Source: Pseudomonas kermanshahensis (GTDB lineage: Bacteria > Pseudomonadota > Gammaproteobacteria > Pseudomonadales > Pseudomonadaceae). From it: 64,000 nt of DNA. The notes under the pieces were generated by a model. The model was given only the letters and a program-made list of their open reading frames with translations, was not told the origin of the DNA and searched no databases. A program made the translations under genes and the position numbers. How positions within the stretch are numbered: the stretch's first letter is position 1; every line of letters begins with the position of its first letter. The stretch covers positions 5,132,001-5,196,000 of the forward strand of contig NZ_JABWRY020000001.1 in assembly GCF_014269205.2 (NCBI RefSeq), given 5' to 3'. This document shows positions 1 through 64,000 of the stretch, one piece after another.

Positions 1-490
1 CCGCAAGTTCCAGAAGCCGACGGTGTTCGAAGCACTGACCGTGTTCGAGAACCTGGAGCTGGCCCTGAAGACTGACAAGTCGGTGTGGGCCAGCCTGGCC
101 GCGCGGTTGAGTGGTGAGCAACAGCAGCGCATCGACGAGGTGCTCACCACCTTGCGCCTGCAATCCCTGGCGCAGCGCCAGGCGGGGTTGCTGTCTCACG
201 GCCAGAAGCAGTTCCTGGAGATCGGCATGTTGCTGGTGCAAGAACCACAACTGCTGCTGCTCGATGAACCGGTGGCCGGCATGACCGACGCCGAGACCGA
301 GTTCACCGCCGAACTGTTCAAGGGCCTGGCCGGCAAGCATTCGCTGATGGTGGTGGAGCACGACATGGGGTTTGTCGGGAGCATTGCCGACCATGTGACC
401 GTGCTGCACCAAGGTAGCGTGCTGGCGGAGGGGTCGCTGGAGCAGGTGCAGGCGGATGAGCGCGTGGTCGAGGTGTACCTGGGCCGATGA
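1..490 (+). CDS. urtD: Urea ABC transporter ATP-binding protein UrtD, 3' part
   Basis: This is the C-terminal part of an ABC ATPase whose start, including Walker A, lies before the window; the reading frame is open from base 2. Visible are the signature-like LSHGQKQ, the Walker B segment LLLLDEP and the switch histidine in VVEHDMGFV. The LivG-type 'VEHDMGFV' and the C-terminal EVYLGR ending fit UrtD, and the next gene is a clear UrtE. In the family, UrtD pairs with UrtE to energise urea uptake through the UrtBC permease. The LSHGQ form, with H in place of the usual second G, is typical of UrtD. The symbol rests on family resemblance and on the downstream partner. Confidence 0.88.
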   Translation, partial: RKFQKPTVFEALTVFENLELALKTDKSVWASLAARLSGEQQQRIDEVLTTLRLQSLAQRQAGLLSHGQKQFLEIGMLLVQEPQLLLLDEPVAGMTDAETEFTAELFKGLAGKHSLMVVEHDMGFVGSIADHVTVLHQGSVLAEGSLEQVQADERVVEVYLGR

Positions 491-501
491 TTCAAACAGC
501 C

Positions 502-608
502 TGCACCGGCCTCTTCGCGGGGCAAGCCCGCTCCCACAGGGGATCACTCCATCCGAAAACTGTGGTGAACCTGTGGGAGCGGGCTTGCCCCGCGAAGGGG
601 CCGGTGCA
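502..608. repeat. REP pair (inverted, BIME-like) between urtD and urtE
   Basis: Two copies of the P. putida-type REP core face each other: TTCGCGGGGCAAGCCCGCTC on one side and its complement on the other, with CACAGG flanks and about 30 bases between them. It sits inside what is otherwise a compact transporter operon and can form a long hairpin in the transcript. Confidence 0.9.
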
Positions 609-636
609 GCCACAACAAGAAACTCAGGGACATGAC

Positions 637-1335
637 ATGCTCAAGATTGACACCCTGCACCAATACTACGGCGGCAGCCACATCCTGCGCGGCCTGTCCT
701 TCGAGGCCAAGGTCGGCGAAGTCACCTGCCTGCTGGGCCGCAACGGCGTGGGCAAGACCACCCTGCTGCGCTGCCTGATGGGCCTGGTCGCCGCCCGCGA
801 AGGCAGCGTCGAATGGGAAGGCAAGCCGATCACCACGCTCAAGCCCCAGCAACGGGTCCACGCCGGCATCGCCTACGTGCCCCAAGGCCGCGAGATCTTC
901 CCGCGGCTGACCGTGGAAGAAAACCTGCTGATGGGCCTGTCGCGCTTTCCCGCCCGCGAGGCCCGCGAAGTGCCCGCCTTCATCTACGAGCTGTTCCCGG
1001 TACTGGAACAGATGAAACAGCGCCGCGGCGGCGACTTGTCTGGGGGCCAGCAGCAGCAACTTGCCATTGGCCGTGCCCTGGCCAGCCGCCCGCGCCTGCT
1101 GATTCTCGACGAGCCCACCGAAGGCATCCAGCCCTCGGTGATCAAGGAAATCGGCGCGGTCATCCGGCGCCTGGCCGAGCGTGGCGACATGGCCATCCTG
1201 CTGGTCGAGCAGTTCTACGACTTTGCCGAAGAACTGGCCGACCAGTACCTGGTGATGGCGCGTGGCGAGATCATCCAGCGTGGGCGTGGTGAAAACATGC
1301 AAGCCGAGGGTGTACGCGGGCTGGTAACCATTTAA
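637..1335 (+). CDS. urtE: Urea ABC transporter ATP-binding protein UrtE
   Basis: A 232-residue ABC ATPase. Walker A GRNGVGKT is at residues 34-41, the signature LSGGQ at 134-138, Walker B LLILDEP at 154-160, and the switch region ends in LLVEQFYDFAEEL, where UrtE and LivF proteins have 'VEQ' rather than 'VEH'. The frame is open back to 487, but that part is REP sequence; the ATG at 637, preceded by CTCAGGGA, begins the conserved protein. It is known to be the second ATPase of the UrtABCDE urea importer at the inner membrane. It follows urtD after a 146-base gap filled by a REP pair. Confidence 0.93.
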   Translation: MLKIDTLHQYYGGSHILRGLSFEAKVGEVTCLLGRNGVGKTTLLRCLMGLVAAREGSVEWEGKPITTLKPQQRVHAGIAYVPQGREIFPRLTVEENLLMGLSRFPAREAREVPAFIYELFPVLEQMKQRRGGDLSGGQQQQLAIGRALASRPRLLILDEPTEGIQPSVIKEIGAVIRRLAERGDMAILLVEQFYDFAEELADQYLVMARGEIIQRGRGENMQAEGVRGLVTI

Positions 1336-1366
1336 TCTGCGCCCATCGACCTTGTGAGACGCTGCA

Positions 1367-1882
1367 ATGAGCCACGAAATCCGCGACGCCTTGCCCGCCG
1401 ACGTGCCGGGTATCCTCGACATCTACAACGACGCCGTGCGCAACACCACGGCGATCTGGAACGAAACCCCGGTGGACCTGGCCAACCGCCAGGCCTGGTT
1501 CGAGGCCAGGGCACAACAGGGCTACCCGATCCTGGTGGCAGTGGATGAGACCGGCGTGCTGGGGTATGCATCGTTCGGCGACTGGCGGCCGTTCGAGGGT
1601 TTTCGCCATACCGTCGAGCACTCGGTGTATATCCGTGGCGACCAGCGCGGCAAGGGTTTGGGGCCGGTGTTGATGGCCGCGTTGATCGAGCGTGCGCGGG
1701 GCTGTGGCAAGCACGTGATGGTGGCAGCGATCGAAAGTGGCAATGCGGCGTCGGTACGCCTGCATGAGCGGCTGGGGTTCGTGGTGACCGGGCAGATGCC
1801 GCAGGTGGGGGTGAAGTTTGGGCGGTGGCTGGACCTGACCTTCATGCAACTGGTGCTGAACCCGGGGGCTGAGCCCGCTTAA
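1367..1882 (+). CDS. GNAT N-acetyltransferase, phosphinothricin/methionine sulfoximine type
   Basis: A 171-residue GNAT protein. The acetyl-CoA motif QRGKGLG is at residues 93-99, the opening IRDALPADVPGILDIYNDAV and the segment ESGNAASVRLHERLGF are characteristic of the phosphinothricin / methionine sulfoximine acetyltransferase subfamily (Pat/Bar/PitA). Such enzymes transfer acetyl from acetyl-CoA to the amino group of glutamate analogues. The close linkage to the urea transporter is also known in other pseudomonads. The start at 1367 gives a normal N terminus; an overlapping frame at 1354 is a shadow. Substrate is inferred from the family only. Confidence 0.85.
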   Translation: MSHEIRDALPADVPGILDIYNDAVRNTTAIWNETPVDLANRQAWFEARAQQGYPILVAVDETGVLGYASFGDWRPFEGFRHTVEHSVYIRGDQRGKGLGPVLMAALIERARGCGKHVMVAAIESGNAASVRLHERLGFVVTGQMPQVGVKFGRWLDLTFMQLVLNPGAEPA

Positions 1883-1898
1883 GTATTGTGCTGGCTGT

Positions 1899-2001
1899 AC
1901 CGGCCACTTCGCGGGACAAGCCCGCTCCCACAGGTACCCCACTGTAATCTGATTCAGTGCGGTACCTGTGGGAGCGGGCTTGTCCCGCGAAGAGGCCGGT
2001 G
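1899..2001. repeat. REP pair (inverted)
   Basis: Two REP cores (TTCGCGGGACAAGCCCGCTC and its complement) in opposite orientation, separated by about 35 bases that themselves contain GGTACC near each arm. It lies between two convergent genes and probably acts as a shared transcript end. Confidence 0.9.
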
Positions 2002-2014
2002 CAGGCAGACAGAC

Positions 2015-2320
2015 TCACATCTGGATAAACCTACCTAAGCGCTGCTTCAGCATGCTGTTCTCACTGCGCAACTGCTGCACTTCCTGCAGCAGCTCCAGCG
2101 CCAGCGCCACGCCTTCCCACTCCAGTTCCAACTCTTGGTGCAGCTTCGCCGCACGCTTGGCCAAAAGCGGCGCCTGATCGTCGAACAACCAATCCTCGGG
2201 CGTTCGCCCAGAGGGTTCGACGATGCCGTGTTCGACTATTTCGATCACGTAGTCGGCCGTAATATCGGCCTCCTGGCAGAGGGTGCGCATGTCCAGTTGA
2301 ACGATCAAGGTGCTGCTCAT
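2015..2320 (-). CDS. cbpM: Chaperone modulatory protein CbpM
   Basis: A 101-residue protein. The start is the ATG at 2320, two bases after the cbpA stop; an upstream in-frame GTG at 2326 would overlap cbpA. The segment LCQEADITADYVIEIVEHGIVEPSG resembles a MerR-like winged helix, followed by a helical tail (LLQEVQQLRSENSMLKQRL) that looks like a coiled coil. CbpM proteins bind the J-domain of CbpA and inhibit both its co-chaperone and its DNA-binding activity. The coupling to cbpA supports the call. Confidence 0.9.
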   Translation of the reverse strand: MSSTLIVQLDMRTLCQEADITADYVIEIVEHGIVEPSGRTPEDWLFDDQAPLLAKRAAKLHQELELEWEGVALALELLQEVQQLRSENSMLKQRLGRFIQM

Positions 2321-2322
2321 GA

Positions 2323-3279
2323 TCACTTACTCCATTGTGCCCTCGGGTTGAACGCGGCCTTCTCGGAAAGCTTGGCCCACAGTTCACGGGTAGACTCGTC
2401 GGATGCCGTCGGCATCACCACTTTCAGCTGCGCGTAGAGGTTGCCGCGCTCGCCCTGCTTGTTGGCCAGGCCCTTGCCCGGTACCCGCAGGCGTTGGCCG
2501 CTCTGGCTGTCGGGGCGGATGGTCAGGTTGATCTTGCCGTCCAGGGTCGGCACCGCCACCTTGGTGCCCAGCGCAGCCTCCCACGGTGCCAATGGCACGG
2601 TGATGATCAAGTCATGACCTTCGACATCGAACAGCGGATGCGGTGCCATGCGGATGGTCAGGAACAGGTCGCCATTGGGCCCGCCGCCACTGCCCGGCGC
2701 ACCCTGGCCCTTGAGGCGAATGCGCTCGCCGTCGGTCACCCCGGCAGGGATCTTGACGTTCAGGGTCTTGGTGGTGAACCCGGTGCGCTGCCCGGCAGCA
2801 TTGGTTTGCGGCACCTGGAAGCTGATCTGCTTGGACTCCTTGCTCAGGGTCTCCTCAAGGAAAACCGCCAGTTCCAGCTCCACGTCCTGCCCTCGCCTGC
2901 CTGCACTGCGCTGTTGCCGGGCGCCACCAAAGGGGTTGCCCCCGCGCGCGCCAAAAATCGAGCTGAAGAAGTCGGAGAAGTCGCCACCTTCGAAACCACC
3001 ACCAGCACCACCGCCCCGGTTTTCCCAGCCCGGCGGCGCCTGGAACGGCCGGCCATGCTGGCCGCCGTACTTGCGGATTTCGTCGAATTCGGCACGTTTC
3101 TGCGCGTCGCCCAGCACTTCGTAGGCCTCGTTGGCCTCTTTGAACTTGTCCTCGGCGTCGCGCTCCTTGCTGACATCGGGGTGATACTTGCGCGCCAGCT
3201 TGCGGTACGCGGCCTTGATCGCCTTATCATCCGCCGTGGGCTCTACGCCAAGTATCTTGTAATAGTCTTTGAAGTCCAT
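2323..3279 (-). CDS. cbpA: DnaJ-like curved-DNA-binding co-chaperone CbpA
   Basis: A 318-residue class II J-protein. The J-domain is at residues 1-70 with HPD at 33-35, a Gly/Phe-rich linker runs from about 72 to 127, and a C-terminal substrate-binding region follows; the cysteine zinc finger of DnaJ is absent. The conserved [12 protein letters not shown] opening fixes the start at 3279; the frame extends 29 codons further but those encode no conserved sequence. CbpA stimulates DnaK and binds curved DNA, and is usually stationary-phase or stress induced. It is followed by cbpM and preceded by a sigma32-like promoter. Confidence 0.95.
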
Positions 3280-3317
3280 CTGTGGATCACCAATGTGAAA
3301 TTGCGTGTTGCAACTGA

Positions 3318-3345
3318 AGATAGGGGTCAAGCATAGCCTTTCAAG
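3318..3345 (-). promoter_or_regulatory. Sigma32-like heat-shock promoter of cbpA
   Basis: On the minus strand a -35 CTTGAAA (3345-3339) is followed after 12 bases by CCCCTATCT (3326-3318). This is close to the sigma32 pattern CTTGAA(A)...CCCCATNT; the -10 departs in its last bases. Transcription would start near 3310, about 30 bases before the cbpA ATG. Confidence 0.6.
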
Positions 3346-3443
3346 GCCCACTTGGGATTGCTGCATGGCAGACGACTGGTCTTGATTCTCTTGCCAACTG
3401 GCATAAACTGCGCGGCCGTTTTGCCTCCGGAAGCCCTTTTCCC

Positions 3444-4715
3444 ATGTCTGACGTATCCCCGGCCCGCGCCCTGGGCATCGACTTTGGCACCTCTAACTCC
3501 ACGGTCGGCTGGCACCGCCCTGGTACTGAGTCGCTGATCGCCCTGGAAGACGGCAAGATCACCCTGCCTTCGGTGGTCTTCTTCAACATCGAGGAGCGTC
3601 GCCCGGTGTATGGTCGCCTGGCGTTGCACGAATACCTGGAAGGCTACGAAGGCCGCCTGATGCGCTCGCTCAAGAGCCTGCTCGGCTCCAAGCTGATCAA
3701 GCACGACACCAGCGTGCTGGGCAGCGCCCTGCCGTTCAAGGACCTGCTGGGCATGTTTATCGGCGAGCTGAAAAAGCGCGCTGAAACCGCCGCCGAGCGC
3801 AGCTTCGATCAGGTGGTGCTGGGCCGTCCGGTGTTTTTCGTCGATGAAGACCCGGCCGCCGACCAGGAAGCCGAGGACACCTTGGCCGACGTGGCACGCA
3901 AGATCGGCTTCAAGGACGTGTCGTTCCAGTACGAACCGATTGCCGCAGCCTTCGACTACGAGTCGAGCATCAGCCGTGAAGAGTTGGTACTGATCGTCGA
4001 TATCGGCGGTGGTACCTCCGACTTTACCCTGATCCGCCTGTCGCCCGAGCGCCACCTGGTGGCAGAACGCCAAAGCGACATTCTCGCCACCGGCGGCGTG
4101 CACATTGGCGGTACCGACTTCGACAAGCAACTGAGCCTGCAGGGCGTGATGCCGCTGTTCGGCTATGGCAGCCGGATGAAGAGCGGTGCGCTGATGCCGA
4201 CCAGCTATCACCTCAACCTGGCCACCTGGCACACGATCAACGCCCTGTATTCGCAGAAGTCCCAGCTGGCCCTGGGCAACATGCGCTACGACATCGAAGA
4301 CACCCTGGGCATCGACCGCTTGTTCAAGTTGATCGAACAGCGCGCCGGCCACTGGCTGGCGATGGAAGTGGAAGCCAGCAAGATCGAGCTGACCGAGCAC
4401 GACAGCCGCCATATCGACCTGCGCCGGGTAGAGCCGGAGCTGACAGCGGAGCTGACCCGTGCCGTGTTCGAAGCGGCAATCGAAGGCCTGCTGGAGCGCG
4501 TGCGCGGCAGCGTCAGCGAGCTGCTGAACAAGGCGGGCGTCAGCGAAGGGCAGGTGGATACCGTCTTCTTCACCGGGGGTTCGAGCGGGATCCCGGCGCT
4601 GCGTAACAGCGTGGCGGCGATGCTGCCCAATGCCCGGCATGTGGAAGGCAACATCTTCGGCAGCATTGGTAGCGGATTGGCGATTGAGGCGCGTAAGCGC
4701 TACGGCTCGATCTGA
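3444..4715 (+). CDS. yegD: YegD-type Hsp70-family protein (DnaK-like, no substrate domain)
   Basis: A 423-residue actin/Hsp70-fold protein. Phosphate-1 motif [10 protein letters not shown] is at 11-20, EPIAAA at 164-169, the phosphate-2 motif DIGGGTSDF at 186-194, and the adenosine motif [12 protein letters not shown] near 375-386. It has the nucleotide-binding domain only: the beta-sandwich and lid of DnaK are missing, as is usual for YegD proteins. Its biochemical role is not established in the family; ATP-dependent chaperone-like activity is inferred. It stands head to head with cbpA across 164 bases, so the two may share stress control. Confidence 0.88.
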
Positions 4716-4728
4716 TAAACCTCTATAG

Positions 4729-4839
4729 CCTGCGCTGGCCTCTTCGCGGGGCAAGCCCGCTCCCACAGGATCACCATTGCCGCTGTGCTGTAGGTAATCC
4801 TGTGGGAGCGGGCTTGCCCCGCGAAGAGGCCGGCGCAGG
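4729..4839. repeat. REP pair (inverted)
   Basis: Two opposed REP cores (TTCGCGGGGCAAGCCCGCTC and complement) with outer arms CCTGCGC / GCGCAGG, lying between convergent genes. Confidence 0.9.
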
Positions 4840-4842
4840 AGA

Positions 4843-5850
4843 TCAGACCAGCTCCGCCCGCCGCAGCTCACTCTTCAGGTAGGCATAGTAGATCGGCCCC
4901 GCCACCACCCCCGGCAAGCCGAAGGCCGCCTCGAACACCAGCATCGCCAGCAACAGCTCCCACGACTTGGCACTGATCTGCCCGCCGACGATCCGCGCGT
5001 TGAGGAAGTACTCGACCTTGTGGATAACGATCAGATAGCCCAACGCCGCCAGCGCCACCCAGATCGACAACGACAACCCGACAATGGTGATCAGGGTGTT
5101 GGACATCAGGTTGCCGATCACCGGCAGCAGCCCGAGCAGGAAGGTCAGCACGATCAGTGTCTTGGTCAGCGGCAGGTGCACACCGAACAGCGGCAGCACC
5201 ACGGCCAGGAAGAGGCCGGTGAAGGTGGTGTTGAGCAGCGAAATCTTGATCTGCGCGAAGACAATGTTGCGAAACGCCTGCACCAGCAGGCTCAGGCGTT
5301 CGAACAGCGCTGCCGCCAACGGCTTGCGTCGCGAGATGTCAGGGATGCGCTGCAGGGCAACGATGGCGCCAAGGATCATGCCGATCAGCAAGGTGACGAA
5401 CATGTGCGCCATGCCCTTGCCCACCAATTGCAGCTCACCCAGGTGGCTCTTGAGCCAGTCACCGATGGCCACTTTAAACTCGGCGGCACTGGCCGGCAGG
5501 TAGCCTTCGATGAACGGCGGCAACTGCCCACGGGCCCGCTCGACCAGGGCCATGAACTTGTCCAGCGAAGCCCCGGGGTTTTCTGCCTCGTGCAGCAGGA
5601 AGCTGAACGCGCCGGCGATCAGCAGGGTCAGGGTGGTAACCACCAACGTGCCGAGCAGGGCCACGGCCAGCCAACGCGCACGTTGCCCGGCGATCAGCGG
5701 CTGCAACCGTGGCGTCAGCATGTTGACCAGTTCGAACACCAGCAAACCGGCTAGCAGGCTCGGCAGCAACTTCAGGGGCAACGCCAGCAGCAGGCCGGCA
5801 AACACGATGATCCAGCTGGCCAGGGTGACCTGGCGGGGGGTGAAAGTCAT
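4843..5850 (-). CDS. AI-2E family (UPF0118) membrane transporter
   Basis: A 335-residue inner-membrane protein with two N-terminal hydrophobic segments (about 10-45), a third near 60-85, a soluble stretch (about 90-145), then four or five further hydrophobic segments. The late segment LTFLLGLLPVIGNLMSNTLI contains the 'LLPVIG' signature of the AI-2E / PerM family. Family members have been linked to autoinducer-2 export or Na+/H+ antiport, so the substrate is open. The minus-strand stop abuts the REP pair. Confidence 0.85.
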   Translation of the reverse strand: MTFTPRQVTLASWIIVFAGLLLALPLKLLPSLLAGLLVFELVNMLTPRLQPLIAGQRARWLAVALLGTLVVTTLTLLIAGAFSFLLHEAENPGASLDKFMALVERARGQLPPFIEGYLPASAAEFKVAIGDWLKSHLGELQLVGKGMAHMFVTLLIGMILGAIVALQRIPDISRRKPLAAALFERLSLLVQAFRNIVFAQIKISLLNTTFTGLFLAVVLPLFGVHLPLTKTLIVLTFLLGLLPVIGNLMSNTLITIVGLSLSIWVALAALGYLIVIHKVEYFLNARIVGGQISAKSWELLLAMLVFEAAFGLPGVVAGPIYYAYLKSELRRAELV

Positions 5851-5921
5851 ACAGCCTCAGGGGCAGACAACGGAAAAGACCCGCAGTCTGCCAGCCTTCG
5901 TCCTACAGGCATAGGCGCAGG

Positions 5922-6206
5922 TCATTTCTTCTTCAGGCAGTCGCTCATGAACGCTTTGCGCTCGTCACCCTTGAGTGCCTTGGTGCTGGCGTCGGCGTTG
6001 CAGGTCTTCATCTTTTCCTGCTGGGTGGCAGGCACGCTCTTCTTCAGGCAGTTGCTCATGAACGCCTTGCGTTCGTCGCCCTTGAGCGCCTTGGCGGTGG
6101 CGTCGGCGTTACACGAGGTCATCTTTTCCTGTTGCGCGGTGGCGGCGAACCCTTGCGCGCTGAACAACACAGCCAACACCAGCAGTGGCATTTGCAACAG
6201 CTTCAT
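5922..6206 (-). CDS. psiF: PsiF repeat protein, exported
   Basis: A 94-residue secreted protein: signal peptide about 1-22 (ending AQGFAA) then two copies of a 32-36-residue PsiF repeat, each with CNADA.TKALKGDERKAFMS.CLKK and two conserved cysteines. The start at 6206 gives a proper signal sequence; the frame extends 19 codons further upstream without one. In E. coli psiF is phosphate-starvation inducible, but I see no convincing Pho box here. Function is unknown; the family link is firm. Confidence 0.85.
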   Translation of the reverse strand: MKLLQMPLLVLAVLFSAQGFAATAQQEKMTSCNADATAKALKGDERKAFMSNCLKKSVPATQQEKMKTCNADASTKALKGDERKAFMSDCLKKK

Positions 6207-6269
6207 GGAGTGGTCTCCCTGTTTCCGCGCCCGATGCGCGGTGGTGCCACTGAGTGTAGACAAGAATTT

Positions 6270-7058
6270 TTACAGCTCAGCCCGCGACTGGCGCCGGTAC
6301 TGCTCCGGCGTGCAGTGGGCCTGGCGTTGGAACATGGCGATGAAGGCCGAGCCGCTGCTGTAGCCAAGGTCGAAGGCAATGGCCTGAATCGGCAAGCCCG
6401 CTTCCAGCGCCTCGATGGCGCGTAAAAAGCGCAGGCGCAGGCGCCATTCACCGAAACTGATGCCCAGTTCGCGAAGAAACTGGCGGGCCAGAGTACGTTC
6501 GCTGACATGCACCTGCGCGGCCCAGTCGGCCAGCGGGCGGTTGTCTCCCGGGGCGTGGCTCAAGGCGTCGAGCACCTGGCCCAGGCCCTCGCTGCGGGCG
6601 AAGGGCAGGTAGCAGGTTTGGGTCGGGGCCAGCAGCAACTGGTCGAGCAGTACCTGCACCAGGCGCTGGTCGCGTTCATCTTGCGCCACCTTCAGGTCAC
6701 GCCGGGCGAAGTCGCCAAGGATGGCCTTGAGGATGTCGCTGATGACCAGGCTGCACGGTTGTTGCGGCAGGTCGGCGCACAGGCTGCGCGCCAGGTAGAC
6801 CGAGCGGTAGACGATGGCCTGGGGGTTGTAACAGCCATGCTCGGTGCCCGGCGGCACCCAGACGGCGTAGTGCGGCGGCGAGAGAAAGCGCTGGCCTTCA
6901 ACGTCCAGGTGCATGACGCCGTGGGCCGCGTAGTTCAGTTGGCCCCAGGTGTGGCGGTGTGGCGCGCTGTGGGTGTCGGCGCCAAATTCGTCATGGCGGA
7001 AGTACACCGGCGCCGGGAGTTGGTCGAAGCCGGGGATGTCGAGGTATTTGCGCGGCAT
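6270..7058 (-). CDS. AraC-family transcriptional regulator with N-terminal cupin
   Basis: A 262-residue regulator. The N-terminal half has a cupin-like sensor (HRHTWGQLNYAAHGVMHL, then VWVPPGTEHG), and the C-terminal 90 residues carry the two helix-turn-helix units of AraC/XylS proteins (WAAQVHVSERTLARQF and QAIAFDLGYSSGSAFIAMF). The ATG at 7058 is preferred over a TTG at 7094. It is divergent from the EamA transporter gene starting at 7248, a common regulator-exporter pairing. The ligand cannot be told. Confidence 0.88.
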   Translation of the reverse strand: MPRKYLDIPGFDQLPAPVYFRHDEFGADTHSAPHRHTWGQLNYAAHGVMHLDVEGQRFLSPPHYAVWVPPGTEHGCYNPQAIVYRSVYLARSLCADLPQQPCSLVISDILKAILGDFARRDLKVAQDERDQRLVQVLLDQLLLAPTQTCYLPFARSEGLGQVLDALSHAPGDNRPLADWAAQVHVSERTLARQFLRELGISFGEWRLRLRFLRAIEALEAGLPIQAIAFDLGYSSGSAFIAMFQRQAHCTPEQYRRQSRAEL

Positions 7059-7145
7059 GCTGTCTGCTTCAAAGGGTGGGTTGTCTGGATACAAGTATAG
7101 GCTTGCGGACAGACAGCGGATAATAGCGGGCTATCGGGGCCTGAT

Positions 7146-7180
7146 GTGCAGGCCTTCGCGGGCAAGCCCGCTCCTACAGG
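7146..7180. repeat. Single REP element
   Basis: One REP core (TTCGCGGGCAAGCCCGCTCC, then CAGG) in the divergent intergenic region between the AraC regulator and the transporter; here it is a lone copy rather than a pair. Confidence 0.85.
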
Positions 7181-7247
7181 TACAGCGCTGCCTGCAAACT
7201 GCGCGCTGCAAAGCAGGCCCAACCTTGCCAAACCGAGTAACCGCGAC

Positions 7248-8141
7248 ATGAACTACACCTTCCCCCTGCTCGCCATCCTCATCTGGGCTGGCAACACCGT
7301 CGTCACCAAGCTGTCGGCCGGTGCCATCCACCCTGCCGAGATCGGCTTCTATCGCTGGCTGCTGGCCGGCCTGCTGTTCACCCCCTTCCTGTTACCGGCC
7401 GTGTGGCGCAACCGCGCCGCCATCCGCCCGCACCTGGGCAAAGTCTTCGTCCTCGGCGTGCTGGGCATGGCCCTGTACCAGAGCCTGGCGTACTTCGCCG
7501 CCAGCATCACCAGCGCCACCAACATGGGCATCATTCTCTCGCTGATGCCGTTGATGTCGCTGGCCCTGTCCATCGCCTGGCTCGGCCAGCGCCTGACCTT
7601 CGGCGCCTTGATCGGCGCCCTGGTGTCGTTTTTCGGCGTGCTCGAGGTGGTCTCCGCCGGCCATCCCGGGGCGCTGCTGGAACAGGGCCTGAACAGCGGC
7701 GACCTGCTGATGCTGGTGGCCACCCTGGCCTACGCGCTGTACAGCTTCCTGCTGAAAAAATGGCAATTGCGCCTGCCGCCCTTGCAGCTGCTGTACTTGC
7801 AGGTGCTGGTGGCTATCGTCGTGCTGCTGCCGTTGTTCCTGCTGTCGGACAAGACCGGCCTGAACGCCCACAACGTCGGCCTGGTGCTGTACGCCTGCGT
7901 GCTGGCCTCGATGATCGCGCCGCTGGTATGGATGCAGGCCGTGCACCGCCTGGGGCCAAGCCGTACCACGTTGTTCTTCAACCTGCTGCCGCTGGTCACC
8001 GCGCTGATTGCCGCCGTGGTGCTGGATGAACAACTGGCCCGCTATCACCTGATCGGCGGCCTGCTGACCCTGGCCGGGGTGATCCTTGCCGAACGCTGGA
8101 CCACACCGGTGCGCCGCCGCGTCATAGCCCCGCAGCTTTGA
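7248..8141 (+). CDS. EamA/DMT-family transporter
   Basis: A 297-residue protein of about ten hydrophobic segments made of two EamA repeats (first about 5-135, second about 150-285). The opening MNYTFPLLAILIWAGNTVVTK and the segment VLDEQLARYHLIGGLLTLAGVILAER are typical. The frame is open from 7146, but the first 34 codons are REP-derived; ATG 7248 begins the first membrane segment. Such proteins export amino acids or other metabolites. The AraC-type gene lies divergently upstream. Its last 20 bases overlap the end of the convergent lipase gene. Confidence 0.88.
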   Translation: MNYTFPLLAILIWAGNTVVTKLSAGAIHPAEIGFYRWLLAGLLFTPFLLPAVWRNRAAIRPHLGKVFVLGVLGMALYQSLAYFAASITSATNMGIILSLMPLMSLALSIAWLGQRLTFGALIGALVSFFGVLEVVSAGHPGALLEQGLNSGDLLMLVATLAYALYSFLLKKWQLRLPPLQLLYLQVLVAIVVLLPLFLLSDKTGLNAHNVGLVLYACVLASMIAPLVWMQAVHRLGPSRTTLFFNLLPLVTALIAAVVLDEQLARYHLIGGLLTLAGVILAERWTTPVRRRVIAPQL

Positions 8142-9012
8142 GCCGGGCGGCGTGTTCGGTGAACAGCCGCACCGGTTCGGCGCCCTTGCCGACTGCCCCC
8201 AGCGACTGGTTGACGATGTCCAGGTGATCGAGCGGGTAGTCATCGCCGATCACCTGCCCCAGGTGCGAGCTGAAGCGCCCGACCATGCCGTCGCAATGGC
8301 CCTTTTCCTTGACGAAGCTGCGGGCGAACAAGCGGCAGAAGCGGTTGCTGCCGTCAAAGCGGTTGCGCCCTCGGTCAGTCAGGCCAGGCTGCAAGGTGCC
8401 TGACCAGGAGTAGTAGCGCACGCCGTTGACCTGCGCGGGCCCATCACCGCCCCAGGTGTCGGGCAGGCCCTGTGGATAAGCCTGGTTGAACAGCGCCACC
8501 CCGGCACTGGTCAGCGCCTGGTGCGAGGCGTGCACATCGATGGGCAGCGGGTCCCGCCGCCAGCCGGTTTCCAGCCACACCAGCAGCACTGCCACGCCAT
8601 GCAGCACCGCCTTGAGCATGCGCCCTTGGGGTGAATCGCCAGGCGCAGTGCGTTCCAGGTGGTCAGCCAGTTCGGAGCCATGGTTGGGCCCCGCCACCGA
8701 CGTCACCGAAGCCACCCGGTCGGGCCGTTTGGCGGCCGCATAGCGCGCATCCAAGGCGCCTTGGCTGTGGCCGATCAGGTTGACCTTGGCCGCGCCGCTG
8801 CGCTGGCAGATGCCTTCGATGATCGCCAGCAACTGCTCGCCGCGCACTTCGCTGGAATGCAACGGCGACACCTGCACGGCATGCACCTGCGCGCCGCCCT
8901 TGCGCAAGGCCGGCACGATCCCGAACCAGTAGGGATAAAGCAGTACCCGCACGAAGCCGAGCATGCCCGGCACCAGCACCACAGGGTATCGCGTAGCCAG
9001 TTCCTGCCCCAT
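8122..9012 (-). CDS. Family I-type triacylglycerol lipase, no signal peptide
   Basis: A 296-residue alpha/beta hydrolase of the Pseudomonas lipase family I. The nucleophile elbow GHSQG is at 81-85 (Ser83); CDGMVG gives Asp241 and the pattern DHLDIVNQ gives His263, completing the triad. Cys226 and Cys240 match the disulphide pair of secreted lipases. Yet the protein begins MGQELATRYPVVLVPGML, directly at the first beta strand, with no Sec signal, and no foldase gene is adjacent. A strong AGAGGGG ribosome binding site precedes the ATG, so the start is sound. It probably acts inside the cell or leaves by another route. Confidence 0.85.
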   Translation of the reverse strand: MGQELATRYPVVLVPGMLGFVRVLLYPYWFGIVPALRKGGAQVHAVQVSPLHSSEVRGEQLLAIIEGICQRSGAAKVNLIGHSQGALDARYAAAKRPDRVASVTSVAGPNHGSELADHLERTAPGDSPQGRMLKAVLHGVAVLLVWLETGWRRDPLPIDVHASHQALTSAGVALFNQAYPQGLPDTWGGDGPAQVNGVRYYSWSGTLQPGLTDRGRNRFDGSNRFCRLFARSFVKEKGHCDGMVGRFSSHLGQVIGDDYPLDHLDIVNQSLGAVGKGAEPVRLFTEHAARLKAAGL

Positions 9013-9135
9013 TGCCCTGCCCCTCTCCGTGGACGACGGCCCACACTACAGCGGCTTCGATGACCATCGCAATCGAACTCCTGGCGCGCCGTGCGGTTCC
9101 AAACCAGAACAGACCCTTGAGCAAGGAGCGGGACC

Positions 9136-9477
9136 ATGTACAAGCAGACCCTGGCAATCCTTCTGGCCAGTGCAACCCTGGCCGCCTGCGGCAGCCGCCC
9201 GGAAAACCCGGTGGATTACGTCACCTACCGTGACGAACCGTTGGTCAAGCAGGTCGAGCACGGCATGACCATGCAGAAGGTCATTGCCATCGGCGGCAGC
9301 CCGTCGAACGTGATCGACCTGCCGCACGGGGGCACCTGCAACGACTACATCCTCAACCGCGACGGCAAGCAGCAGCCCTACTACGTGCGTTTCGACGCCA
9401 CCGGGCATGTCGACGCCAAGGGCTTCAAGACGTGCAAACAACGACAAGAGGACAGCGACGCCGTCCACGGCGCGTGA
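9136..9477 (+). CDS. osmE: OsmE-type small lipoprotein (SmpA/OmlA fold)
   Basis: A 113-residue lipoprotein with signal peptide and lipobox LAAC (Cys18). The conserved segment YVTYRDEPLVKQVEHGMTMQ and the GGTCNDYIL motif fit OsmE, a small BamE-like outer-membrane lipoprotein induced by osmotic stress in E. coli. It is preceded by AAGGAGCGGG. Function beyond osmotic induction is unknown. Confidence 0.88.
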   Translation: MYKQTLAILLASATLAACGSRPENPVDYVTYRDEPLVKQVEHGMTMQKVIAIGGSPSNVIDLPHGGTCNDYILNRDGKQQPYYVRFDATGHVDAKGFKTCKQRQEDSDAVHGA

Positions 9478-9525
9478 GCCTTCGTTACCACTTGACCCCC
9501 CGTCCTGATTCGTTTGGAGATAACC

Positions 9526-10056
9526 ATGAGCAACGTTGAACTGACCGATGTGAAAACCCTGCGCGAACGTGCCCGCCAGCACGTGGAGCAAGGCGCGGTG
9601 ACCGAGGGTTACCACGCCGACCGTACCGAGATCCTGCGCCTGCTCAACGAGTCGCTGGCCACCGAATTGGTCTGCGTGCTGCGTTACAAGCGTCACTACT
9701 TCATGGCCAGCGGTATCAAGGCCAGCGTGGCAGCCGAAGAGTTTCTGGAGCATGCCAACCAGGAAGCCGAGCATGCCGACAAGTTGGCCGAGCGGATTGT
9801 CCAGCTGGGTGGCGAGCCGGACTTCAACCCGGACAACCTGACCAAGAATTCCCATGCCCAGTACGTGGCAGGTAGCAACTTGAAAGAAATGGTGCTTGAA
9901 GACCTGGTGGCCGAGCGCATTGCGATCGACAGCTACCGCGAGATCATTCAGTACATTGGTGATAGCGACCCGACCACGCGCCGTATTTTTGAAGACATCC
10001 TGGCGCAGGAAGAAGAGCACGCGGACGATATGTCCGATTTGCTGCAAGGGCTGTAA
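9526..10056 (+). CDS. Ferritin-like / bacterioferritin-like protein
   Basis: A 176-residue four-helix ferritin-like protein. A complete di-iron ligand set can be read: Glu47, Glu80-x-x-His83, Glu130 and Glu162-x-x-His165. The heme-ligand Met52 of true bacterioferritin has no clear counterpart, and the N terminus is longer, so this is a Bfr/Dps-like iron protein rather than BfrA or BfrB. ATG 9526 has TTTGGAGA upstream; the frame's apparent start at 9514 is a weak non-ATG codon. Likely role: iron oxidation and storage or oxidative protection. Confidence 0.85.
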   Translation: MSNVELTDVKTLRERARQHVEQGAVTEGYHADRTEILRLLNESLATELVCVLRYKRHYFMASGIKASVAAEEFLEHANQEAEHADKLAERIVQLGGEPDFNPDNLTKNSHAQYVAGSNLKEMVLEDLVAERIAIDSYREIIQYIGDSDPTTRRIFEDILAQEEEHADDMSDLLQGL

Positions 10057-10062
10057 TCGCAC

Positions 10063-10184
10063 GGGGCTGCGTTGCAGCCCATTCGCGGCACAAGGCCGCT
10101 CCCACAGGTTCACCGCACAGTTCAGGCTTTGCGGAGCACTTGTGGGAGCGGCCTTGTGCCGCGAATGGGCCGCAAAGCGGCCCC
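10063..10184. repeat. REP-like inverted pair, variant core
   Basis: Opposed arms TTCGCGGCACAAGGCCGCTC and complement, flanked by GGGGCTGCGTTGCAGCCC and GGGCCGCAAAGCGGCCCC. This is the 'AAGGCCGC' variant of the REP core, between convergent genes. Confidence 0.85.
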
Positions 10185-10190
10185 CTTTAC

Positions 10191-12257
10191 TCATTTCTTG
10201 CCTTTCACCTCAGTCGGCGCCTTGCCCGCCCTCATCTGCTGCAACAACGGTGTGCACTGATTAGGCTCATCCCCACTGCTCGGCGCGATCAATGCCAGCA
10301 ACCCCGCCGCCGGCCCCGCGACCACCCCTAACGCCACCATCCCCGCGCCACGCAACGCCAATGGCACAGCCTGCACCCCGGCACTGGGCTTGGCAAACGG
10401 CCCGCGCACGTACAACGGCGAACGCAGCGAGAACAGCCGCAGCCCTTTCGACTCTGGGGTGATTTTCAGGTCAAGCTGCTCGCTGGCAAAATTCGCCGTG
10501 CCGTTGATGTAGATGATCGCGTTCTCGGTATCGAAGATGAACAGGCGTGTCGTCGCCAGCCCATCCTTGATGCCGACATCGGCCGCCGCGCAGTTGATCT
10601 GCACGTCCTCGTCACCGAACAACTTGCCAATCACGTAGTTGCCCACGTTCAGCCCGGCGATTTCCATCAGGCTGCGGCTGACCGCACCATCGTTAATCAA
10701 CATGCGCAGGTCGCCATTGGCCGTGCCCAGCAGTGCCGCCACCGAGTTGCCGCGGCCGGTGATGTCGGCATCGCCGTTCAACTCGCCAAAGCTGGTCTGC
10801 ATCGGCGCGAAGGTGGGGAACAGTTGCTTGAGCTTGAAGCCCCGCGCAGTCAGCTGTGCCCGGCCCTGCAAAGGGACGCTGCGGCCATCCAGGCGGATCC
10901 TGGAAGCCAGGTTGCCGCCGGCTACGCCAAAGCGCAGCGGTGCCATGCGCAGCAGGCCGTCTTCGAGAATCACGTGGGCAGACAGGTCGTTGAACGGCAA
11001 TTGCTCACTGTGGACGATGCGCTTGCCGGCAAATTCGACGTCGGCGTCCATGGCGCGCCAGCGGTCGGTGCGAAACTCCTCCACCGGCAGCACTTTGCCC
11101 GTCGGCTGCTTGCTGGCTCCGCCGCGGGCTTTCTGCTCGGCGTTGGAATCGGCACCGATCAGCGGCGCCAGGTCCTTGAACAAGAGCTGGTTGGAGACCA
11201 GCTTGCCGGAGAGTTTGGGCCGTGGCTGGCTGGCCACGAAGGCCAGGTCGCCGTGGATGTCGCTGTCGCCGATCTTGCCGTTGAACCCTTGGTAATTGAA
11301 CGTGGCGCCTTGCTCGGCATGCAGGTTGGCGCTGAGGTGGCCGTCGGTGGCATAAGCCGGGGTGTCCGGCAGGGTCACGCCGGTCAATGGGTAAAGGTTG
11401 CCCAGGCTATTGCCGGACAGGCGCAGGCGCAGGTCGAGCGCGCCGAGGTTGCGCGGGTCAGTCAGGGTACCGGCAAGCACTACGTGGGTATCCGCGATGC
11501 GCACATCGGCCTGCAACGGGAACGGTTGGCTGGCATCCTGCAGCGCCAGCAGGCCACCGATCTTGCCGGTGCCCGACACTGGCTGGCCCTTGTAGCGGCC
11601 TTGGGCCTTGAAGCCGAACGCGTAGTCTTGGGCGCCGCCGGTTTTCTCGGCACGCGCCTTGCCGACGATGTCGCTGAACGGGATCGGCTTGCCCAGCGGG
11701 TCGACCTGCACCTTCATGCTGGTCTTCAGGGTCTGGTCATCAAGGCTGACGTTGCCTTGGTCAAAACCGATGGCCCCGATGTCCAACGCCCATTTCGAGG
11801 GTTCCGCGTTTTCGTCTTTGGGGCCGAAGTCAAAGGTCCAGTTAGCGCGTCCGTCGGCCAGGCGAGTGAGGCTGGCCGTCGGTTTAGTCAGGTTGATGCG
11901 GGGGATGACAATCTGCTGGAACACCAGCGGCAGCGGCGCCAGGCGGAATTCCACCCGCTCGAGGCCAACCATTTTCGGCTCCTTGAGCCAATCGGGGTTG
12001 CCCAAGGTCAGGTCCTCGGCAATGAAGTGCGGCCAGGGCACCCACGCGCGCCAACCACCTTCTTCAGGTTCGGTGCGCCACTTCACGGCAAGGTTGCCAT
12101 TGATCGCGAACGGCCGGTGCAGGGCTTCGGATACCTTCTCGTTGAGCAACGGCTTGACGCGGTTCCAGTCGAAGGTGGCGATTACCACCACCAGTATCGC
12201 CACGAGGGTCAACAGGGTGGCAAGGGTCCAGACGAGGATTCTGGCGGGTCGCGTCAT
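10191..12257 (-). CDS. AsmA-family protein (YhjG-like)
   Basis: A 688-residue protein with one N-terminal membrane segment (about 6-28) and a long beta-rich periplasmic region. The opening TATFDWNRVKPLLNEKVSEALHR and the C-terminal AsmA_2-type region (LMEIAGLNVGNYVIGKLFGDEDVQINC) identify the family. AsmA-like proteins span the periplasm and are implicated in phospholipid traffic to the outer membrane. The ATG at 12257 places the membrane segment at the normal position; 17 extra in-frame codons upstream are not conserved in character. It ends inside the REP pair. Confidence 0.88.
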   Translation of the reverse strand: MTRPARILVWTLATLLTLVAILVVVIATFDWNRVKPLLNEKVSEALHRPFAINGNLAVKWRTEPEEGGWRAWVPWPHFIAEDLTLGNPDWLKEPKMVGLERVEFRLAPLPLVFQQIVIPRINLTKPTASLTRLADGRANWTFDFGPKDENAEPSKWALDIGAIGFDQGNVSLDDQTLKTSMKVQVDPLGKPIPFSDIVGKARAEKTGGAQDYAFGFKAQGRYKGQPVSGTGKIGGLLALQDASQPFPLQADVRIADTHVVLAGTLTDPRNLGALDLRLRLSGNSLGNLYPLTGVTLPDTPAYATDGHLSANLHAEQGATFNYQGFNGKIGDSDIHGDLAFVASQPRPKLSGKLVSNQLLFKDLAPLIGADSNAEQKARGGASKQPTGKVLPVEEFRTDRWRAMDADVEFAGKRIVHSEQLPFNDLSAHVILEDGLLRMAPLRFGVAGGNLASRIRLDGRSVPLQGRAQLTARGFKLKQLFPTFAPMQTSFGELNGDADITGRGNSVAALLGTANGDLRMLINDGAVSRSLMEIAGLNVGNYVIGKLFGDEDVQINCAAADVGIKDGLATTRLFIFDTENAIIYINGTANFASEQLDLKITPESKGLRLFSLRSPLYVRGPFAKPSAGVQAVPLALRGAGMVALGVVAGPAAGLLALIAPSSGDEPNQCTPLLQQMRAGKAPTEVKGKK

Positions 12258-12596
12258 TGCGTGATTCTCCTGACGGCATGGCACAAAGCGGGCGCCGATG
12301 GCACTCATTAACTCGGACTGATGAAAACCCGCTGGGTTTTATCCGTGGCGCCATGATAGCGAAGTTTTTCCTGGCTTCTTGTTCAGCATTTGCGCTGGGC
12401 AAAGGCCTTACCCTGGCCCTAAAGCATGAAATCAAAAAGCCATCACCCACCTCAAGACACTTGCACTAGAGCCATCAGCAGCCTCTATCAATGCTGTCGA
12501 TTGTTACCATTATCCTTATGAACTTTTCTCTGGCGCTCCCGGGCGTAGCATTGGCTCCGTACCCACTTTCCAGCCCCCCAGAGGAGCACCGAAATC
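12258..12596. other. Gene-free stretch between divergent asmA-like and repeat-protein genes
   Basis: No convincing ORF. It contains a small perfect hairpin AAAACCC-gct-GGGTTTT at 12324-12340 and AT-richer sequence before the repeat-protein gene (around 12490-12530), which is the probable promoter area. No clear -35/-10 pair stood out. Confidence 0.5.
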
Positions 12597-13004
12597 ATGA
12601 AACGCCACCTGCTGACCCTGACCCTGTCCCTGCTTGCTGCCAACGCTTTTGCCCTGCCGGCCGCTGAACAGCACCTGACCGCCGAATCGCGTTCCAGCAC
12701 CGCAGAAATCGCCCAGCCGCTGAAAACCGTTGCCGAAGGCGGTTCGGATCGCTTGATCGAACGCACTGGCCGCGTAGCCGAAGGCGGCTCCGACCGCTTG
12801 ATTGAACGCACTGGCCGTGTAGCCGAAGGTGGCTCCGATCGCCTGATCGAACGCACTGGCCGGGTTGCCGAAGGTGGCTCCGATCGCCTGATCGAGCGTG
12901 CTGGCCAAGTCGCCGAAGGCGGTGCCGACCGTTTGATCGAACGCGCTGGCCGTGTAGCTGAAGGTGGCTCGGATCGCCTGGTTGAACTCAGCCGTGTGAG
13001 CTGA
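12597..13004 (+). CDS. Exported protein made of six 15-residue tandem repeats
   Basis: A 135-residue protein. Residues 1-19 are a Sec signal peptide (ends ANAFA), about 25 residues follow, then six consecutive repeats from residue 45 to 134 with the unit VAEGGSDRLIERTGR. The first three copies are identical in protein; later ones vary (TGR to AGQ or AGR, S to A), and the last is degenerate (LVELSRV). The ribosome binding site is GAGGAGCACC. I recognise no enzyme motif. Very similar low-complexity proteins in Pseudomonas have been given the name 'phage infection protein', which I treat as unproven. It has its own terminator. Confidence 0.8.
   Translation: MKRHLLTLTLSLLAANAFALPAAEQHLTAESRSSTAEIAQPLKTVAEGGSDRLIERTGRVAEGGSDRLIERTGRVAEGGSDRLIERTGRVAEGGSDRLIERAGQVAEGGADRLIERAGRVAEGGSDRLVELSRVS
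12729..12998 (+). repeat. 45-bp tandem repeat, six units, inside a coding sequence
   Basis: Six in-frame 45-base units each beginning at a Val codon of the GT-GCCGAAGG kind (12729, 12774, 12819, 12864, 12909, 12954). Copies differ mainly at third codon positions, showing selection on the protein while the DNA drifts. Confidence 0.9.
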
Positions 13005-13053
13005 TCGCCATGGTCGAAAAGAACAACCTGCAGCACATTGCCTGCTCACCTCC

Positions 13054-13087
13054 AAGCCCGGTCCATTGACCGGGCTTCGTTTTTTTA
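13054..13087 (+). terminator. Rho-independent terminator of the repeat-protein gene
   Basis: Stem AAGCCCGGTC / GACCGGGCTT with loop CATT, followed by CG and a run of seven T. It lies 50 bases after the stop codon and just before the TetR gene. Confidence 0.9.
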
Positions 13088-13128
13088 ACTAGAGTGCCCA
13101 GCCTCGACCGACACAGAATCCTGCCCCC

Positions 13129-13761
13129 ATGCTGCCGCGCGCCGAACAGAAGCTACAGACCCGCCAGGCCCTGCTCGATGCCGCCTGCCAGCTCATGGAG
13201 AGTGGCCGTGGTTTCGGCAGCATCAGCCTGCGCGAAGTGGCGAAAACGGCGGGTATCGTACCGACCGGTTTCTACCGGCATTTCCCCGACATGGACGCAC
13301 TGGGCCTGGCCCTGGTGGCCGAGGTCGATACCACCTTCCGCCAGACCATCCGCCTGGTGCGCCAGAACGAATTCGAGTTTGGTGGCATTACCGACGCCTC
13401 GGTACGCATCTTCCTCGACGTGGTCGCCGCCCACCGCGCCCAGTTCCTGTTCCTGGCCCGTGAGCAATACGGGGGCTCGCAGGCGGTCCGCCAGGCGATT
13501 GCCCGCCTGCGCCAGGACATCAGCGACGACCTGGCCACCGACCTGGCACGCATGAAGCGCTGGCAGCACCTGGACACTGCGGCACTGGCGGTGATGGCCG
13601 ACCTGGTGGTGAAGACCGTATTCGCCACCCTGCCGGAGCTGATCGACAGCCCCGACGCGGGTTATCCACAGGCCCTGACCGCGCAGGAAAAAATCACCCA
13701 GCAGTTGCGCTTCATCTTCGTCGGCGCACGCCATTGGCAAGGCTTGGGTAACCCGGGCTGA
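13129..13761 (+). CDS. TetR-family regulator resembling DesT/FabR
   Basis: A 210-residue TetR protein. The helix-turn-helix is at about 33-55 (SLREVAKTAGIVPTGFYRHF). The long match in character to P. aeruginosa DesT (MLPRAEQK.QTR, ESGRGFGS, FDASVRIFLD, FLAREQYGGS, VVKTVFATLPELID) makes a DesT/FabR-type role likely: sensing the ratio of unsaturated to saturated acyl-CoA and repressing fatty-acid desaturation genes. Unlike P. aeruginosa, no desCB genes are beside it, so its targets must be elsewhere. Confidence 0.85.
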   Translation: MLPRAEQKLQTRQALLDAACQLMESGRGFGSISLREVAKTAGIVPTGFYRHFPDMDALGLALVAEVDTTFRQTIRLVRQNEFEFGGITDASVRIFLDVVAAHRAQFLFLAREQYGGSQAVRQAIARLRQDISDDLATDLARMKRWQHLDTAALAVMADLVVKTVFATLPELIDSPDAGYPQALTAQEKITQQLRFIFVGARHWQGLGNPG

Positions 13762-13773
13762 TCTGTTGGCTAT

Positions 13774-13836
13774 GCGGGCCTCTTCGCGAGCAGCTCGATC
13801 ACCTGTGGGAGCGGGCTTGCCCGCGAAGAGGCCCGT
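13774..13836. repeat. REP-type inverted repeat (compact)
   Basis: Outer arms CGGGCCTCTTCGCG / CGCGAAGAGGCCCG with a rearranged centre: one full REP core on the minus side and a shortened copy on the plus side. Confidence 0.8.
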
Positions 13837-13900
13837 GTAAACAACCCAAAACCCCAGTTCTGCTACCATGGCGCACTGCCCGATTGTGACGAGCGCTTTC

Positions 13901-14998
13901 ATGTCCGACCCCCGCCCCACTCCGCCCGAACTGGCCCGCTTCAACCAGCACTTCGCCGAGCGTATCGTGCCGCTGTGGCAAGGCCCGGGCTGGAACGACG
14001 AAATGGCCCTGCCCTTCGAAGCCCTGGACGCCCAGCACCGCCCATTGCCCGTGCAACGCTACCGGGCGATGGCCTGCGCTCGCCAGCTGTACCTGTTCAG
14101 CAGCCGCATCGAGCAACCCGGCGCGGCAGCGCGAGCGGCGGCGTTGTTCCGTTCGTTGCAGCGGCATTTTCACGATGCCGAGCACGGTGGCTGGTTCTAC
14201 AGCATCGATGCCGAAGGCAAGCCGCTGGACCGCCGCAAAGACCTCTACACCCATGCGTTCATCGTGTTTGCCTGCGCCCATTACTGGGGCAAGGTTCGCG
14301 AGAGCCTGGTGGAGTCTGCACTGAACGCTGCCCTGGAAATCATCAGCGAGCAGTTCGCCCGCGACGACGGCCTGTACGAGGCCAGCCTGGGTGAAGACTG
14401 GTCCGACCTGGGCAGCGGCCCGCTGCAGAATCCGCAGATGCACCTGGCCGAAGCGTTCCTGCAGGTGCTTGCCGTGCGTGAGGATGAAGGCGTGCAGCAG
14501 GCCCTGCTGCACCTGTGCGAGGCCCTGCAGGCGCAGTTCATCGAACCGCAGCATGGCCTGATGCTGGAAAAGCCAAATGGCGCTGTGGATAACTGGTTCG
14601 AACCGGGTCATCAGTTCGAGTGGTTTTACCTGCTCGATACCTCGCCCCTGCTACGTGGCACGCCACTGCATGGCTCCATTGCCCGCGCCTTCGAATACGC
14701 CGAGCAGTACGGGGTTAAAGATTCGGCGGTGCTGTCGATGCTCGCGGTGGACGGCAAGGTGCTCGATGCCACCCAGCGGATCTGGGCCCAGGCGGAGTAC
14801 CTGCGGGCGCTGGCGTTGCGGTCAGGGAATGAGGCGAAACTGGCTGCGCAATTGCAGGCGATGGAGCAGCGGTTCCTGCATGACGGCGGCTGGTATGAGT
14901 GCCGAGATGGCGAGGGCGCGGTCAGCCGACATGACATGCCTTCCACTACGCCTTATCACTTGGCGACTTGCCTGGAAGGGCTTCAGCGCTTGCAATGA
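13901..14998 (+). CDS. AGE-family sugar epimerase/isomerase (mannose isomerase-like)
   Basis: A 365-residue (alpha/alpha)6-barrel type protein of the N-acylglucosamine 2-epimerase family. Characteristic segments are RYRAMACARQLYLFS, HGGWFYSIDAEG, KDLYTHAFIVFACAHY, PGHQFEWFYLL and DGGWYECRDGEG; the histidines in YTHAF, PGHQFEW and the late RHDMPSTTPYH are candidate catalytic residues. Members from Pseudomonas interconvert mannose and fructose. The ATG at 13901 is chosen over 13868. It is probably cytoplasmic and monocistronic. Confidence 0.82.
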   Translation: MSDPRPTPPELARFNQHFAERIVPLWQGPGWNDEMALPFEALDAQHRPLPVQRYRAMACARQLYLFSSRIEQPGAAARAAALFRSLQRHFHDAEHGGWFYSIDAEGKPLDRRKDLYTHAFIVFACAHYWGKVRESLVESALNAALEIISEQFARDDGLYEASLGEDWSDLGSGPLQNPQMHLAEAFLQVLAVREDEGVQQALLHLCEALQAQFIEPQHGLMLEKPNGAVDNWFEPGHQFEWFYLLDTSPLLRGTPLHGSIARAFEYAEQYGVKDSAVLSMLAVDGKVLDATQRIWAQAEYLRALALRSGNEAKLAAQLQAMEQRFLHDGGWYECRDGEGAVSRHDMPSTTPYHLATCLEGLQRLQ

Positions 14999-15071
14999 CC
15001 TGACATTTTTACCAGTTTCCGTTCTCGTGTCGCGTTGATAGCGTAAGGGCTCCATTGATAGGAGTTTGACC

Positions 15072-15317
15072 ATGAGCAATGAAACGCTGAAGGCTCACTT
15101 CCAAAAGGAAATTGCTGCTACCGAAAAGGATGTCGCGACCTCGAAGCTTGAGAAGAACAAGCTGCTCCACGAGCAAAAGCTGGGCCTGCTTTCAAGCCTG
15201 CTGAGGTATGCCGAGGGGCACCCAACCAGAGAAGATGCCATGCTCGCTGATGTCGTCAACGATATGCTGCAAGCCTTGCACCTTCTCGATTCAAACAAAA
15301 CCTTCCGCGACCACTGA
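15072..15317 (+). CDS. Small hypothetical protein
   Basis: An 81-residue helical, charged protein I do not recognise. ATG 15072 has GGAG at 15061, a good distance; an in-frame TTG two codons earlier is less likely. The sequence is low in Cys, lacks signal peptide and membrane segment, and has alternating Lys/Glu patterns (ATEKDVATSKLEKNKLLHEQKL) suggesting a helical hairpin. It lies alone between the AGE gene and a terminator-like hairpin. Real-gene status rests on the ribosome binding site and the following hairpin. Confidence 0.55.
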   Translation: MSNETLKAHFQKEIAATEKDVATSKLEKNKLLHEQKLGLLSSLLRYAEGHPTREDAMLADVVNDMLQALHLLDSNKTFRDH

Positions 15318-15326
15318 AAGCCGTGA

Positions 15327-15363
15327 AGCAGCATGGGCAGGCTTTTTACCCGCCCATGCTGCT
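15327..15363. terminator. Terminator-like hairpin between convergent genes
   Basis: Arms AGCAGCATGGGC / GCCCATGCTGCT are a perfect 12-bp inverted repeat around a loop containing five T. No strong T-run follows on either strand, so it may end transcripts from both sides weakly. Confidence 0.55.
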
Positions 15364-15365
15364 GA

Positions 15366-16133
15366 TCAGCCCTTGACCGACCGATCGATCGAGAACCCTG
15401 CCCAGTCCTGGCTCACTGGCATCAGCTCCAGGCTGTTGATGTTGATGTGCGCCGGCTGGTTGAGAATCCAGAAGATGGTCTCGGCAATATCCTGCGGCTG
15501 GATCGGCTCGGCACCTGCGTAGGTGGCGTCGTACTTGGCCTGGTCGCCACCGAAACGCACCAGCGAGAACTCGCTCTCGCACAGCCCCGGCTCGATGTTA
15601 CTGACGCGCACGCCCGTGCCGCGCAGGTCGCAACGCAGGCTCAGCGAGAACTGCCCGACGAACGCCTTGGTGCCGCCATACACGTTGCTGCCCGGGTAGG
15701 GGTAATTGCCCGCCACCGAGCCGACGTTGAGGATCGACGCGCCACGCCCGTGGGCGATCAACCGAGGCAGCAGCAGGCGCGTGGTGTACATCATGCCCTT
15801 GATGTTGGTGTCGACCATGGTTTCCCAGTCGTCCAGGCTGCAGTTCTGCGCCGCATCCACGCCCAGGGCCAGGCCGGCGTTGTTGACCAGGCCACGCAGT
15901 TTATCGAACCCAGGCGGCAGGTTGCCGATGGCCGCCTCCATGGCTTTGCGGTCGCGTACATCGAGCACCAGCCCGTGCACCTCGGTCTGGGCTGACAGTT
16001 CTGCGCACAGCGCATCCAGGCGCTCCTTGCGGCGACCGGTGAGGATCAGCTTCCAGCCGGCCTGTGCAAAACGTCGGGCGGTGGCCTCGCCGAAACCGGA
16101 AGTCGCGCCAGTGATGAATACGGTGGACGTCAT
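15366..16133 (-). CDS. ydfG: SDR oxidoreductase, YdfG type (3-hydroxy acid dehydrogenase)
   Basis: A 255-residue classical short-chain dehydrogenase. TGATSGFG is at 8-15, the NADP-preferring GRRKERL at 33-39, NNAG at 84-87, Ser139, and Tyr152-x-x-x-Lys156. The overall pattern (GLVLDVRDRKAMEAAIGNLP, NIEPGLCESEFSLVRF) matches YdfG, an NADP-dependent enzyme acting on L-allo-threonine, serine and 3-hydroxypropionate-type acids. The ATG at 16133 starts the Rossmann strand; 30 further in-frame codons upstream are non-conserved. A DnaA-box-like 9-mer lies 15 bases upstream. Confidence 0.88.
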   Translation of the reverse strand: MTSTVFITGATSGFGEATARRFAQAGWKLILTGRRKERLDALCAELSAQTEVHGLVLDVRDRKAMEAAIGNLPPGFDKLRGLVNNAGLALGVDAAQNCSLDDWETMVDTNIKGMMYTTRLLLPRLIAHGRGASILNVGSVAGNYPYPGSNVYGGTKAFVGQFSLSLRCDLRGTGVRVSNIEPGLCESEFSLVRFGGDQAKYDATYAGAEPIQPQDIAETIFWILNQPAHININSLELMPVSQDWAGFSIDRSVKG

Positions 16134-16737
16134 GCTGTGTTCCTCGCTGTGGATTATTTTCGGCAGGGTTTGCAGCATGCCTTCGTACCACGCAGGCAGC
16201 AAGCCATTGAAGCCATTGGTCAAAAAATGATCACACCTACCAAAGCCGCGTAGCAGAGGGCTTCGCGCCAGCTATGCGCACGTTATCCACAAGGCTTTCC
16301 CCACGGATTGGGGGCAACTTATCGTGCTCGCGGAACCCTTTCAGCGATCCACGGTCGGTGGATATCTCTGAGGTGATGGCGCAAGGCTTTCAACCATGCC
16401 GCTTGCAGCGGTCTGTCCAAGGTTTTTGCACAGACTTACCCACAGGTTTTACGAGGCATCGGACGCAGCAGCCTGTGAGTAAAAAACCGTGAAAAATCAT
16501 CCACAAGGGCAAAGCGAACAAAAAATGATCAACGCCCTACAAGGCATGAAAACAAAGGGCTGTAGCGAGGTGCACCCATGTTTTCCACAGGCGGTTCCAC
16601 ATTATCCGTGGGTAAAACAAGGCTGTGGAAACAATGGCTTGCGAAGGGTTTTTGGAGAGGCTAAAGAAGGCTGTGCGACAAGTTGTCCACATTCGGCTTG
16701 AAGCACTGAGGCCGCTGTGCGGCCCCAGTGTGACCAC
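16134..16737. other. Gene-free stretch with a cluster of DnaA-box-like 9-mers
   Basis: No believable gene. Matches to TTWTNCACA with at most one mismatch: plus strand 16283 TTATCCACA (perfect), 16424 TTTTGCACA and 16581 TTTTCCACA (fit), 16436 TTACCCACA, 16497 TCATCCACA, 16683 TTGTCCACA (one off); minus strand 16156-16148 TAATCCACA, 16482-16474 TTACTCACA, 16632-16624 GTTTCCACA (one off). A 13-base direct repeat CAAAAAATGATCA occurs at 16221 and 16519. The cluster lies between the ydfG start and the liv operon end. Binding is inferred from sequence only. Confidence 0.6.
16704..16730 (-). terminator. Candidate end-of-operon hairpin after livF
   Basis: CACTG-a-GGCCGC-tgt-GCGGCC-c-CAGTG folds as a long stem just beyond the livF stop. 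There is no T-run after it, so it may be a weak terminator or a 3'-end stabiliser. Confidence 0.45.
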
Positions 16738-17454
16738 TCAGTGCCCGCCCAAATAGGCGCTGCGCACTTCCTCGTTCACCAACAACTCCTGGCCGGTGCC
16801 CGTCATGCGGATCTGCCCATTGACCATCACATACGCCCGGTCCGACAACTTCAGCGCATGGTTGGCATTCTGCTCAACCAGGAAGATGGTCATCCCAGTC
16901 TTGGCCAACTCACGCAAGGTGGCGAAGATCTGCTTGACCACAATCGGCGCCAGCCCCAGCGATGGCTCATCGAGCAGCAACAGCTTCGGCCGGCTCATCA
17001 GCGCGCGGGCAATGGCGAGCATCTGCTGCTCGCCCCCCGACATGGTCATGGCCCGCTGGGTGCGCCGCTCCTTCAACCGCGGGAACAGCTCGTACATCCG
17101 CTCCATGTCCTCCTTGGCGTATTTGTCGCCAATCGGGATGGTGCCCATCATCAGGTTTTCCTCGACGGTCATGTCGGGGAACACCCGCCGCCCCTCAGGT
17201 GACTGCGCAATACCGTTGGAAGCGATGTAATGCGACGACTTGCGGGTGATGTCTGTGCCCCGGTAAACGATGTGCCCCGAAGACGCGCGCGGCTGGCCGA
17301 AAATCGACATCAGCAAGGTCGATTTGCCGGCACCGTTGGCACCGATTAGGCTCACCGTCTCGCCTTCGTTGATGTGCATCGACACCTTCTTCAGGGCCTG
17401 GATCGGCCCGTAGAACACATCCAGCTCCTTCAGCTCGAGAATGGGTGCACTCAT
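16738..17454 (-). CDS. livF: Branched-chain amino acid ABC transporter ATPase LivF
   Basis: A 238-residue ATPase. Walker A GANGAGKS is at 38-45, the Q-loop segment GIAQSPEGRRVF follows, then the signature MSGGEQQ, Walker B LLLLDEPSLGL and the LivF-type LVEQNANHALK. It is the last gene of livKHMGF; its start overlaps the livG stop by four bases (ATGA), implying translational coupling. With LivG it drives uptake of leucine, isoleucine and valine through LivHM. Confidence 0.95.
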   Translation of the reverse strand: MSAPILELKELDVFYGPIQALKKVSMHINEGETVSLIGANGAGKSTLLMSIFGQPRASSGHIVYRGTDITRKSSHYIASNGIAQSPEGRRVFPDMTVEENLMMGTIPIGDKYAKEDMERMYELFPRLKERRTQRAMTMSGGEQQMLAIARALMSRPKLLLLDEPSLGLAPIVVKQIFATLRELAKTGMTIFLVEQNANHALKLSDRAYVMVNGQIRMTGTGQELLVNEEVRSAYLGGH

Positions 17455-18326
17455 ACCAGTTCCTCTTCGTCTGCACCCAGGTAGGCGGCAATCACCGTCG
17501 GGTTGTTGCGGATTTCCTGTGGCGCGCCTTCGGCGATCACGTTGCCATGGTCAAGCACGACGATATGGTCGGAAATGCTCATGACCATGCCCATGTCGTG
17601 TTCGATCAGCACCACGGTGATGTCGTGCTCGTCACGCAGCACGCGGATCATGCCACTGAGCGCCTCGGTTTCCTGCGGGTTGAGGCCGGCAGCCGGTTCG
17701 TCCAGGCAGATGATCTTCGGCCGCGTGCACATGGCCCGGGCGATTTCCAGGCGACGCTGCTGGCCATAAGACAACTCACCGGCCAAGCGGTTGGCGCAAT
17801 CGACCAGGTCGACCACCTCCAGCCAATAGAACGCATGGTCGAGGGCATCGCTCTCGGCCTTGCGGTAGGCCTTGGTGTTGAGCACCCCGGCCAGCAGGTT
17901 GCGGTTGACCCACATGTGCTGGGCCACCAACAGGTTCTCCACCACCGACATTTCCTTGAACAGGCGAATGTTCTGGAAGGTCCGGGCGAGGCCGGCGCGG
18001 TTCACCAGGTGGGTGCCGCCGAACATCTTGTAGTACAGGCGGTTGGCAAAGCGCGCGGGCGAAACGAAGTCCGTCGCCTGGAAGCGCTCGCCGAGCAACT
18101 GGATGACGTTGGTCTGGCTGCCGCGCACGTTCAGTTCGATACGCCCGCCGCTGGCTTTGTAGAAGCCGGTCAGGCAGTTGAACACCGTGGTCTTGCCCGC
18201 ACCGTTGGGGCCGATCAGCGCGAAGATCTGGTTGCGCCGGACCTTGAGGCTTACGTCACTCAGCGCCTTGATGCCGCCAAACTGCATCATCAGGTTGTCG
18301 ACCGACAGAATGATATCGTCGTTCAT
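17451..18326 (-). CDS. livG: Branched-chain amino acid ABC transporter ATPase LivG
   Basis: A 291-residue ATPase. Walker A GPNGAGKT is at 39-46, signature LSYGQQRRLEIARA, Walker B IICLDEPAAGLNP, and the switch VLIEHDMGMVMSISD. The extended region before the signature (FGGTHLVNRAGLARTFQNIRLF) is the LivG/BraF hallmark. The start overlaps the livM stop by four bases. It works with LivF at the cytoplasmic face of the LivHM permease. Confidence 0.95.
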   Translation of the reverse strand: MNDDIILSVDNLMMQFGGIKALSDVSLKVRRNQIFALIGPNGAGKTTVFNCLTGFYKASGGRIELNVRGSQTNVIQLLGERFQATDFVSPARFANRLYYKMFGGTHLVNRAGLARTFQNIRLFKEMSVVENLLVAQHMWVNRNLLAGVLNTKAYRKAESDALDHAFYWLEVVDLVDCANRLAGELSYGQQRRLEIARAMCTRPKIICLDEPAAGLNPQETEALSGMIRVLRDEHDITVVLIEHDMGMVMSISDHIVVLDHGNVIAEGAPQEIRNNPTVIAAYLGADEEELV

Positions 18327-19624
18327 GGCGCCACTCCTTTACGCGGGACCACACCGGCACGGCTGATGCGGATCAGCCCACGCGGTCGCCAGATCATCAT
18401 CAACACCATCAATACGCCAAACAGCAGCACGCGGTATTCCGAAAAGCTGCGCAGCAGCTCTGGCGCCACGGTCAGCACGAACGCTGCGATCACCACACCG
18501 ACGGTCGAGCCCATGCCACCCAACACGACGATGGCGAGGATCAGCGCCGACTCGAAGAAGGTGAACGACGACGGGTTGACGAAGCCCTGGTACGTGGCGA
18601 AGAACACGCCCGCCAGGCCCGCGGTGGAAGCCCCCAGGGTGAAAGCCGAAAGCTTGACCAGCACGTGGTTCAGGCCCATCGAGCGGCAGGCGATCTCGTC
18701 TTCACGCAGGGCTTCCCAGGCACGGCCAACCGGCATGCGGGTCAACCGGTGCTTGATGTACAGCACTGCCAGCACCACCAGGAACAGCACGGCGTAGATG
18801 AACACGAACTTCAGGTTGGCGTTGTAATCGATGCCAAGAAACTCATGGATCGGCACCCCACCGTCCTTGGCCCGGCGGCCGAATTCCAGGCCAAAGAAGG
18901 TCGGCGACGGTGCCGGCATGCCGTTCGGGCCGCCCGTGAACGACAGCCAGTTGTTCAGCACCAGGCGGATGATCTCGCCAAAGCCCAGGGTCACGATCGC
19001 CAGGTAGTCACCGTGCATGCGTAACACCGGGAAGCCGAGTATGCACCCCGCCAGCGCCGCCGCGATCGCCGCCAGCGGCAGCACGCTCCAGAAGCCCAGG
19101 CCCAGGTACTGGTAGCCCAACGCCAGGCCGTAGGCGCCGATGGCGTAGAACGCCACGTAACCCAGGTCGAGCAGGCCCGCCAGGCCGACCACGATGTTCA
19201 GGCCAAGGCCCAGCAACACATAGATCAGGCCGAGGATGACCACGGTCAGCAGGTACTTGTTAGCAAAGATTGGGAAGACGATGGCAATCACCACCAGCGC
19301 CGGGATGATGTAGCGCAGCCGCGACTTGTAGTCCGGCGCGTTCACATGCACGCCCGAGCCACCGTTGTCGAAGCCTTGGAGCATGCGCCGCCCGGCGCCC
19401 GTCTGCAGGTACAGGCTGAGCAGGAAGCGCCCGACCATCACCCCGCCAACCAGCCACGCCACGCGGCGGGGTTCGGCATTGAAGCTGTAGCCGTCGAGCA
19501 CCACGCCGACGACCGGGCCAAAGACAATGAGTGCCAGCAGGCCGGCGACGAAGGTCTCCAGCAGGCTGCGTTTGAGGTCGAAACCATTGGTTTCGGAAAC
19601 AGGGGCAGTTTTGGCAGTGGACAT
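18323..19624 (-). CDS. livM: Branched-chain amino acid ABC transporter permease LivM
   Basis: A 433-residue multi-spanning permease with about ten hydrophobic segments; it carries the N-terminal extension typical of the E. coli/Pseudomonas LivM (residues 1-110) before the conserved core VVGLAGLLDLGYVAFYAIGAY. The EAA-like cytoplasmic loop (REDEIACRSMGLNHVLVKLSAFTLGAS) contacts the ATPases. ATG 19624 leaves two bases after the livH stop; an in-frame GTG at 19630 would instead overlap it. Confidence 0.93.
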   Translation of the reverse strand: MSTAKTAPVSETNGFDLKRSLLETFVAGLLALIVFGPVVGVVLDGYSFNAEPRRVAWLVGGVMVGRFLLSLYLQTGAGRRMLQGFDNGGSGVHVNAPDYKSRLRYIIPALVVIAIVFPIFANKYLLTVVILGLIYVLLGLGLNIVVGLAGLLDLGYVAFYAIGAYGLALGYQYLGLGFWSVLPLAAIAAALAGCILGFPVLRMHGDYLAIVTLGFGEIIRLVLNNWLSFTGGPNGMPAPSPTFFGLEFGRRAKDGGVPIHEFLGIDYNANLKFVFIYAVLFLVVLAVLYIKHRLTRMPVGRAWEALREDEIACRSMGLNHVLVKLSAFTLGASTAGLAGVFFATYQGFVNPSSFTFFESALILAIVVLGGMGSTVGVVIAAFVLTVAPELLRSFSEYRVLLFGVLMVLMMIWRPRGLIRISRAGVVPRKGVAP

Positions 19625-19626
19625 GT

Positions 19627-20541
19627 TCACACCTTAGCCACAAGCGGGCGACCCAGCAGGCCTTGGGGACGGAAGATGAGGATCATCACCAGCAGCGAGA
19701 AGCTGAATACGTCCTTGTAGTCGGAGTTGATCAGGCCAGAGAACAGCGACTCGGAGATGCCGAGGATGATGCCGCCAAGCATGGCCCCCGGTAGCGAGCC
19801 GATGCCGCCCAATACCGCCGCCGTGAACGCCTTGATGCCGATGATGAAGCCGGCATAGAAGTCGAAGGTGCCGTAGTTCATGGTGATCAGCACGCCCGCC
19901 AGTGCGGCCATGACTGCACCGATGACGAATACGTAGGAAATCACCCGATCGGTGTTGATGCCCAGGATCGAGGCCATCTTGCGATCTTGCTGCGTGGCGC
20001 GGCACATGCGGCCGAGCTTGGTGTACTTGATCACATAGGTAAGCAGGCCCATGCCGACGAATGCGGCAATCAGGATGAAGATCTTGGTGTAGGTCAATTG
20101 CACGAAGCCGGTGCCGACTTCTACCCGCAAGGCGCCTTCAAGCAGGGTTGGCACGCCTTGCTGGCGGGCGCCCTGGCTGATCTGTGCATAGTTTTGCAGG
20201 ATCAGCGAGATGCCGATGGCACTGATCAGCGGTGCCAGACGGGTGGAGTTGCGCAGGGGTTTGTAGGCGATGCGTTCGATGGTGAAGCCATAGACGCCCG
20301 TGACGACGACGGTGAACAACAGCGTGCCCAGCATCAGAAGCGGGAACGATTCGACGCCGAAATAGGCCAGCAATGCCAGGCTGATCGCCGCGAGGTACGC
20401 GGAAATCATATACACCTCGCCGTGCGCGAAGTTGATCATGCCGATAATGCCATAGACCATTGTGTAGCCGATGGCGATCAGGCCATAGACCGACCCGAGG
20501 GTCAGGCCGTTGACCAGTTGCTGCAGAAAAATACCATCCAT
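19627..20541 (-). CDS. livH: Branched-chain amino acid ABC transporter permease LivH
   Basis: A 304-residue permease of about eight hydrophobic segments beginning MDGIFLQQLVNGLTLGSVYGL, with the LivH-type loop CRATQQDRKMASILGINTDRVIS. It pairs with LivM. Its ribosome binding site AGGTGAG lies within a perfect inverted repeat (20545-20568), so its translation may be restrained relative to livK. The 157-base gap after livK also contains GC-rich hairpins. Confidence 0.94.
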   Translation of the reverse strand: MDGIFLQQLVNGLTLGSVYGLIAIGYTMVYGIIGMINFAHGEVYMISAYLAAISLALLAYFGVESFPLLMLGTLLFTVVVTGVYGFTIERIAYKPLRNSTRLAPLISAIGISLILQNYAQISQGARQQGVPTLLEGALRVEVGTGFVQLTYTKIFILIAAFVGMGLLTYVIKYTKLGRMCRATQQDRKMASILGINTDRVISYVFVIGAVMAALAGVLITMNYGTFDFYAGFIIGIKAFTAAVLGGIGSLPGAMLGGIILGISESLFSGLINSDYKDVFSFSLLVMILIFRPQGLLGRPLVAKV

Positions 20542-20544
20542 AAC

Positions 20545-20568
20545 GCAATCTCACCTGATTGAGATTGC
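20545..20568 (-). promoter_or_regulatory. Hairpin covering the livH ribosome binding site
   Basis: On the minus strand GCAATCTCA-atcagg-TGAGATTGC is a perfect 9-bp stem with a 6-base loop. The AGGTGAG Shine-Dalgarno sequence spans loop and 3' arm; the ATG follows three bases after the stem. Folding would hide the ribosome binding site. Confidence 0.6.
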
Positions 20569-20654
20569 ACGAGCGCCTACCACGGCGGGCCCTGAATGCA
20601 GCGGCCCTCGCAGCGCAGAACTGTGCAGATCTACGGATAAAGACAGGTACCGCG

Positions 20655-20666
20655 GGGCTGCAGCCC
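20655..20666. repeat. GC-rich palindrome between livK and livH
   Basis: GGGCTGCAGCCC is a perfect 12-base palindrome about 35 bases beyond the livK stop, flanked by more G/C tracts. It could pause transcription or protect the 3' end of a livK-only transcript, which would help the binding protein to be made in excess. Confidence 0.45.
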
Positions 20667-20698
20667 GGGGCAGTAAGCACCCGGGCCGGTAGCCGTTA

Positions 20699-21835
20699 TT
20701 ATTTTTGTTTTTCCAGCTGGTGGTATTTACCGTCTTTGTCCCACTGGTAGACCACGTAGTCGGAGACGGTCAGGTCGCCCTTGCTGTCCCACTTCTTCTC
20801 GCCCATGACGGTCTTGACCGGGTTGGCCTTGAGCCATTTGGCGGCGTCTTCGCCTTTGTTCGACTTGGCACCGTTGAACGCGGCGGCAAGCGCCTGCAAC
20901 GAGGCATAGGCGTACAGGGTGTAGCCTTCAGGCTCAGTACCGTTCTTGCGGAACTCTTCCACCACGGCCTTGCTGTCCGGCAGCAGGCGCGGGTCGGCGC
21001 CGAAGGTCATGTACACGCCATCGACGTACTGTGCGCCACCCGCCGTGGACACCAGTTCGTCGGTGACGATGCCGTCATCGGACATGAACTTGACGTCCTT
21101 CAGGCCTTGCTCACGCAGCTGGCGTACCAGTGGGCCGGCCTCTGGGTGCAGGCCACCGAAATAGACCACGTCGGCGCCGGTGGAGCGGATCTTGGTGACC
21201 ACGGCGCTGAAGTCTTTCTCGCCGCGGGTCAGGCCTTCGTACAGCACAGGCTTCACGCCACGCTTCTCGAGCTGCGCCTTGGTGGCATCGGCCAGGCCTT
21301 GGCCGTAGGTGTCCTTGTCGTGCAGCACGGCCACCTTCTTGCCTTTGAGCACATCGACGATGTAGTCACCGGCAACGATGCCCTGCTGGTCGTCGCGGCC
21401 ACACATGCGGAACATGGCGGAAAGGCCGCGCTCGGTCACCTGCGGGTTGGTCGAGCCTGGGGTGATGGCGATCACACCGGCTTCGTCGTACACCTCGGAA
21501 GCAGGGATGGTGTTGGAGGAGCAGAAGTGGCCGACCACCCCTGCCACTTTGTCCTGGTCGACCAGGCGGTTGGCCACGGCCACGGCTTGTTTCGGTTCGC
21601 AGGCATCATCGCCCTTCACCAGGACGATCTTCTCGCCGTTGACCCCACCTTCGGCGTTGATCTTGTCGGCTGCCGCCTGGGCACCTTTCATGTACTGCTC
21701 GCCAAACGCTGCGTTGGCACCGGTCATCGGGCCTGCGACGCCGATCTTGATGTCGGCCTGAACATACGAAGAAATACCCAGTGCCGTAGCGACGGCCAGA
21801 GCCAGGAAACCTTTCTTGTAAAACGTCTGCGACAT
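20699..21835 (-). CDS. livK: Branched-chain amino acid binding protein LivK/BraC
   Basis: A 378-residue periplasmic binding protein. The signal peptide spans about 1-27 (ends SSYVQA), followed by DIKIGVAGPMTGANAAFGEQYMKG, the type I periplasmic fold start of LivJ/LivK/BraC. A cysteine pair (GDDACEPKQA ... VGHFCSS) matches the family disulphide. CTAGGAGCACC precedes the ATG. It captures leucine, isoleucine and valine (often alanine and threonine too). It is first in the liv operon and is read from a sigma54-type promoter. Confidence 0.95.
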   Translation of the reverse strand: MSQTFYKKGFLALAVATALGISSYVQADIKIGVAGPMTGANAAFGEQYMKGAQAAADKINAEGGVNGEKIVLVKGDDACEPKQAVAVANRLVDQDKVAGVVGHFCSSNTIPASEVYDEAGVIAITPGSTNPQVTERGLSAMFRMCGRDDQQGIVAGDYIVDVLKGKKVAVLHDKDTYGQGLADATKAQLEKRGVKPVLYEGLTRGEKDFSAVVTKIRSTGADVVYFGGLHPEAGPLVRQLREQGLKDVKFMSDDGIVTDELVSTAGGAQYVDGVYMTFGADPRLLPDSKAVVEEFRKNGTEPEGYTLYAYASLQALAAAFNGAKSNKGEDAAKWLKANPVKTVMGEKKWDSKGDLTVSDYVVYQWDKDGKYHQLEKQK

Positions 21836-21896
21836 GAGGTGGTGCTCCTAGAGTTTTTTTTTGGTTGGCACTACAACTTCTCAACCCTGTGCTCAG

Positions 21897-21912
21897 AGCA
21901 AGGGCCGTGCCA
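21897..21912 (-). promoter_or_regulatory. Sigma54 (RpoN) -24/-12 promoter of livK
   Basis: On the minus strand TGGCACGGCCCTTGCT matches the sigma54 consensus TGGCACGNNNNTTGCW at every fixed position. The start point would be near 21888, giving a leader of about 50 bases before the livK ATG at 21835. Confidence 0.85.
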
Positions 21913-22112
21913 TTGGTTTTGTATTCCGGGAAATCACACAGCCAGGGCGGCTGGCAGGCGACCGACGGCCTTTTCTTTATTGAGCGTGCAACCGTCTGCC
22001 GCGCGGCAGGCGCCACCACACGTACAGACAAGGAGCAACCGTGAAGTGCCATCATTGCAACCCCGGCAAGTGTTTACGTGCAACCGCCCTGTAACAGCCG
22101 ACGTCACCGAAG

Positions 22113-22129
22113 TGCACACCGCTGGTGCG
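22113..22129. promoter_or_regulatory. Candidate NtrC-binding site upstream of the livK promoter
   Basis: TGCACACCGCTGGTGCG fits the NtrC dyad TGCACC-N5-GGTGCA in 10 of 12 fixed positions. It lies about 200 bases upstream of the sigma54 element, a usual enhancer distance. Confidence 0.6.
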
Positions 22130-22208
22130 CGACTGCTACAGGCAGCACTGTTTCAAGGCTAGCGGGTGCACGGAAAAACACCTCTGTTTTGGCCGTTATG
22201 CCGGCCAG

Positions 22209-22240
22209 ATGGGAGCGGGCTTGCCCGCGAATGGGCCGCA
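22209..22240. repeat. Single REP element upstream of pncB
   Basis: One core GGGAGCGGGCTTGCCCGCGA followed by ATGGGCCGCAG; no opposing copy. Confidence 0.75.
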
Positions 22241-22307
22241 GCAGAAACATGAAAATGCAAAAGGCTGGCACAATGGCCGCCATTCGCCGCTTCCGGAGCC
22301 ACCCTTG

Positions 22308-23513
22308 ATGAGCGAGAGCGCATTCGCCGAGCGCATCGTGCACAACCTGCTCGACACCGACTTCTACAAACTCACCATGATGCAGGGTGTGCTGCACAAC
22401 TACCCGGACGCCGACGTGGAATGGGAGTTTCGCTGCCGCAACGGCGAAGACCTGCGCCCTTACCTCGGCGAGATCCGCAACCAGCTCGAACTGCTCAGCG
22501 ACCTGACTCTGGATGAAGGCCAACTGGGCTTTCTGGAACGTATCAGCTTTCTCAAGCCAGACTTCCTGCGGTTTCTGCGCCTGTTCCGCTTCAACCTGCG
22601 TTACGCGCGCATCGGCATCGAAAACGATCAACTGTTCCTACGCCTGCGTGGCCCCTGGCTGCACGTGATCCTGTTTGAAGTGCCCTTGTTGGCCATCATC
22701 AGCGAAGTGCGCAACCGCCACCTGCACCCGCACATGCGCCTGGCCGAAGCCCGCGACCAGCTGTACCGCAAGTTCGACTGGCTGCGCGCGCATGCCAGTG
22801 ACGACGAGCTGGCCGACCTGCAAGTGGCCGATTTCGGCACCCGCCGGCGGTTTTCCAGCCGTGTTCAGGAAGAGGTGGTACGGGTGCTGCGTGATGACTT
22901 CCCGGCCCGTTTCGTGGGCACCAGCAACGTCGACCTGGCATGGAAACTGGATATCAAGCCGCTGGGCACCATGGCCCACGAATGGATCATGGCTCACCAA
23001 CAGCTCGGCCCGCGCTTGATCGACAGCCAGAGCGCCGCACTGGACTGCTGGGTACGCGAGTACCGCGACCTGCTGGGCATCGCCCTGACCGACTGCATCA
23101 CCATGGACGCCTTCCTCGGCGATTTCGATTTGTACTTTGCCAAGCTGTTCGACGGCCTGCGCCACGATTCGGGCGAGCCAGTGGCCTGGGCGGAAAAAGC
23201 CATCGTTCATTACCAGAAGCTGGGTATCGACCCGATGACCAAGACCCTGGTGTTTTCCGACGGCCTCAACCTGACCCGTTCGCTGGAAATCTTCCGCGCC
23301 CTGCGCGGCCGCATCAACGTCAGTTTCGGCATCGGCACCAACCTGACCTGCGACATACCGGGTGTGGCGCCGATGAACATCGTGCTTAAAATGACCGACT
23401 GCAATGGCTCGCCGGTGGCGAAAATCTCTGACGAGGCGGCCAAGACCCAGTGCCGCGACGAGAACTTCGTTGCCTACATGCGCCACGTTTTCAAAATCCC
23501 CAGCAAGGAGTAA
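22308..23513 (+). CDS. pncB: Nicotinate phosphoribosyltransferase
   Basis: A 401-residue PncB: opening [31 protein letters not shown], the FGTRRRFS motif, and [17 protein letters not shown] near the PRPP site. It makes nicotinate mononucleotide from nicotinate and PRPP with ATP, the entry step of NAD salvage. ATG 22308 begins the conserved region; the in-frame extension to 22125 is REP and regulatory DNA. Three bases separate its stop from nadE, so the two form an operon. Confidence 0.96.
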
Positions 23514-23516
23514 CCC

Positions 23517-24344
23517 ATGCAAGCCGTTCAGCGAGAGATTGCCCAAGCGCTCAAGGTGCAGCCACCGTTCGCCGATGCCGCCGCGCTCGACAACGAAGTG
23601 GCTCGGCGCGTGGCGTTCATCAAGGAGTGCCTGGCCAATGCCCGGCTCAAAACGCTGGTACTGGGCATCAGTGGCGGTGTCGACTCACTGACCGCTGCCC
23701 TGCTTGCCCAGCGCGCGATCAACGAGCTGCGTGCCGAAACCGGCGATAAGGCCTACACCTTCATTGCCGTGCGCTTGCCCTATCAGGTGCAGCATGACGA
23801 GCATGACGCCCAAGCGTGCCTTGACGTGATCAAGGCCGATGAAGTGCACACCGTCGACATTGCCCCGGCAGTGAAAGCGTTGGCAGCTGAGGTGGTGGAA
23901 CTGAAAAACGGCTCGCCAACATTGGTGGACTTTGTTGTCGGCAACGTCAAGGCGCGTACCCGCATGGTCGCCCAGTACACCATCGCTGGCGCCCGTGCAG
24001 GCCTGGTGATCGGCACTGACCATGCCGCCGAAGCGGTGATGGGCTTCTTTACCAAGTTTGGTGATGGTGCCTGCGACCTGGCCCCGCTGAGCGGGCTGGT
24101 GAAAAACCAGGTACGGGCCATTGCGCGCCGCTTTGGTGCGCCGGAATCGCTGGTGGAGAAGGTACCGACAGCCGACCTGGAAGACCTTGAGCCGGGCAAG
24201 CCGGACGAGGCGTCACATGGCGTGACGTATCAGCAGATCGATGCGTTCCTGCAGGGGCAGCCGGTTGATCAGGCAGCGTTCGACATCATCGTCGCGACCT
24301 ACCGCAAGACCCAGCACAAGCGCGAACTGCCGTTCGCCCCTTGA
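23517..24344 (+). CDS. nadE: NH3-dependent NAD+ synthetase
   Basis: A 275-residue NadE with the P-loop SGGVDS at 52-57 and the later segments [48 protein letters not shown] (deamido-NAD site) and [11 protein letters not shown]. The glutamine amidohydrolase domain of long NadE forms is absent, so ammonia is the nitrogen donor. It ends NAD synthesis begun by PncB, whose AAGGAG just before the pncB stop serves as its ribosome binding site. Confidence 0.96.
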
Positions 24345-24349
24345 GGGCC

Positions 24350-24452
24350 TGGGGCCGCTTTGCGCCCCAATCGCAGCGCAAGGCTGCTCCTACAGACGAT
24401 TGCATTCCCCTGTAGGAGCAGCCTTGCGCTGCGAATGGAGGGCAAAGCCCTC
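24350..24452. repeat. REP-like inverted pair, 'CAAGGCTGCTCC' variant
   Basis: Opposed arms CGCAGCGCAAGGCTGCTCCTACAG and complement, flanked by GC hairpins GGGGCCGCTTTGCGCCCC and GGAGGGCAAAGCCCTCC, between nadE and the convergent azurin gene. Confidence 0.85.
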
Positions 24453-24463
24453 CCCTTACTCAA

Positions 24464-24916
24464 TTACTTGACGACAACCTTGCCCTTCATCATCGCGATG
24501 TGGCCCGGGAAGGTGCAGAAGAAGCTGTAGTCGCCACCGGCTTCCAGCTTGGACGTGTCGAACTTCACTTCGGTTTCTTTCTCCGGCGCACCGATCATCG
24601 CGGTGTGGGCGATGATGTTGGCGTTGTCTTCTTTCAGGTAGCCCTTCTCGATGCCCTGGCTCATGCCTTCGGTGGCAATACCCTGCATGTCAGCCGTCTT
24701 GCTGATCACCAGGTTATGGCCCATGACGTTCTTCGGCAGGTTGCCGGAGTGGGTCAGTTTGACGGTGAACTCCTTGCAGCTCTTGTCGACGGTGAATTCC
24801 TTGGTGGTATAGGACATCTGGTCCGTCGATTCGACAGTCACCGAGCATTCGGCTGCGAAGACAGAGGCGCTGGCGAGGGTCAGCAGGGATACCGCTACAG
24901 CTTTCGCAAACATCAT
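24464..24916 (-). CDS. azu: Azurin (blue copper protein)
   Basis: A 150-residue cupredoxin. The signal peptide spans about 1-21 (ends SVFAA), then [20 protein letters not shown]. Copper ligands are seen in MGHN (His) and [12 protein letters not shown] (Cys, His, axial Met). Two adjacent ATGs (24916, 24913) both fit the AAGGAG ribosome binding site. Azurin is a periplasmic one-electron carrier connected with respiration and stress. An ANR-type site is found 60 bases upstream. Confidence 0.96.
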
Positions 24917-24975
24917 GAATCTCCTTGGCAGGGTTTTATCAATTGCGAGACTGCCTGAAACCGTTCAGCCCCTTT

Positions 24976-24989
24976 CTGATATGGGTCAA
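24976..24989 (-). promoter_or_regulatory. ANR/FNR-like box upstream of azurin
   Basis: On the minus strand TTGACCCATATCAG matches TTGAT-N4-ATCAA in 8 of 10 fixed positions, keeping the TTGA and ATCA cores. It is centred about 66 bases before the azurin ATG. Azurin genes in Pseudomonas are known ANR targets. Confidence 0.55.
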
Positions 24990-25029
24990 GGGGGTGTCAA
25001 GTGGCCAGCCAGTAGAATTGTTCAATGGA

Positions 25030-25039
25030 TTGTATACAA
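25030..25039. promoter_or_regulatory. TTGTATACAA palindrome, candidate operator
   Basis: A perfect 10-base palindrome (TTGTATACAA) within ATTGTATACAACCAAT. Operators of FadR/VanR-type GntR regulators have this form. No GntR gene is present in the window, so the regulator is unknown. Confidence 0.4.
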
Positions 25040-25046
25040 CCAATCT

Positions 25047-25070
25047 AAGGGCACATCATGCCCTTTTATT
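25047..25070 (+). terminator. Terminator-like hairpin in the LOG leader
   Basis: AAGGGCA-catca-TGCCCTT is a perfect 7-bp stem followed by TTATT. It sits between the candidate operator and the LOG gene, so it would act as an attenuator rather than a gene end. Confidence 0.5.
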
Positions 25071-25108
25071 GGAGGATGGGACAACCTCTCATTTAGGAGC
25101 AATACCAA

Positions 25109-25198
25109 ATGCGCATTTCCAGCTTCATGAACAGCCTGCTTGCCGCCTATGCCCAGGGTGCCACGGGTGCTGTCTGCGAATTCTCCCGGCCGGAATGA
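25109..25198 (+). CDS. Possible 29-residue leader ORF before the LOG gene
   Basis: ATG at 25109 with AGGAG at 25095-25099 and an open frame of 29 codons (MRISSFMNSLLAAYAQGATG...). It lies on the LOG strand, 64 bases before the LOG start. No similarity recognised. The good ribosome binding site and position are the only support; it may be a regulatory leader peptide or chance. Confidence 0.35.
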   Translation: MRISSFMNSLLAAYAQGATGAVCEFSRPE

Positions 25199-25262
25199 CA
25201 CCGGCCTTGGAACGGCCATGCATGCGCCGTACCCTGTCATTCTGAATGATTGGAGATGAGCA

Positions 25263-25850
25263 ATGCGTGTACGTTCCGTGTGTGTCTTCTGCGGCGCCAG
25301 CATCGGCGCCAACCCTGCTTACCGTGAAGCGGCCGTGGCCCTGGGCCAGGCCATCGCCCGGCGCGACCTGACTCTGGTTTATGGTGGCGGCGCTGTCGGC
25401 TTGATGGGCATCGTGGCCGATGCTGCCATGGCTGCGGGCGGCGAAGTGGTCGGGATCATCCCGCAAAGCCTGCTGGACGCCGAGGTGGGCCACAAGGGCC
25501 TGAGCCGCCTGGAGGTGGTCGATGGCATGCACGCGCGCAAGGCGCGCATGGCCGAACTCAGCGATGCCTTCATTGCGCTGCCGGGTGGGCTGGGTACGCT
25601 GGAGGAGTTGTTCGAGGTGTGGACCTGGGGGCAACTGGGCTATCACGCCAAGCCGCTGGGCCTGCTCGATGTGAATGGCTTTTATGAAAAGCTGGGCGGG
25701 TTCCTTGACCATATCGTCGAGGAAGGTTTCGTGCGGCCGCAGCATCGGGCGATGTTGCTGCTGGGGCAGCAGGCGGATGCATTGCTGGATGGGATGAGTG
25801 AATTCGTCGCGCCGGTAGCGCCGAAGTGGGTCGACAAGCAGCCGGATTGA
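25263..25850 (+). CDS. LOG-family phosphoribohydrolase (cytokinin-type)
   Basis: A 195-residue LOG protein. [17 protein letters not shown] and the catalytic [16 protein letters not shown] (PGGxGTxxE) are complete, and HARKARM provides the upstream Arg-Lys pair. LOG enzymes hydrolyse nucleoside 5'-monophosphates to base and ribose 5-phosphate; in plants this activates cytokinins, in bacteria the natural role is less clear. The ribosome binding site is GGAGATGAGC. The gene has a long structured leader. Confidence 0.9.
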
Positions 25851-25874
25851 ACTGAAAGGGGCTGCTGCGCTGTA

Positions 25875-25919
25875 CCTGTAGGAGCTGGCTTGCCTGCGAT
25901 GGGCCGCAAAGCGGCCCCT
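25875..25919. repeat. Single REP element, variant
   Basis: CTGTAGGAGCTGGCTTGCCTGCGATGGGCCGCAAAGCGGCCCC region: a degenerate REP core next to a GC hairpin between convergent genes. Confidence 0.7.
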
Positions 25920-25926
25920 TCAAGCC

Positions 25927-28227
<2,301 letters not shown>

Positions 28228-28339
28228 GTCAGTGACCGGTTCTGGTGTTCAGGGAAATCGCGGGCGCGGAATATAGCACAAATTTTGATCAAATCCGACG
28301 GCAGAGGTCGGATTCATCTGCAATACGCAAACCCTGCGC

Positions 28340-29737
28340 TTATTCGTCGTCGTCGAAGTTGTACATACCCGGCGCGAGGTTCTCGAAGCGGGTGTACTTG
28401 CCGATGAAGGCCAGGCGGATGAAGCCGATGGGGCCGTTACGCTGTTTACCGATGATGATCTCGGCAATGCCCTTGTGCTCGGTTTCCGGGTGATACACCT
28501 CGTCGCGGTAGACGAACATGATCACGTCGGCGTCCTGCTCGATTGCACCCGATTCACGCAAGTCGGAGTTCACCGGGCGCTTGTTCGGCCGCTGCTCCAG
28601 GGAGCGGTTCAGCTGCGACAGGGCGATGACCGGGCAGTTGAATTCCTTGGCCAGGGCCTTGAGCGAGCGGGAGATCTCGGAAATTTCGTTGGTCCGGTTG
28701 TCGCCGGCAGAACCCGGGATCTGCATCAGCTGCAGGTAGTCGACCATGATCATGCCAATTTCACCGTGCTCACGCGCCAGGCGGCGGGTGCGCGCACGCA
28801 TTTCCGACGGGCTGATGCCGGCGGTATCGTCGATGAACAGCTTGCGGTCGTTGAGCAGGTTGACCGCCGAGGTCAGGCGCGGCCAGTCGTCGTCGTCCAG
28901 CTGGCCGGAACGGACCTTGGTCTGGTCGATGCGGCCGAGGGACGAGAGCATACGCATGATCAGCGATTCGCCTGGCATCTCGAGGGAGAACACCAGCACC
29001 GCCTTGTCGCTGCGCAGCACGGCGTTTTCCACCAGGTTCATGGCGAAGGTGGTCTTACCCATCGATGGACGGCCGGCGACGATGATCAGGTCGGCTGCCT
29101 GCAAGCCACTGGTCTTCTCGTCCAGGTCGGTATACCCGGTGGAGATACCCGTGATATCGCTGTCGGAGTTGAACAGCGTGTCGATCCGGTCGATGGCCTT
29201 GGTCAACAGCTCGTTGACCCCTACCGGGCCACCGGTCTTCGGCCGGGCCTCGGCGATCTGGAAGATCTGCCGCTCGGCGTCGTCGAGGATCTCTTCGGCG
29301 TTGCGCCCTTGCGGGTTGAACGCGTTGTCGGCGATGTCGGTGCTGATACTGATCAGCTGACGCAACGTGGCCCGCTCGCGAATGATCGCGGCGTAGGCCT
29401 TGATGTTGGCCACCGACGGGGTGTTCTTGGCCAGCTCCGCCAGGTAGGCCAGGCCGCCGACTTGCGACGACACGCCCTCCTTGTCCAACTGCTCGTGCAA
29501 CGTGACCACATCGAACGGATGGTTCAGGTCGACCAGCTTGTGGATGGCGCGGAAGATCAGGCGGTGGTCATGCCGATAGAAATCGCCATCCGACACCTGA
29601 TCCAGTACCCGCTCCCAGGCGTTGTTGTCCAGCATCAGGCCACCGAGCACAGCCTGTTCGGCCTCGATGGAATGCGGCGGCACCTTCAGGGATGCGGTTT
29701 GCAGGTCAAGCTGTTCGGAGGTGGTGATCTCGTTCAT
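28340..29737 (-). CDS. dnaB: Replicative DNA helicase DnaB
   Basis: A 465-residue DnaB. The N-terminal domain (PHSIEAEQAVLGGLMLDN, to about 120) is followed by a linker and the RecA-fold motor with Walker A GRPSMGKT at 222-229, Walker B IGMIMVDYLQLM and the arginine-finger region. No intein interrupts it. It unwinds DNA ahead of the replication fork and recruits primase. ATG 29737; the frame runs 14 codons further. It follows the rplI terminator, so it probably has its own promoter in 29738-29850. Confidence 0.97.
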   Translation of the reverse strand: MNEITTSEQLDLQTASLKVPPHSIEAEQAVLGGLMLDNNAWERVLDQVSDGDFYRHDHRLIFRAIHKLVDLNHPFDVVTLHEQLDKEGVSSQVGGLAYLAELAKNTPSVANIKAYAAIIRERATLRQLISISTDIADNAFNPQGRNAEEILDDAERQIFQIAEARPKTGGPVGVNELLTKAIDRIDTLFNSDSDITGISTGYTDLDEKTSGLQAADLIIVAGRPSMGKTTFAMNLVENAVLRSDKAVLVFSLEMPGESLIMRMLSSLGRIDQTKVRSGQLDDDDWPRLTSAVNLLNDRKLFIDDTAGISPSEMRARTRRLAREHGEIGMIMVDYLQLMQIPGSAGDNRTNEISEISRSLKALAKEFNCPVIALSQLNRSLEQRPNKRPVNSDLRESGAIEQDADVIMFVYRDEVYHPETEHKGIAEIIIGKQRNGPIGFIRLAFIGKYTRFENLAPGMYNFDDDE

Positions 29738-29763
29738 GGCCACGAATAAATTCTGGGGGACGA

Positions 29764-29805
29764 AAAAGACAAAGGGCACGGCCTGTGAAAGACAGGACCG
29801 TGCCC
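29764..29805 (-). terminator. Rho-independent terminator after rplI
   Basis: Minus strand: GGGCACGG-(t CCTGT ctttc ACAGG)-CCGTGCCC forms a long stem followed by TTTGTCTTTTT. It closes the rpsF-rpsR-rplI transcript upstream of dnaB. Confidence 0.85.
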
Positions 29806-29850
29806 GATGTTAACCGGCTGGGCCGCGTGCGGCCAGCCAGTCAGCGCAGC

Positions 29851-30297
29851 TTAGGCAGCTACGACGACCACACGTACGGTGGCTTCAACGTCGCTGTGCA
29901 GGTGCACGGCTACGTCGTATTCGCCAACCTGACGGATGGTGCCGTTCGGCAGACGAACTTCAGCTTTGGCCACTTCAACGCCAGAGGCGGTCAGGGCGTC
30001 AGCGATGTCGTGGGTGCCGATCGAACCGAACAGCTTGCCTTCGTCGCCAGCGGTGGCAGTGATGGTCACTTCCAGCTCAGCCAGTTGGGCAGCGCGGCTT
30101 TCAGCCGACGATTTACGGTCAGCAGCTGCTTTTTCCAGCTCGGCGCGACGCTCTTCGAACGCAGCCAGGTTGGCGGCGTTGGCAACGGTGGCCTTGCCGA
30201 ATGGCAGCAGGAAGTTACGGCCGTAACCAGCCTTAACTTTTACTTTGTCGCCCAGGTTGCCCAGGTTAGCGACTTTTTCCAGCAGGATCAGTTCCAT
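29851..30297 (-). CDS. rplI: 50S ribosomal protein L9
   Basis: A 148-residue L9: N-terminal RNA-binding domain with [32 protein letters not shown], a central helix (about 45-75) and a C-terminal domain ending in VRVVVVAA. It binds 23S rRNA near the L1 stalk. It is last in the rpsF operon and is followed by a strong terminator. Confidence 0.98.
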
Positions 30298-30317
30298 TTG
30301 GTAAAACCTCTTAACTT

Positions 30318-31181
30318 TTAACCTTCACCGTTCGCGGAGTCATTCCCCTCAGGGGACTTGCGACCGCGAAAATCAATCAGGCTGTCGACAATGGCCAAAA
30401 CCACGAGCAACGGATAAATCAGCTGCATGATCAGCGGCAGCGTCACGTACATGCCTACCAGCCAGAAACCGGCCAATCGGCCCTGTGCCACCAGCCCATG
30501 CATCAAGGCGATGCCGGCCAGGACGAGCACCAGGCTGGACGCAGAGGCCAGGACGATGAACTGCGGCCCGATGAACGGACCCAGCACCATCATGGCCACC
30601 AAAGCCAGCATGGCTACCCGCGGCAACTTCAGGGCGCGAAACTCGCGACCGAAGCCTCCAGGGTTGTACAACGCAGCCTGCCAATAACGCGCCAGCATCA
30701 AAGCCAGCACGCTGAACAGCTGCAGCATCACCGCCGTTGAAGCGACCAGCACAGGGCCGATCAGCTCACCGGGGATCACCGGCTTGCCTTCGATTTGTGG
30801 CAGGGCTTGTACAAGCGCCTTGGCCAACACTTCGAAGGTTTCACGCAGTACCGTGTCCAGGATGAGGCTGTAAACCAGCCCCAACACAACACTGAACATC
30901 AACACCCGGCTCCAGGAATGCCCGGCACGCAACAAGGCGGCCAGCCCCAGCGTCCCCAACAGCACCAGCAAGGTACTGGGGTCGCCAAAGGCCCAGATGG
31001 CCACCGCGGGCAAAAGCCCAAACGCGATGACCGTTGAAGCATCCTTGAACCCGCGCCGCAGAAGCACGAGGCTTCCGGCAGCGGCACTCAACCAGAACAA
31101 CAGCGGTAACACTGCACTGATGACCACCACCAGGGTGGCCTGCACACGACCGCGCATGATGAAATCAGCTAACGCTCGCAT
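30318..31181 (-). CDS. Conserved membrane protein (DUF2232/YybS-like)
   Basis: A 287-residue protein with eight or so hydrophobic segments and a short charged C-terminal tail ([16 protein letters not shown]). It sits between rpsR and rplI, an arrangement well known in Pseudomonas, and resembles the YybS/DUF2232 membrane family. Function is unknown; co-transcription with ribosomal proteins suggests growth-linked expression. Confidence 0.8.
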
Positions 31182-31214
31182 GCTTATCCCTTACTGCTTG
31201 TCGACGACCCGGTC

Positions 31215-31445
31215 TCAGCGGCCGTGGCTGTCGGTGTAGGGCAGCAGGGCCAGGAAGCGGGCGCGCTTGATAGCGGTAGCCAGCTGACGCTGATAACGAG
31301 CTTTGGTACCGGTGATACGGCTTGGAACGATCTTGCCGGTTTCGGATACGTAAGCTTTCAGGGTGTTGAGATCTTTGAAGTCGATCTCTTTCACGTCTTC
31401 AGCAGTGAAGCGGCAGAATTTACGACGACGGAAGAAACGTGCCAT
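31215..31445 (-). CDS. rpsR: 30S ribosomal protein S18
   Basis: A 76-residue S18: [46 protein letters not shown] is the standard sequence pattern. It binds S6 and helix 22-23 of 16S rRNA. Its start is 28 bases after the rpsF stop. Confidence 0.98.
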
Positions 31446-31473
31446 GTAATAGGCTCCTCAAAAGGTCCGTGGA

Positions 31474-31899
31474 TTACTCGTCAGCGTTATCGCTGGAGTC
31501 GCTGTCATTGCTGTCATCGCCTTCGGCGGAGTCAGCATGCTCAGGACGCTCACGACGCTCACGGCGCTCGCTGCGGTTCTCTTCTGCCTTCAGCATCTCG
31601 GACTGACCGGTTACGGCTTCGTCGCGACGGATGACCAGGTTACGGATCACGGCATCGTTGTAGCGGAAGTTGTCTTCCAGCTCGGCCAGGGCCTTGCCGG
31701 TGCACTCAACGTTCAGCATCACGTAGTGAGCCTTGTGAACATTGTTGATTGCGTAGGCCAGTTGACGACGGCCCCAGTCTTCCAGGCGGTGGATTTTGCC
31801 ACCATCTTCTTCGATCAGCTTGGTGTAACGCTCAACCATGCCGCCGACTTGCTCGCTCTGGTCCGGGTGAACCAGAAAGATGATTTCGTAATGACGCAT
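31474..31899 (-). CDS. rpsF: 30S ribosomal protein S6
   Basis: A 141-residue S6 beginning [25 protein letters not shown]. The last 25 residues are very acidic and serine-rich ([16 protein letters not shown]), a known feature of pseudomonad S6, where RimK adds glutamates to the C terminus. GTAAGGAG precedes the ATG. First gene of its operon; a hairpin and promoter lie upstream. Confidence 0.98.
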
Positions 31900-31921
31900 G
31901 AATGCTCCTTACGGGTTAGTA

Positions 31922-31944
31922 GTCTGCCAGAACGCTGGTCAGAC
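31922..31944 (-). promoter_or_regulatory. Hairpin in the rpsF leader, possible S6:S18 site
   Basis: GTCTG-a-CCAG-cgtt-CTGG-CAGAC on the minus strand is a stable stem ending about 22 bases before the rpsF ATG. A leader RNA bound by S6:S18 is known upstream of rpsF in many bacteria; the specific motif is not fully evident here. Confidence 0.4.
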
Positions 31945-32019
31945 AAGGAGTGAATGACACTGTATGTCTTGCCATGGAGGGGAGGCACATGAGCGCCTGC
32001 CAGCTCGGCAAGGGGCGCA

Positions 32020-32048
32020 ATTGTAGAGAAGGCGGGGCGGACAAGCAA
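32020..32048 (-). promoter_or_regulatory. Sigma70 promoter of the rpsF operon
   Basis: Minus strand -35 TTGCTT (32048-32043), 17-base spacer, -10 TACAAT (32025-32020), followed by a G/C-rich discriminator (TGCGCCCC), as in growth-rate-controlled promoters. It predicts a leader of about 110 bases. Confidence 0.7.
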
Positions 32049-32088
32049 GGTAATTGGCGATTATTTGAACAGCCCGAAACACTTTAGC

Positions 32089-32181
32089 CTGCACTGGCCG
32101 CTTCGCGGGTAAACCCGCTCCTACAGGGATCTCAGCGAACCCTGTGGGAGCGGGCTTGCCCCGCGAAGAGGCCCGCACAGG
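32089..32181. repeat. REP pair (inverted)
   Basis: Opposed cores TTCGCGGGTAAACCCGCTCC and complement of the GGCAAGCCCGCTCC form, between the rlmB stop and the rpsF promoter. Confidence 0.9.
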
Positions 32182-32187
32182 TATGAA

Positions 32188-32934
32188 TCAGCGCTTGGCT
32201 TGACGCTGGCGCACGGCCTCGAACAAGCAAACGCCGGTCGCCACCGAAACGTTCAGGCTGCTGACGCTACCGCCCATCGGCAACTTGACCAGAAAATCGC
32301 AATGCTCACGGGTCAGGCGGCGCATGCCCTTGCCTTCCGCCCCCATGATCATCACCAGCGGCCCGGTCAGGTCCTGCTGGTAAATTTCCTGCTCGGCCTC
32401 ACCGGCCGTGCCGACCACCCACAGGCCACGCTGCTGAAGCTTTTCAAGCGTGCGCGCCAGGTTGGTCACGGCCACCAACGGAATCACTTCCGCAGCGCCG
32501 CAGGCCACCTTGCGCACCACCGGCGTCAGGGTCGCTGACTTGTCCTTGGGCACCACCACCGCCGTGGCACCGGCGGCATCGGCGGTGCGCAGGCAGGCGC
32601 CGAGGTTGTGCGGGTCGGTGACGCCGTCCAGGACCAGAATCAGCGGTGGCGTTTCGGTGCGCTCGAGCAACTCCTCAAGCATCAACTCACCCCACACCTG
32701 GCTCGGGCTGACCTCGGCGACCACACCCTGGTGCACACCTTCGACCCAGGCATCCAGCTCGCGGCGCTCGGCCTGGCCGACCGCTACGCGGTTTTCTGCG
32801 GCCAGCTCCAGCAGCTTCTGCAGGCGCGGCTCACTGCGCCCCTCCGACAGCCAGACCTGCTTGACCCGCTTGGGGTGGTGCTGCAACAACGCCTGCACGG
32901 CGTGTACGCCGTAGATCTTTTCCAGCTGACTCAT
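32188..32934 (-). CDS. rlmB: 23S rRNA (Gm2251) 2'-O-methyltransferase RlmB
   Basis: A 248-residue SpoU-class (SPOUT) methyltransferase: N-terminal substrate-binding domain MSQLEKIYGVHAVQALLQ, then motif 1 DGVTDPHNLGACLRTADA, motif 2 MGAEGKGMRRLT and motif 3 LPMGGSVSSLNVSVATGVCLFE. It methylates the ribose of G2251 in the peptidyl-transferase loop. Its start overlaps the rnr stop by four bases, matching the usual rnr-rlmB operon. Confidence 0.96.
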   Translation of the reverse strand: MSQLEKIYGVHAVQALLQHHPKRVKQVWLSEGRSEPRLQKLLELAAENRVAVGQAERRELDAWVEGVHQGVVAEVSPSQVWGELMLEELLERTETPPLILVLDGVTDPHNLGACLRTADAAGATAVVVPKDKSATLTPVVRKVACGAAEVIPLVAVTNLARTLEKLQQRGLWVVGTAGEAEQEIYQQDLTGPLVMIMGAEGKGMRRLTREHCDFLVKLPMGGSVSSLNVSVATGVCLFEAVRQRQAKR

Positions 32935-35510
32935 GACTTGCTCTTGCTCTTGCGGGGCGCACCGGACTTCGGCGGGCCTTTGCGATGCTTGGTCGGCTTG
33001 CCGGATGGCTTGCCACCCTTCTCCGACTTGCTGCCGGCACTGCTGCGAGCGTCGGTCATCAACGCCTTCTTCATCTCGCGGCTCTTGCGCACTTCAGCGT
33101 TGCGCTGCACGGCATCTTTAGGGAAGTAGGCCTCGGACGCCTCGCTCTTGCGGCTGCGCGGCTTGGGCGTGGCTTTCGCCTCGGTGGCCGGTTGCGGCTG
33201 CTCGGGCTTGCCGTCTGCGGACGCCGCGGCGCCACGCTGCTTGCGACCGATCGGCCCGCTGAGGGTCTTCTCGGAGACTTCGAAGTCGATCTTGCGCTCG
33301 TCCAGGTCAACGCGCATGACCTTGACTTCGATCGTGTCGCCCAAGCGGAAGCTGCGCCCGGTACGCTCGCCGGACAGGCGATGATGAACCGGGTCGAAGT
33401 GGTAGTAGTCGCCCGGCAGCGCACTGACGTGCACCAGGCCTTCTACGTAGATGTCCGTCAGTTCGACGAACAAGCCGAAACCGGTCACCGCGGTAATCAC
33501 ACCCGGGAAGGTCTCGCCCACACGGTCCTTCATGAACTCGCACTTGAGCCAGTTGACCACATCGCGCGTCGCCTCGTCGGCACGGCGCTCGGTCATCGAG
33601 CACTGCTCGCCGAGTTGCTCGAGGGTGTTCTCGTCGTACGGGTAGATGCGCGCCTTGGGAATGCTCATGGCGCCAGCACGCTTGACGTGCGGGGTATCCA
33701 CCTTGGAGCGGATGATGCTACGGATGGCGCGGTGCACCAGCAGGTCCGGGTAACGACGGATCGGCGAGGTGAAGTGGGTGTAAGCCTCGTAATTCAGGCC
33801 GAAGTGGCCGTTGTTGTCGGTGCTGTACACCGCCTGGCTCAGCGAGCGCAGCATCACGGTCTGGATCAGGTGGAAGTCTGGGCGCTCGGAAATGCTCGCC
33901 AGCAGAGCCTGGTAATCCTTTGGCGACGGGTCCTTGCCCTTGTGCAGCGACAAGCCCAGCTCACCGAGGAAGGCGCGCAGTTTTTCCAGGCGCTCCGGCG
34001 GCGGGCCATCGTGCACGCGGTACAGGGCCGGCACGCCGTGCTTCTGCAGGAACTCGGCGGTGGCCACGTTGGCCGCCAGCATGCATTCCTCGATCAGCTT
34101 GTGGGCATCGTTGCGCACGGTCGGGCGGATCTCGGCGATCTTACTTTGATCGCCAAAGATGATGCGGGTTTCTTGGGTCTCGAAGTCGATCGCACCGCGG
34201 GTGTGACGCGCGTCCAACAGCACCTTGTAGAGCGCATAAAGGCTCTTCAGGTCCGGCAGGACTTCCTTGTACTCCTCGCGCAGCGCCTTCCCTTCACGGG
34301 TGCGGGCATGCTCGAGCATGCTGCTGACCTTGTTGTAGGTCAGGCGGGCATGAGAGTGGATCACGCCTTCGTAGAACTGGTAGTCGACCATCTGGCCGGC
34401 TTTGTTGATGGTCATTTCGCAGACCATGGCCAGGCGATCGACGTGCGGGTTCAGCGAGCACAGGCCGTTGGACAGCTCTTCGGGGAGCATCGGCACCACG
34501 CGCTCGGGGAAGTACACCGAGTTGCCACGCTGCTGGGCTTCGACGTCCAGGGCAGAACCCAGGCGCACGTAGCTGGAAACGTCGGCAATCGCCACGTACA
34601 GGCGCCAGCCACCGGAGAACAGGCGCAGCTTGCCCAGCGGCTCGCAATACACCGCATCGTCGAAGTCGCGGGCATCTTCGCCGTCGATGGTGACGAAAGG
34701 CAGGTGGCGCAGGTCGATGCGCTTTTCCTTGTCCTTCTCTTCCACTTCGGAGCGGAACTTGCGCGCCTCCTTGACCACGTCATCGGGCCAGACGTGCGGA
34801 ATGTCATAGCTGCGCAGGGCAACGTCGATTTCCATGCCCGGCGCCATGTAGTTGCCGATCACTTCGATCACATCGCCTTGCGGCTGGAAGCGCGGGGTGG
34901 GCCAGTGCGTGATCTTGATCTCGACGAACTGGCCAATCTTGGCGCCGCCATTGCGACCGGCGGTCACCAGCACTTCTTGCTGGATCTTCGGGTTGTCCGG
35001 CGTCACGTAGCCGATACCGCCCTCTTCGAAGTAACGCCCGACCACGCTTTCGTGCGCGCGGGAGATGACTTCTACCAATACACCTTCACGGCGGCCACGG
35101 CGGTCGGTGCCGGACACGCGCGCCAGGGCGCGGTCGCCATCGAATACCAGGCGCATCTGCGAAGGGCTGAGGAACAGGTCGTCGCTCTTGTCATCAGGGA
35201 TGAGGAAGCCAAAACCGTCGCGGTGGCCGGAAATGCGGCCACAGATAAGGTCCAGCTTGTCTACCGGGGCATAGGTGCCACGCCGGGTATAGATAAGCTG
35301 GCCGTCGCGCTCCATGGCACGCAGGCGGCGGCGCAGGGCTTCAATCTGGTCTTCCTCGTACAGACCGAATTCTGCCGCCAGCTCCTCGCGGGCGGCCGGC
35401 TCGCCACGATCGGCAAGACGCTGGAGGATCAGCTCACGGCTGGGGATAGGGTTGTCGTATTTTTCCGCTTCGCGAGCGGCCTCGGGATCGAGGGATTGCC
35501 AATCGGCCAT
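32931..35510 (-). CDS. rnr: Ribonuclease R
   Basis: An 859-residue RNase R: N-terminal winged-helix region (about 20-85), two cold-shock domains, the catalytic RNB domain with the aspartate cluster DGEDARDFDDAVYC near 275-288, an S1 domain (TFPGVITAVTGFGLFVELTDIYVEGLVHVSAL) and a Lys/Arg/Ser-rich tail of about 90 residues. It degrades structured RNA 3' to 5', acting in rRNA and tmRNA-linked quality control. It heads the rnr-rlmB operon. Confidence 0.97.
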   Translation of the reverse strand: MADWQSLDPEAAREAEKYDNPIPSRELILQRLADRGEPAAREELAAEFGLYEEDQIEALRRRLRAMERDGQLIYTRRGTYAPVDKLDLICGRISGHRDGFGFLIPDDKSDDLFLSPSQMRLVFDGDRALARVSGTDRRGRREGVLVEVISRAHESVVGRYFEEGGIGYVTPDNPKIQQEVLVTAGRNGGAKIGQFVEIKITHWPTPRFQPQGDVIEVIGNYMAPGMEIDVALRSYDIPHVWPDDVVKEARKFRSEVEEKDKEKRIDLRHLPFVTIDGEDARDFDDAVYCEPLGKLRLFSGGWRLYVAIADVSSYVRLGSALDVEAQQRGNSVYFPERVVPMLPEELSNGLCSLNPHVDRLAMVCEMTINKAGQMVDYQFYEGVIHSHARLTYNKVSSMLEHARTREGKALREEYKEVLPDLKSLYALYKVLLDARHTRGAIDFETQETRIIFGDQSKIAEIRPTVRNDAHKLIEECMLAANVATAEFLQKHGVPALYRVHDGPPPERLEKLRAFLGELGLSLHKGKDPSPKDYQALLASISERPDFHLIQTVMLRSLSQAVYSTDNNGHFGLNYEAYTHFTSPIRRYPDLLVHRAIRSIIRSKVDTPHVKRAGAMSIPKARIYPYDENTLEQLGEQCSMTERRADEATRDVVNWLKCEFMKDRVGETFPGVITAVTGFGLFVELTDIYVEGLVHVSALPGDYYHFDPVHHRLSGERTGRSFRLGDTIEVKVMRVDLDERKIDFEVSEKTLSGPIGRKQRGAAASADGKPEQPQPATEAKATPKPRSRKSEASEAYFPKDAVQRNAEVRKSREMKKALMTDARSSAGSKSEKGGKPSGKPTKHRKGPPKSGAPRKSKSKS

Positions 35511-35674
35511 CAGAAGGGGTTCACCTTGGGGTATATAGATAGGAATTCTGGCATAGGCGTATTGAAACCGGAAATGACAGCCTTGGACAGCCCCCCGGCG
35601 ATGAGCCGAGGAAGGTGTAATAGGGCTGAAGAATCAACAAGTTGAAATTTTTGAAATTTTTTTTGATCAGGGGG

Positions 35675-35703
35675 TTTACAGCCCTCAGGACCGTCCGTAT
35701 AGT
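35675..35703 (+). promoter_or_regulatory. Sigma70 promoter of the tRNA-Leu pair
   Basis: -35 TTTACA (35675-35680), 17-base spacer, -10 TATAGT (35698-35703), then GCGC, a GC-rich discriminator typical of stringently controlled stable-RNA promoters. Predicted start near 35710, about 75 bases before the first tRNA. An A/T-rich upstream segment (35641-35665) could act as an UP element. Confidence 0.8.
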
Positions 35704-35785
35704 GCGCACCACAACGACGGACAGACGACGTTGTAGTTGAGATGAAACGCGATGTAAAGCATCATGTGACCTCGACGAAATGTGT

Positions 35786-35872
35786 GCCCAGGTGGCGGAA
35801 TTGGTAGACGCGCTGGTTTCAGGTATCAGTGACTTAACGGTCGTGGAAGTTCGAGTCTTCTCCTGGGCACCA
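35786..35872 (+). tRNA. tRNA-Leu(CAG), first copy
   Basis: 87 bases including encoded CCA. Acceptor stem GCCCAGG/CCTGGGC, D-arm with GGTAGA, anticodon stem CTGGT/ATCAG around loop TTCAGGT (anticodon CAG, reads CUG), long class II variable arm, and T-loop TTCGAGT. CUG is the major leucine codon in this genome. Confidence 0.97.
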
Positions 35873-35960
35873 AGTATTATCAAGTAATAGATGACCAAGG
35901 ATCTATTACTACTGTATGAAAGCGAACGATAGTCGCCTTCATCAGCTGATGTAAAGCTTT

Positions 35961-36047
35961 GCCCAGGTGGCGGAATTGGTAGACGCGCTGGTTTCAGGTA
36001 TCAGTGACTTAACGGTCGTGGAAGTTCGAGTCTTCTCCTGGGCACCA
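35961..36047 (+). tRNA. tRNA-Leu(CAG), second identical copy
   Basis: Base-for-base identical to the first copy over 87 positions, 88 bases downstream and in the same transcript, followed by a terminator. Confidence 0.97.
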
Positions 36048-36050
36048 TAT

Positions 36051-36081
36051 AAAAACCCACTAGCTTGCTAGTGGGTTTTTT
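36051..36081 (+). terminator. Rho-independent terminator of the tRNA-Leu transcript
   Basis: AAAACCCACTAGC-tt-GCTAGTGGGTTTT is a near-perfect long stem ending in a run of six T, four bases after the second tRNA. Confidence 0.93.
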
Positions 36082-36189
36082 CTTGCCTGCGTTTTTTGCC
36101 CCACACGCTACGCCCTCCCCTCCGGCCAAAAAAATTCAGCTGCCCGACGATCGTCTGCCCATGAATTTCTTGTCACACGGCCACTTGAG

Positions 36190-36203
36190 AAACGATTTCG
36201 TTT
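36190..36203. promoter_or_regulatory. Palindrome upstream of the Fe(III) transporter, candidate operator
   Basis: AAACGATTTCGTTT is a perfect 14-base palindrome 45 bases before the binding-protein ATG. It does not match a Fur box well, so the regulator is open. Confidence 0.4.
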
Positions 36204-36247
36204 ACCATTGTTTCCAAATATGTAGCCGTAAGCGAGGAAGTACCCGC

Positions 36248-37261
36248 ATGACGATCCGTCCGCAACCGCTGAAGCGCACCCTGGCCGCCGCTCTATTGAG
36301 CCTGGTGATCGGCGCCCCGGCCGCCATGGCAGACGCCCCGGTCACACTGACCATGTACAACGGCCAGCACAAGGAAATCGGCGAGGCCATCGCCAAGGCC
36401 TACGAGGCCAAGACTGGCATTCATATCAATATCCGCAAGGGCAGCAGCAACCAGCTGGCCAGCCAGATCATCGAAGAAGGCGAGCGCTCGCCGGCCGACA
36501 TCATCTATACCGAAGAGTCGCCCCCCCTGAACAACCTGGGTGAGCTGGGCTTGCTGGCAAAAATCGACGACGCCACCTTGAACATGCTGCCCAAGGAATA
36601 CGTGGCCGCCAACGGCACGTGGATGGGCGTCACCGCGCGCACCCGCGTGGTGGTGTTCAACCCGAAGAAAATCGACGAGAAAGACCTGCCGCAATCGGTC
36701 ATGGACTTCGCCGACCCTGAATGGGATGGCCGTGTCGGTTTCGTGCCGACCAGTGGCGCCTTCCAGGAACAGGCTGTAGCCATCCTCAAGATGCACGGGC
36801 GTGATGCGGCCGAAGAGTGGCTGACCGGCCTGAAAGCTTTCGGCAAGACCTACACCAACAACATGGTCGCCCTGAAGGCTGTGGAAAAAGGCGAAGTCGC
36901 CGCCGTGCTGGTGAACAACTACTACTGGTACGCCCTGGAGCGTGAGCGCGGCAAGCTGGACTCCAAGCTGTATTACCTGGCCGACGGCGATGCCGGTGGC
37001 CTGGTGACCATCTCCGGCGCCGCTGCGGTCAAGGCCAGCAAGCACCCGAAAGAAGCTCAGGCCCTGCTCAACTGGATGGCCAGCGAAGAAGGCCAGCGTG
37101 TGATCACTCAGACCACCGCCGAGTATCCGCTGCACAAGGGCATGGTTTCTGACCGTGGCCTGAAGCCTTTTGAAGACCTGCGCCCACCGAAGATCTCCCC
37201 GGCCGACCTTGGCAATGCCGAAGAAGCCCTGGAACTTGAACGTGAGGTCGGTCTGCTCTGA
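36248..37261 (+). CDS. Fe(III) ABC transporter substrate-binding protein (FbpA-like)
   Basis: A 337-residue periplasmic binding protein. The signal peptide spans about 1-28 (ends AAMA), then DAPVTLTMYNGQHKEIGEAIAKAYEAKTG. Ligand residues expected from FbpA are visible: His in YNGQHKE, Glu in YTEESPP and the Tyr-Tyr pair in NNYYWY. It would carry ferric ion to the permease encoded next; stop and start share one base (TGATG). ATG 36248 begins the signal peptide; the longer frame is spurious. Confidence 0.9.
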   Translation: MTIRPQPLKRTLAAALLSLVIGAPAAMADAPVTLTMYNGQHKEIGEAIAKAYEAKTGIHINIRKGSSNQLASQIIEEGERSPADIIYTEESPPLNNLGELGLLAKIDDATLNMLPKEYVAANGTWMGVTARTRVVVFNPKKIDEKDLPQSVMDFADPEWDGRVGFVPTSGAFQEQAVAILKMHGRDAAEEWLTGLKAFGKTYTNNMVALKAVEKGEVAAVLVNNYYWYALERERGKLDSKLYYLADGDAGGLVTISGAAAVKASKHPKEAQALLNWMASEEGQRVITQTTAEYPLHKGMVSDRGLKPFEDLRPPKISPADLGNAEEALELEREVGLL

Positions 37262-38826
37262 TGACTGCCGCCCTGTCCGAGCCGGCGCCGGTACGTTTCG
37301 TGCCGCGCCGCAAGCGCCCCTCGATCTGGGTGGTGCTGCCTGTGCTGTTCCTGGTGGCGATGAGTTTGCTGCCACTGGCGTATGTCGCCCTCAAAGCCTG
37401 GGAAGCAGGCTGGCGAGAAGCCCTGCACCTGCTGTGGCGCCCGTTCGTCTGGGGCCTGATGCGCAACACCCTGATGCTGATGTTCGGGGTGACGCTGGTG
37501 TGCATGGTGGTCGGCCTGGCCCTGGCCTGGCTGCTCGAACGCAGCAACCTGGCGGGGCGTCGCCTGTGGGGCGTGGTGCTGTGCCTGCCGTTTGCGGTGC
37601 CGTCATTCGTCAGCAGCTTCACCTGGGTGTCGCTGAGCTCGGACTTCGAAGGCCTCGGCGGGGCCATTCTGGTCATGGCCTTGTCCAAGTATCCGCTGGT
37701 ATTCCTGCCGGTGGCAGCCACCCTGCGCAACGTCGACACCTCGCTTGAAGAGTCGGCGCGTACGCTGGGGTGCAGCCGGTGGGGCGTGTTCATCAAGGTG
37801 ACCTTGCCGTTGCTGTGGCCCTCGATGCTGGGCGGCGCGCTGCTGATTGCCCTGCACATGCTGGTGGAATTTGGCGCACTGTCGATCCTCGGCCTGCAAA
37901 CCTTCACCACGGCGATCTACCAGCAGTTCGAACTGGAATTCAGCAACGCCAACGCGGCCATGCTCTCGGCCGTGCTGCTGGCGCTGTGCATGATCATGTT
38001 GTGGCTGGAACTGCGCGTGCGAGGCAAGGCCCGCCACGTACGCATCGGCCAAGGCGTGGCACGCCGGGCACAGCCTGTGCGCTTGCGCGGCTGGGCGCCC
38101 TTGGCGCAGCTGTTCTGCGTGGGCCTGGCGGTACTGGGCAGCGGCATTCCGCTGGCCATGCTCGGTTACTGGCTGAGTGTTGGCTCGTCGGCGGCGTTCC
38201 CGGTCGCCGAAATCTCCAAGGCGCTGCTCACCTCGTTGTCGGTGTCGCTTGGCGGCGCAGGGTTCTGTGTGTTGCTGGCATTGCCGATCAGCTTCCTGGT
38301 GGTGCGCTACAAGGGCCGCCTGGCGATCTGGGCTGAACGCCTGCCGTACCTGCTGCATGCCCTGCCGGGCCTGGTGATCGCGCTGACACTGGTGTTCTTC
38401 GCGTTGCACTACGTGCCTGCGATGTACCAGACCACTGCCCTGTTGCTGCTGGCCTACGCACTGCTGTTCCTGCCGCTGGCCCAGGCGCCGGTACGCACCG
38501 CCTTGAACAAGGCTTCGCCGACGCTCGAAGAGGCTGCCCGCACCCTGGGCGCGAGCAGCTTCACAGCGTTCTGCCGGGTGACCTTGCCGATCATCTTCCC
38601 GGCCCTGGCCGCAGCCTTCGCCCTGGTGTTCCTCGATGCCATGAAAGAGCTGACGGCCACACTGCTGCTGAGCCCGACCGGCATGACCACCCTGGCCACT
38701 GAGGTCTGGGCGCACACCGCCAACGTCGAGTTCGCGGCGGCAGCGCCTTACGCGGCACTGCTGATCGTGGTTTCGGGGTTGCCGGTGTACCTGCTGACCA
38801 CACGGATGTACCTCAACAAGGCGTGA
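37261..38826 (+). CDS. Fe(III) ABC transporter permease (fused two-domain)
   Basis: A 521-residue protein with about twelve hydrophobic segments: two permease units in one chain, as in FbpB/HitB. Each half has an EAA loop: EESARTLGCSRWGVFIKVTLP and EEAARTLGASSFTAFCRVTLP. It moves ferric ion across the inner membrane. No ATPase gene follows: after the stop comes a hairpin and then the convergent chemoreceptor gene, so the ATPase must be encoded elsewhere. Confidence 0.92.
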   Translation: MTAALSEPAPVRFVPRRKRPSIWVVLPVLFLVAMSLLPLAYVALKAWEAGWREALHLLWRPFVWGLMRNTLMLMFGVTLVCMVVGLALAWLLERSNLAGRRLWGVVLCLPFAVPSFVSSFTWVSLSSDFEGLGGAILVMALSKYPLVFLPVAATLRNVDTSLEESARTLGCSRWGVFIKVTLPLLWPSMLGGALLIALHMLVEFGALSILGLQTFTTAIYQQFELEFSNANAAMLSAVLLALCMIMLWLELRVRGKARHVRIGQGVARRAQPVRLRGWAPLAQLFCVGLAVLGSGIPLAMLGYWLSVGSSAAFPVAEISKALLTSLSVSLGGAGFCVLLALPISFLVVRYKGRLAIWAERLPYLLHALPGLVIALTLVFFALHYVPAMYQTTALLLLAYALLFLPLAQAPVRTALNKASPTLEEAARTLGASSFTAFCRVTLPIIFPALAAAFALVFLDAMKELTATLLLSPTGMTTLATEVWAHTANVEFAAAAPYAALLIVVSGLPVYLLTTRMYLNKA

Positions 38827-38838
38827 GTTTTGTAGGAG

Positions 38839-38858
38839 CGCCCCCTCAAAGGGGGGCG
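38839..38858. terminator. Hairpin between convergent permease and chemoreceptor genes
   Basis: CGCCCCC-tcaaag-GGGGGCG, a strong GC stem starting 12 bases after the permease stop and ending right at the chemoreceptor stop. Likely shared 3'-end structure; T-runs are weak. Confidence 0.5.
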
Positions 38859-40793
38859 TTACGCCCTGAACTGCCCCAGGCTGGCCCGCAGCTGCGCTGC
38901 CAGGTCATCCAGTACCTTGCTGCTGGCCGTGGTCTGCATCACCACTTCAGCCGAGCGTTCGGCCTGGGCGTGGATGGTCTCCACCCGGCCGCGCACCGCT
39001 TGCGCACCGTGCGCCTGCTGTTCGGCCGCGCGGGTAGCCAGCCCGATCGCTGCATGCACTTGCTCGACCGCCGCCTGCACCGACTGCTGGCGACGCTCGT
39101 TTTCGCGCAACACCAACAACCCTTCGCTGGCCTTGAGCCCTGCCTGGCTGATGGTGGCCACAGCTTCTTTAGCGCCTTTCTGCAGCGCAGCAATATGCGC
39201 CTGGATATCCCCGGTCGAGCTTTGCGTCTTGCTCGCCAACGCGCGCACTTCATCAGCCACCACGGCAAAGCCGCGCCCCGTCTCGCCAGCACGCGCCGCC
39301 TCGATGGCCGCATTCAATGCCAACAGGTTGGTCTGTTCGGCAATGCCGTGGATCACTGTCAGCACCACCTCGATCTGTTCACTCTGCTTGGCCAGCCGTT
39401 CGATCACATGCGAGCCGGTCTCCACCTGCCCTGCCAAGCTTTCAATCAGGCCGGCGAGCTGGGTCGAAGTCCGGCTGTTCTCATCTGTAGCCTGGCGAAT
39501 ATCCACCACCTGCTGCAAGGCGGACTGCATGGCATGGCTCTCGGCTTGGGCTTCGTCGGCCATGCTCGACAGGTCACGCAGGCTGGCAGCCACTTCATCG
39601 CGCTGCAGCGCAGCAGCGGCGTCAGCACCGGCATTGCGCTGGGCCATGGCGCCAATCTCGACACCCGTACGCTGCGCCACCTCACCTGCCTCGCGGACGA
39701 TGGGCTGCAACTTGTCGACGAAACGGTTGACCGCCGAGGCCATGTCACCAATCTCGTCGCGACTGTCGAGGGTCACGCGTTTGGTCAGGTCACCCTCACC
39801 GGCAGCCAGGTCGTTCAGGGCGGTGATCAACAGGCGCAGCTTGCTGAGCACCCGTCGACCAAGCACCACCGCGACTACCAGCAACACGCCAAGGCCCACC
39901 AACACCAGGCCTAGACCAATACGCCAGCGCAGCTCGGCAGCAGCTTCACGCACCGTCTGCGCGGTATTGGCCTGCATCGCGGCGGCACTGCTCTGGGCAG
40001 TCTCCAGACGTTCGCGCAGGGTCTTGCCACTGTCGGCAGCGGCGGCCCCGAGGCTGTCACCCACCAGCTGCTCCCCACTGGCGATCAAGGCGGTAAAGCG
40101 CTGGTCCAGGGCTGCGAGCTCCTGATCGACGCCAGCCGTGGAAACCCCCATCAACACCTTGCCGATCTCCGCACCATTGGGGTTGATCGACGCTTCGACA
40201 AAATACACCGCCGGGTCGCGGCGCGCCGCATCGATCACCTTGTCCAGCGCCCGCTCGCCCTGCCCCTTTTCCATCAACGCCTGGTTGATCGGGTTTTGCC
40301 GGTTGAGGTAGCGGGTCAGGTGCTGGCCCTGGGCGTCGTCGTAGACCACGAACAGCACGTTGGGGTTGCGCTGAGCGCGACGGGCGAAGTCAGAGAGCAC
40401 CGGCACATCGTTGTCCCAAATAGCCCGCGGGGCGACCGAGGCCAGCAGTTCGGCCATGTCGTTGGCAGAATCCTTGAGGTTCTTTTCCAGCGTGGTGCGC
40501 AGTTGCTGCTGCTCGTTTTGCAGGCGTGTCGACAACCCGGCGCTCAAACGCTGACGAGTGCTGCTGGACAGGCTATCGAGCCCCGAACGCACGTCCTGCC
40601 CAGCTTGCTCCAGCTCGTTGGCCAGCTTGCGGCTGTCATTGCCCAAGCGCTCACCCAGGTCGGCCTCCAAGGCGGTGACCGTGCTTCGGGTCAGCGCAAC
40701 AGCAACCAGCACCTGCACCAAAAGAGCGATACCAAGGGCAACAAACACAGGCCGCAAAAGGCGGCTTCGTAACAGTGAGAGGATGGCAGACAC
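38859..40793 (-). CDS. Methyl-accepting chemotaxis protein
   Basis: A 644-residue chemoreceptor. Membrane segment about 12-33, a periplasmic sensor of about 255 residues rich in helices, second membrane segment near 285-308, HAMP, and a cytoplasmic signalling domain with the hairpin tip [19 protein letters not shown]. The start is taken as GTG at 40793 (8 bases after GAGGG); the frame reaches 40892 without a better site. The sensor includes an '[29 protein letters not shown]' region like double-Cache/HBM-type modules. Ligand unknown. Confidence 0.9.
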
Positions 40794-40910
40794 GGTGTAA
40801 CCCTCGTGTTTTCTGGCGCCACTATTTTGATGGCATCTACAGAAACTTCTTACAGCAAGGGTTATGCCGGGAACAGCAGGGATATGTGCCAAGGTCTAGC
40901 AAGGTGATTG

Positions 40911-40950
40911 CCTGCACGGGCCTTTTCGCGGGACAAGCCCGCTCCCACAG
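40911..40950. repeat. Single REP element
   Basis: One core TTCGCGGGACAAGCCCGCTCC followed by CACAG, in the gap between the chemoreceptor start and the purA terminator. Confidence 0.85.
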
Positions 40951-41002
40951 TGATCTCCACGGACCCTACATCCACTGCAGAGATCCGGTTCAGGCCTACA
41001 AA

Positions 41003-41036
41003 TGAAAACGCCGCGATCCCTTTCGGGACCGCGGCG
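41003..41036 (-). terminator. Rho-independent terminator of purA
   Basis: Minus strand CGCCGCGGTCCC-gaaa-GGGATCGCGGCG then TTTTC: a 12-bp stem with one mismatch and a GNRA-like loop, 23 bases after the purA stop. Confidence 0.88.
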
Positions 41037-41058
41037 TCAGATCAGCCGTAAAAGCGGA

Positions 41059-42366
<1,308 letters not shown>

Positions 42367-42407
42367 TCACGCAAACTTGGTTGCCGGCCTTTTGCCGACG
42401 CAGAAAC

Positions 42408-43595
42408 TCAATGGGTCAGCGGCAGTACCTGCCAGCGCCCGTCTTGCTGAATCAATTGCCGATCACAATCCGCCTCGAGAGCAGCACTCAACGGCTGGCC
42501 AGGCAAAGCCTGAACCACACGCTGGCCCTCGCTGCGCAACTGGCAGACCTGCTGCCAGAGGGCCGCGTCACCACTGTCGGGCATCCAGATGCCGCCAGTT
42601 GGCAATACGACCTCCGCTCGCCCCAGTGTGACCAGGGTCTTCAAATCCGTGGAGAATCCAGTGGCCGGGCGTGCCCGGCCGAAATCAGCGCCGATATCGT
42701 CATAACGGCCGCCCTGGGCGATCGATTGACCTTCGCCCGGCACGAACACGGCGAACACCACGCCGGTGTGGTAGTGGTAGCCACGCAGCTCGCCGAGGTC
42801 GAAGTACAACGGCAGGTCTGGGTAGCGCGACGCCAGGCGATCGGCGATCGCCAGCAGGTCGTCCAGCGCCGCCAGCACGCTGGCCGGGGCACGGCCCAGG
42901 CGCACGCGGGCTTCGGCCAGCACTTCACGGCCACCGCACAGCTCGACCAGGGCGCGCAGCATGTTGCCCAGGTCTTTCGGCAGGTCGGCGGTCAGTGCCT
43001 GTACTTCGTCGACCGACTTGCGCTGCAGGGCGTCGAACAGCTGCTGCTCGACCGCGCCCGACAGGCCAGCGGCACGCGCCAGGCCACGGTAGATGCCGAC
43101 ATGGCCGAGGTCCATGTGCACGTCCGCGACATCCGTCAGTTGCAGCGTGGCGAGCATCAGGCTGATGACTTCGACATCGCTGGTGGGGCTGGCATCGCCG
43201 TACAACTCGGCACCGAGCTGGATCGGGCTGCGCGAGGTGGACAGAGCACGCGGCTGAGCATGCAGCACGCTGCCGGCATAGCACAGGCGGCTCGGGCCTT
43301 CACGGCGCAAGGTGTGGGCGTCGATACGCGCCACCTGCGGGGTGAAGTCGGCGCGGAAGCCCATCAGGCGACCGGACTGCGGGTCGACCACCTTGAAGGT
43401 GCGCTGATCCAGGTCCTGGCCGGCGCCGGTCAACAGCGACTCCAGGTACTCGATATGCGGGGTGACGACCAGTTCGTAGCCCCAACTCTGGAACAGGTCC
43501 AACACCTGGCGACGCGCGATCTCGATGCGCGCAGCCTCAGGTGGCAGTACTTCCTCGATGCCATCTGGCAGCAGCCAGCGGTCTACCGTTGCCAT
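42408..43595 (-). CDS. hisZ: ATP phosphoribosyltransferase regulatory subunit HisZ
   Basis: A 395-residue HisRS-like protein ([21 protein letters not shown], then motif-2-like [16 protein letters not shown] and [12 protein letters not shown]) without the aminoacylation anticodon-binding domain. HisZ activates short-form HisG for the first step of histidine synthesis and senses histidine; hisG is not in this window. ATG 43595; a longer in-frame reading to 43814 runs through a terminator and is rejected. hisZ precedes purA, the usual Pseudomonas order. Confidence 0.94.
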
Positions 43596-43775
43596 TACGC
43601 CATTTCCCCTCTGGTCCGGGCGGCCTGCCTGTGGCGAGCCGTCAGTAAAGCAGGTATCGCGCACAGCAGCGGGCAGCACTGATCCCAGCGCAGCCACCGT
43701 ACCCAATACCCTCGAATTGCCTTGCGCGCTGACCAAACCGTCAACTGGCGGCTTGCCAATCAACCTTGCAGACGC

Positions 43776-43800
43776 AAAAAAGCCGGGAAATTTCCCGGCT
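43776..43800 (-). terminator. Rho-independent terminator downstream of hflC
   Basis: Minus strand AGCCGGGAAATTTCCCGGCT followed by TTTTT: a perfect 10-bp palindromic stem plus T-run. It separates the hfq-hflXKC operon from hisZ-purA. Confidence 0.92.
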
Positions 43801-43834
43801 GCCTCATCATACACCCCTTTTCATTCAGGATGCA

Positions 43835-43865
43835 CCCCGCCTGGTGTTTTAGCTGCCAGGCGGGG
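43835..43865 (-). repeat. Strong hairpin upstream of the hflC terminator
   Basis: CCCCGCCTGG / CCAGGCGGGG is a perfect 10-bp stem with an 11-base loop. The GGGG arm (43862-43865) also belongs to a second hairpin GGGGC-gta-GCCCC (43862-43874), so the two are mutually exclusive. Confidence 0.7.
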
Positions 43866-43895
43866 CGTAGCCCCAATGAAAACGGGCTCAGAGCA

Positions 43896-44765
43896 TCAAG
43901 GCTTGCTCTTGTCCAGGAAGCGGAAGAACTCGTTCTTCGGGTCCAGGACCAGCACGTCGCTCTTGCTCGAGAAGCTCTCGCGGTACGCCTGCAGGCTACG
44001 GTGGAACGCATAGAAATCAGCGTCCTGGCTGTAGGCCTTGGCGTAGATGGCAGCCGCCTGGGCGTCGCCGTCACCGCGGGTTTCTTCAGCTTCACGGTAG
44101 GCTTCGGCCAGCAGTACACGGCGCTGACGATCGGCATCCGCACGGATACCTTCGGCCAGCTCGTTACCTTTGGCGCGATGCTCGCGGGCTTCACGCTCAC
44201 GCTCGGTGCTCATACGATCGAACACGCTGCGGTTGACTTCCTTCGGCAGGTCGATGGCCTTGACGCGCACATCGATGACCTCGATACCCAGCTCTTTGTT
44301 AGCCATGCGGTTCAGCGAAGCGGTGATGTCAGCCATCAGCGCGTCACGTTCACCGGAAACCACCTCGTGCAGGGTACGCTTACCGAACTGGTCACGCAGG
44401 CCGCTTTCCAGACGACGCGACAGACGCTCATCGGCGATCTGCTTGAGGCCGGAAGTGGCGGTGTAGAAGCGCTCGGCATCCTTGACGCGCCACTTGGCGT
44501 AGGCGTCGACCATGACCGCTTTCTTCTCCAGGGTCAGGAACCGCTGGGTCGGCGCATCAAGGGTCATCAGGCGGGCGTCGAACTTGCGCACCTGGTTCAC
44601 GTAAGGAACCTTCACATGCAGGCCTGGCTGAACATCAGCCTGAACCACACGGCCGAATTGCAGCAGTACGGCACGTTCGGTCTGCGACACGATGTAGAAG
44701 CAGTTCCAGGCCACGACGGCCAGCACCACAGCGGCGATCAGGGCGATCAGCGATCTATTGCTCAT
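43896..44765 (-). CDS. hflC: HflC, subunit of the FtsH-modulating HflKC complex
   Basis: A 289-residue SPFH/band-7 protein with an N-terminal membrane anchor (about 5-22) and periplasmic prohibitin-like domain (FYIVSQTERAVLLQFGRVVQ). With HflK it forms a large cage around FtsH and limits degradation of membrane proteins. Its start overlaps the hflK stop by one base. Confidence 0.96.
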   Translation of the reverse strand: MSNRSLIALIAAVVLAVVAWNCFYIVSQTERAVLLQFGRVVQADVQPGLHVKVPYVNQVRKFDARLMTLDAPTQRFLTLEKKAVMVDAYAKWRVKDAERFYTATSGLKQIADERLSRRLESGLRDQFGKRTLHEVVSGERDALMADITASLNRMANKELGIEVIDVRVKAIDLPKEVNRSVFDRMSTEREREAREHRAKGNELAEGIRADADRQRRVLLAEAYREAEETRGDGDAQAAAIYAKAYSQDADFYAFHRSLQAYRESFSSKSDVLVLDPKNEFFRFLDKSKP

Positions 44766-45946
44766 CAGCGGCTCTCCCTAGTGCGCGGCGGCTGTTGTTG
44801 CTGTTGCAGGTCCTGCGCCGCACGCGCGGCCGCATCGTTGGCCGACGCAGATACACCGCTGGCCGGTACGGACGTGTTGCGGCTGCCTTCGACCATCTTG
44901 TCCAGTGGCAGGTAGAGCAGGTTGTTCTGCCCGTCCTTGGTAGCCACCATGACCTTGCTCGAGTTGCTGTAGACCTCTTGCATGGTTTCCAGGTACAGAC
45001 GCTGACGGGTGATGTCCGGCGCCTTGCGATACTCGGTCACCAGCTTGCTGAAGCGGTCTGCCTCACCCTTGGCGCGAGCGATCACTTCATCGCGGTAACC
45101 GTTGGCGTCCTCGATGATGCGCTGGGCCTGACCACGGGCTTCTGGCACCACGCCATTGGCGTAGGACTCGGCCTGGTTGCGGGCACGCTGTTCATCTTCG
45201 CGCGCACGGATCACGTCGTCGAAGGCTTCCTGCACTTCACGCGGGGCTGCCGCGCTCTGTACGTTGACCTGGGTGACGGTGATACCGGTACGGTAGTTGT
45301 CGAGGAAGCGCTGCAGGCGTTCGCGGATATCCACGGCCATCTGCTCACGGCCTTCGGTAAGCACCTGGTCCATGGAGGTGGAACCCACCACATGGCGCAG
45401 GGCACTGTCGGTCGCATGCTGCAGGCTCACCTCTGGCTGGTCGACGTTGAGCACGAAGTCCTGCAGGTTGGTGATCTTGTACTGGACGGTCAGCGGTACC
45501 TCGACGATGTTCTCGTCTTCGGTCAGCATCTGCCCCTGCTTGGTGTAGGCACGCTCACGCGTGACGTTTTCCATGTACTTGCGATCGATGGGCGGGAAGT
45601 AGATGTTCAGGCCGGGACCGACCGTCTCATAGTACTTGCCGAAGCGCAGCACTACGGCCTGCTCCTGCTCGTCGACCACGTACACGGCGCTGTACAGCCA
45701 GATGGCAGCCAACACCGCCAGGCCGATGCCCAGCAGGCCGTAGCCGCGACCCTTGCCGACATTGCGGTCACCGCCGCCACGTTTCTTGCCGCTGCCGAAC
45801 ATGCCGTTCAGGCTGTCCTGCAGTTTGCGGAAGGCCTCGTCCAGATCCGGCGGGCCTTTTTTATCGCCACCACCGCCGCCGCCACCACGGCGACCGCCCC
45901 AGGGATCCTGATTGTTCGAGTTGCCACCCGGCTCGTTCCAAGCCAT
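44765..45946 (-). CDS. hflK: HflK, subunit of the FtsH-modulating HflKC complex
   Basis: A 393-residue band-7 protein. The N-terminal cytoplasmic tail (1-65) is rich in Gly with a run of seven glycines (21-27) and Lys; a membrane segment lies at about 69-90; the SPFH domain follows (EQEQAVVLRFGKYYETVGPGL), and the C terminus is Gln-rich. ATG 45946 (MAWNEPGG) is standard; the frame extends 12 codons. It acts with HflC on FtsH. Confidence 0.96.
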   Translation of the reverse strand: MAWNEPGGNSNNQDPWGGRRGGGGGGGDKKGPPDLDEAFRKLQDSLNGMFGSGKKRGGGDRNVGKGRGYGLLGIGLAVLAAIWLYSAVYVVDEQEQAVVLRFGKYYETVGPGLNIYFPPIDRKYMENVTRERAYTKQGQMLTEDENIVEVPLTVQYKITNLQDFVLNVDQPEVSLQHATDSALRHVVGSTSMDQVLTEGREQMAVDIRERLQRFLDNYRTGITVTQVNVQSAAAPREVQEAFDDVIRAREDEQRARNQAESYANGVVPEARGQAQRIIEDANGYRDEVIARAKGEADRFSKLVTEYRKAPDITRQRLYLETMQEVYSNSSKVMVATKDGQNNLLYLPLDKMVEGSRNTSVPASGVSASANDAAARAAQDLQQQQQPPRTRESR

Positions 45947-46042
45947 AGCGCTCTCCATCTGATAAAGCAAAGACGCGCCCACGGCGCGCCGTCCAATGCT
46001 ACAGAATGCCTGTCACTGCTGCCCGGCGACCTCGTCGAGCAT

Positions 46043-47344
46043 TTATTGCAAAGTGTGTTGCTCGACAAACATTTGCGGCTCCATGCCTTCGCGGCTGACC
46101 AGACGATTCAACTCGACCTTGGGCAGTCGCACGCTCAGCAGGCTGCGCCCTTCTTCATCATGCTCTTCACTCTGCACGGCACCCAGGGCAAAGAATTGCG
46201 CGCGCAAGCGGGCAAAACGCTGCTCCAGGCACAGGGTACCGACAAACAGATCATCCCCCAGCAACTCGGCAATCGCCTGGCCAACCAGCTCCAGGCCACG
46301 CCCATCGCGTGCCGATACCCAGACCCGCTCCGGCTTGCCATCGGCATCGCGCTGGATCTGCGGCTCGACATCTTCGAGCAGGTCGAGTTTGTTATAGACC
46401 TCAAGGATCGGCAAGCCTTCGGCACCGATCTCGCCCAATACCGCCAACACCTGTTCGATCTGCTCCATGCGGTCGGGCTCATGCGCGTCGATCACATGCA
46501 GCAGCAGGTCAGAGTTGCTCGACTCTTCGAGCGTAGCCCGAAAAGCCTCGACCAGCTTGTGCGGCAGGTGACGAATGAAGCCGACAGTGTCGGCCAGCAC
46601 GATCGGCCCAAGGTCGTTCAGCTCGAGCCGGCGCAAGGTCGGGTCGAGGGTGGCGAAGAGCTGGTCGGCGGCGTAGACCTCGGATTGGGTCAGGGCGTTG
46701 AACAGGGTGGACTTGCCGGCGTTGGTGTAACCCACCAGCGAAACCGACGGGATATCGGCGCGGCGTCGGCCGCGACGGGCCTGCTCGCGCTGGCTGCGCA
46801 CCTTCTCAAGGCGTGCCTTGATCTGACGCAGGCGTACCCGCAGCAGGCGGCGGTCGGTTTCAAGCTGTGTTTCACCCGGGCCGCGCAGGCCGATACCGCC
46901 TTTTTGCCGCTCAAGGTGAGTCCAGCCGCGTACCAGTCGCGTGCTCATGTGCTCGAGCTGGGCCAGTTCGACCTGCAGCTTGCCTTCATGGGTACGCGCC
47001 CGCTGGGCGAAGATATCGAGAATCAGCCCGGTGCGATCAAGCACGCGACACTCGAAGACACGTTCGAGGTTGCGTTCCTGGCTGGGCGTGAGGGTGTGAT
47101 TGAAAATCACCAGATCGACCTCATCGGCTTTGACTTGGTCGCGTAGTTCTTCGACCTTGCCGCTACCAATCAGGTATTTGGCCGTAGGCTGATGCCGTGT
47201 AATAGTCACCAGCGAGACGATGTCCGCCCCGGCCGACAATGCCAACTCCTGAAACTCCTGCGGGTCTTCGCGCGCCTCAGGGTTCTGACCTTCCAAGTGA
47301 ACGAGCAACGCCCGTTCACCACCACCGTGGCGCTCAAAGAACAA
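46043..47344 (-). CDS. hflX: GTPase HflX, ribosome rescue/splitting factor
   Basis: A 433-residue GTPase. N-terminal HflX domain with GSGKVEELRD (61-70), a coiled segment (about 165-195), then the G domain: GYTNAGKS 205-212, DTVGF 252-256 and NKLD-type YNKLDLLED. HflX splits stalled 70S ribosomes, notably under heat stress. It lies 12 bases after hfq. Confidence 0.96.
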   Translation of the reverse strand: MFFERHGGGERALLVHLEGQNPEAREDPQEFQELALSAGADIVSLVTITRHQPTAKYLIGSGKVEELRDQVKADEVDLVIFNHTLTPSQERNLERVFECRVLDRTGLILDIFAQRARTHEGKLQVELAQLEHMSTRLVRGWTHLERQKGGIGLRGPGETQLETDRRLLRVRLRQIKARLEKVRSQREQARRGRRRADIPSVSLVGYTNAGKSTLFNALTQSEVYAADQLFATLDPTLRRLELNDLGPIVLADTVGFIRHLPHKLVEAFRATLEESSNSDLLLHVIDAHEPDRMEQIEQVLAVLGEIGAEGLPILEVYNKLDLLEDVEPQIQRDADGKPERVWVSARDGRGLELVGQAIAELLGDDLFVGTLCLEQRFARLRAQFFALGAVQSEEHDEEGRSLLSVRLPKVELNRLVSREGMEPQMFVEQHTLQ

Positions 47345-47356
47345 TGCAGGCTCCTA

Positions 47357-47617
47357 TCAGGCGTTGCCTGGCTCGCTGTCACCGTGTTCGGAATCGGACG
47401 GGCTTGGCAGGCGAACCGGACGTGCTGGAACCACGGTCGAAATAGCGTGCTTGTAGACCATCTGGCTGACAGTGTTCTTCAGCAGCACGACGAACTGGTC
47501 AAAAGATTCGATCGAGCCCTGCAGCTTGATCCCGTTGACCAGGTAGATGGAAACCGGAACCTTTTCTTTTCTCAAAGTGTTCAAGTAAGGGTCTTGTAGC
47601 GAATGCCCTTTTGACAT
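47357..47617 (-). CDS. hfq: RNA chaperone Hfq
   Basis: An 86-residue Hfq: [34 protein letters not shown] (Sm1) and the [10 protein letters not shown] Sm2 motif, followed by a short acidic tail ([13 protein letters not shown]). Hexameric Hfq pairs small RNAs with mRNAs and, in Pseudomonas, forms the Crc-dependent translational repressor in catabolite control. ATG 47617 with AGGAG upstream; an in-frame GTG three codons earlier is not used in homologues. It lies between miaA and hflX. Confidence 0.98.
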
Positions 47618-47640
47618 ATGCCGCACTCCTGTAAGGATAA

Positions 47641-47662
47641 ATAATAGAAAATCAAGAAAATC
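47641..47662 (-). promoter_or_regulatory. Possible internal promoter of hfq
   Basis: The 94-base miaA-hfq gap is AT-rich. A good -10 TATTAT (47646-47641 on the minus strand) is seen; the best -35 at 16 bases (TTTATC) is weak. Internal hfq promoters are known in other gamma-proteobacteria. Confidence 0.35.
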
Positions 47663-47711
47663 GATAAATTAGGCCGCCCCTTCGCAAGAATAGACGGCAA
47701 TTAGCAGGGAC

Positions 47712-48683
47712 TCAGCTCAATATGGAGACGCTTCCCAGGTATTTCAAGGTGCGGGACAGATTGTCGCAGGCGAGGCTGTCAAGCCAGTGCACGTCAGACC
47801 AACCGCGCAACCAGGTGAACTGCCGCTTGGCCAGCTGGCGAGTGGCAATGATACCGCGTTCTCGCATCTCATTCTCACTTAGCCTGCCGTCGAGGTAGTC
47901 CCAGACTTGCCTGTACCCCACTGCCCGTATAGACGGCAACCCGGCGTGCAAGTCACTTCTGGCTCGCAGCGATCGGACCTCGTCGATGAAGCCCTGTTCC
48001 AACATCTGCGAAAATCGTAACGCAATTCGCTGATGCAAAATGTGACGATCTGTAGGAGCGATCGCCAAACTCGCGACAGTATAGGGCAAATGTCCGCCCG
48101 CGCCTGCGTCTGCGCCGCGACTTTCCGCGAATTGACGCTGGCGATGAGCCGTCATGCTCTCGCCGCTCACCCGGCAAACCTCAAGTGCACGGATCAGCCG
48201 CTGGGGGTCATTCGGATGGATGCGCGCCGCCGACTCAGGGTCCACTTCGGCCAACTGGCGGTGCAGCTCGACCAGGCCTAGCGCGCGGGCCTGTGCTTCG
48301 AGCTCGGCACGCACGCTGGCGTCGGCCGGCGGCATGTCAGCCAAGCCATCGATCAAGGCCTTGTAATACAGCATGGTGCCACCCACCAGCAGCGGGATCT
48401 TGCCCCGTGCAGTGATTTCCGCCATGGCTTGCAAGGCATCGGTGCAAAAGTGCGCGGCAGAATAGCTTTCGGCCGGGTCGAGAATGTCGATCAGCCGGTG
48501 CGGGTGTGCTGCCAGCAGCTCCTTGGAAGGCTTGGCGGTACCGATGTCCATGCCACGGTAGACCAGCGCCGAGTCGACACTGATCAACTCGCAGGGCAGG
48601 ACCTTGGTCAGCTCGATGGCAAGGTCAGTCTTGCCAGCCGCCGTCGGGCCCATGAGAAATATTGCTGGGGGCTTGCCGCTCAT
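47712..48683 (-). CDS. miaA: tRNA dimethylallyltransferase MiaA
   Basis: A 323-residue enzyme. P-loop GPTAAGKT is at 12-19, [20 protein letters not shown] follows, and [12 protein letters not shown] is near the end. It adds the isopentenyl group to A37 of tRNAs reading UNN codons. One base separates it from the mutL stop. Confidence 0.97.
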
Positions 48684-48684
48684 G

Positions 48685-50583
48685 TCATCGACCGCGCAGG
48701 AAAAGTTTGTCCAGGTCGTCCAGGCCCATTTGGGTCCAGGTCGGTCGGCCGTGGTTGCACTGGCCGCTGCGCTCGGTGTTTTCCATGTCGCGCAGCAGTG
48801 CGTTCATTTCGGGGATGGCCAGGCGCCGGTTGGCGCGCACGGCGCCGTGGCAGGCCATGGTGCCGAGCAGTTCGTTGAGGTGCGCCTGAATGCGGTCGCT
48901 GGTGCCGTATTCCATCAGGTCGGCGAGCACATCCTGCACCAGGCGGTTGGCCTCGGCTTGCTTGAGCAACGCCGGGATCTGCCGGATCGCCAGGGTCTCG
49001 GGGCCCAGCCGTTGCAACTCGAAGCCCAGGCGCTGGAACCATTGGGCGTGCTCTTCGGCGCAGTCGGCTTCGCGCTGGCTCAAGGCCAACGACTCAGGCA
49101 CCAGCAGCGGCTGACCGCTCAGGCCTTCGCTGGCCATGGCCACCTTGAGCCGCTCGTACATGATCCGCTCATGCGCGGCGTGCATGTCCACCAACACCAG
49201 GCCGACAGCATTCTCGGCCAAGATGTAGATGCCCTTGAGCTGAGCCAGGGCATAACCCAGCGGTGGAATGTCGCCCTGGCTTTCCGGCAGCGACGAAGGT
49301 GCAGCCGCGACATCGCTCAGCGGCTTGTAGAACTCGCGATACACCGCCTGCGACTCAGCCGCCGGCAACAGCTGCGACGGACGCGGGCTGTACTGGGACT
49401 GATAGCCCGAGCCACTGCCGCCATTGGAAATCGAGAACTGCGGCGCACGAGGCTGCTCAAGCACCGGCGAGGCCAGGCGCATCTCGCCTTGAGGGCCAAA
49501 CTCACCGGCCTGCTGGCCACTGGGGCGGACGATGTCGGCAGCCGCAGCGGGCGCAGCCAGTTGGTCCTCGGGGCGCACGTCGGCCAGGGCGCGGTGCAAG
49601 GTGCCATACAGGAAGTCATGCACCGAACGCCCTTCACGGAAGCGCACTTCGTGCTTGGTCGGGTGCACGTTGACGTCCACGCCGTTGGGCTCGAGTTCGA
49701 GGAACAGCACAAAGGTCGGGTGCCGGCCATTGAACAGCACGTCCCGGTAAGCCTGGCGCACAGCGTGGGCGACCAGCTTGTCGCGCACTGCCCGGCCATT
49801 GACGAAGAAGTACTGCAGGTCGGCCTGGCTCCGCGAAAAGGTCGGCAGCCCCACCCAACCCCACAAACGCAGGCCGTTGCGTTCGACATCGATGGGCAGC
49901 GCCTGCTCCATGAAGCCCGGCCCGCAGATGGCGCCGACACGCCGCGCACGTGCGGTTTCATCGTGGGCCTCGTGCAGGCTGAGGATGCTCTTGCCGTTAT
50001 GGCGCAGGTGGAAGCCGACATCGAAGCGGGCCAGGGCCAGGCGACGGATGACTTCCTGCAGGTGATCGAATTCGGTTTTCTCGGCCTTGAGGAATTTGCG
50101 CCGGGCCGGGGTATTGAAGAACAGGTCACGCACTTCGACCGAGGTACCCACCGGGTGAGCTGCCGGTTGCACGCGCGGGGTCATGTCGCGGCCTTCGGTC
50201 TCGACCTGCCAGGCTTCGCTGGCATTGGCCGTGCGCGACGTCAGGGTCAGGCGCGCCACCGAGCTGATCGAGGCCAGGGCCTCACCGCGGAAACCCAGGC
50301 TCAGTACACCTTCGAGGTCTTCCAGTTCACGGATCTTGCTGGTGGCGTGACGGGCCAGCGCCAGCGGCAGGTCATCGGCAGAAATCCCGCCGCCATCGTC
50401 GCGTACCCGCAGCAGCTTGACACCACCTTGCTCGACTTCGACATCGATGCGCCGGGCACCGGAGTCGAGGCTGTTTTCCAGCAACTCCTTGGCCACGGAG
50501 GCCGGGCGCTCGACCACCTCCCCCGCGGCAATCTGGTTAGCCAGCCGCGGGCTGAGCAGCTGGATGCGTGAACCACCACTCAT
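48685..50583 (-). CDS. mutL: DNA mismatch repair protein MutL (endonuclease type)
   Basis: A 632-residue MutL. The GHKL ATPase N-terminal part has ENSLDSG (37-43), DDGGGI (62-67), [10 protein letters not shown] (98-107); a Pro/Ser-rich linker spans about 340-440; the C-terminal domain carries D466-M-H-A-x2-E472-x4-E477, the nicking-endonuclease motif DQHA(x)2E(x)4E with Met for Gln. This agrees with the absence of MutH in pseudomonads. Its start overlaps the amiB stop by four bases. Confidence 0.96.
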
Positions 50584-52013
50584 TGCTGCGAAGCCAGGGT
50601 AGTGGCCGGCACGTCCAGACGCTGGCCGACTTTCAGCTCATCGGTCTTGAGGCTGTTAGTGCTGCGCAGGCTGGCCACGCTGACCTGATAGCGCACCGCG
50701 AGTATGGCCAAGGTCTCACCCGGGCGCACGGTGTGTTCACGTGGGCCGGCCGCGATCTTGCCGGTGTCGCGCAGCCAGGCAATGTAAGTGCCCGGCGGTG
50801 GGTTTTGCTGGAAGAACTGGCGCACGCCGGTATGGATCGAGCGGGCCAGTGCCTGCTGATGGCTGCGGGTAGCCAGCTTGGCGGCTTCGTTGGCGTTGGA
50901 GATAAACCCGGTTTCAACGAGAATCGACGGGATATCCGGCGACTTGAGCACCATAAAGCCTGCCTGCTCCACACGCTGCTTGTGCAGCGAGGTGATGCGG
51001 CCCATGTTGCCCAGTACCTTCTGGCCCACATTGAGGCTGGAGCTGAGCGTGGCGGTCATCGACAGGTCGAGCAACACGCCCGCGAGCATGCGGTCCTTGT
51101 CGTCGAGGCTGACGTTGCCGGCGCCGCCGATCAGGTCGGAGCGGTTTTCCGTGTCGGCCAGCCAGCGTGCGGTCTCGGACGTGGCGCCACGGTCGGACAA
51201 TGCAAAGACCGAGGCACCGAAGGCGGCCTTGGAAGGCGCGGCGTCGGCGTGGATCGAGACGAACAGGTCGGCACCCTTCTTACGGGCGATTTCGGTGCGT
51301 TTGCGCAGCGGGATGAAGTAGTCACCGGTGCGGGTCAGCTCGGCGCGGAAGCCTTTCTCGCTGTTGATCTGGCGCTGCAACTCCTGAGCGATCTGCAGGA
51401 CGATGTCTTTTTCATGCTGGCCGCGCGAGCCGGAAGCGCCCGGGTCCTCGCCGCCGTGGCCGGCGTCGATGGCGACCACGATGTCACGTTTGCCGCTGGG
51501 CACCGGTGGCAGCTTGATGGCCGGCTGGGCCGGGCTCACCGGCACCGCAGGCGTGGTCACCGGCGTTTGCACGGGCGTCGGCGGCGGGGGCGGTGTACTG
51601 GCAGCGACGGCGTCGGCTTCCTGGTCGTACAGGTCGACCACCAGGCGGTTGCCGTACTGGGCATTGGGCGCCAAGGTGAAGCTCTTGGGCGTGACCGACT
51701 TTTTCAGGTCGACCACCACGCGCAGGTCGGTAGGCGTACGCTGGGCCGAACGCACGCTGCTGATCGGCGTGTTGGACGTCGCTACGTTCAACGGCGCAGC
51801 CAGGGTCGCACCATTGATGTCGATGACCAAGCGGTCTGGAGCGCTGAGGGTGAAGACGCTGTGCTGCACGGGGCCAGACAGGTCGAAGACCAGCCGCGTG
51901 TTGTCCGGCGCGCGCCACAGGCGCATGCTCTTGACTTGAGTGACGGCCAGAGCGTCAACGGTCACCGTTGTCAGCAGCAGCCCAACGATGGCGACCAGTG
52001 CGCGTATGCGCAT
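50580..52013 (-). CDS. amiB: N-acetylmuramoyl-L-alanine amidase AmiB
   Basis: A 477-residue exported amidase: signal peptide about 1-24, AMIN domain (about 28-130), Pro/Ala/Thr linker (about 150-180), Amidase_3 domain with zinc residues in [15 protein letters not shown], an [11 protein letters not shown] late motif, and a C-terminal LysM ([25 protein letters not shown]). It cuts the stem peptide from septal peptidoglycan in daughter-cell separation. ATG 52013 starts the signal peptide. Confidence 0.95.
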
Positions 52014-52032
52014 ACCTACCCCACTTACAGTT

Positions 52033-52497
52033 TTAGTGTTTGCCCAGTGCAACGCACCAAGCCTCGCCGCGAGCCCCCTGCGGCGAAAGGTTCAGCGAGC
52101 GTCCGCTCGCTTGGGGGCTTATGGTAATGGTCAGGTCAGGCTTTGGCAAAACGCCCGCACCCTTTTGTGGCCACTCGAACAGGCACAGCGCATCGCCCTC
52201 GAAGTAGTCACGTATGCCCATGTACTCCAGCTCCTCCGGATCGACCAGGCGATACAGGTCGAAATGGAAAGCACGCACCTCACCCATCTCGTACGGTTCG
52301 ACCACGGTAAAGGTCGGGCTCTTGACTGCACCAGTATGGCCCAAGCCACGGATCAGGCCACGTGAGAGCGTGGTCTTGCCCGCCCCCAGGTCACCTTCGA
52401 GAAAAATCACGCCATGACCGCCGGTCACTTCGGCAAGCCGCGCACCAAACGCGACCATGGCCGCTTCATCGGCCAGAAACAGGGTTAAGCCAGACAC
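52033..52497 (-). CDS. tsaE: tRNA threonylcarbamoyladenosine synthesis ATPase TsaE
   Basis: A 154-residue P-loop protein: GDLGAGKT at 35-42, KSPTFTVVEPYE and HFDLYRLVDPEELEYMG. With TsaB and TsaD it makes t6A37 of tRNAs reading ANN codons. It overlaps the nnrD end by 13 bases. Gene order nnrD-tsaE-amiB-mutL is standard. Confidence 0.95.
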   Translation of the reverse strand: MSGLTLFLADEAAMVAFGARLAEVTGGHGVIFLEGDLGAGKTTLSRGLIRGLGHTGAVKSPTFTVVEPYEMGEVRAFHFDLYRLVDPEELEYMGIRDYFEGDALCLFEWPQKGAGVLPKPDLTITISPQASGRSLNLSPQGARGEAWCVALGKH

Positions 52498-53345
52498 GCA
52501 GAATGCTCCTCCAACAACTCACGAATGACCGGCGCCAGATCACTGGCTGCCAGGCCTCTACCTTTGACGCCCAGGCGCTCGCCCGCACAGGCATGCAGCC
52601 ACGCCCCCAAGCAGGCGGCCTCCCAGGCCCCCAAGCCTTGAGCCAGCAGCGCCGCCAGCACGCCGGTTAACACATCGCCCAGGCCGGCGCCGGCCATGGC
52701 CGGGTGCCCACGGTCACACCGCGCCAACTGCCCGCTCGGGTCGGCCACCAGGGTACCGGCACCCTTCAGCACGCAGACGCTGGCATAGCGGCGGGCAAGC
52801 TTGCGCGCAGCCCCTGGGCGGTCGGCTTGCACGGCCTCGGTGGAAATCCCCAGCAACCGCGCCGCCTCCCCCGGGTGCGGGGTGAGGATGCTACCGCTGG
52901 GCAGGGCCAGGGGCGTGCGCGCCAGCAGGTTCAAGGCATCGGCATCCCAGACCTGCGGTTGCTCAGCGTTGGCCACTGCCGACAACAGGCTACGGCCCCA
53001 CGCCGCCTGCCCCAACCCCGGGCCGACCACCAGCACCGAGGCGCGCTCCAGCACGCCCATCAGCTGATTGGCCGAACTCACGCCCAGGCACATGGCTTCC
53101 GGCAGGCGGGCCAGGCATGCGCCGACATGTTCAGGACGCGTCGCCACGCTGACCAACCCGGCACCACAGCGCAGCGCGGCTTCGGCACTCAGTAGCACCG
53201 CACCGCCCGTACCCAGGTCGCCGCCAACCACCAGCACATGGCCGAAGTCACTTTTATGGGCATGCGCAGGCCTTGCCGGCAGGTGCGCGACGGTCACGCT
53301 GCTGAGCAGTTGCGGGGCATGCGCGGGTTGTTTGGTCTGGGGCAT
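52485..53345 (-). CDS. nnrD: ADP-dependent NAD(P)H-hydrate dehydratase
   Basis: A 286-residue YjeF C-terminal-type protein: FGHVLVVGGDLGTGGAVLLSAEAALRCGAGLV, LTPHPGEAARLLG, and GHPAMAGAGLGDVLTGVLAALLAQG (nucleotide-binding glycine motif). It repairs hydrated NAD(P)H. In many bacteria the dehydratase is fused to the epimerase NnrE; here the N-terminal epimerase part is missing. ATG 53345; the frame extends 50 codons into the divergent queG region without homology. Confidence 0.9.
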   Translation of the reverse strand: MPQTKQPAHAPQLLSSVTVAHLPARPAHAHKSDFGHVLVVGGDLGTGGAVLLSAEAALRCGAGLVSVATRPEHVGACLARLPEAMCLGVSSANQLMGVLERASVLVVGPGLGQAAWGRSLLSAVANAEQPQVWDADALNLLARTPLALPSGSILTPHPGEAARLLGISTEAVQADRPGAARKLARRYASVCVLKGAGTLVADPSGQLARCDRGHPAMAGAGLGDVLTGVLAALLAQGLGAWEAACLGAWLHACAGERLGVKGRGLAASDLAPVIRELLEEHSACLA

Positions 53346-53409
53346 GGGGTCAAAGGCTCCAATGTCTGGCAGAATTATACGCACCTGAGCCCGTATTGCC
53401 TGCCCATCC

Positions 53410-54474
53410 ATGTCCGCTTGCACACTTGACCTCCCCGCCCTGGCCCAATCCATCAAAATCTGGGGCCAAGAACTCGGTTTTGCCCATGTTGGCATCGCCG
53501 GGGTGGACCTTGGCGAGCACGAAAAGCACCTGCAGCGCTGGCTAGAAGCCGGCTATCAGGGCGAGATGGAATACCTGGCCGCTCACGATGGCAAACGCGC
53601 ACACCCCGACCAGTTGATCCCCGGCACGGTAAGGGTGGTCTCGCTGCGCATGGATTACTTGCCCGGCGACACGCAGATGGCGCAACGCCTGGCCCAGCCG
53701 GAAAAGGCCTACGTATCGCGTTACGCCCTTGGCCGCGACTACCACAAGCTGGTGCGCAAGCGCGTGCAGCACCTGGCCGATCGCATCCAGGAAGCCATCG
53801 GCCCGTTCGGCTACCGGGCCTTCGTCGACAGCGCCCCGGTGCTGGAAAAGGCGATTGCCGAGCAAGCCGGGTTGGGCTGGATCGGCAAGAACACCCTGCT
53901 GCTCAATCGCAAGGCCGGCAGCTACTTCTTTTTGGCCGAGCTGTTCGTCGACCTGCCGTTGCCGGTTGACGACGCGCACACCAGCGAGCACTGCGGGCGT
54001 TGCGAGGCGTGCCTGGACATCTGCCCGACCAAAGCCTTTGTCGGGCCTTATGTGCTGGATGCCCGGCGCTGCATTTCCTACCTGACCATTGAGCTCAAGG
54101 GGGCGATCCCCGTCGAGTTGCGCTCGATGATGGGCAACCGGGTGTTTGGTTGCGACGACTGCCAGATCGTCTGCCCATGGAACCGCTTTGCCCGGCCCAC
54201 GCAGGAGCAGGACTTCCAGCCGCGCCATGGGTTGGAAAATGCCGAGCTGGCCGAGATGTTCTTGTGGGACGAAAAGACCTTCCTGCGCAAGACCGAAGGC
54301 GGGCCATTGCGGCGCGCGGGGTATGAGCGCTGGTTGCGTAACCTGGCCGTGGGGTTGGGTAATGCGCCTTCGACGATCCCGGTGATCGAGGCCCTGAAGG
54401 CACGGCGCGAGGATGCCTCGGCACTGGTGCGCGAGCATGTGGAGTGGGCGCTGGAACGGCACGGTATCCAGTAG
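53410..54474 (+). CDS. queG: Epoxyqueuosine reductase QueG
   Basis: A 354-residue iron-sulphur enzyme with two ferredoxin-type clusters (CGRCEACLDICPTKA and CDDCQIVCPWNRFA). It uses cobalamin to reduce epoxyqueuosine to queuosine in tRNAs with GUN anticodons. It is divergent from nnrD across 64 bases. The C-terminal HEAT-like extension (RRAGYERWLRNLAVGLGNAPS) is present. Confidence 0.95.
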   Translation: MSACTLDLPALAQSIKIWGQELGFAHVGIAGVDLGEHEKHLQRWLEAGYQGEMEYLAAHDGKRAHPDQLIPGTVRVVSLRMDYLPGDTQMAQRLAQPEKAYVSRYALGRDYHKLVRKRVQHLADRIQEAIGPFGYRAFVDSAPVLEKAIAEQAGLGWIGKNTLLLNRKAGSYFFLAELFVDLPLPVDDAHTSEHCGRCEACLDICPTKAFVGPYVLDARRCISYLTIELKGAIPVELRSMMGNRVFGCDDCQIVCPWNRFARPTQEQDFQPRHGLENAELAEMFLWDEKTFLRKTEGGPLRRAGYERWLRNLAVGLGNAPSTIPVIEALKARREDASALVREHVEWALERHGIQ

Positions 54475-54484
54475 CCACGCCATC

Positions 54485-54571
54485 CCTGTGGGAGCGGGTT
54501 CACCCGCGAGCACCGGCGGAGCCGGTGCCCTACACCGCGGTGCCTGCTTCGCGAGTAAACCCGCTCCCACA
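54485..54571. repeat. REP pair (inverted) with central hairpin
   Basis: Opposed cores GGGAGCGGGTTCACCCGCGA and TTCGCGAGTAAACCCGCTCC around a CACCGGCGGAGCCGGTG hairpin, between convergent genes. Confidence 0.88.
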
Positions 54572-54598
54572 GTGACCGCGTCGCACCTGAAGGCGGCT

Positions 54599-55210
54599 CT
54601 ATTGCTGGTCGTTGTAGTGGAACTTGGGCATTTCCCAGTGGAACCGGATCGCCAGCAAGCGCAGCAGAAACCCGCCAAACAAGGTCAGCAACATGGCCTG
54701 CTCTGCTGGCAACTGGAAGTGCACACAACCCAGATAGAACCACGCCGCCGCGAACGACACACTGGCATACAGCTCGCGACGGAACACCAGCGGGATGTCG
54801 TTACAGAAGATATCGCGCAAGATCCCCCCAAATACCCCGGTGATCACGCCGCTGATCGACGCCACCAGCATGCCCTGCCCCATCTCCAGCGCCGTCATGC
54901 AACCGATCAAGGTAAAGGCCACCAACCCCAGGGCGTCTAGCACCAGGAACATCGAGCGCAAGCGGCGCATCATGGGGGCGATGAAAATCGTCAGCAGTGC
55001 CGCGCAACTGGTCAGCACCAGGTACTCAGGGTGCTTGACCCAGGTGAGCGGGTAATGCCCGAGCAGCACGTCGCGCACCGAGCCGCCACCCAGGGCCGTG
55101 ACACAGGCAATCAGCACCACGCCGAACCAGTCCATGCCGCGGCGGCCGGCAGACAACGCGCCGGTCATGGCTTCAGCGGTGATGGCAATGAGGTAGAGCA
55201 TCAACAACAT
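54599..55210 (-). CDS. TRIC-family (UPF0126) membrane protein
   Basis: A 203-residue inner-membrane protein of seven hydrophobic segments built as a repeat: GGGSVRD at 41-47 and GGILRD at 128-133 are the paired glycine/arginine motifs of bacterial TRIC-type channels (YicG/YadS). Cation conduction is known for some members; the physiological role here is unknown. Confidence 0.88.
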   Translation of the reverse strand: MLLMLYLIAITAEAMTGALSAGRRGMDWFGVVLIACVTALGGGSVRDVLLGHYPLTWVKHPEYLVLTSCAALLTIFIAPMMRRLRSMFLVLDALGLVAFTLIGCMTALEMGQGMLVASISGVITGVFGGILRDIFCNDIPLVFRRELYASVSFAAAWFYLGCVHFQLPAEQAMLLTLFGGFLLRLLAIRFHWEMPKFHYNDQQ

Positions 55211-55301
55211 GGTGCGAGTCCGTGCGAGAAAGGCGCGCAGTCTAACCAGTTGCCCAGGGCACCAAAAGAGGGCACAGACACAATATCTGCGCCCTCACGC
55301 T

Positions 55302-55844
55302 TCACACCTTGATGAAGTGCTCGCGGTAATGGCGCAGTTCGGCAATCGACTCGCGGATATCGTCCAGCGCCAGGTGGGTGCCGCCCTTCTTGAAACTGTC
55401 GCGCACATTCGGCGCCCAGCGTGCGGCCAGCTCTTTAAGGGTCGAGACGTCGAGGTTGCGGTAGTGGAAGTAGTTTTCCAGGTTGCGCATGTGGCGATAC
55501 AGGAACCGGCGGTCCTGGCAGATGCTGTTGCCGCAGATCGGCGACTTGCCCTTGGGCACCCATTGCTCGAGGAAGGCGATGGTCTGGGCCTCGGCCTCGG
55601 CCATGCTGACTTTGCTCTCGCGCACACGCTGGGTCAGGCCCGAGCCGCCGTGGGTACGGGTATTCCATTCGTCCATGCGCGCCAGCACTTCGTCACTGTG
55701 GTGAATGGCGATCACCGGGCCTTCGGCCAGGGTGTTCAGATCGCTGTCGGTGACAATCGTGGCCATCTCGATGATGACGTCGCTGTCCGGATCCAGGCCG
55801 GTCATTTCCAGGTCGATCCAGATCAGGTTCTGTGGATTTTGCAT
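55302..55844 (-). CDS. orn: Oligoribonuclease
   Basis: A 180-residue DEDDh exonuclease: [21 protein letters not shown] gives the first Asp and Glu, [20 protein letters not shown] supplies the late acidic and histidine residues. It removes dinucleotides left from RNA decay and, in Pseudomonas, pGpG from c-di-GMP breakdown. ATG 55844; the frame runs nine codons further. Divergent from rsgA. Confidence 0.97.
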
Positions 55845-55992
55845 GCAGGGGCTCCTCGTATAGGCCGTCATAGTAGCCTAGCGAGTGCGGCGGGCGCATG
55901 TGCGGCGCACCGTGCAAAGGTAAGCAGAATGGTCGGGCGCCCGGCGTGCTAAACTGCCTGCCGTTTTCAATCTGTCCCAGCACGGAATCTTC

Positions 55993-57024
55993 ATGGCCAA
56001 ACGCCAGCTCAATCGTCGCCAAAACTGGCGTATCGAAAAAATCCAGAACGAGCGCGCCGCTCGCGCCGCCAAACGCGAGCAGCACACGCTGCAGGAGCTG
56101 GAAGGCGGCGACCTGGGGCCAGAGCAACTGGGCCTGGTGATCGCGCACTTTGGCGTGCAGGTCGAAGTCGAGGCCCAGGACGGCGACGTGGCTGGGCAGA
56201 TCTTCCGCTGCCACCTGCGGGCCAACCTGCCTGCGCTGGTCACCGGCGACCGCGTGGTCTGGCGGGCGGGCAACCAGGGCATCGGCGTTATCGTCGCGCA
56301 GATGCCGCGCAGCACCGAGCTGTGCCGGCCAAACAACCACGGCCAGCTCAAGCCGGTGGCGGCCAACGTCGACCTGATCGTGATCGTCTTCGCGCCAGCC
56401 CCCGAGCCCCACCCGAACCTGATCGACCGCTACCTGGTAGCCGCCGAACACGCCGGCATCCGCCCGTTGCTGCTGCTGAACAAGGCCGACCTGATCAACG
56501 ACGAGAACGCCCCGGCGTTGCACGCGCTGCTCGAGGTCTACCGCGAACTCGGCTACCCGCTGCTGGAGGTTTCGGCCCACCAGGGTGACGGCATGCAACG
56601 CCTGCAGCAGATGCTGGACGGGCACATCAGCGTGTTCGTCGGCCAGTCGGGCGTGGGCAAGTCGTCGCTGGTCAACAGCCTGCTGCCCGCTGCCGACACC
56701 CGCGTCGGCGACCTGTCCGAATGGTCGGGCCAAGGCACGCACACCACCACCACCGCGCGCCTTTACCACTTCCCCAACGGCGGCGACTTGATCGACTCGC
56801 CGGGTATTCGCGAGTTCGGCCTGGGCCATGTCAGCCGCGATGACGTGGAAGGGGGCTTCATCGAGTTCCGCGACCTGTTCGGCACCTGCCGCTTCCGCGA
56901 CTGCAAGCATGACCGCGAGCCGGGCTGTGCGCTGCTCAAGGCGCTGGACGAAGGCCGGATCAAGCAGCAACGCATGAACAGCTACCGCTCGATCATCGCC
57001 AGCCTGCCGGAAGACAGCTACTAA
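55993..57024 (+). CDS. rsgA: Ribosome small subunit GTPase RsgA
   Basis: A 343-residue circularly permuted GTPase: OB-fold about 35-115, NKAD at 163-166 preceding the P-loop GQSGVGKS at 217-224, then the zinc knuckle in [14 protein letters not shown]. It matures the 30S decoding centre. A terminator follows 26 bases after the stop. Confidence 0.96.
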
Positions 57025-57049
57025 CCCGCCTGATTTGTAGGAAATATTA

Positions 57050-57078
57050 CCGGAGCGCGTAAGACCGCTCCGGTTTTA
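57050..57078 (+). terminator. Rho-independent terminator of rsgA
   Basis: CCGGAGCG-cgtaagac-CGCTCCGG then TTTT, a perfect 8-bp stem. Confidence 0.88.
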
Positions 57079-57146
57079 GCGTCATCTATTGCCCCTTCTC
57101 CTGCTTTCGCTGATGGTCATGGCTTCTATCAGGGAGGGCAACCGCC

Positions 57147-57626
57147 ATGCCGGTTCTTATCAGCTACCGCCACGAAGAGCGGCTCGACGCGTTCATCCTC
57201 AATGAGCGCCTGCTGCTCGAAGGCATCCCCACCCAGCTGGTGCAATACGACAGCGATGGGCAGACCCGCGATGACCTCTATGGCAGTTTCTGCCAGCAGA
57301 TGAGCGATGCCACCCATTGGGTCGGCGTGTTGCCGGCCAGCGTCGGTGAACAATGGTGGACTGCCTGGCTGCTGGGGGCTGCGGCAATGGGCTGCCGCCG
57401 GGTGAGTTTCTATTGCAAAGGGCCAGGCACACTGCCTGAGTGCCTGGGCAGATGGCCGATCATGCGCGAGCGCCCGCACATCGACCTGTTCGTGCGTGCG
57501 TATCACGATGAGCGCACGTTCGAGCGGGCCATGTCATTGCCGCCAGGGCGAGGGTTAGGGGCTGACCGGGATAATGCCGACTACTTTCATGCCGACCTCA
57601 AAGCCAAGATCCGCCGGGGGTTCTGA
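57147..57626 (+). CDS. Small TIR-like domain protein
   Basis: A 159-residue protein that looks like a lone Toll/interleukin-1 receptor fold: strand VLISYRHEE (3-11), strand after LLEGIPTQLVQYD (24-35), then QMSDATHWVGVLPASVGEQWWTAWLLGAAAMG (51-82), where TIR domains have their conserved W-x-x-E-L helix. The glutamate essential for NAD hydrolysis is not in the expected place (AWLLG), so enzymatic activity is doubtful. No effector partner or defence gene is near. The ribosome binding site AGGGAGGG is strong. Assignment is from fold-like pattern only. Confidence 0.5.
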   Translation: MPVLISYRHEERLDAFILNERLLLEGIPTQLVQYDSDGQTRDDLYGSFCQQMSDATHWVGVLPASVGEQWWTAWLLGAAAMGCRRVSFYCKGPGTLPECLGRWPIMRERPHIDLFVRAYHDERTFERAMSLPPGRGLGADRDNADYFHADLKAKIRRGF

Positions 57627-57631
57627 ATGCA

Positions 57632-57846
57632 TTGGGGCCGCTACGCGCCCCATCGCCGGCAAGCCGGCTCCCACAGATAGGGTGTGGGCCTGAGCTTCCC
57701 ACAACCCCTGTGGGAGCAACTGTCTTGCGGTGCTTGTTCCGGCCTCATCGCTGGCAAGCCAGCGCCCACAGGTGCGGCGCTTGACTTGGAGGCTACATAG
57801 TTCGGGTGGGAGCTGGCTTGCCAGCGATGGGCCGCAGAGCGGCCCC
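57632..57846. repeat. Cluster of degenerate REP elements
   Basis: At least four REP-related units in 215 bases (near 57635-57680, 57702-57735, 57745-57775 and 57805-57845), each with a GGCAAGCC or TGGCTTGCCAGC core, in mixed orientation, separating convergent genes. Confidence 0.8.
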
Positions 57847-57852
57847 AGTCAC

Positions 57853-58881
57853 TTACTGCTCCTTGGCTTCGTCCATCTTCAGCGTGCCATCTTCGAAGAT
57901 GTTCAGCTTCTGACGCAGCTCGCGTGGCTGCATCGGCGCTTGCTCTGCGCCCGGCACAGCGGGGGCCGAAGAAGCCCCTGGCGCGGCGCCGGCAGGCGGT
58001 GCTGGCTGGGCCGGAGGCGTTTCGGGCGCAGCCTGCTCACCTTCGATGTCACGCTGGGCCTTCTTGGTCAGCACGATGATGTCGATACGCCGGTTGACCG
58101 GGTTGAACGGGTTCTTGCGGTCGAACAACGACGACGACGCATAACCCACCACCCGGGCCACTTGCCCATCCGGATAGCCCCCGGCAACCAGCGCACGCCG
58201 CGCCGCGTTGGCACGGTTGGCCGACAACTCCCAGTTGCCGAACTCACCGGTGCCGGCGAACGGCTTGGCATCGGTGTGGCCGCTGACGCTGATCTTGTTC
58301 GGCACCGCCTTGATGGTGTCGGCCATGGCCAGCAGGATGTCTTCGAAATACGGCTGCAGACGCGCACTGCCGAGGTCGAACATCGGCCGGTTCTCGGCAT
58401 CCATAATCTGGATACGCAAACCGTCCTGGGTGATCTCGAACAGGATCTGGTCCTTGAACTTCTGCAGTTGCGGGTTTTCTTCGACCTTGTTCTGCAGTTC
58501 CTGCAGCAACAGCTCAAGGCGCTCGCGCTCGACCTGTTCGGCCATGGTCTCGACCTGGTCCTTGTTCAGCTGAACCGTGGACTCCTGTGTCGGCTCGGTC
58601 TTCACCTCAGGGTTGATGGTCTTTTCCGGCGCCATCTCGGGCGAGCCGCCCAGGTCGATCACGTAGGGCGTGCCACTCTCGGAGAAGCCGATCGGGTCCT
58701 GGAAGTAACCGGCAATGGCGATTTTCTGCTCGGGGGTGGCTGTGGATAACAGCCACAGCACCAGGAAAAACGCCATCATCGCCGTGGCGAAGTCGGCAAA
58801 GGCGATTTTCCAGGCGCCGCCATGATGGCCGCCGCCGAAGCGCTTGACGCGCTTGATGATGATCGGCTGATTGTTTTCCAT
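57853..58881 (-). CDS. motB: Flagellar motor stator protein MotB
   Basis: A 342-residue stator: one membrane segment at about 29-48 with the proton-binding Asp30 (FADFATAMMAFFLVLWLL), plug helix, and OmpA-like peptidoglycan-binding domain (ISVSGHTDAKPF...NRRIDIIVL). The C-terminal tail is Pro/Ala-rich. It anchors the stator to the wall. Three bases separate it from motA. Confidence 0.95.
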   Translation of the reverse strand: MENNQPIIIKRVKRFGGGHHGGAWKIAFADFATAMMAFFLVLWLLSTATPEQKIAIAGYFQDPIGFSESGTPYVIDLGGSPEMAPEKTINPEVKTEPTQESTVQLNKDQVETMAEQVERERLELLLQELQNKVEENPQLQKFKDQILFEITQDGLRIQIMDAENRPMFDLGSARLQPYFEDILLAMADTIKAVPNKISVSGHTDAKPFAGTGEFGNWELSANRANAARRALVAGGYPDGQVARVVGYASSSLFDRKNPFNPVNRRIDIIVLTKKAQRDIEGEQAAPETPPAQPAPPAGAAPGASSAPAVPGAEQAPMQPRELRQKLNIFEDGTLKMDEAKEQ

Positions 58882-58884
58882 GAC

Positions 58885-59736
58885 TCAGCGACCGCGAACC
58901 GCTTGTTCCAGCTCGGCAAAACTTGGGCGGTGTTTCGGGTAGAGCACCTTGCGCCCGAATTCCACAGCCAGGGATGGCGGCATGCCAGAGGCCGACGCGA
59001 CCAGCGAGGCCTTGATCGACTCATAAAGGTTGAGCTCTTCCTTGGCATCGTGCTCCAGGCACTTGGCCAAGGGGCCGAAGAAGCCATAGGCCGCCAAGAT
59101 ACCGAAGAACGTACCGACCAACGCCGCACCGACGTGCATGCCGATGGCCGCCTGGTCGCCGTCGCCCAGCGAGGCCATGGTCACCACGATACCCAGTACC
59201 GCCGCAACGATACCGAAGCCGGGCATGCCGTCGGCAATGCCGGTCACCGCGTGGGAGGGGTGTTCGAGCTCTTCCTTCATGCTCAGCAGCTCCATGTCGA
59301 ACAAGCCTTCGAGCTCGTGCGGGGCCATGTTGCCGGTGGACATGATGCGCAAGTAGTCGCAGACGAACGCCGTCATGCGCTCATCCGCCAGCACGGTGGG
59401 GTACTTGGCGAAGATCGGGCTGGCTGCGGCGTCCTCGATATCACTCTCGATGGCCATCATGCCTTCACGACGGCTCTTGTTGAGGATCTCGTACACCAGG
59501 CCCAGCACTTCCAGGTAGAAGGCATGGGAGAAGCGCGACCCGAACATCTTCATCGACTTCTTGATGACGTGCATGGTCATGTGGCCAGGGTTGGCCTGCA
59601 AGAATGCACCGAAGGCCGCACCGCCGATGATCAGTACTTCGAACGGCTGGATCAGCGCCGCAATCTTGCCGTGGGAGAGCACGTATCCGCCGAGCACGCT
59701 CGCGAATACGACGATGATGCCGATAATTTTAGCCAT
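58885..59736 (-). CDS. motA: Flagellar motor stator protein MotA
   Basis: A 283-residue proton-channel subunit with four hydrophobic segments (about 1-22, 33-50, 168-190, 200-222), the cytoplasmic loop with MMAIESDIEDAAASP and ADERMTAFVCDYLR, and GMPGFGIVAAVLGIVVTM. With MotB it forms the ion-driven stator. First gene of motAB, with a sigma28 promoter upstream. Confidence 0.96.
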   Translation of the reverse strand: MAKIIGIIVVFASVLGGYVLSHGKIAALIQPFEVLIIGGAAFGAFLQANPGHMTMHVIKKSMKMFGSRFSHAFYLEVLGLVYEILNKSRREGMMAIESDIEDAAASPIFAKYPTVLADERMTAFVCDYLRIMSTGNMAPHELEGLFDMELLSMKEELEHPSHAVTGIADGMPGFGIVAAVLGIVVTMASLGDGDQAAIGMHVGAALVGTFFGILAAYGFFGPLAKCLEHDAKEELNLYESIKASLVASASGMPPSLAVEFGRKVLYPKHRPSFAELEQAVRGR

Positions 59737-59801
59737 AGGTTCAAAGCACTTGCTGTCGTGGTCGGGGTATGAGACTGGGAGCTTTAAAACTCTTCTTCTA
59801 C

Positions 59802-59828
59802 TTATCGGCAGAACTGCGCCAGACTATA
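59802..59828 (-). promoter_or_regulatory. Sigma28 (FliA) promoter of motAB
   Basis: Minus strand TATAGTCT (59828-59821), 11-base spacer, GCCGATAA (59809-59802): the FliA consensus TAAAGTTT-N11-GCCGATAA with a perfect -10 and two mismatches in the -35. Predicted start near 59795, about 60 bases before the motA ATG. Confidence 0.85.
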
Positions 59829-59867
59829 GCCACTCAAAGCGAAAAGCCAGTTCGGACTGATGTCAAA

Positions 59868-61403
59868 ATGCCAATTGAAACCAAGGTGCCCGCTCAGCCG
59901 CCGCGTACGTTAGAGGCTTGGGTAAAGCTGCTGGAGAGTGTCCGCATCCCCGTGCCGAAGCACAGTCACGACCGGGTAATCGCTGCCATCAATGACAGCC
60001 GCCGCTCGCTGCGCGATATCGCCGAACTGATGCAGGACAGCCCGGCATTGGTGCTTTCCGTGCTGCGTGAGGCCAATCACCCGACCAACGCCAGCCAGGC
60101 CGAGCCTGCCGAGAGCCTGGAAATCGCCCTTAACCGGCTGGGCCTGGCCCGCACCGAGCAGTTGCTCAAGCGCCTGCCCTCCGTGCCCGTCGAAGAAATC
60201 CCGCCAGTGCTCAGCCAGTTCCAGCTGATCAGCCAGCACGCTTCGCAGCAGGCCAGCGGCCTGTTCGCCAGCCGCCTGGCACGGCTGTGGCAGGAAATTC
60301 ACTGGGGCAGCCTGCTGTTCCTGTCACCCCTGTGGCCGCTGGCACTGGCCTACCCCAAGCTGCTCGACACCTGGGAGCTGCGGGTTATCCACAAAGGCGA
60401 GGACGCCGCACAGGTAGAAGAAGAACTGTTTGGCGTGCGCATCATGGCGCTGTGCCGGACCATGGCGGAGTACTGGCGCTTGCCGCAGTGGGTAACCCAG
60501 GGTTACCGCCTGCTGCTGGAAGAACGCGAACAACTGGCCCAGGTGCTGAGTATCGCCCGCGACGAAGACCTGCTCAGCCAGCAACACCGCCTGGATGCCG
60601 AGCCGGGCCTGCGCCGCTGGTTCAACCAGCCGGCCAACACCGTGCTGCTGGCCAACAACCTTGCGCTGGCGGCGCAGGTGGGCTGGGACAACCCGCACCT
60701 GCTGCGTTGGCAGCTGCTGACTGCGCTCTACCTGCAAACCTCGCTGGAAGACGTGCAGCAGCAAGTGCACCAGCAGGCTGCGGCCAGCGCCCGCCGCCAC
60801 GCCAGGCATGCCCTGTTCCACCCGGCGGAAGCACTGATCTGGCCCTGGCACCAGCGCCGCCCGCACCCGGACATGCTAGCCCCACCACCGCCCAGTAGCG
60901 ACGACCTGGCGCGCTGGCGCAAGCTGTGCCAGGACCTGTTGGCCCAGCCCAGCCCGTTCACCAATACCGTGCACCTGGCCACCCAGGCCCGCGAAGCCCT
61001 ACTGGCCTGCGGCATGCAACGCATCCTGCTGCTGAGCCTGGACAAGGCCAGCGACTACTTGCGCGTGCAACAGACCGCCGGCTTGCCCAAAGAAGCCGGA
61101 GCCCTGGCCCTGCAGGTGTCGCAAAACAAACTGCTGCAAAAGCTGATGGCCCAGGCCGGACAGTTGCGCATCACCCCGGAAAACCACAGCCAGTTCTCGG
61201 CCCTGCTGCCCGCCCCGCTGCGCGCCCTGTTCCGCAGCGAGCACGTGCTGCTGCGCTCGCTGGCGGTAAACGATCAGGTGCTGATGCTGATGGTGGCCGA
61301 CCAGGGCTGCCGGCCATTGGCCGATATCAGCGTGCAAGCCTTTGGTAAAACCGCGCAATGCATCGAGCGCGCGCTGTCGGTGTTTGCCAACCGCAAGGGC
61401 TGA
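59868..61403 (+). CDS. HDOD-domain protein with GAF-like C-terminal part
   Basis: A 511-residue protein. Residues about 15-200 form an HDOD domain (VRIPVPKHSHDRVIAAI, DSPALVLSVLREANHP, SLEIALNRLGLART); the HD metal ligands are missing, as is usual for HDOD. The C-terminal 130 residues (QAREALLACGMQRILLLSLD...NDQVLMLMVADQG) resemble a GAF-type module. HDOD proteins act as signalling adapters, often in motility. The start at 59868 lies in the divergent region with motAB. The longer frame to 59769 crosses the motA promoter. Confidence 0.8.
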   Translation: MPIETKVPAQPPRTLEAWVKLLESVRIPVPKHSHDRVIAAINDSRRSLRDIAELMQDSPALVLSVLREANHPTNASQAEPAESLEIALNRLGLARTEQLLKRLPSVPVEEIPPVLSQFQLISQHASQQASGLFASRLARLWQEIHWGSLLFLSPLWPLALAYPKLLDTWELRVIHKGEDAAQVEEELFGVRIMALCRTMAEYWRLPQWVTQGYRLLLEEREQLAQVLSIARDEDLLSQQHRLDAEPGLRRWFNQPANTVLLANNLALAAQVGWDNPHLLRWQLLTALYLQTSLEDVQQQVHQQAAASARRHARHALFHPAEALIWPWHQRRPHPDMLAPPPPSSDDLARWRKLCQDLLAQPSPFTNTVHLATQAREALLACGMQRILLLSLDKASDYLRVQQTAGLPKEAGALALQVSQNKLLQKLMAQAGQLRITPENHSQFSALLPAPLRALFRSEHVLLRSLAVNDQVLMLMVADQGCRPLADISVQAFGKTAQCIERALSVFANRKG

Positions 61404-61447
61404 GCCTTGCGCTACAATCGCCCCTCTTTCCACACTGGAGACCGTGG

Positions 61448-62257
61448 ATGACTGACTTTTCCGGCCTGCCCCTGGTGATCGAAGCCGCAGACCTGCTGCC
61501 GCGCCTGGATTCGCCACAGCTGATCCTGGTCGACCTGAGCAGCGCCAACCGCTATGTCAGCGGCCATATCCCCGGCGCACGCTTCGTCGAGGGCAAGCGC
61601 ACCCAGCTGGGCCAGCCTCCTGCGCCCGGCCTGCTGCCGGCCTTGGGCGATCTGGAAAAACTGTTCAGCGAACTCGGCCACCGCGACGACGCCGTCTATG
61701 TGGTGTATGACGATGAAGGCGGCGGCTGGGCCGGGCGCTTCATCTGGTTGCTCGACGTGATCGGCCACAAGGCTTACCACTACCTCAATGGTGGTATCCA
61801 GGCCTGGCCGGCAGACACGCTGGTGACCGACGTACCGGCGCCGGCGAACACGCCCGTACGCTTGCACGTGCATGGCGAGCCAACCGCCACCCGCGAATAC
61901 CTGCAAAGCCGCCTGGGCGCCGATGACCTGGTCATCTGGGACGCCCGCGGCCCGCAGGAATACAGCGGCGAGAAGGTTCTGGCGGCCAAAGGCGGTCATA
62001 TTCCCGGCGCGATCAACTTCGAGTGGACTGCCGGCATGGACCTCAATGACCACCTGCGCATCCGCCAGGACATCGCCGACGTCCTCGAAAAGCTGGGCAT
62101 CACCCCCGACAAGGAAGTGATCACCCACTGCCAGACCCACCGCCGCTCCGGTTTCACCTACCTGGTGGCCAAATCCCTCGGCTACCCACGCGTCAAGGCC
62201 TACGCCGGCTCGTGGAGCGAATGGGGCAACCACCCGGACACGCCTGTAGAAGTCTAA
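61448..62257 (+). CDS. rhdA: Thiosulfate sulfurtransferase (rhodanese)
   Basis: A 269-residue two-domain rhodanese. The catalytic loop THCQTHRRSGFTY gives Cys228 and has the CQTH(H/R)RS signature of Azotobacter RhdA; the N-terminal rhodanese domain lacks the cysteine. It moves sulphane sulphur from thiosulphate to acceptors and may supply sulphur for cyanide detoxification or Fe-S repair. ATG 61448 begins MTDFSGLP. Confidence 0.93.
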   Translation: MTDFSGLPLVIEAADLLPRLDSPQLILVDLSSANRYVSGHIPGARFVEGKRTQLGQPPAPGLLPALGDLEKLFSELGHRDDAVYVVYDDEGGGWAGRFIWLLDVIGHKAYHYLNGGIQAWPADTLVTDVPAPANTPVRLHVHGEPTATREYLQSRLGADDLVIWDARGPQEYSGEKVLAAKGGHIPGAINFEWTAGMDLNDHLRIRQDIADVLEKLGITPDKEVITHCQTHRRSGFTYLVAKSLGYPRVKAYAGSWSEWGNHPDTPVEV

Positions 62258-62266
62258 GGAACCTGC

Positions 62267-63130
62267 ATGAAATCCCGTTTGTTCATCATCAGCCAGTACC
62301 TGCTGCCGCACCACCTGCTGTCGCGGCTGGCCGGCTGCATTGCCGAGTGCCGTGCACGCTGGTTCAAAAATGCCTTCACCGCCTGGTTTGCCAAGCGCTA
62401 CCAGGTGAACATGTCCGAGGCCCTGGTCGAAGACCTGAGCGCTTACGAACACTTCAACGCCTTCTTCACCCGTGCCCTGAAGCCCGGCGCCCGTCCGCTG
62501 GACGAAACGCCCGGTGCCATCCTGTGCCCGGCCGACGGCGCGGTCAGCCAGCTTGGCCCGATCGAGCACGGCCGCATCTTCCAGGCCAAGGGCCACGGCT
62601 TCAGCGCGCAAGAGCTGCTGGGCGGCGATCCAGCCATGGCTGCGCCGTTCATGGGCGGTGAGTTTGCCACCATCTACCTGTCGCCGAAGGACTACCACCG
62701 TGTGCACATGCCGCTGGCCGGCACCCTGCGCGAGATGGTGTACGTGCCGGGCCGCCTGTTCTCGGTGAACCAGACCACTGCAGAAAACGTCCCCGAGCTG
62801 TTTGCCCGTAACGAGCGTGTGGTGTGCCTGTTCGACACCGAGCGTGGGCCGATGGCCGTGGTGCTGGTAGGTGCGATGATCGTCGCCTCGATCGAGACGG
62901 TCTGGGCCGGTTTGGTAACCCCGCCCAAGCGTGAGCTGAAGACCTTCCGTTACGACGAAGGCAGCCGCGCGCCGATCCACTTGGAAAAAGGCGCCGAGCT
63001 GGGCCGCTTCAAACTGGGTTCGACCGCCATCGTGCTGTTCGGGCCAGAGCAGGTGAAGTGGGCAGAAAGCCTGGGTGCCGGTTCGGCGGTGCGCATGGGG
63101 CAGCTACTGGCAGCGCCTGCCGAAGCCTGA
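62267..63130 (+). CDS. psd: Phosphatidylserine decarboxylase proenzyme
   Basis: A 287-residue proenzyme. The self-cleavage motif LGST lies at 250-253; cleavage between Gly251 and Ser252 makes the pyruvoyl group of the alpha chain. [13 protein letters not shown] and CPADGAVSQ are standard. It makes phosphatidylethanolamine at the inner membrane. AAGGA precedes the ATG, nine bases after the rhdA stop. Confidence 0.97.
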
Positions 63131-63149
63131 GGCCAGCAAGTACACATGC

Positions 63150-63272
63150 CCCTGCAGGAGCAGCCTTGTGCTGCGAAGAGGCCAGCGAAGACAGCTAAAT
63201 CTTCGCCGCTTCACCGGCCTCTTCGCAGCGCAAGGCTGCTCCTACAGAGATCAGGGCTGCAAAGCAGCCCCA
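63150..63272. repeat. REP-like inverted pair, 'CAAGGCTGCTCC' variant
   Basis: Opposed arms GGAGCAGCCTTGTGCTGCGAAGAGGCC and its partner GGCCTCTTCGCAGCGCAAGGCTGCTCC, between convergent psd and serB. Confidence 0.85.
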
Positions 63273-63281
63273 AAACTCGAA

Positions 63282-64000
63282 TCAGCCGCGCGCGTCGCGG
63301 TCACGCAGCCCCAGCAGGTACAGCACACCGTCCAGCCCCAGGGTCGAAATCGCCTGCTTGGCCGATTGACGTACCAGCGGCTTGGCACGGAACGCCACGC
63401 CCAGGCCTGCCAAGGACAGCATCGGCAGGTCATTGGCACCATCACCCACGGCGATGGTCTGGTCCAGTTGCAAGCCCTCTTCGCTGGCCAACTGCTGCAG
63501 CAGCTCAGCCTTGCGCTGCGCATCGACGATAGGTTCAACGGCCACGCCAGTTACCTTGCCGTCGACCACTTCCAGCTCGTTGGCGAACACGTAATCGATG
63601 CCCAGGCGCGCCTGCACCTGTCGGGCGAAGTACGTAAAGCCACCCGACAGAATCGCAGTCTTGTAGCCCAGGCGCTTGAGCTCGGCGAACAGGTTCTCGG
63701 CACCTTCGGTCAGGCGCAGCGAGGCACCGATCTCATCCAGCACGCCCACGTCCAGGCCCTTGAGCAACGCCATGCGCTCTTTGAAGCTGGCGCGGAAGTC
63801 CAGCTCGCCGCGCATGGCCCGCTCAGTGATTGCAGCCACTTGCTCGCCGACGCCGGCGGCCTTGGCCAGTTCGTCAATGACCTCGGCCTCGATCAGCGTC
63901 GAGTCCATGTCGAACACCGCCAGGCGGCGGTTGCGACGGAACAAGTCGTCCTTCTGGAAGGCGATGTCGATGCTCAACGCTTCAGCCAGGGCGAAGAAGT
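63282..64000 (-). CDS. serB: Phosphoserine phosphatase SerB, C-terminal part
   Basis: The catalytic HAD domain with FDMDSTLIE (nucleophile motif DxDST), ILSGGFTYF and GDGANDLPML. The frame stays open to the window edge (...FFALAEALSIDIAFQ), so the N-terminal ACT-like part lies outside. It hydrolyses phosphoserine in serine synthesis. An apparent start at 63977 is a TTG inside the gene. Confidence 0.95.
   Translation of the reverse strand, partial: FFALAEALSIDIAFQKDDLFRRNRRLAVFDMDSTLIEAEVIDELAKAAGVGEQVAAITERAMRGELDFRASFKERMALLKGLDVGVLDEIGASLRLTEGAENLFAELKRLGYKTAILSGGFTYFARQVQARLGIDYVFANELEVVDGKVTGVAVEPIVDAQRKAELLQQLASEEGLQLDQTIAVGDGANDLPMLSLAGLGVAFRAKPLVRQSAKQAISTLGLDGVLYLLGLRDRDARG

Follow-up and report, generated by a model that had tools for sequence, protein, structure and literature searches.

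Paired DnaA-box modules of putative DARS type in an intergenic gap of Pseudomonas kermanshahensis and their distribution across the genus

Results

Organization of the intergenic gap

The window analysed here, a stretch of 64,000 nucleotides from the genome of Pseudomonas kermanshahensis, contains a gene-free gap of 604 bases (16134–16737) between an SDR gene (15366–16133, minus strand) and a livF-like gene (16738–17454, minus strand), in agreement with the region of about 600 bp without genes reported in a preliminary description of this DNA. That description had further claimed nine DnaA-box-like sites in the gap, three of them exact, and a chance expectation far below this number. The cluster and the three exact copies of TTWTNCACA (16283, 16424 and 16581) could be reproduced, the total could not: allowing at most one mismatch, we counted 12 sites between 16148 and 16691, two of which overlap (16474 and 16476). 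When the gap was shuffled with its dinucleotides kept, 1.28 ± 1.11 sites were obtained with a maximum of 5, and 0 of 1000 shuffles reached 12, which bears out the low chance expectation. Elsewhere in the 64 kb, the densest 545-base window contains 2 sites at this threshold, and the exact pattern occurs 245 times in the genome of 6.15 Mb, compared to 83 occurrences of the reversed pattern. Outside the gap, an open reading frame of 135 aa (12597–13004, plus strand) begins with a signal-like sequence and contains tandem repeats, each about 15 residues long (VAEGGSDRLIERTGR).

Two modules of the same build are located in the gap on the plus strand, module A (16217–16320) and module C (16516–16616), each comprising a Fis-like 15-mer, a 50-bp linker with a weak dyad and a core of three boxes. 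In both cores, which start at 16283 and 16581, the boxes are arranged as > 3 nt > 5 nt < (9-3-9-5-9, with the last box reversed) and are referred to as III, II and I in this order. Box III matches TTWTNCACA exactly both in module A (TTATCCACA, 16283–16291, plus strand) and in module C (TTTTCCACA, 16581–16589, plus strand) and is the strongest box of the modules. Boxes II and I of module A are poor, with two mismatches in CTTTCCCCA (16295–16303, plus strand) and three in the reversed TTGCCCCCA (16309–16317, minus strand), and those of module C carry two mismatches each (GGTTCCACA, 16593–16601, plus strand; TTACCCACG, reversed, 16607–16615, minus strand). The Fis-like 15-mers, GGTCAAAAAATGATC in module A (16218–16232) and GAACAAAAAATGATC in module C (16516–16530), both lie 65 bp upstream of box III and fit the consensus GNNYANNNNNTRNNC. 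The arms of the dyad are found at 16239–16247 and 16259–16267 in module A (AAAGCC ... GGCTT; columns 24–32 and 44–52 of alignment A1) and, in the same alignment columns, at 16537–16545 and 16557–16565 in module C (CTACA ... TGTAG).

Similarity to these modules was scored with R1, a sequence-only profile built from 39 modules of other genomes. Of 89 modules collected, with twelve loci skipped as duplicates or unrelated, four elements from the genome under study and one misfit were removed, and the remaining 84 were reduced to 39 by an 80% identity filter. Within the window, R1 scores module C with 74.6 bits (E 3.1e-22) and module A with 74.4 bits (E 3.7e-22). Two weaker relatives accompany them: a degenerate half-module (16380–16449, plus strand; 9.7 bits, E 0.058) that has neither a 15-mer nor a clear box I and retains two boxes 3 nt apart (TTTTGCACA, exact, 16424–16432; TTACCCACA, one mismatch, 16436–16444), and a weak diverged module in opposite orientation (16135–16233, minus strand; 13.6 bits, E 0.0035, with a 10-nt insert) that shares the 15-mer of module A and contains the box TAATCCACA (16148–16156). 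A further box, TTGTCCACA (16683–16691, plus strand, one mismatch), lies outside the modules. In eight close relatives this extra box is 100% conserved, core A 98% and core C 89%, compared to 62% for the remaining gap.

The three-box core and its Fis-like companion

Searching the whole genome for the three-box pattern with at most three mismatches yielded seven matches, two of them in the window, and reversed controls yielded none. Among 324 possible arrangements, > 3 > 5 < is the commonest in the genus loci that we fetched, with 113 cores against a median of 2 for the others. A second arrangement, > 2 > 3 > (94 cores), was not retained as a separate one; we read it as these very cores preceded, at 2 nt, by an additional weak box (16272 and 16570 in the window). 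In 83 of 112 cores from the fetched loci, the best 15-mer lies exactly at −65 relative to the first box, and in 15 of the remaining 29 it falls between +92 and +103, the position at which the following module starts. Since these loci were fetched for their resemblance to the window, the core, 15-mer and arrangement counts are not independent. In the genome under study, the 15-mer at −65 is present in both window modules as well as in the modules of the second, the third (C1:249 kb) and the C4 loci. One locus, L065 (2396–2430; G000:C1:957895–957929), has three strong boxes in DARS spacing, lacks the 15-mer at −65 and reaches an R1 E-value of only 0.04.

The consensus GNNYANNNNNTRNNC is quoted for Fis in PMC4585315, and the E. 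coli consensus has served to assess Fis sites of P. putida in PMC5612765. In the gap it fits only the two module 15-mers; across the whole window it fits 1.14 times per kb, and because the consensus is that loose, the fixed distance to the core is the stronger argument for a Fis-like site. All five Fis rules are obeyed by 36 of the 39 modules and by 75 of 174140 background positions, the former count being partly selected, as modules were required to have a Fis-like score of at least 10 at −65. Letter by letter, the two 15-mers are no better kept than the gap in the eight relatives (62% and 76% vs 62%), owing to frequent replacement of the A-tract by a T-tract; the Fis-type pattern as such persists.

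Between the 15-mer and the core, the dyad shows 64% paired cells in the 39 modules vs 27–46% when its position is slid. The paired columns do not covary (the observed values are equalled or exceeded in 121 to 323 of 500 shuffles), and we therefore read the dyad as a probable symmetric protein site. A hairpin or RNA element was considered and rejected: besides the missing covariation, the modules yield no predicted pairs with RNAalifold, and Rfam at gathering thresholds reports only two tRNAs in the window. These are two tRNA-Leu(cag) genes (35786–35872 and 35961–36047, plus strand), 88 bases apart and with equal Rfam scores. Searching for IHF sites between 15-mer and core with WATCAANNNNTTR gave none at up to one mismatch and two at two mismatches (16527 and 16550), with a scan that also missed the IHF sites published for DARS2 of E. 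coli.

Distribution in Pseudomonas and beyond

The window modules are the two best matches of R1 in their own genome, with module C first and module A second (E 3.0e-20 and 3.6e-20). At E<1e-3 there are 12 matches at seven places, the weakest of which is partial. The preliminary description had named many equal clusters in a genome scan as an outcome that would speak against its proposal; repeated places do exist, all of them belonging to one module family rather than to unrelated clusters. In the sampled Pseudomonas genomes, R1 finds the module in 398 of 398 at E<=0.01, a set that includes the genomes which supplied the training modules. At E<=0.001 it is reported in 119 of 194 genomes of the order and in 86 of 185 of the class, where the reversed profile reports 0 of 185. 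A search of the phylum, intended as a negative control, was not clean: 67 of 249 genomes are matched, 34 of them listed under other classes and some over the full length, so that the reversed profile is the control on which we rely. Either the element predates the class, or the E-values are optimistic in those genomes. Three genomes from another genus of the family (G490, G518 and G565) have 18 R1 matches each at E<=0.001 (20 candidates scored), compared to 12 in the genome under study.

In a direct comparison of the gap and its edges with 99 genomes of the genus, some match was obtained in 77. In the named genomes, a module lies within 3 kb of livF in 27 of the 29 loci whose LivF is of Pseudomonas type (at least 85% identity) and in 0 of 51 other LivF loci. 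The two Pseudomonas-type loci without a module belong to Pseudomonas sp. MWU13-2105 and P. caspiana. Together with the 398 genomes and the conservation of both cores in the eight relatives, this is what would be expected from the conserved boxes that the preliminary description had asked of related species.

Such a neighbourhood raises the question of whether DnaA, possibly with Fis, controls transcription of the flanking genes. The gap does lie upstream of the SDR gene; the module, however, is found on the downstream side of livF in those 27 named loci and adjoins unrelated genes elsewhere (HDAC-like/flavoprotein and SDR/IMPACT family), and we therefore regard transcriptional control as very improbable. 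One of these other places was recognized through positions 16516–16601 of the window, which also match a second locus in the same genome, likewise in many relatives, namely an intergenic stretch flanked by a histone-deacetylase-like gene and a TIGR03862 flavoprotein gene. This second locus was tried as a paralogue of oriC and rejected, given its HDAC-like/flavoprotein setting and the placement of dnaA on another contig. At a locus adjoining the HDAC-like gene in another genome (L049, G061:C1:5986032–5986536), four modules follow each other in tandem about 134 bp apart.

Chromosomal position

Positions relative to dnaA were obtained from 20 chosen single-contig genomes, 18 of the genus and two of the family. 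Among the matches listed, 150 modules (of 181) form 88 loci, of which 87 fall within the origin-proximal 40% of the replichore; these 88 loci are not independent of one another because the genomes are related. The loci occur on both arms at a median of 21% of the replichore from dnaA, again among the matches listed. A single locus (G003:C1:4191127–4191217) is far from dnaA, at 85% of the replichore. The locus of the window type, adjoining livF, lies 0.55–0.74 Mb from dnaA in ten single-contig genomes and dnaA of P. kermanshahensis is on another contig, in keeping with the earlier remark that no origin gene is near.

The region beside dnaA contains 10 box sites in 600 bp, a number similar to that of the gap, from which a secondary or backup replication origin might be proposed. 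R1 gives no significant match to this region in the search of the genome (E 0.82), the G+C content of the gap is 53% and no initiator gene adjoins it, and a backup origin is thus barely plausible to us.

Comparison with regulatory DnaA-box clusters of E. coli and B. subtilis

According to a review (PMC5742627), DARS cores share equal spacing and a box I that is reversed relative to boxes II and III. The DARS1 and DARS2 regions of MG1655 display exactly the layout III> 3 nt II> 5 nt <I that is found in modules A and C, and the window modules thus have three boxes at the spacing common to both E. coli sites, with box I opposed to II and III. They are likewise located between genes and between oriC and terminus, as described for DARS, given the gene-free gap and the distance from dnaA in the ten relatives. 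The DARS sites of E. coli favour ADP-DnaA and promote the release of its ADP.

When 113 kb of E. coli sequence including oriC, datA, DARS1 and DARS2 were searched with R1, DARS1 was the sole report (17.6 bits, E 3.4e-4, model positions 11–105). With filters off, a search of 13.4 kb of E. coli aligned DARS1 without gaps over model positions 12–105 (E 4e-5). This weak match spans, in the same register, the flank beside box III, which is required for full ADP release as stated in PMC4585315, citing Fujimitsu 2009. E. coli DARS1, situated between bioD and uvrB, resembles the modules in its three boxes with 3-nt and 5-nt gaps and a reversed box I, in an ungapped match over core and flank, and in a GCAAGC...GCTTGC in the dyad columns. 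It differs in that it is present as one copy, whereas the Pseudomonas modules are tandem and occur at several loci, in that its strongest box is II rather than III, and in that no Fis consensus is found at −65.

With DARS2, near mutH, the modules share the core spacing and a Fis consensus on the side of box III, both being candidate sites, which lies at −125 in DARS2 and at −65 in both window modules, so 60 bp nearer to the core in Pseudomonas. DARS2 needs Fis and IHF (PMC4245941) and carries its IHF sites in the interval from core to Fis site. Its similarity to R1 is weak and limited to the core, with 10.2 bits in the 13.4 kb search with filters off and no report under default filters in the 113 kb search. 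We therefore do not file the module as DARS1, because the Fis-like site, the tandem copies and the number of loci differ, nor as DARS2, because the Fis distance differs and the R1 match is limited to the core. Judged from its core architecture, the module probably belongs with the DARS elements, as a type distinct from both.

E. coli datA is also a cluster of DnaA boxes outside the origin and, as described in PMC10380432, is located near oriC, at an origin distance comparable to that of the cluster studied here. An IHF-like site with one mismatch at 16629 could likewise suit a datA-like element, which would exert negative control by IHF-assisted hydrolysis of ATP on DnaA; in datA itself, a single IHF site lies among boxes that are essential. 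The stretch of E. coli that holds datA was, however, not matched by R1 in the 113 kb search, and both order and spacing of the boxes are those of DARS, which renders a datA-like element improbable. In B. subtilis, several DnaA-box clusters outside oriC are described in PMC13220808; this likeness is one of description.

Discussion

The cluster in the gap between the SDR and livF-like genes resolves into a pair of modules with a fixed order, spacing and orientation of boxes, which are conserved throughout the sampled genus, present in several copies per genome and placed in the origin-proximal part of the chromosome. We propose that they are DARS-type, i.e. DnaA-reactivating, modules with Fis as a likely accessory factor, a reading to which we assign a probability of about 60%. 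The preliminary description had left open whether the locus serves titration or reactivation of DnaA. Of these two, reactivation is favoured by the DARS layout of the cores, the Fis-consensus site on the side of box III and the fact that the profile reports DARS1, but neither datA nor oriC, in 113 kb of E. coli. Several points weigh against reactivation: within these 113 kb the match to DARS1 is weak and DARS2 is not reported with default filters, module A has poor copies of boxes I and II, the strongest box is III where DARS1 has II, the letters of the 15-mer are not conserved above the level of the gap, and DARS1 has no Fis consensus at the matching place.

The main rival is passive titration, in which origin-proximal sinks would sequester DnaA and so postpone re-initiation until it has been newly made in sufficient amount, comparable to the density of boxes near the origin of E. 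coli. The presence of several loci per genome, 12 R1 matches at seven places, and the origin-proximal position of 87 of the 88 loci among the matches listed suggest that the modules would suit this role as well, titration is supported for E. coli in PMC12371093, and the clusters outside oriC of B. subtilis (PMC13220808) point in the same direction. Titration does not, however, call for a constant 3/5 spacing with one of the boxes reversed, or for a 15-mer held at a set distance; both have nevertheless been kept, and we consider titration rather unlikely as the principal function.

By analogy with E. coli, the modules taken as DARS elements would act as follows. ADP-DnaA would bind the three boxes, and the head-to-head placement of box I with boxes II and III would bring the DnaA molecules on boxes I and II into contact and lead to release of ADP, as in E. 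coli. The resulting apo-DnaA would be reloaded with ATP, whereby the initiation potential would rise. Fis would occupy the 15-mer, located 50 bp upstream from the core, introduce a bend and couple the activity to growth phase, as at DARS2. About five strong loci, often with tandem modules, would contribute on both arms, and because they sit in the first third of the replichores, the dosage of modules would rise soon after initiation.

More tentatively, it seems possible that the module represents an old gammaproteobacterial element for recharging of DnaA, of which DARS1 would be a trimmed single copy and which Pseudomonas would maintain as an array of about five loci; the dyad CTGCAAGCC...GGCTTGCAG, in register with the flank of DARS1, may then mark the site of a third factor. 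If the array reading holds true, recharging capacity would double soon after initiation, unlike that of the mid-arm DARS sites of E. coli.

Conservation of DARS-like sequences in many species of proteobacteria is stated in PMC10380432, with a citation that is probably to Fujimitsu 2009. In PMC8682772, DARS2 is compared among species close to E. coli, Vibrio and Shewanella among them, with no mention of Pseudomonas in the text. Among the best-ranked literature matches, no title or abstract opening names a DARS or datA of Pseudomonas, and an earlier mention for this genus is possible. Detailed work on DARS sites comes from E. coli, with comparisons that extend to its close relatives; the Pseudomonas module makes recharging of DnaA testable in a second model genus, and its fixed architecture across 398 Pseudomonas genomes allows comparison across the class. 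The module furthermore suggests a role for the required and so far unexplained flank of E. coli DARS1 and provides a concrete target for studies of replication timing in P. putida.
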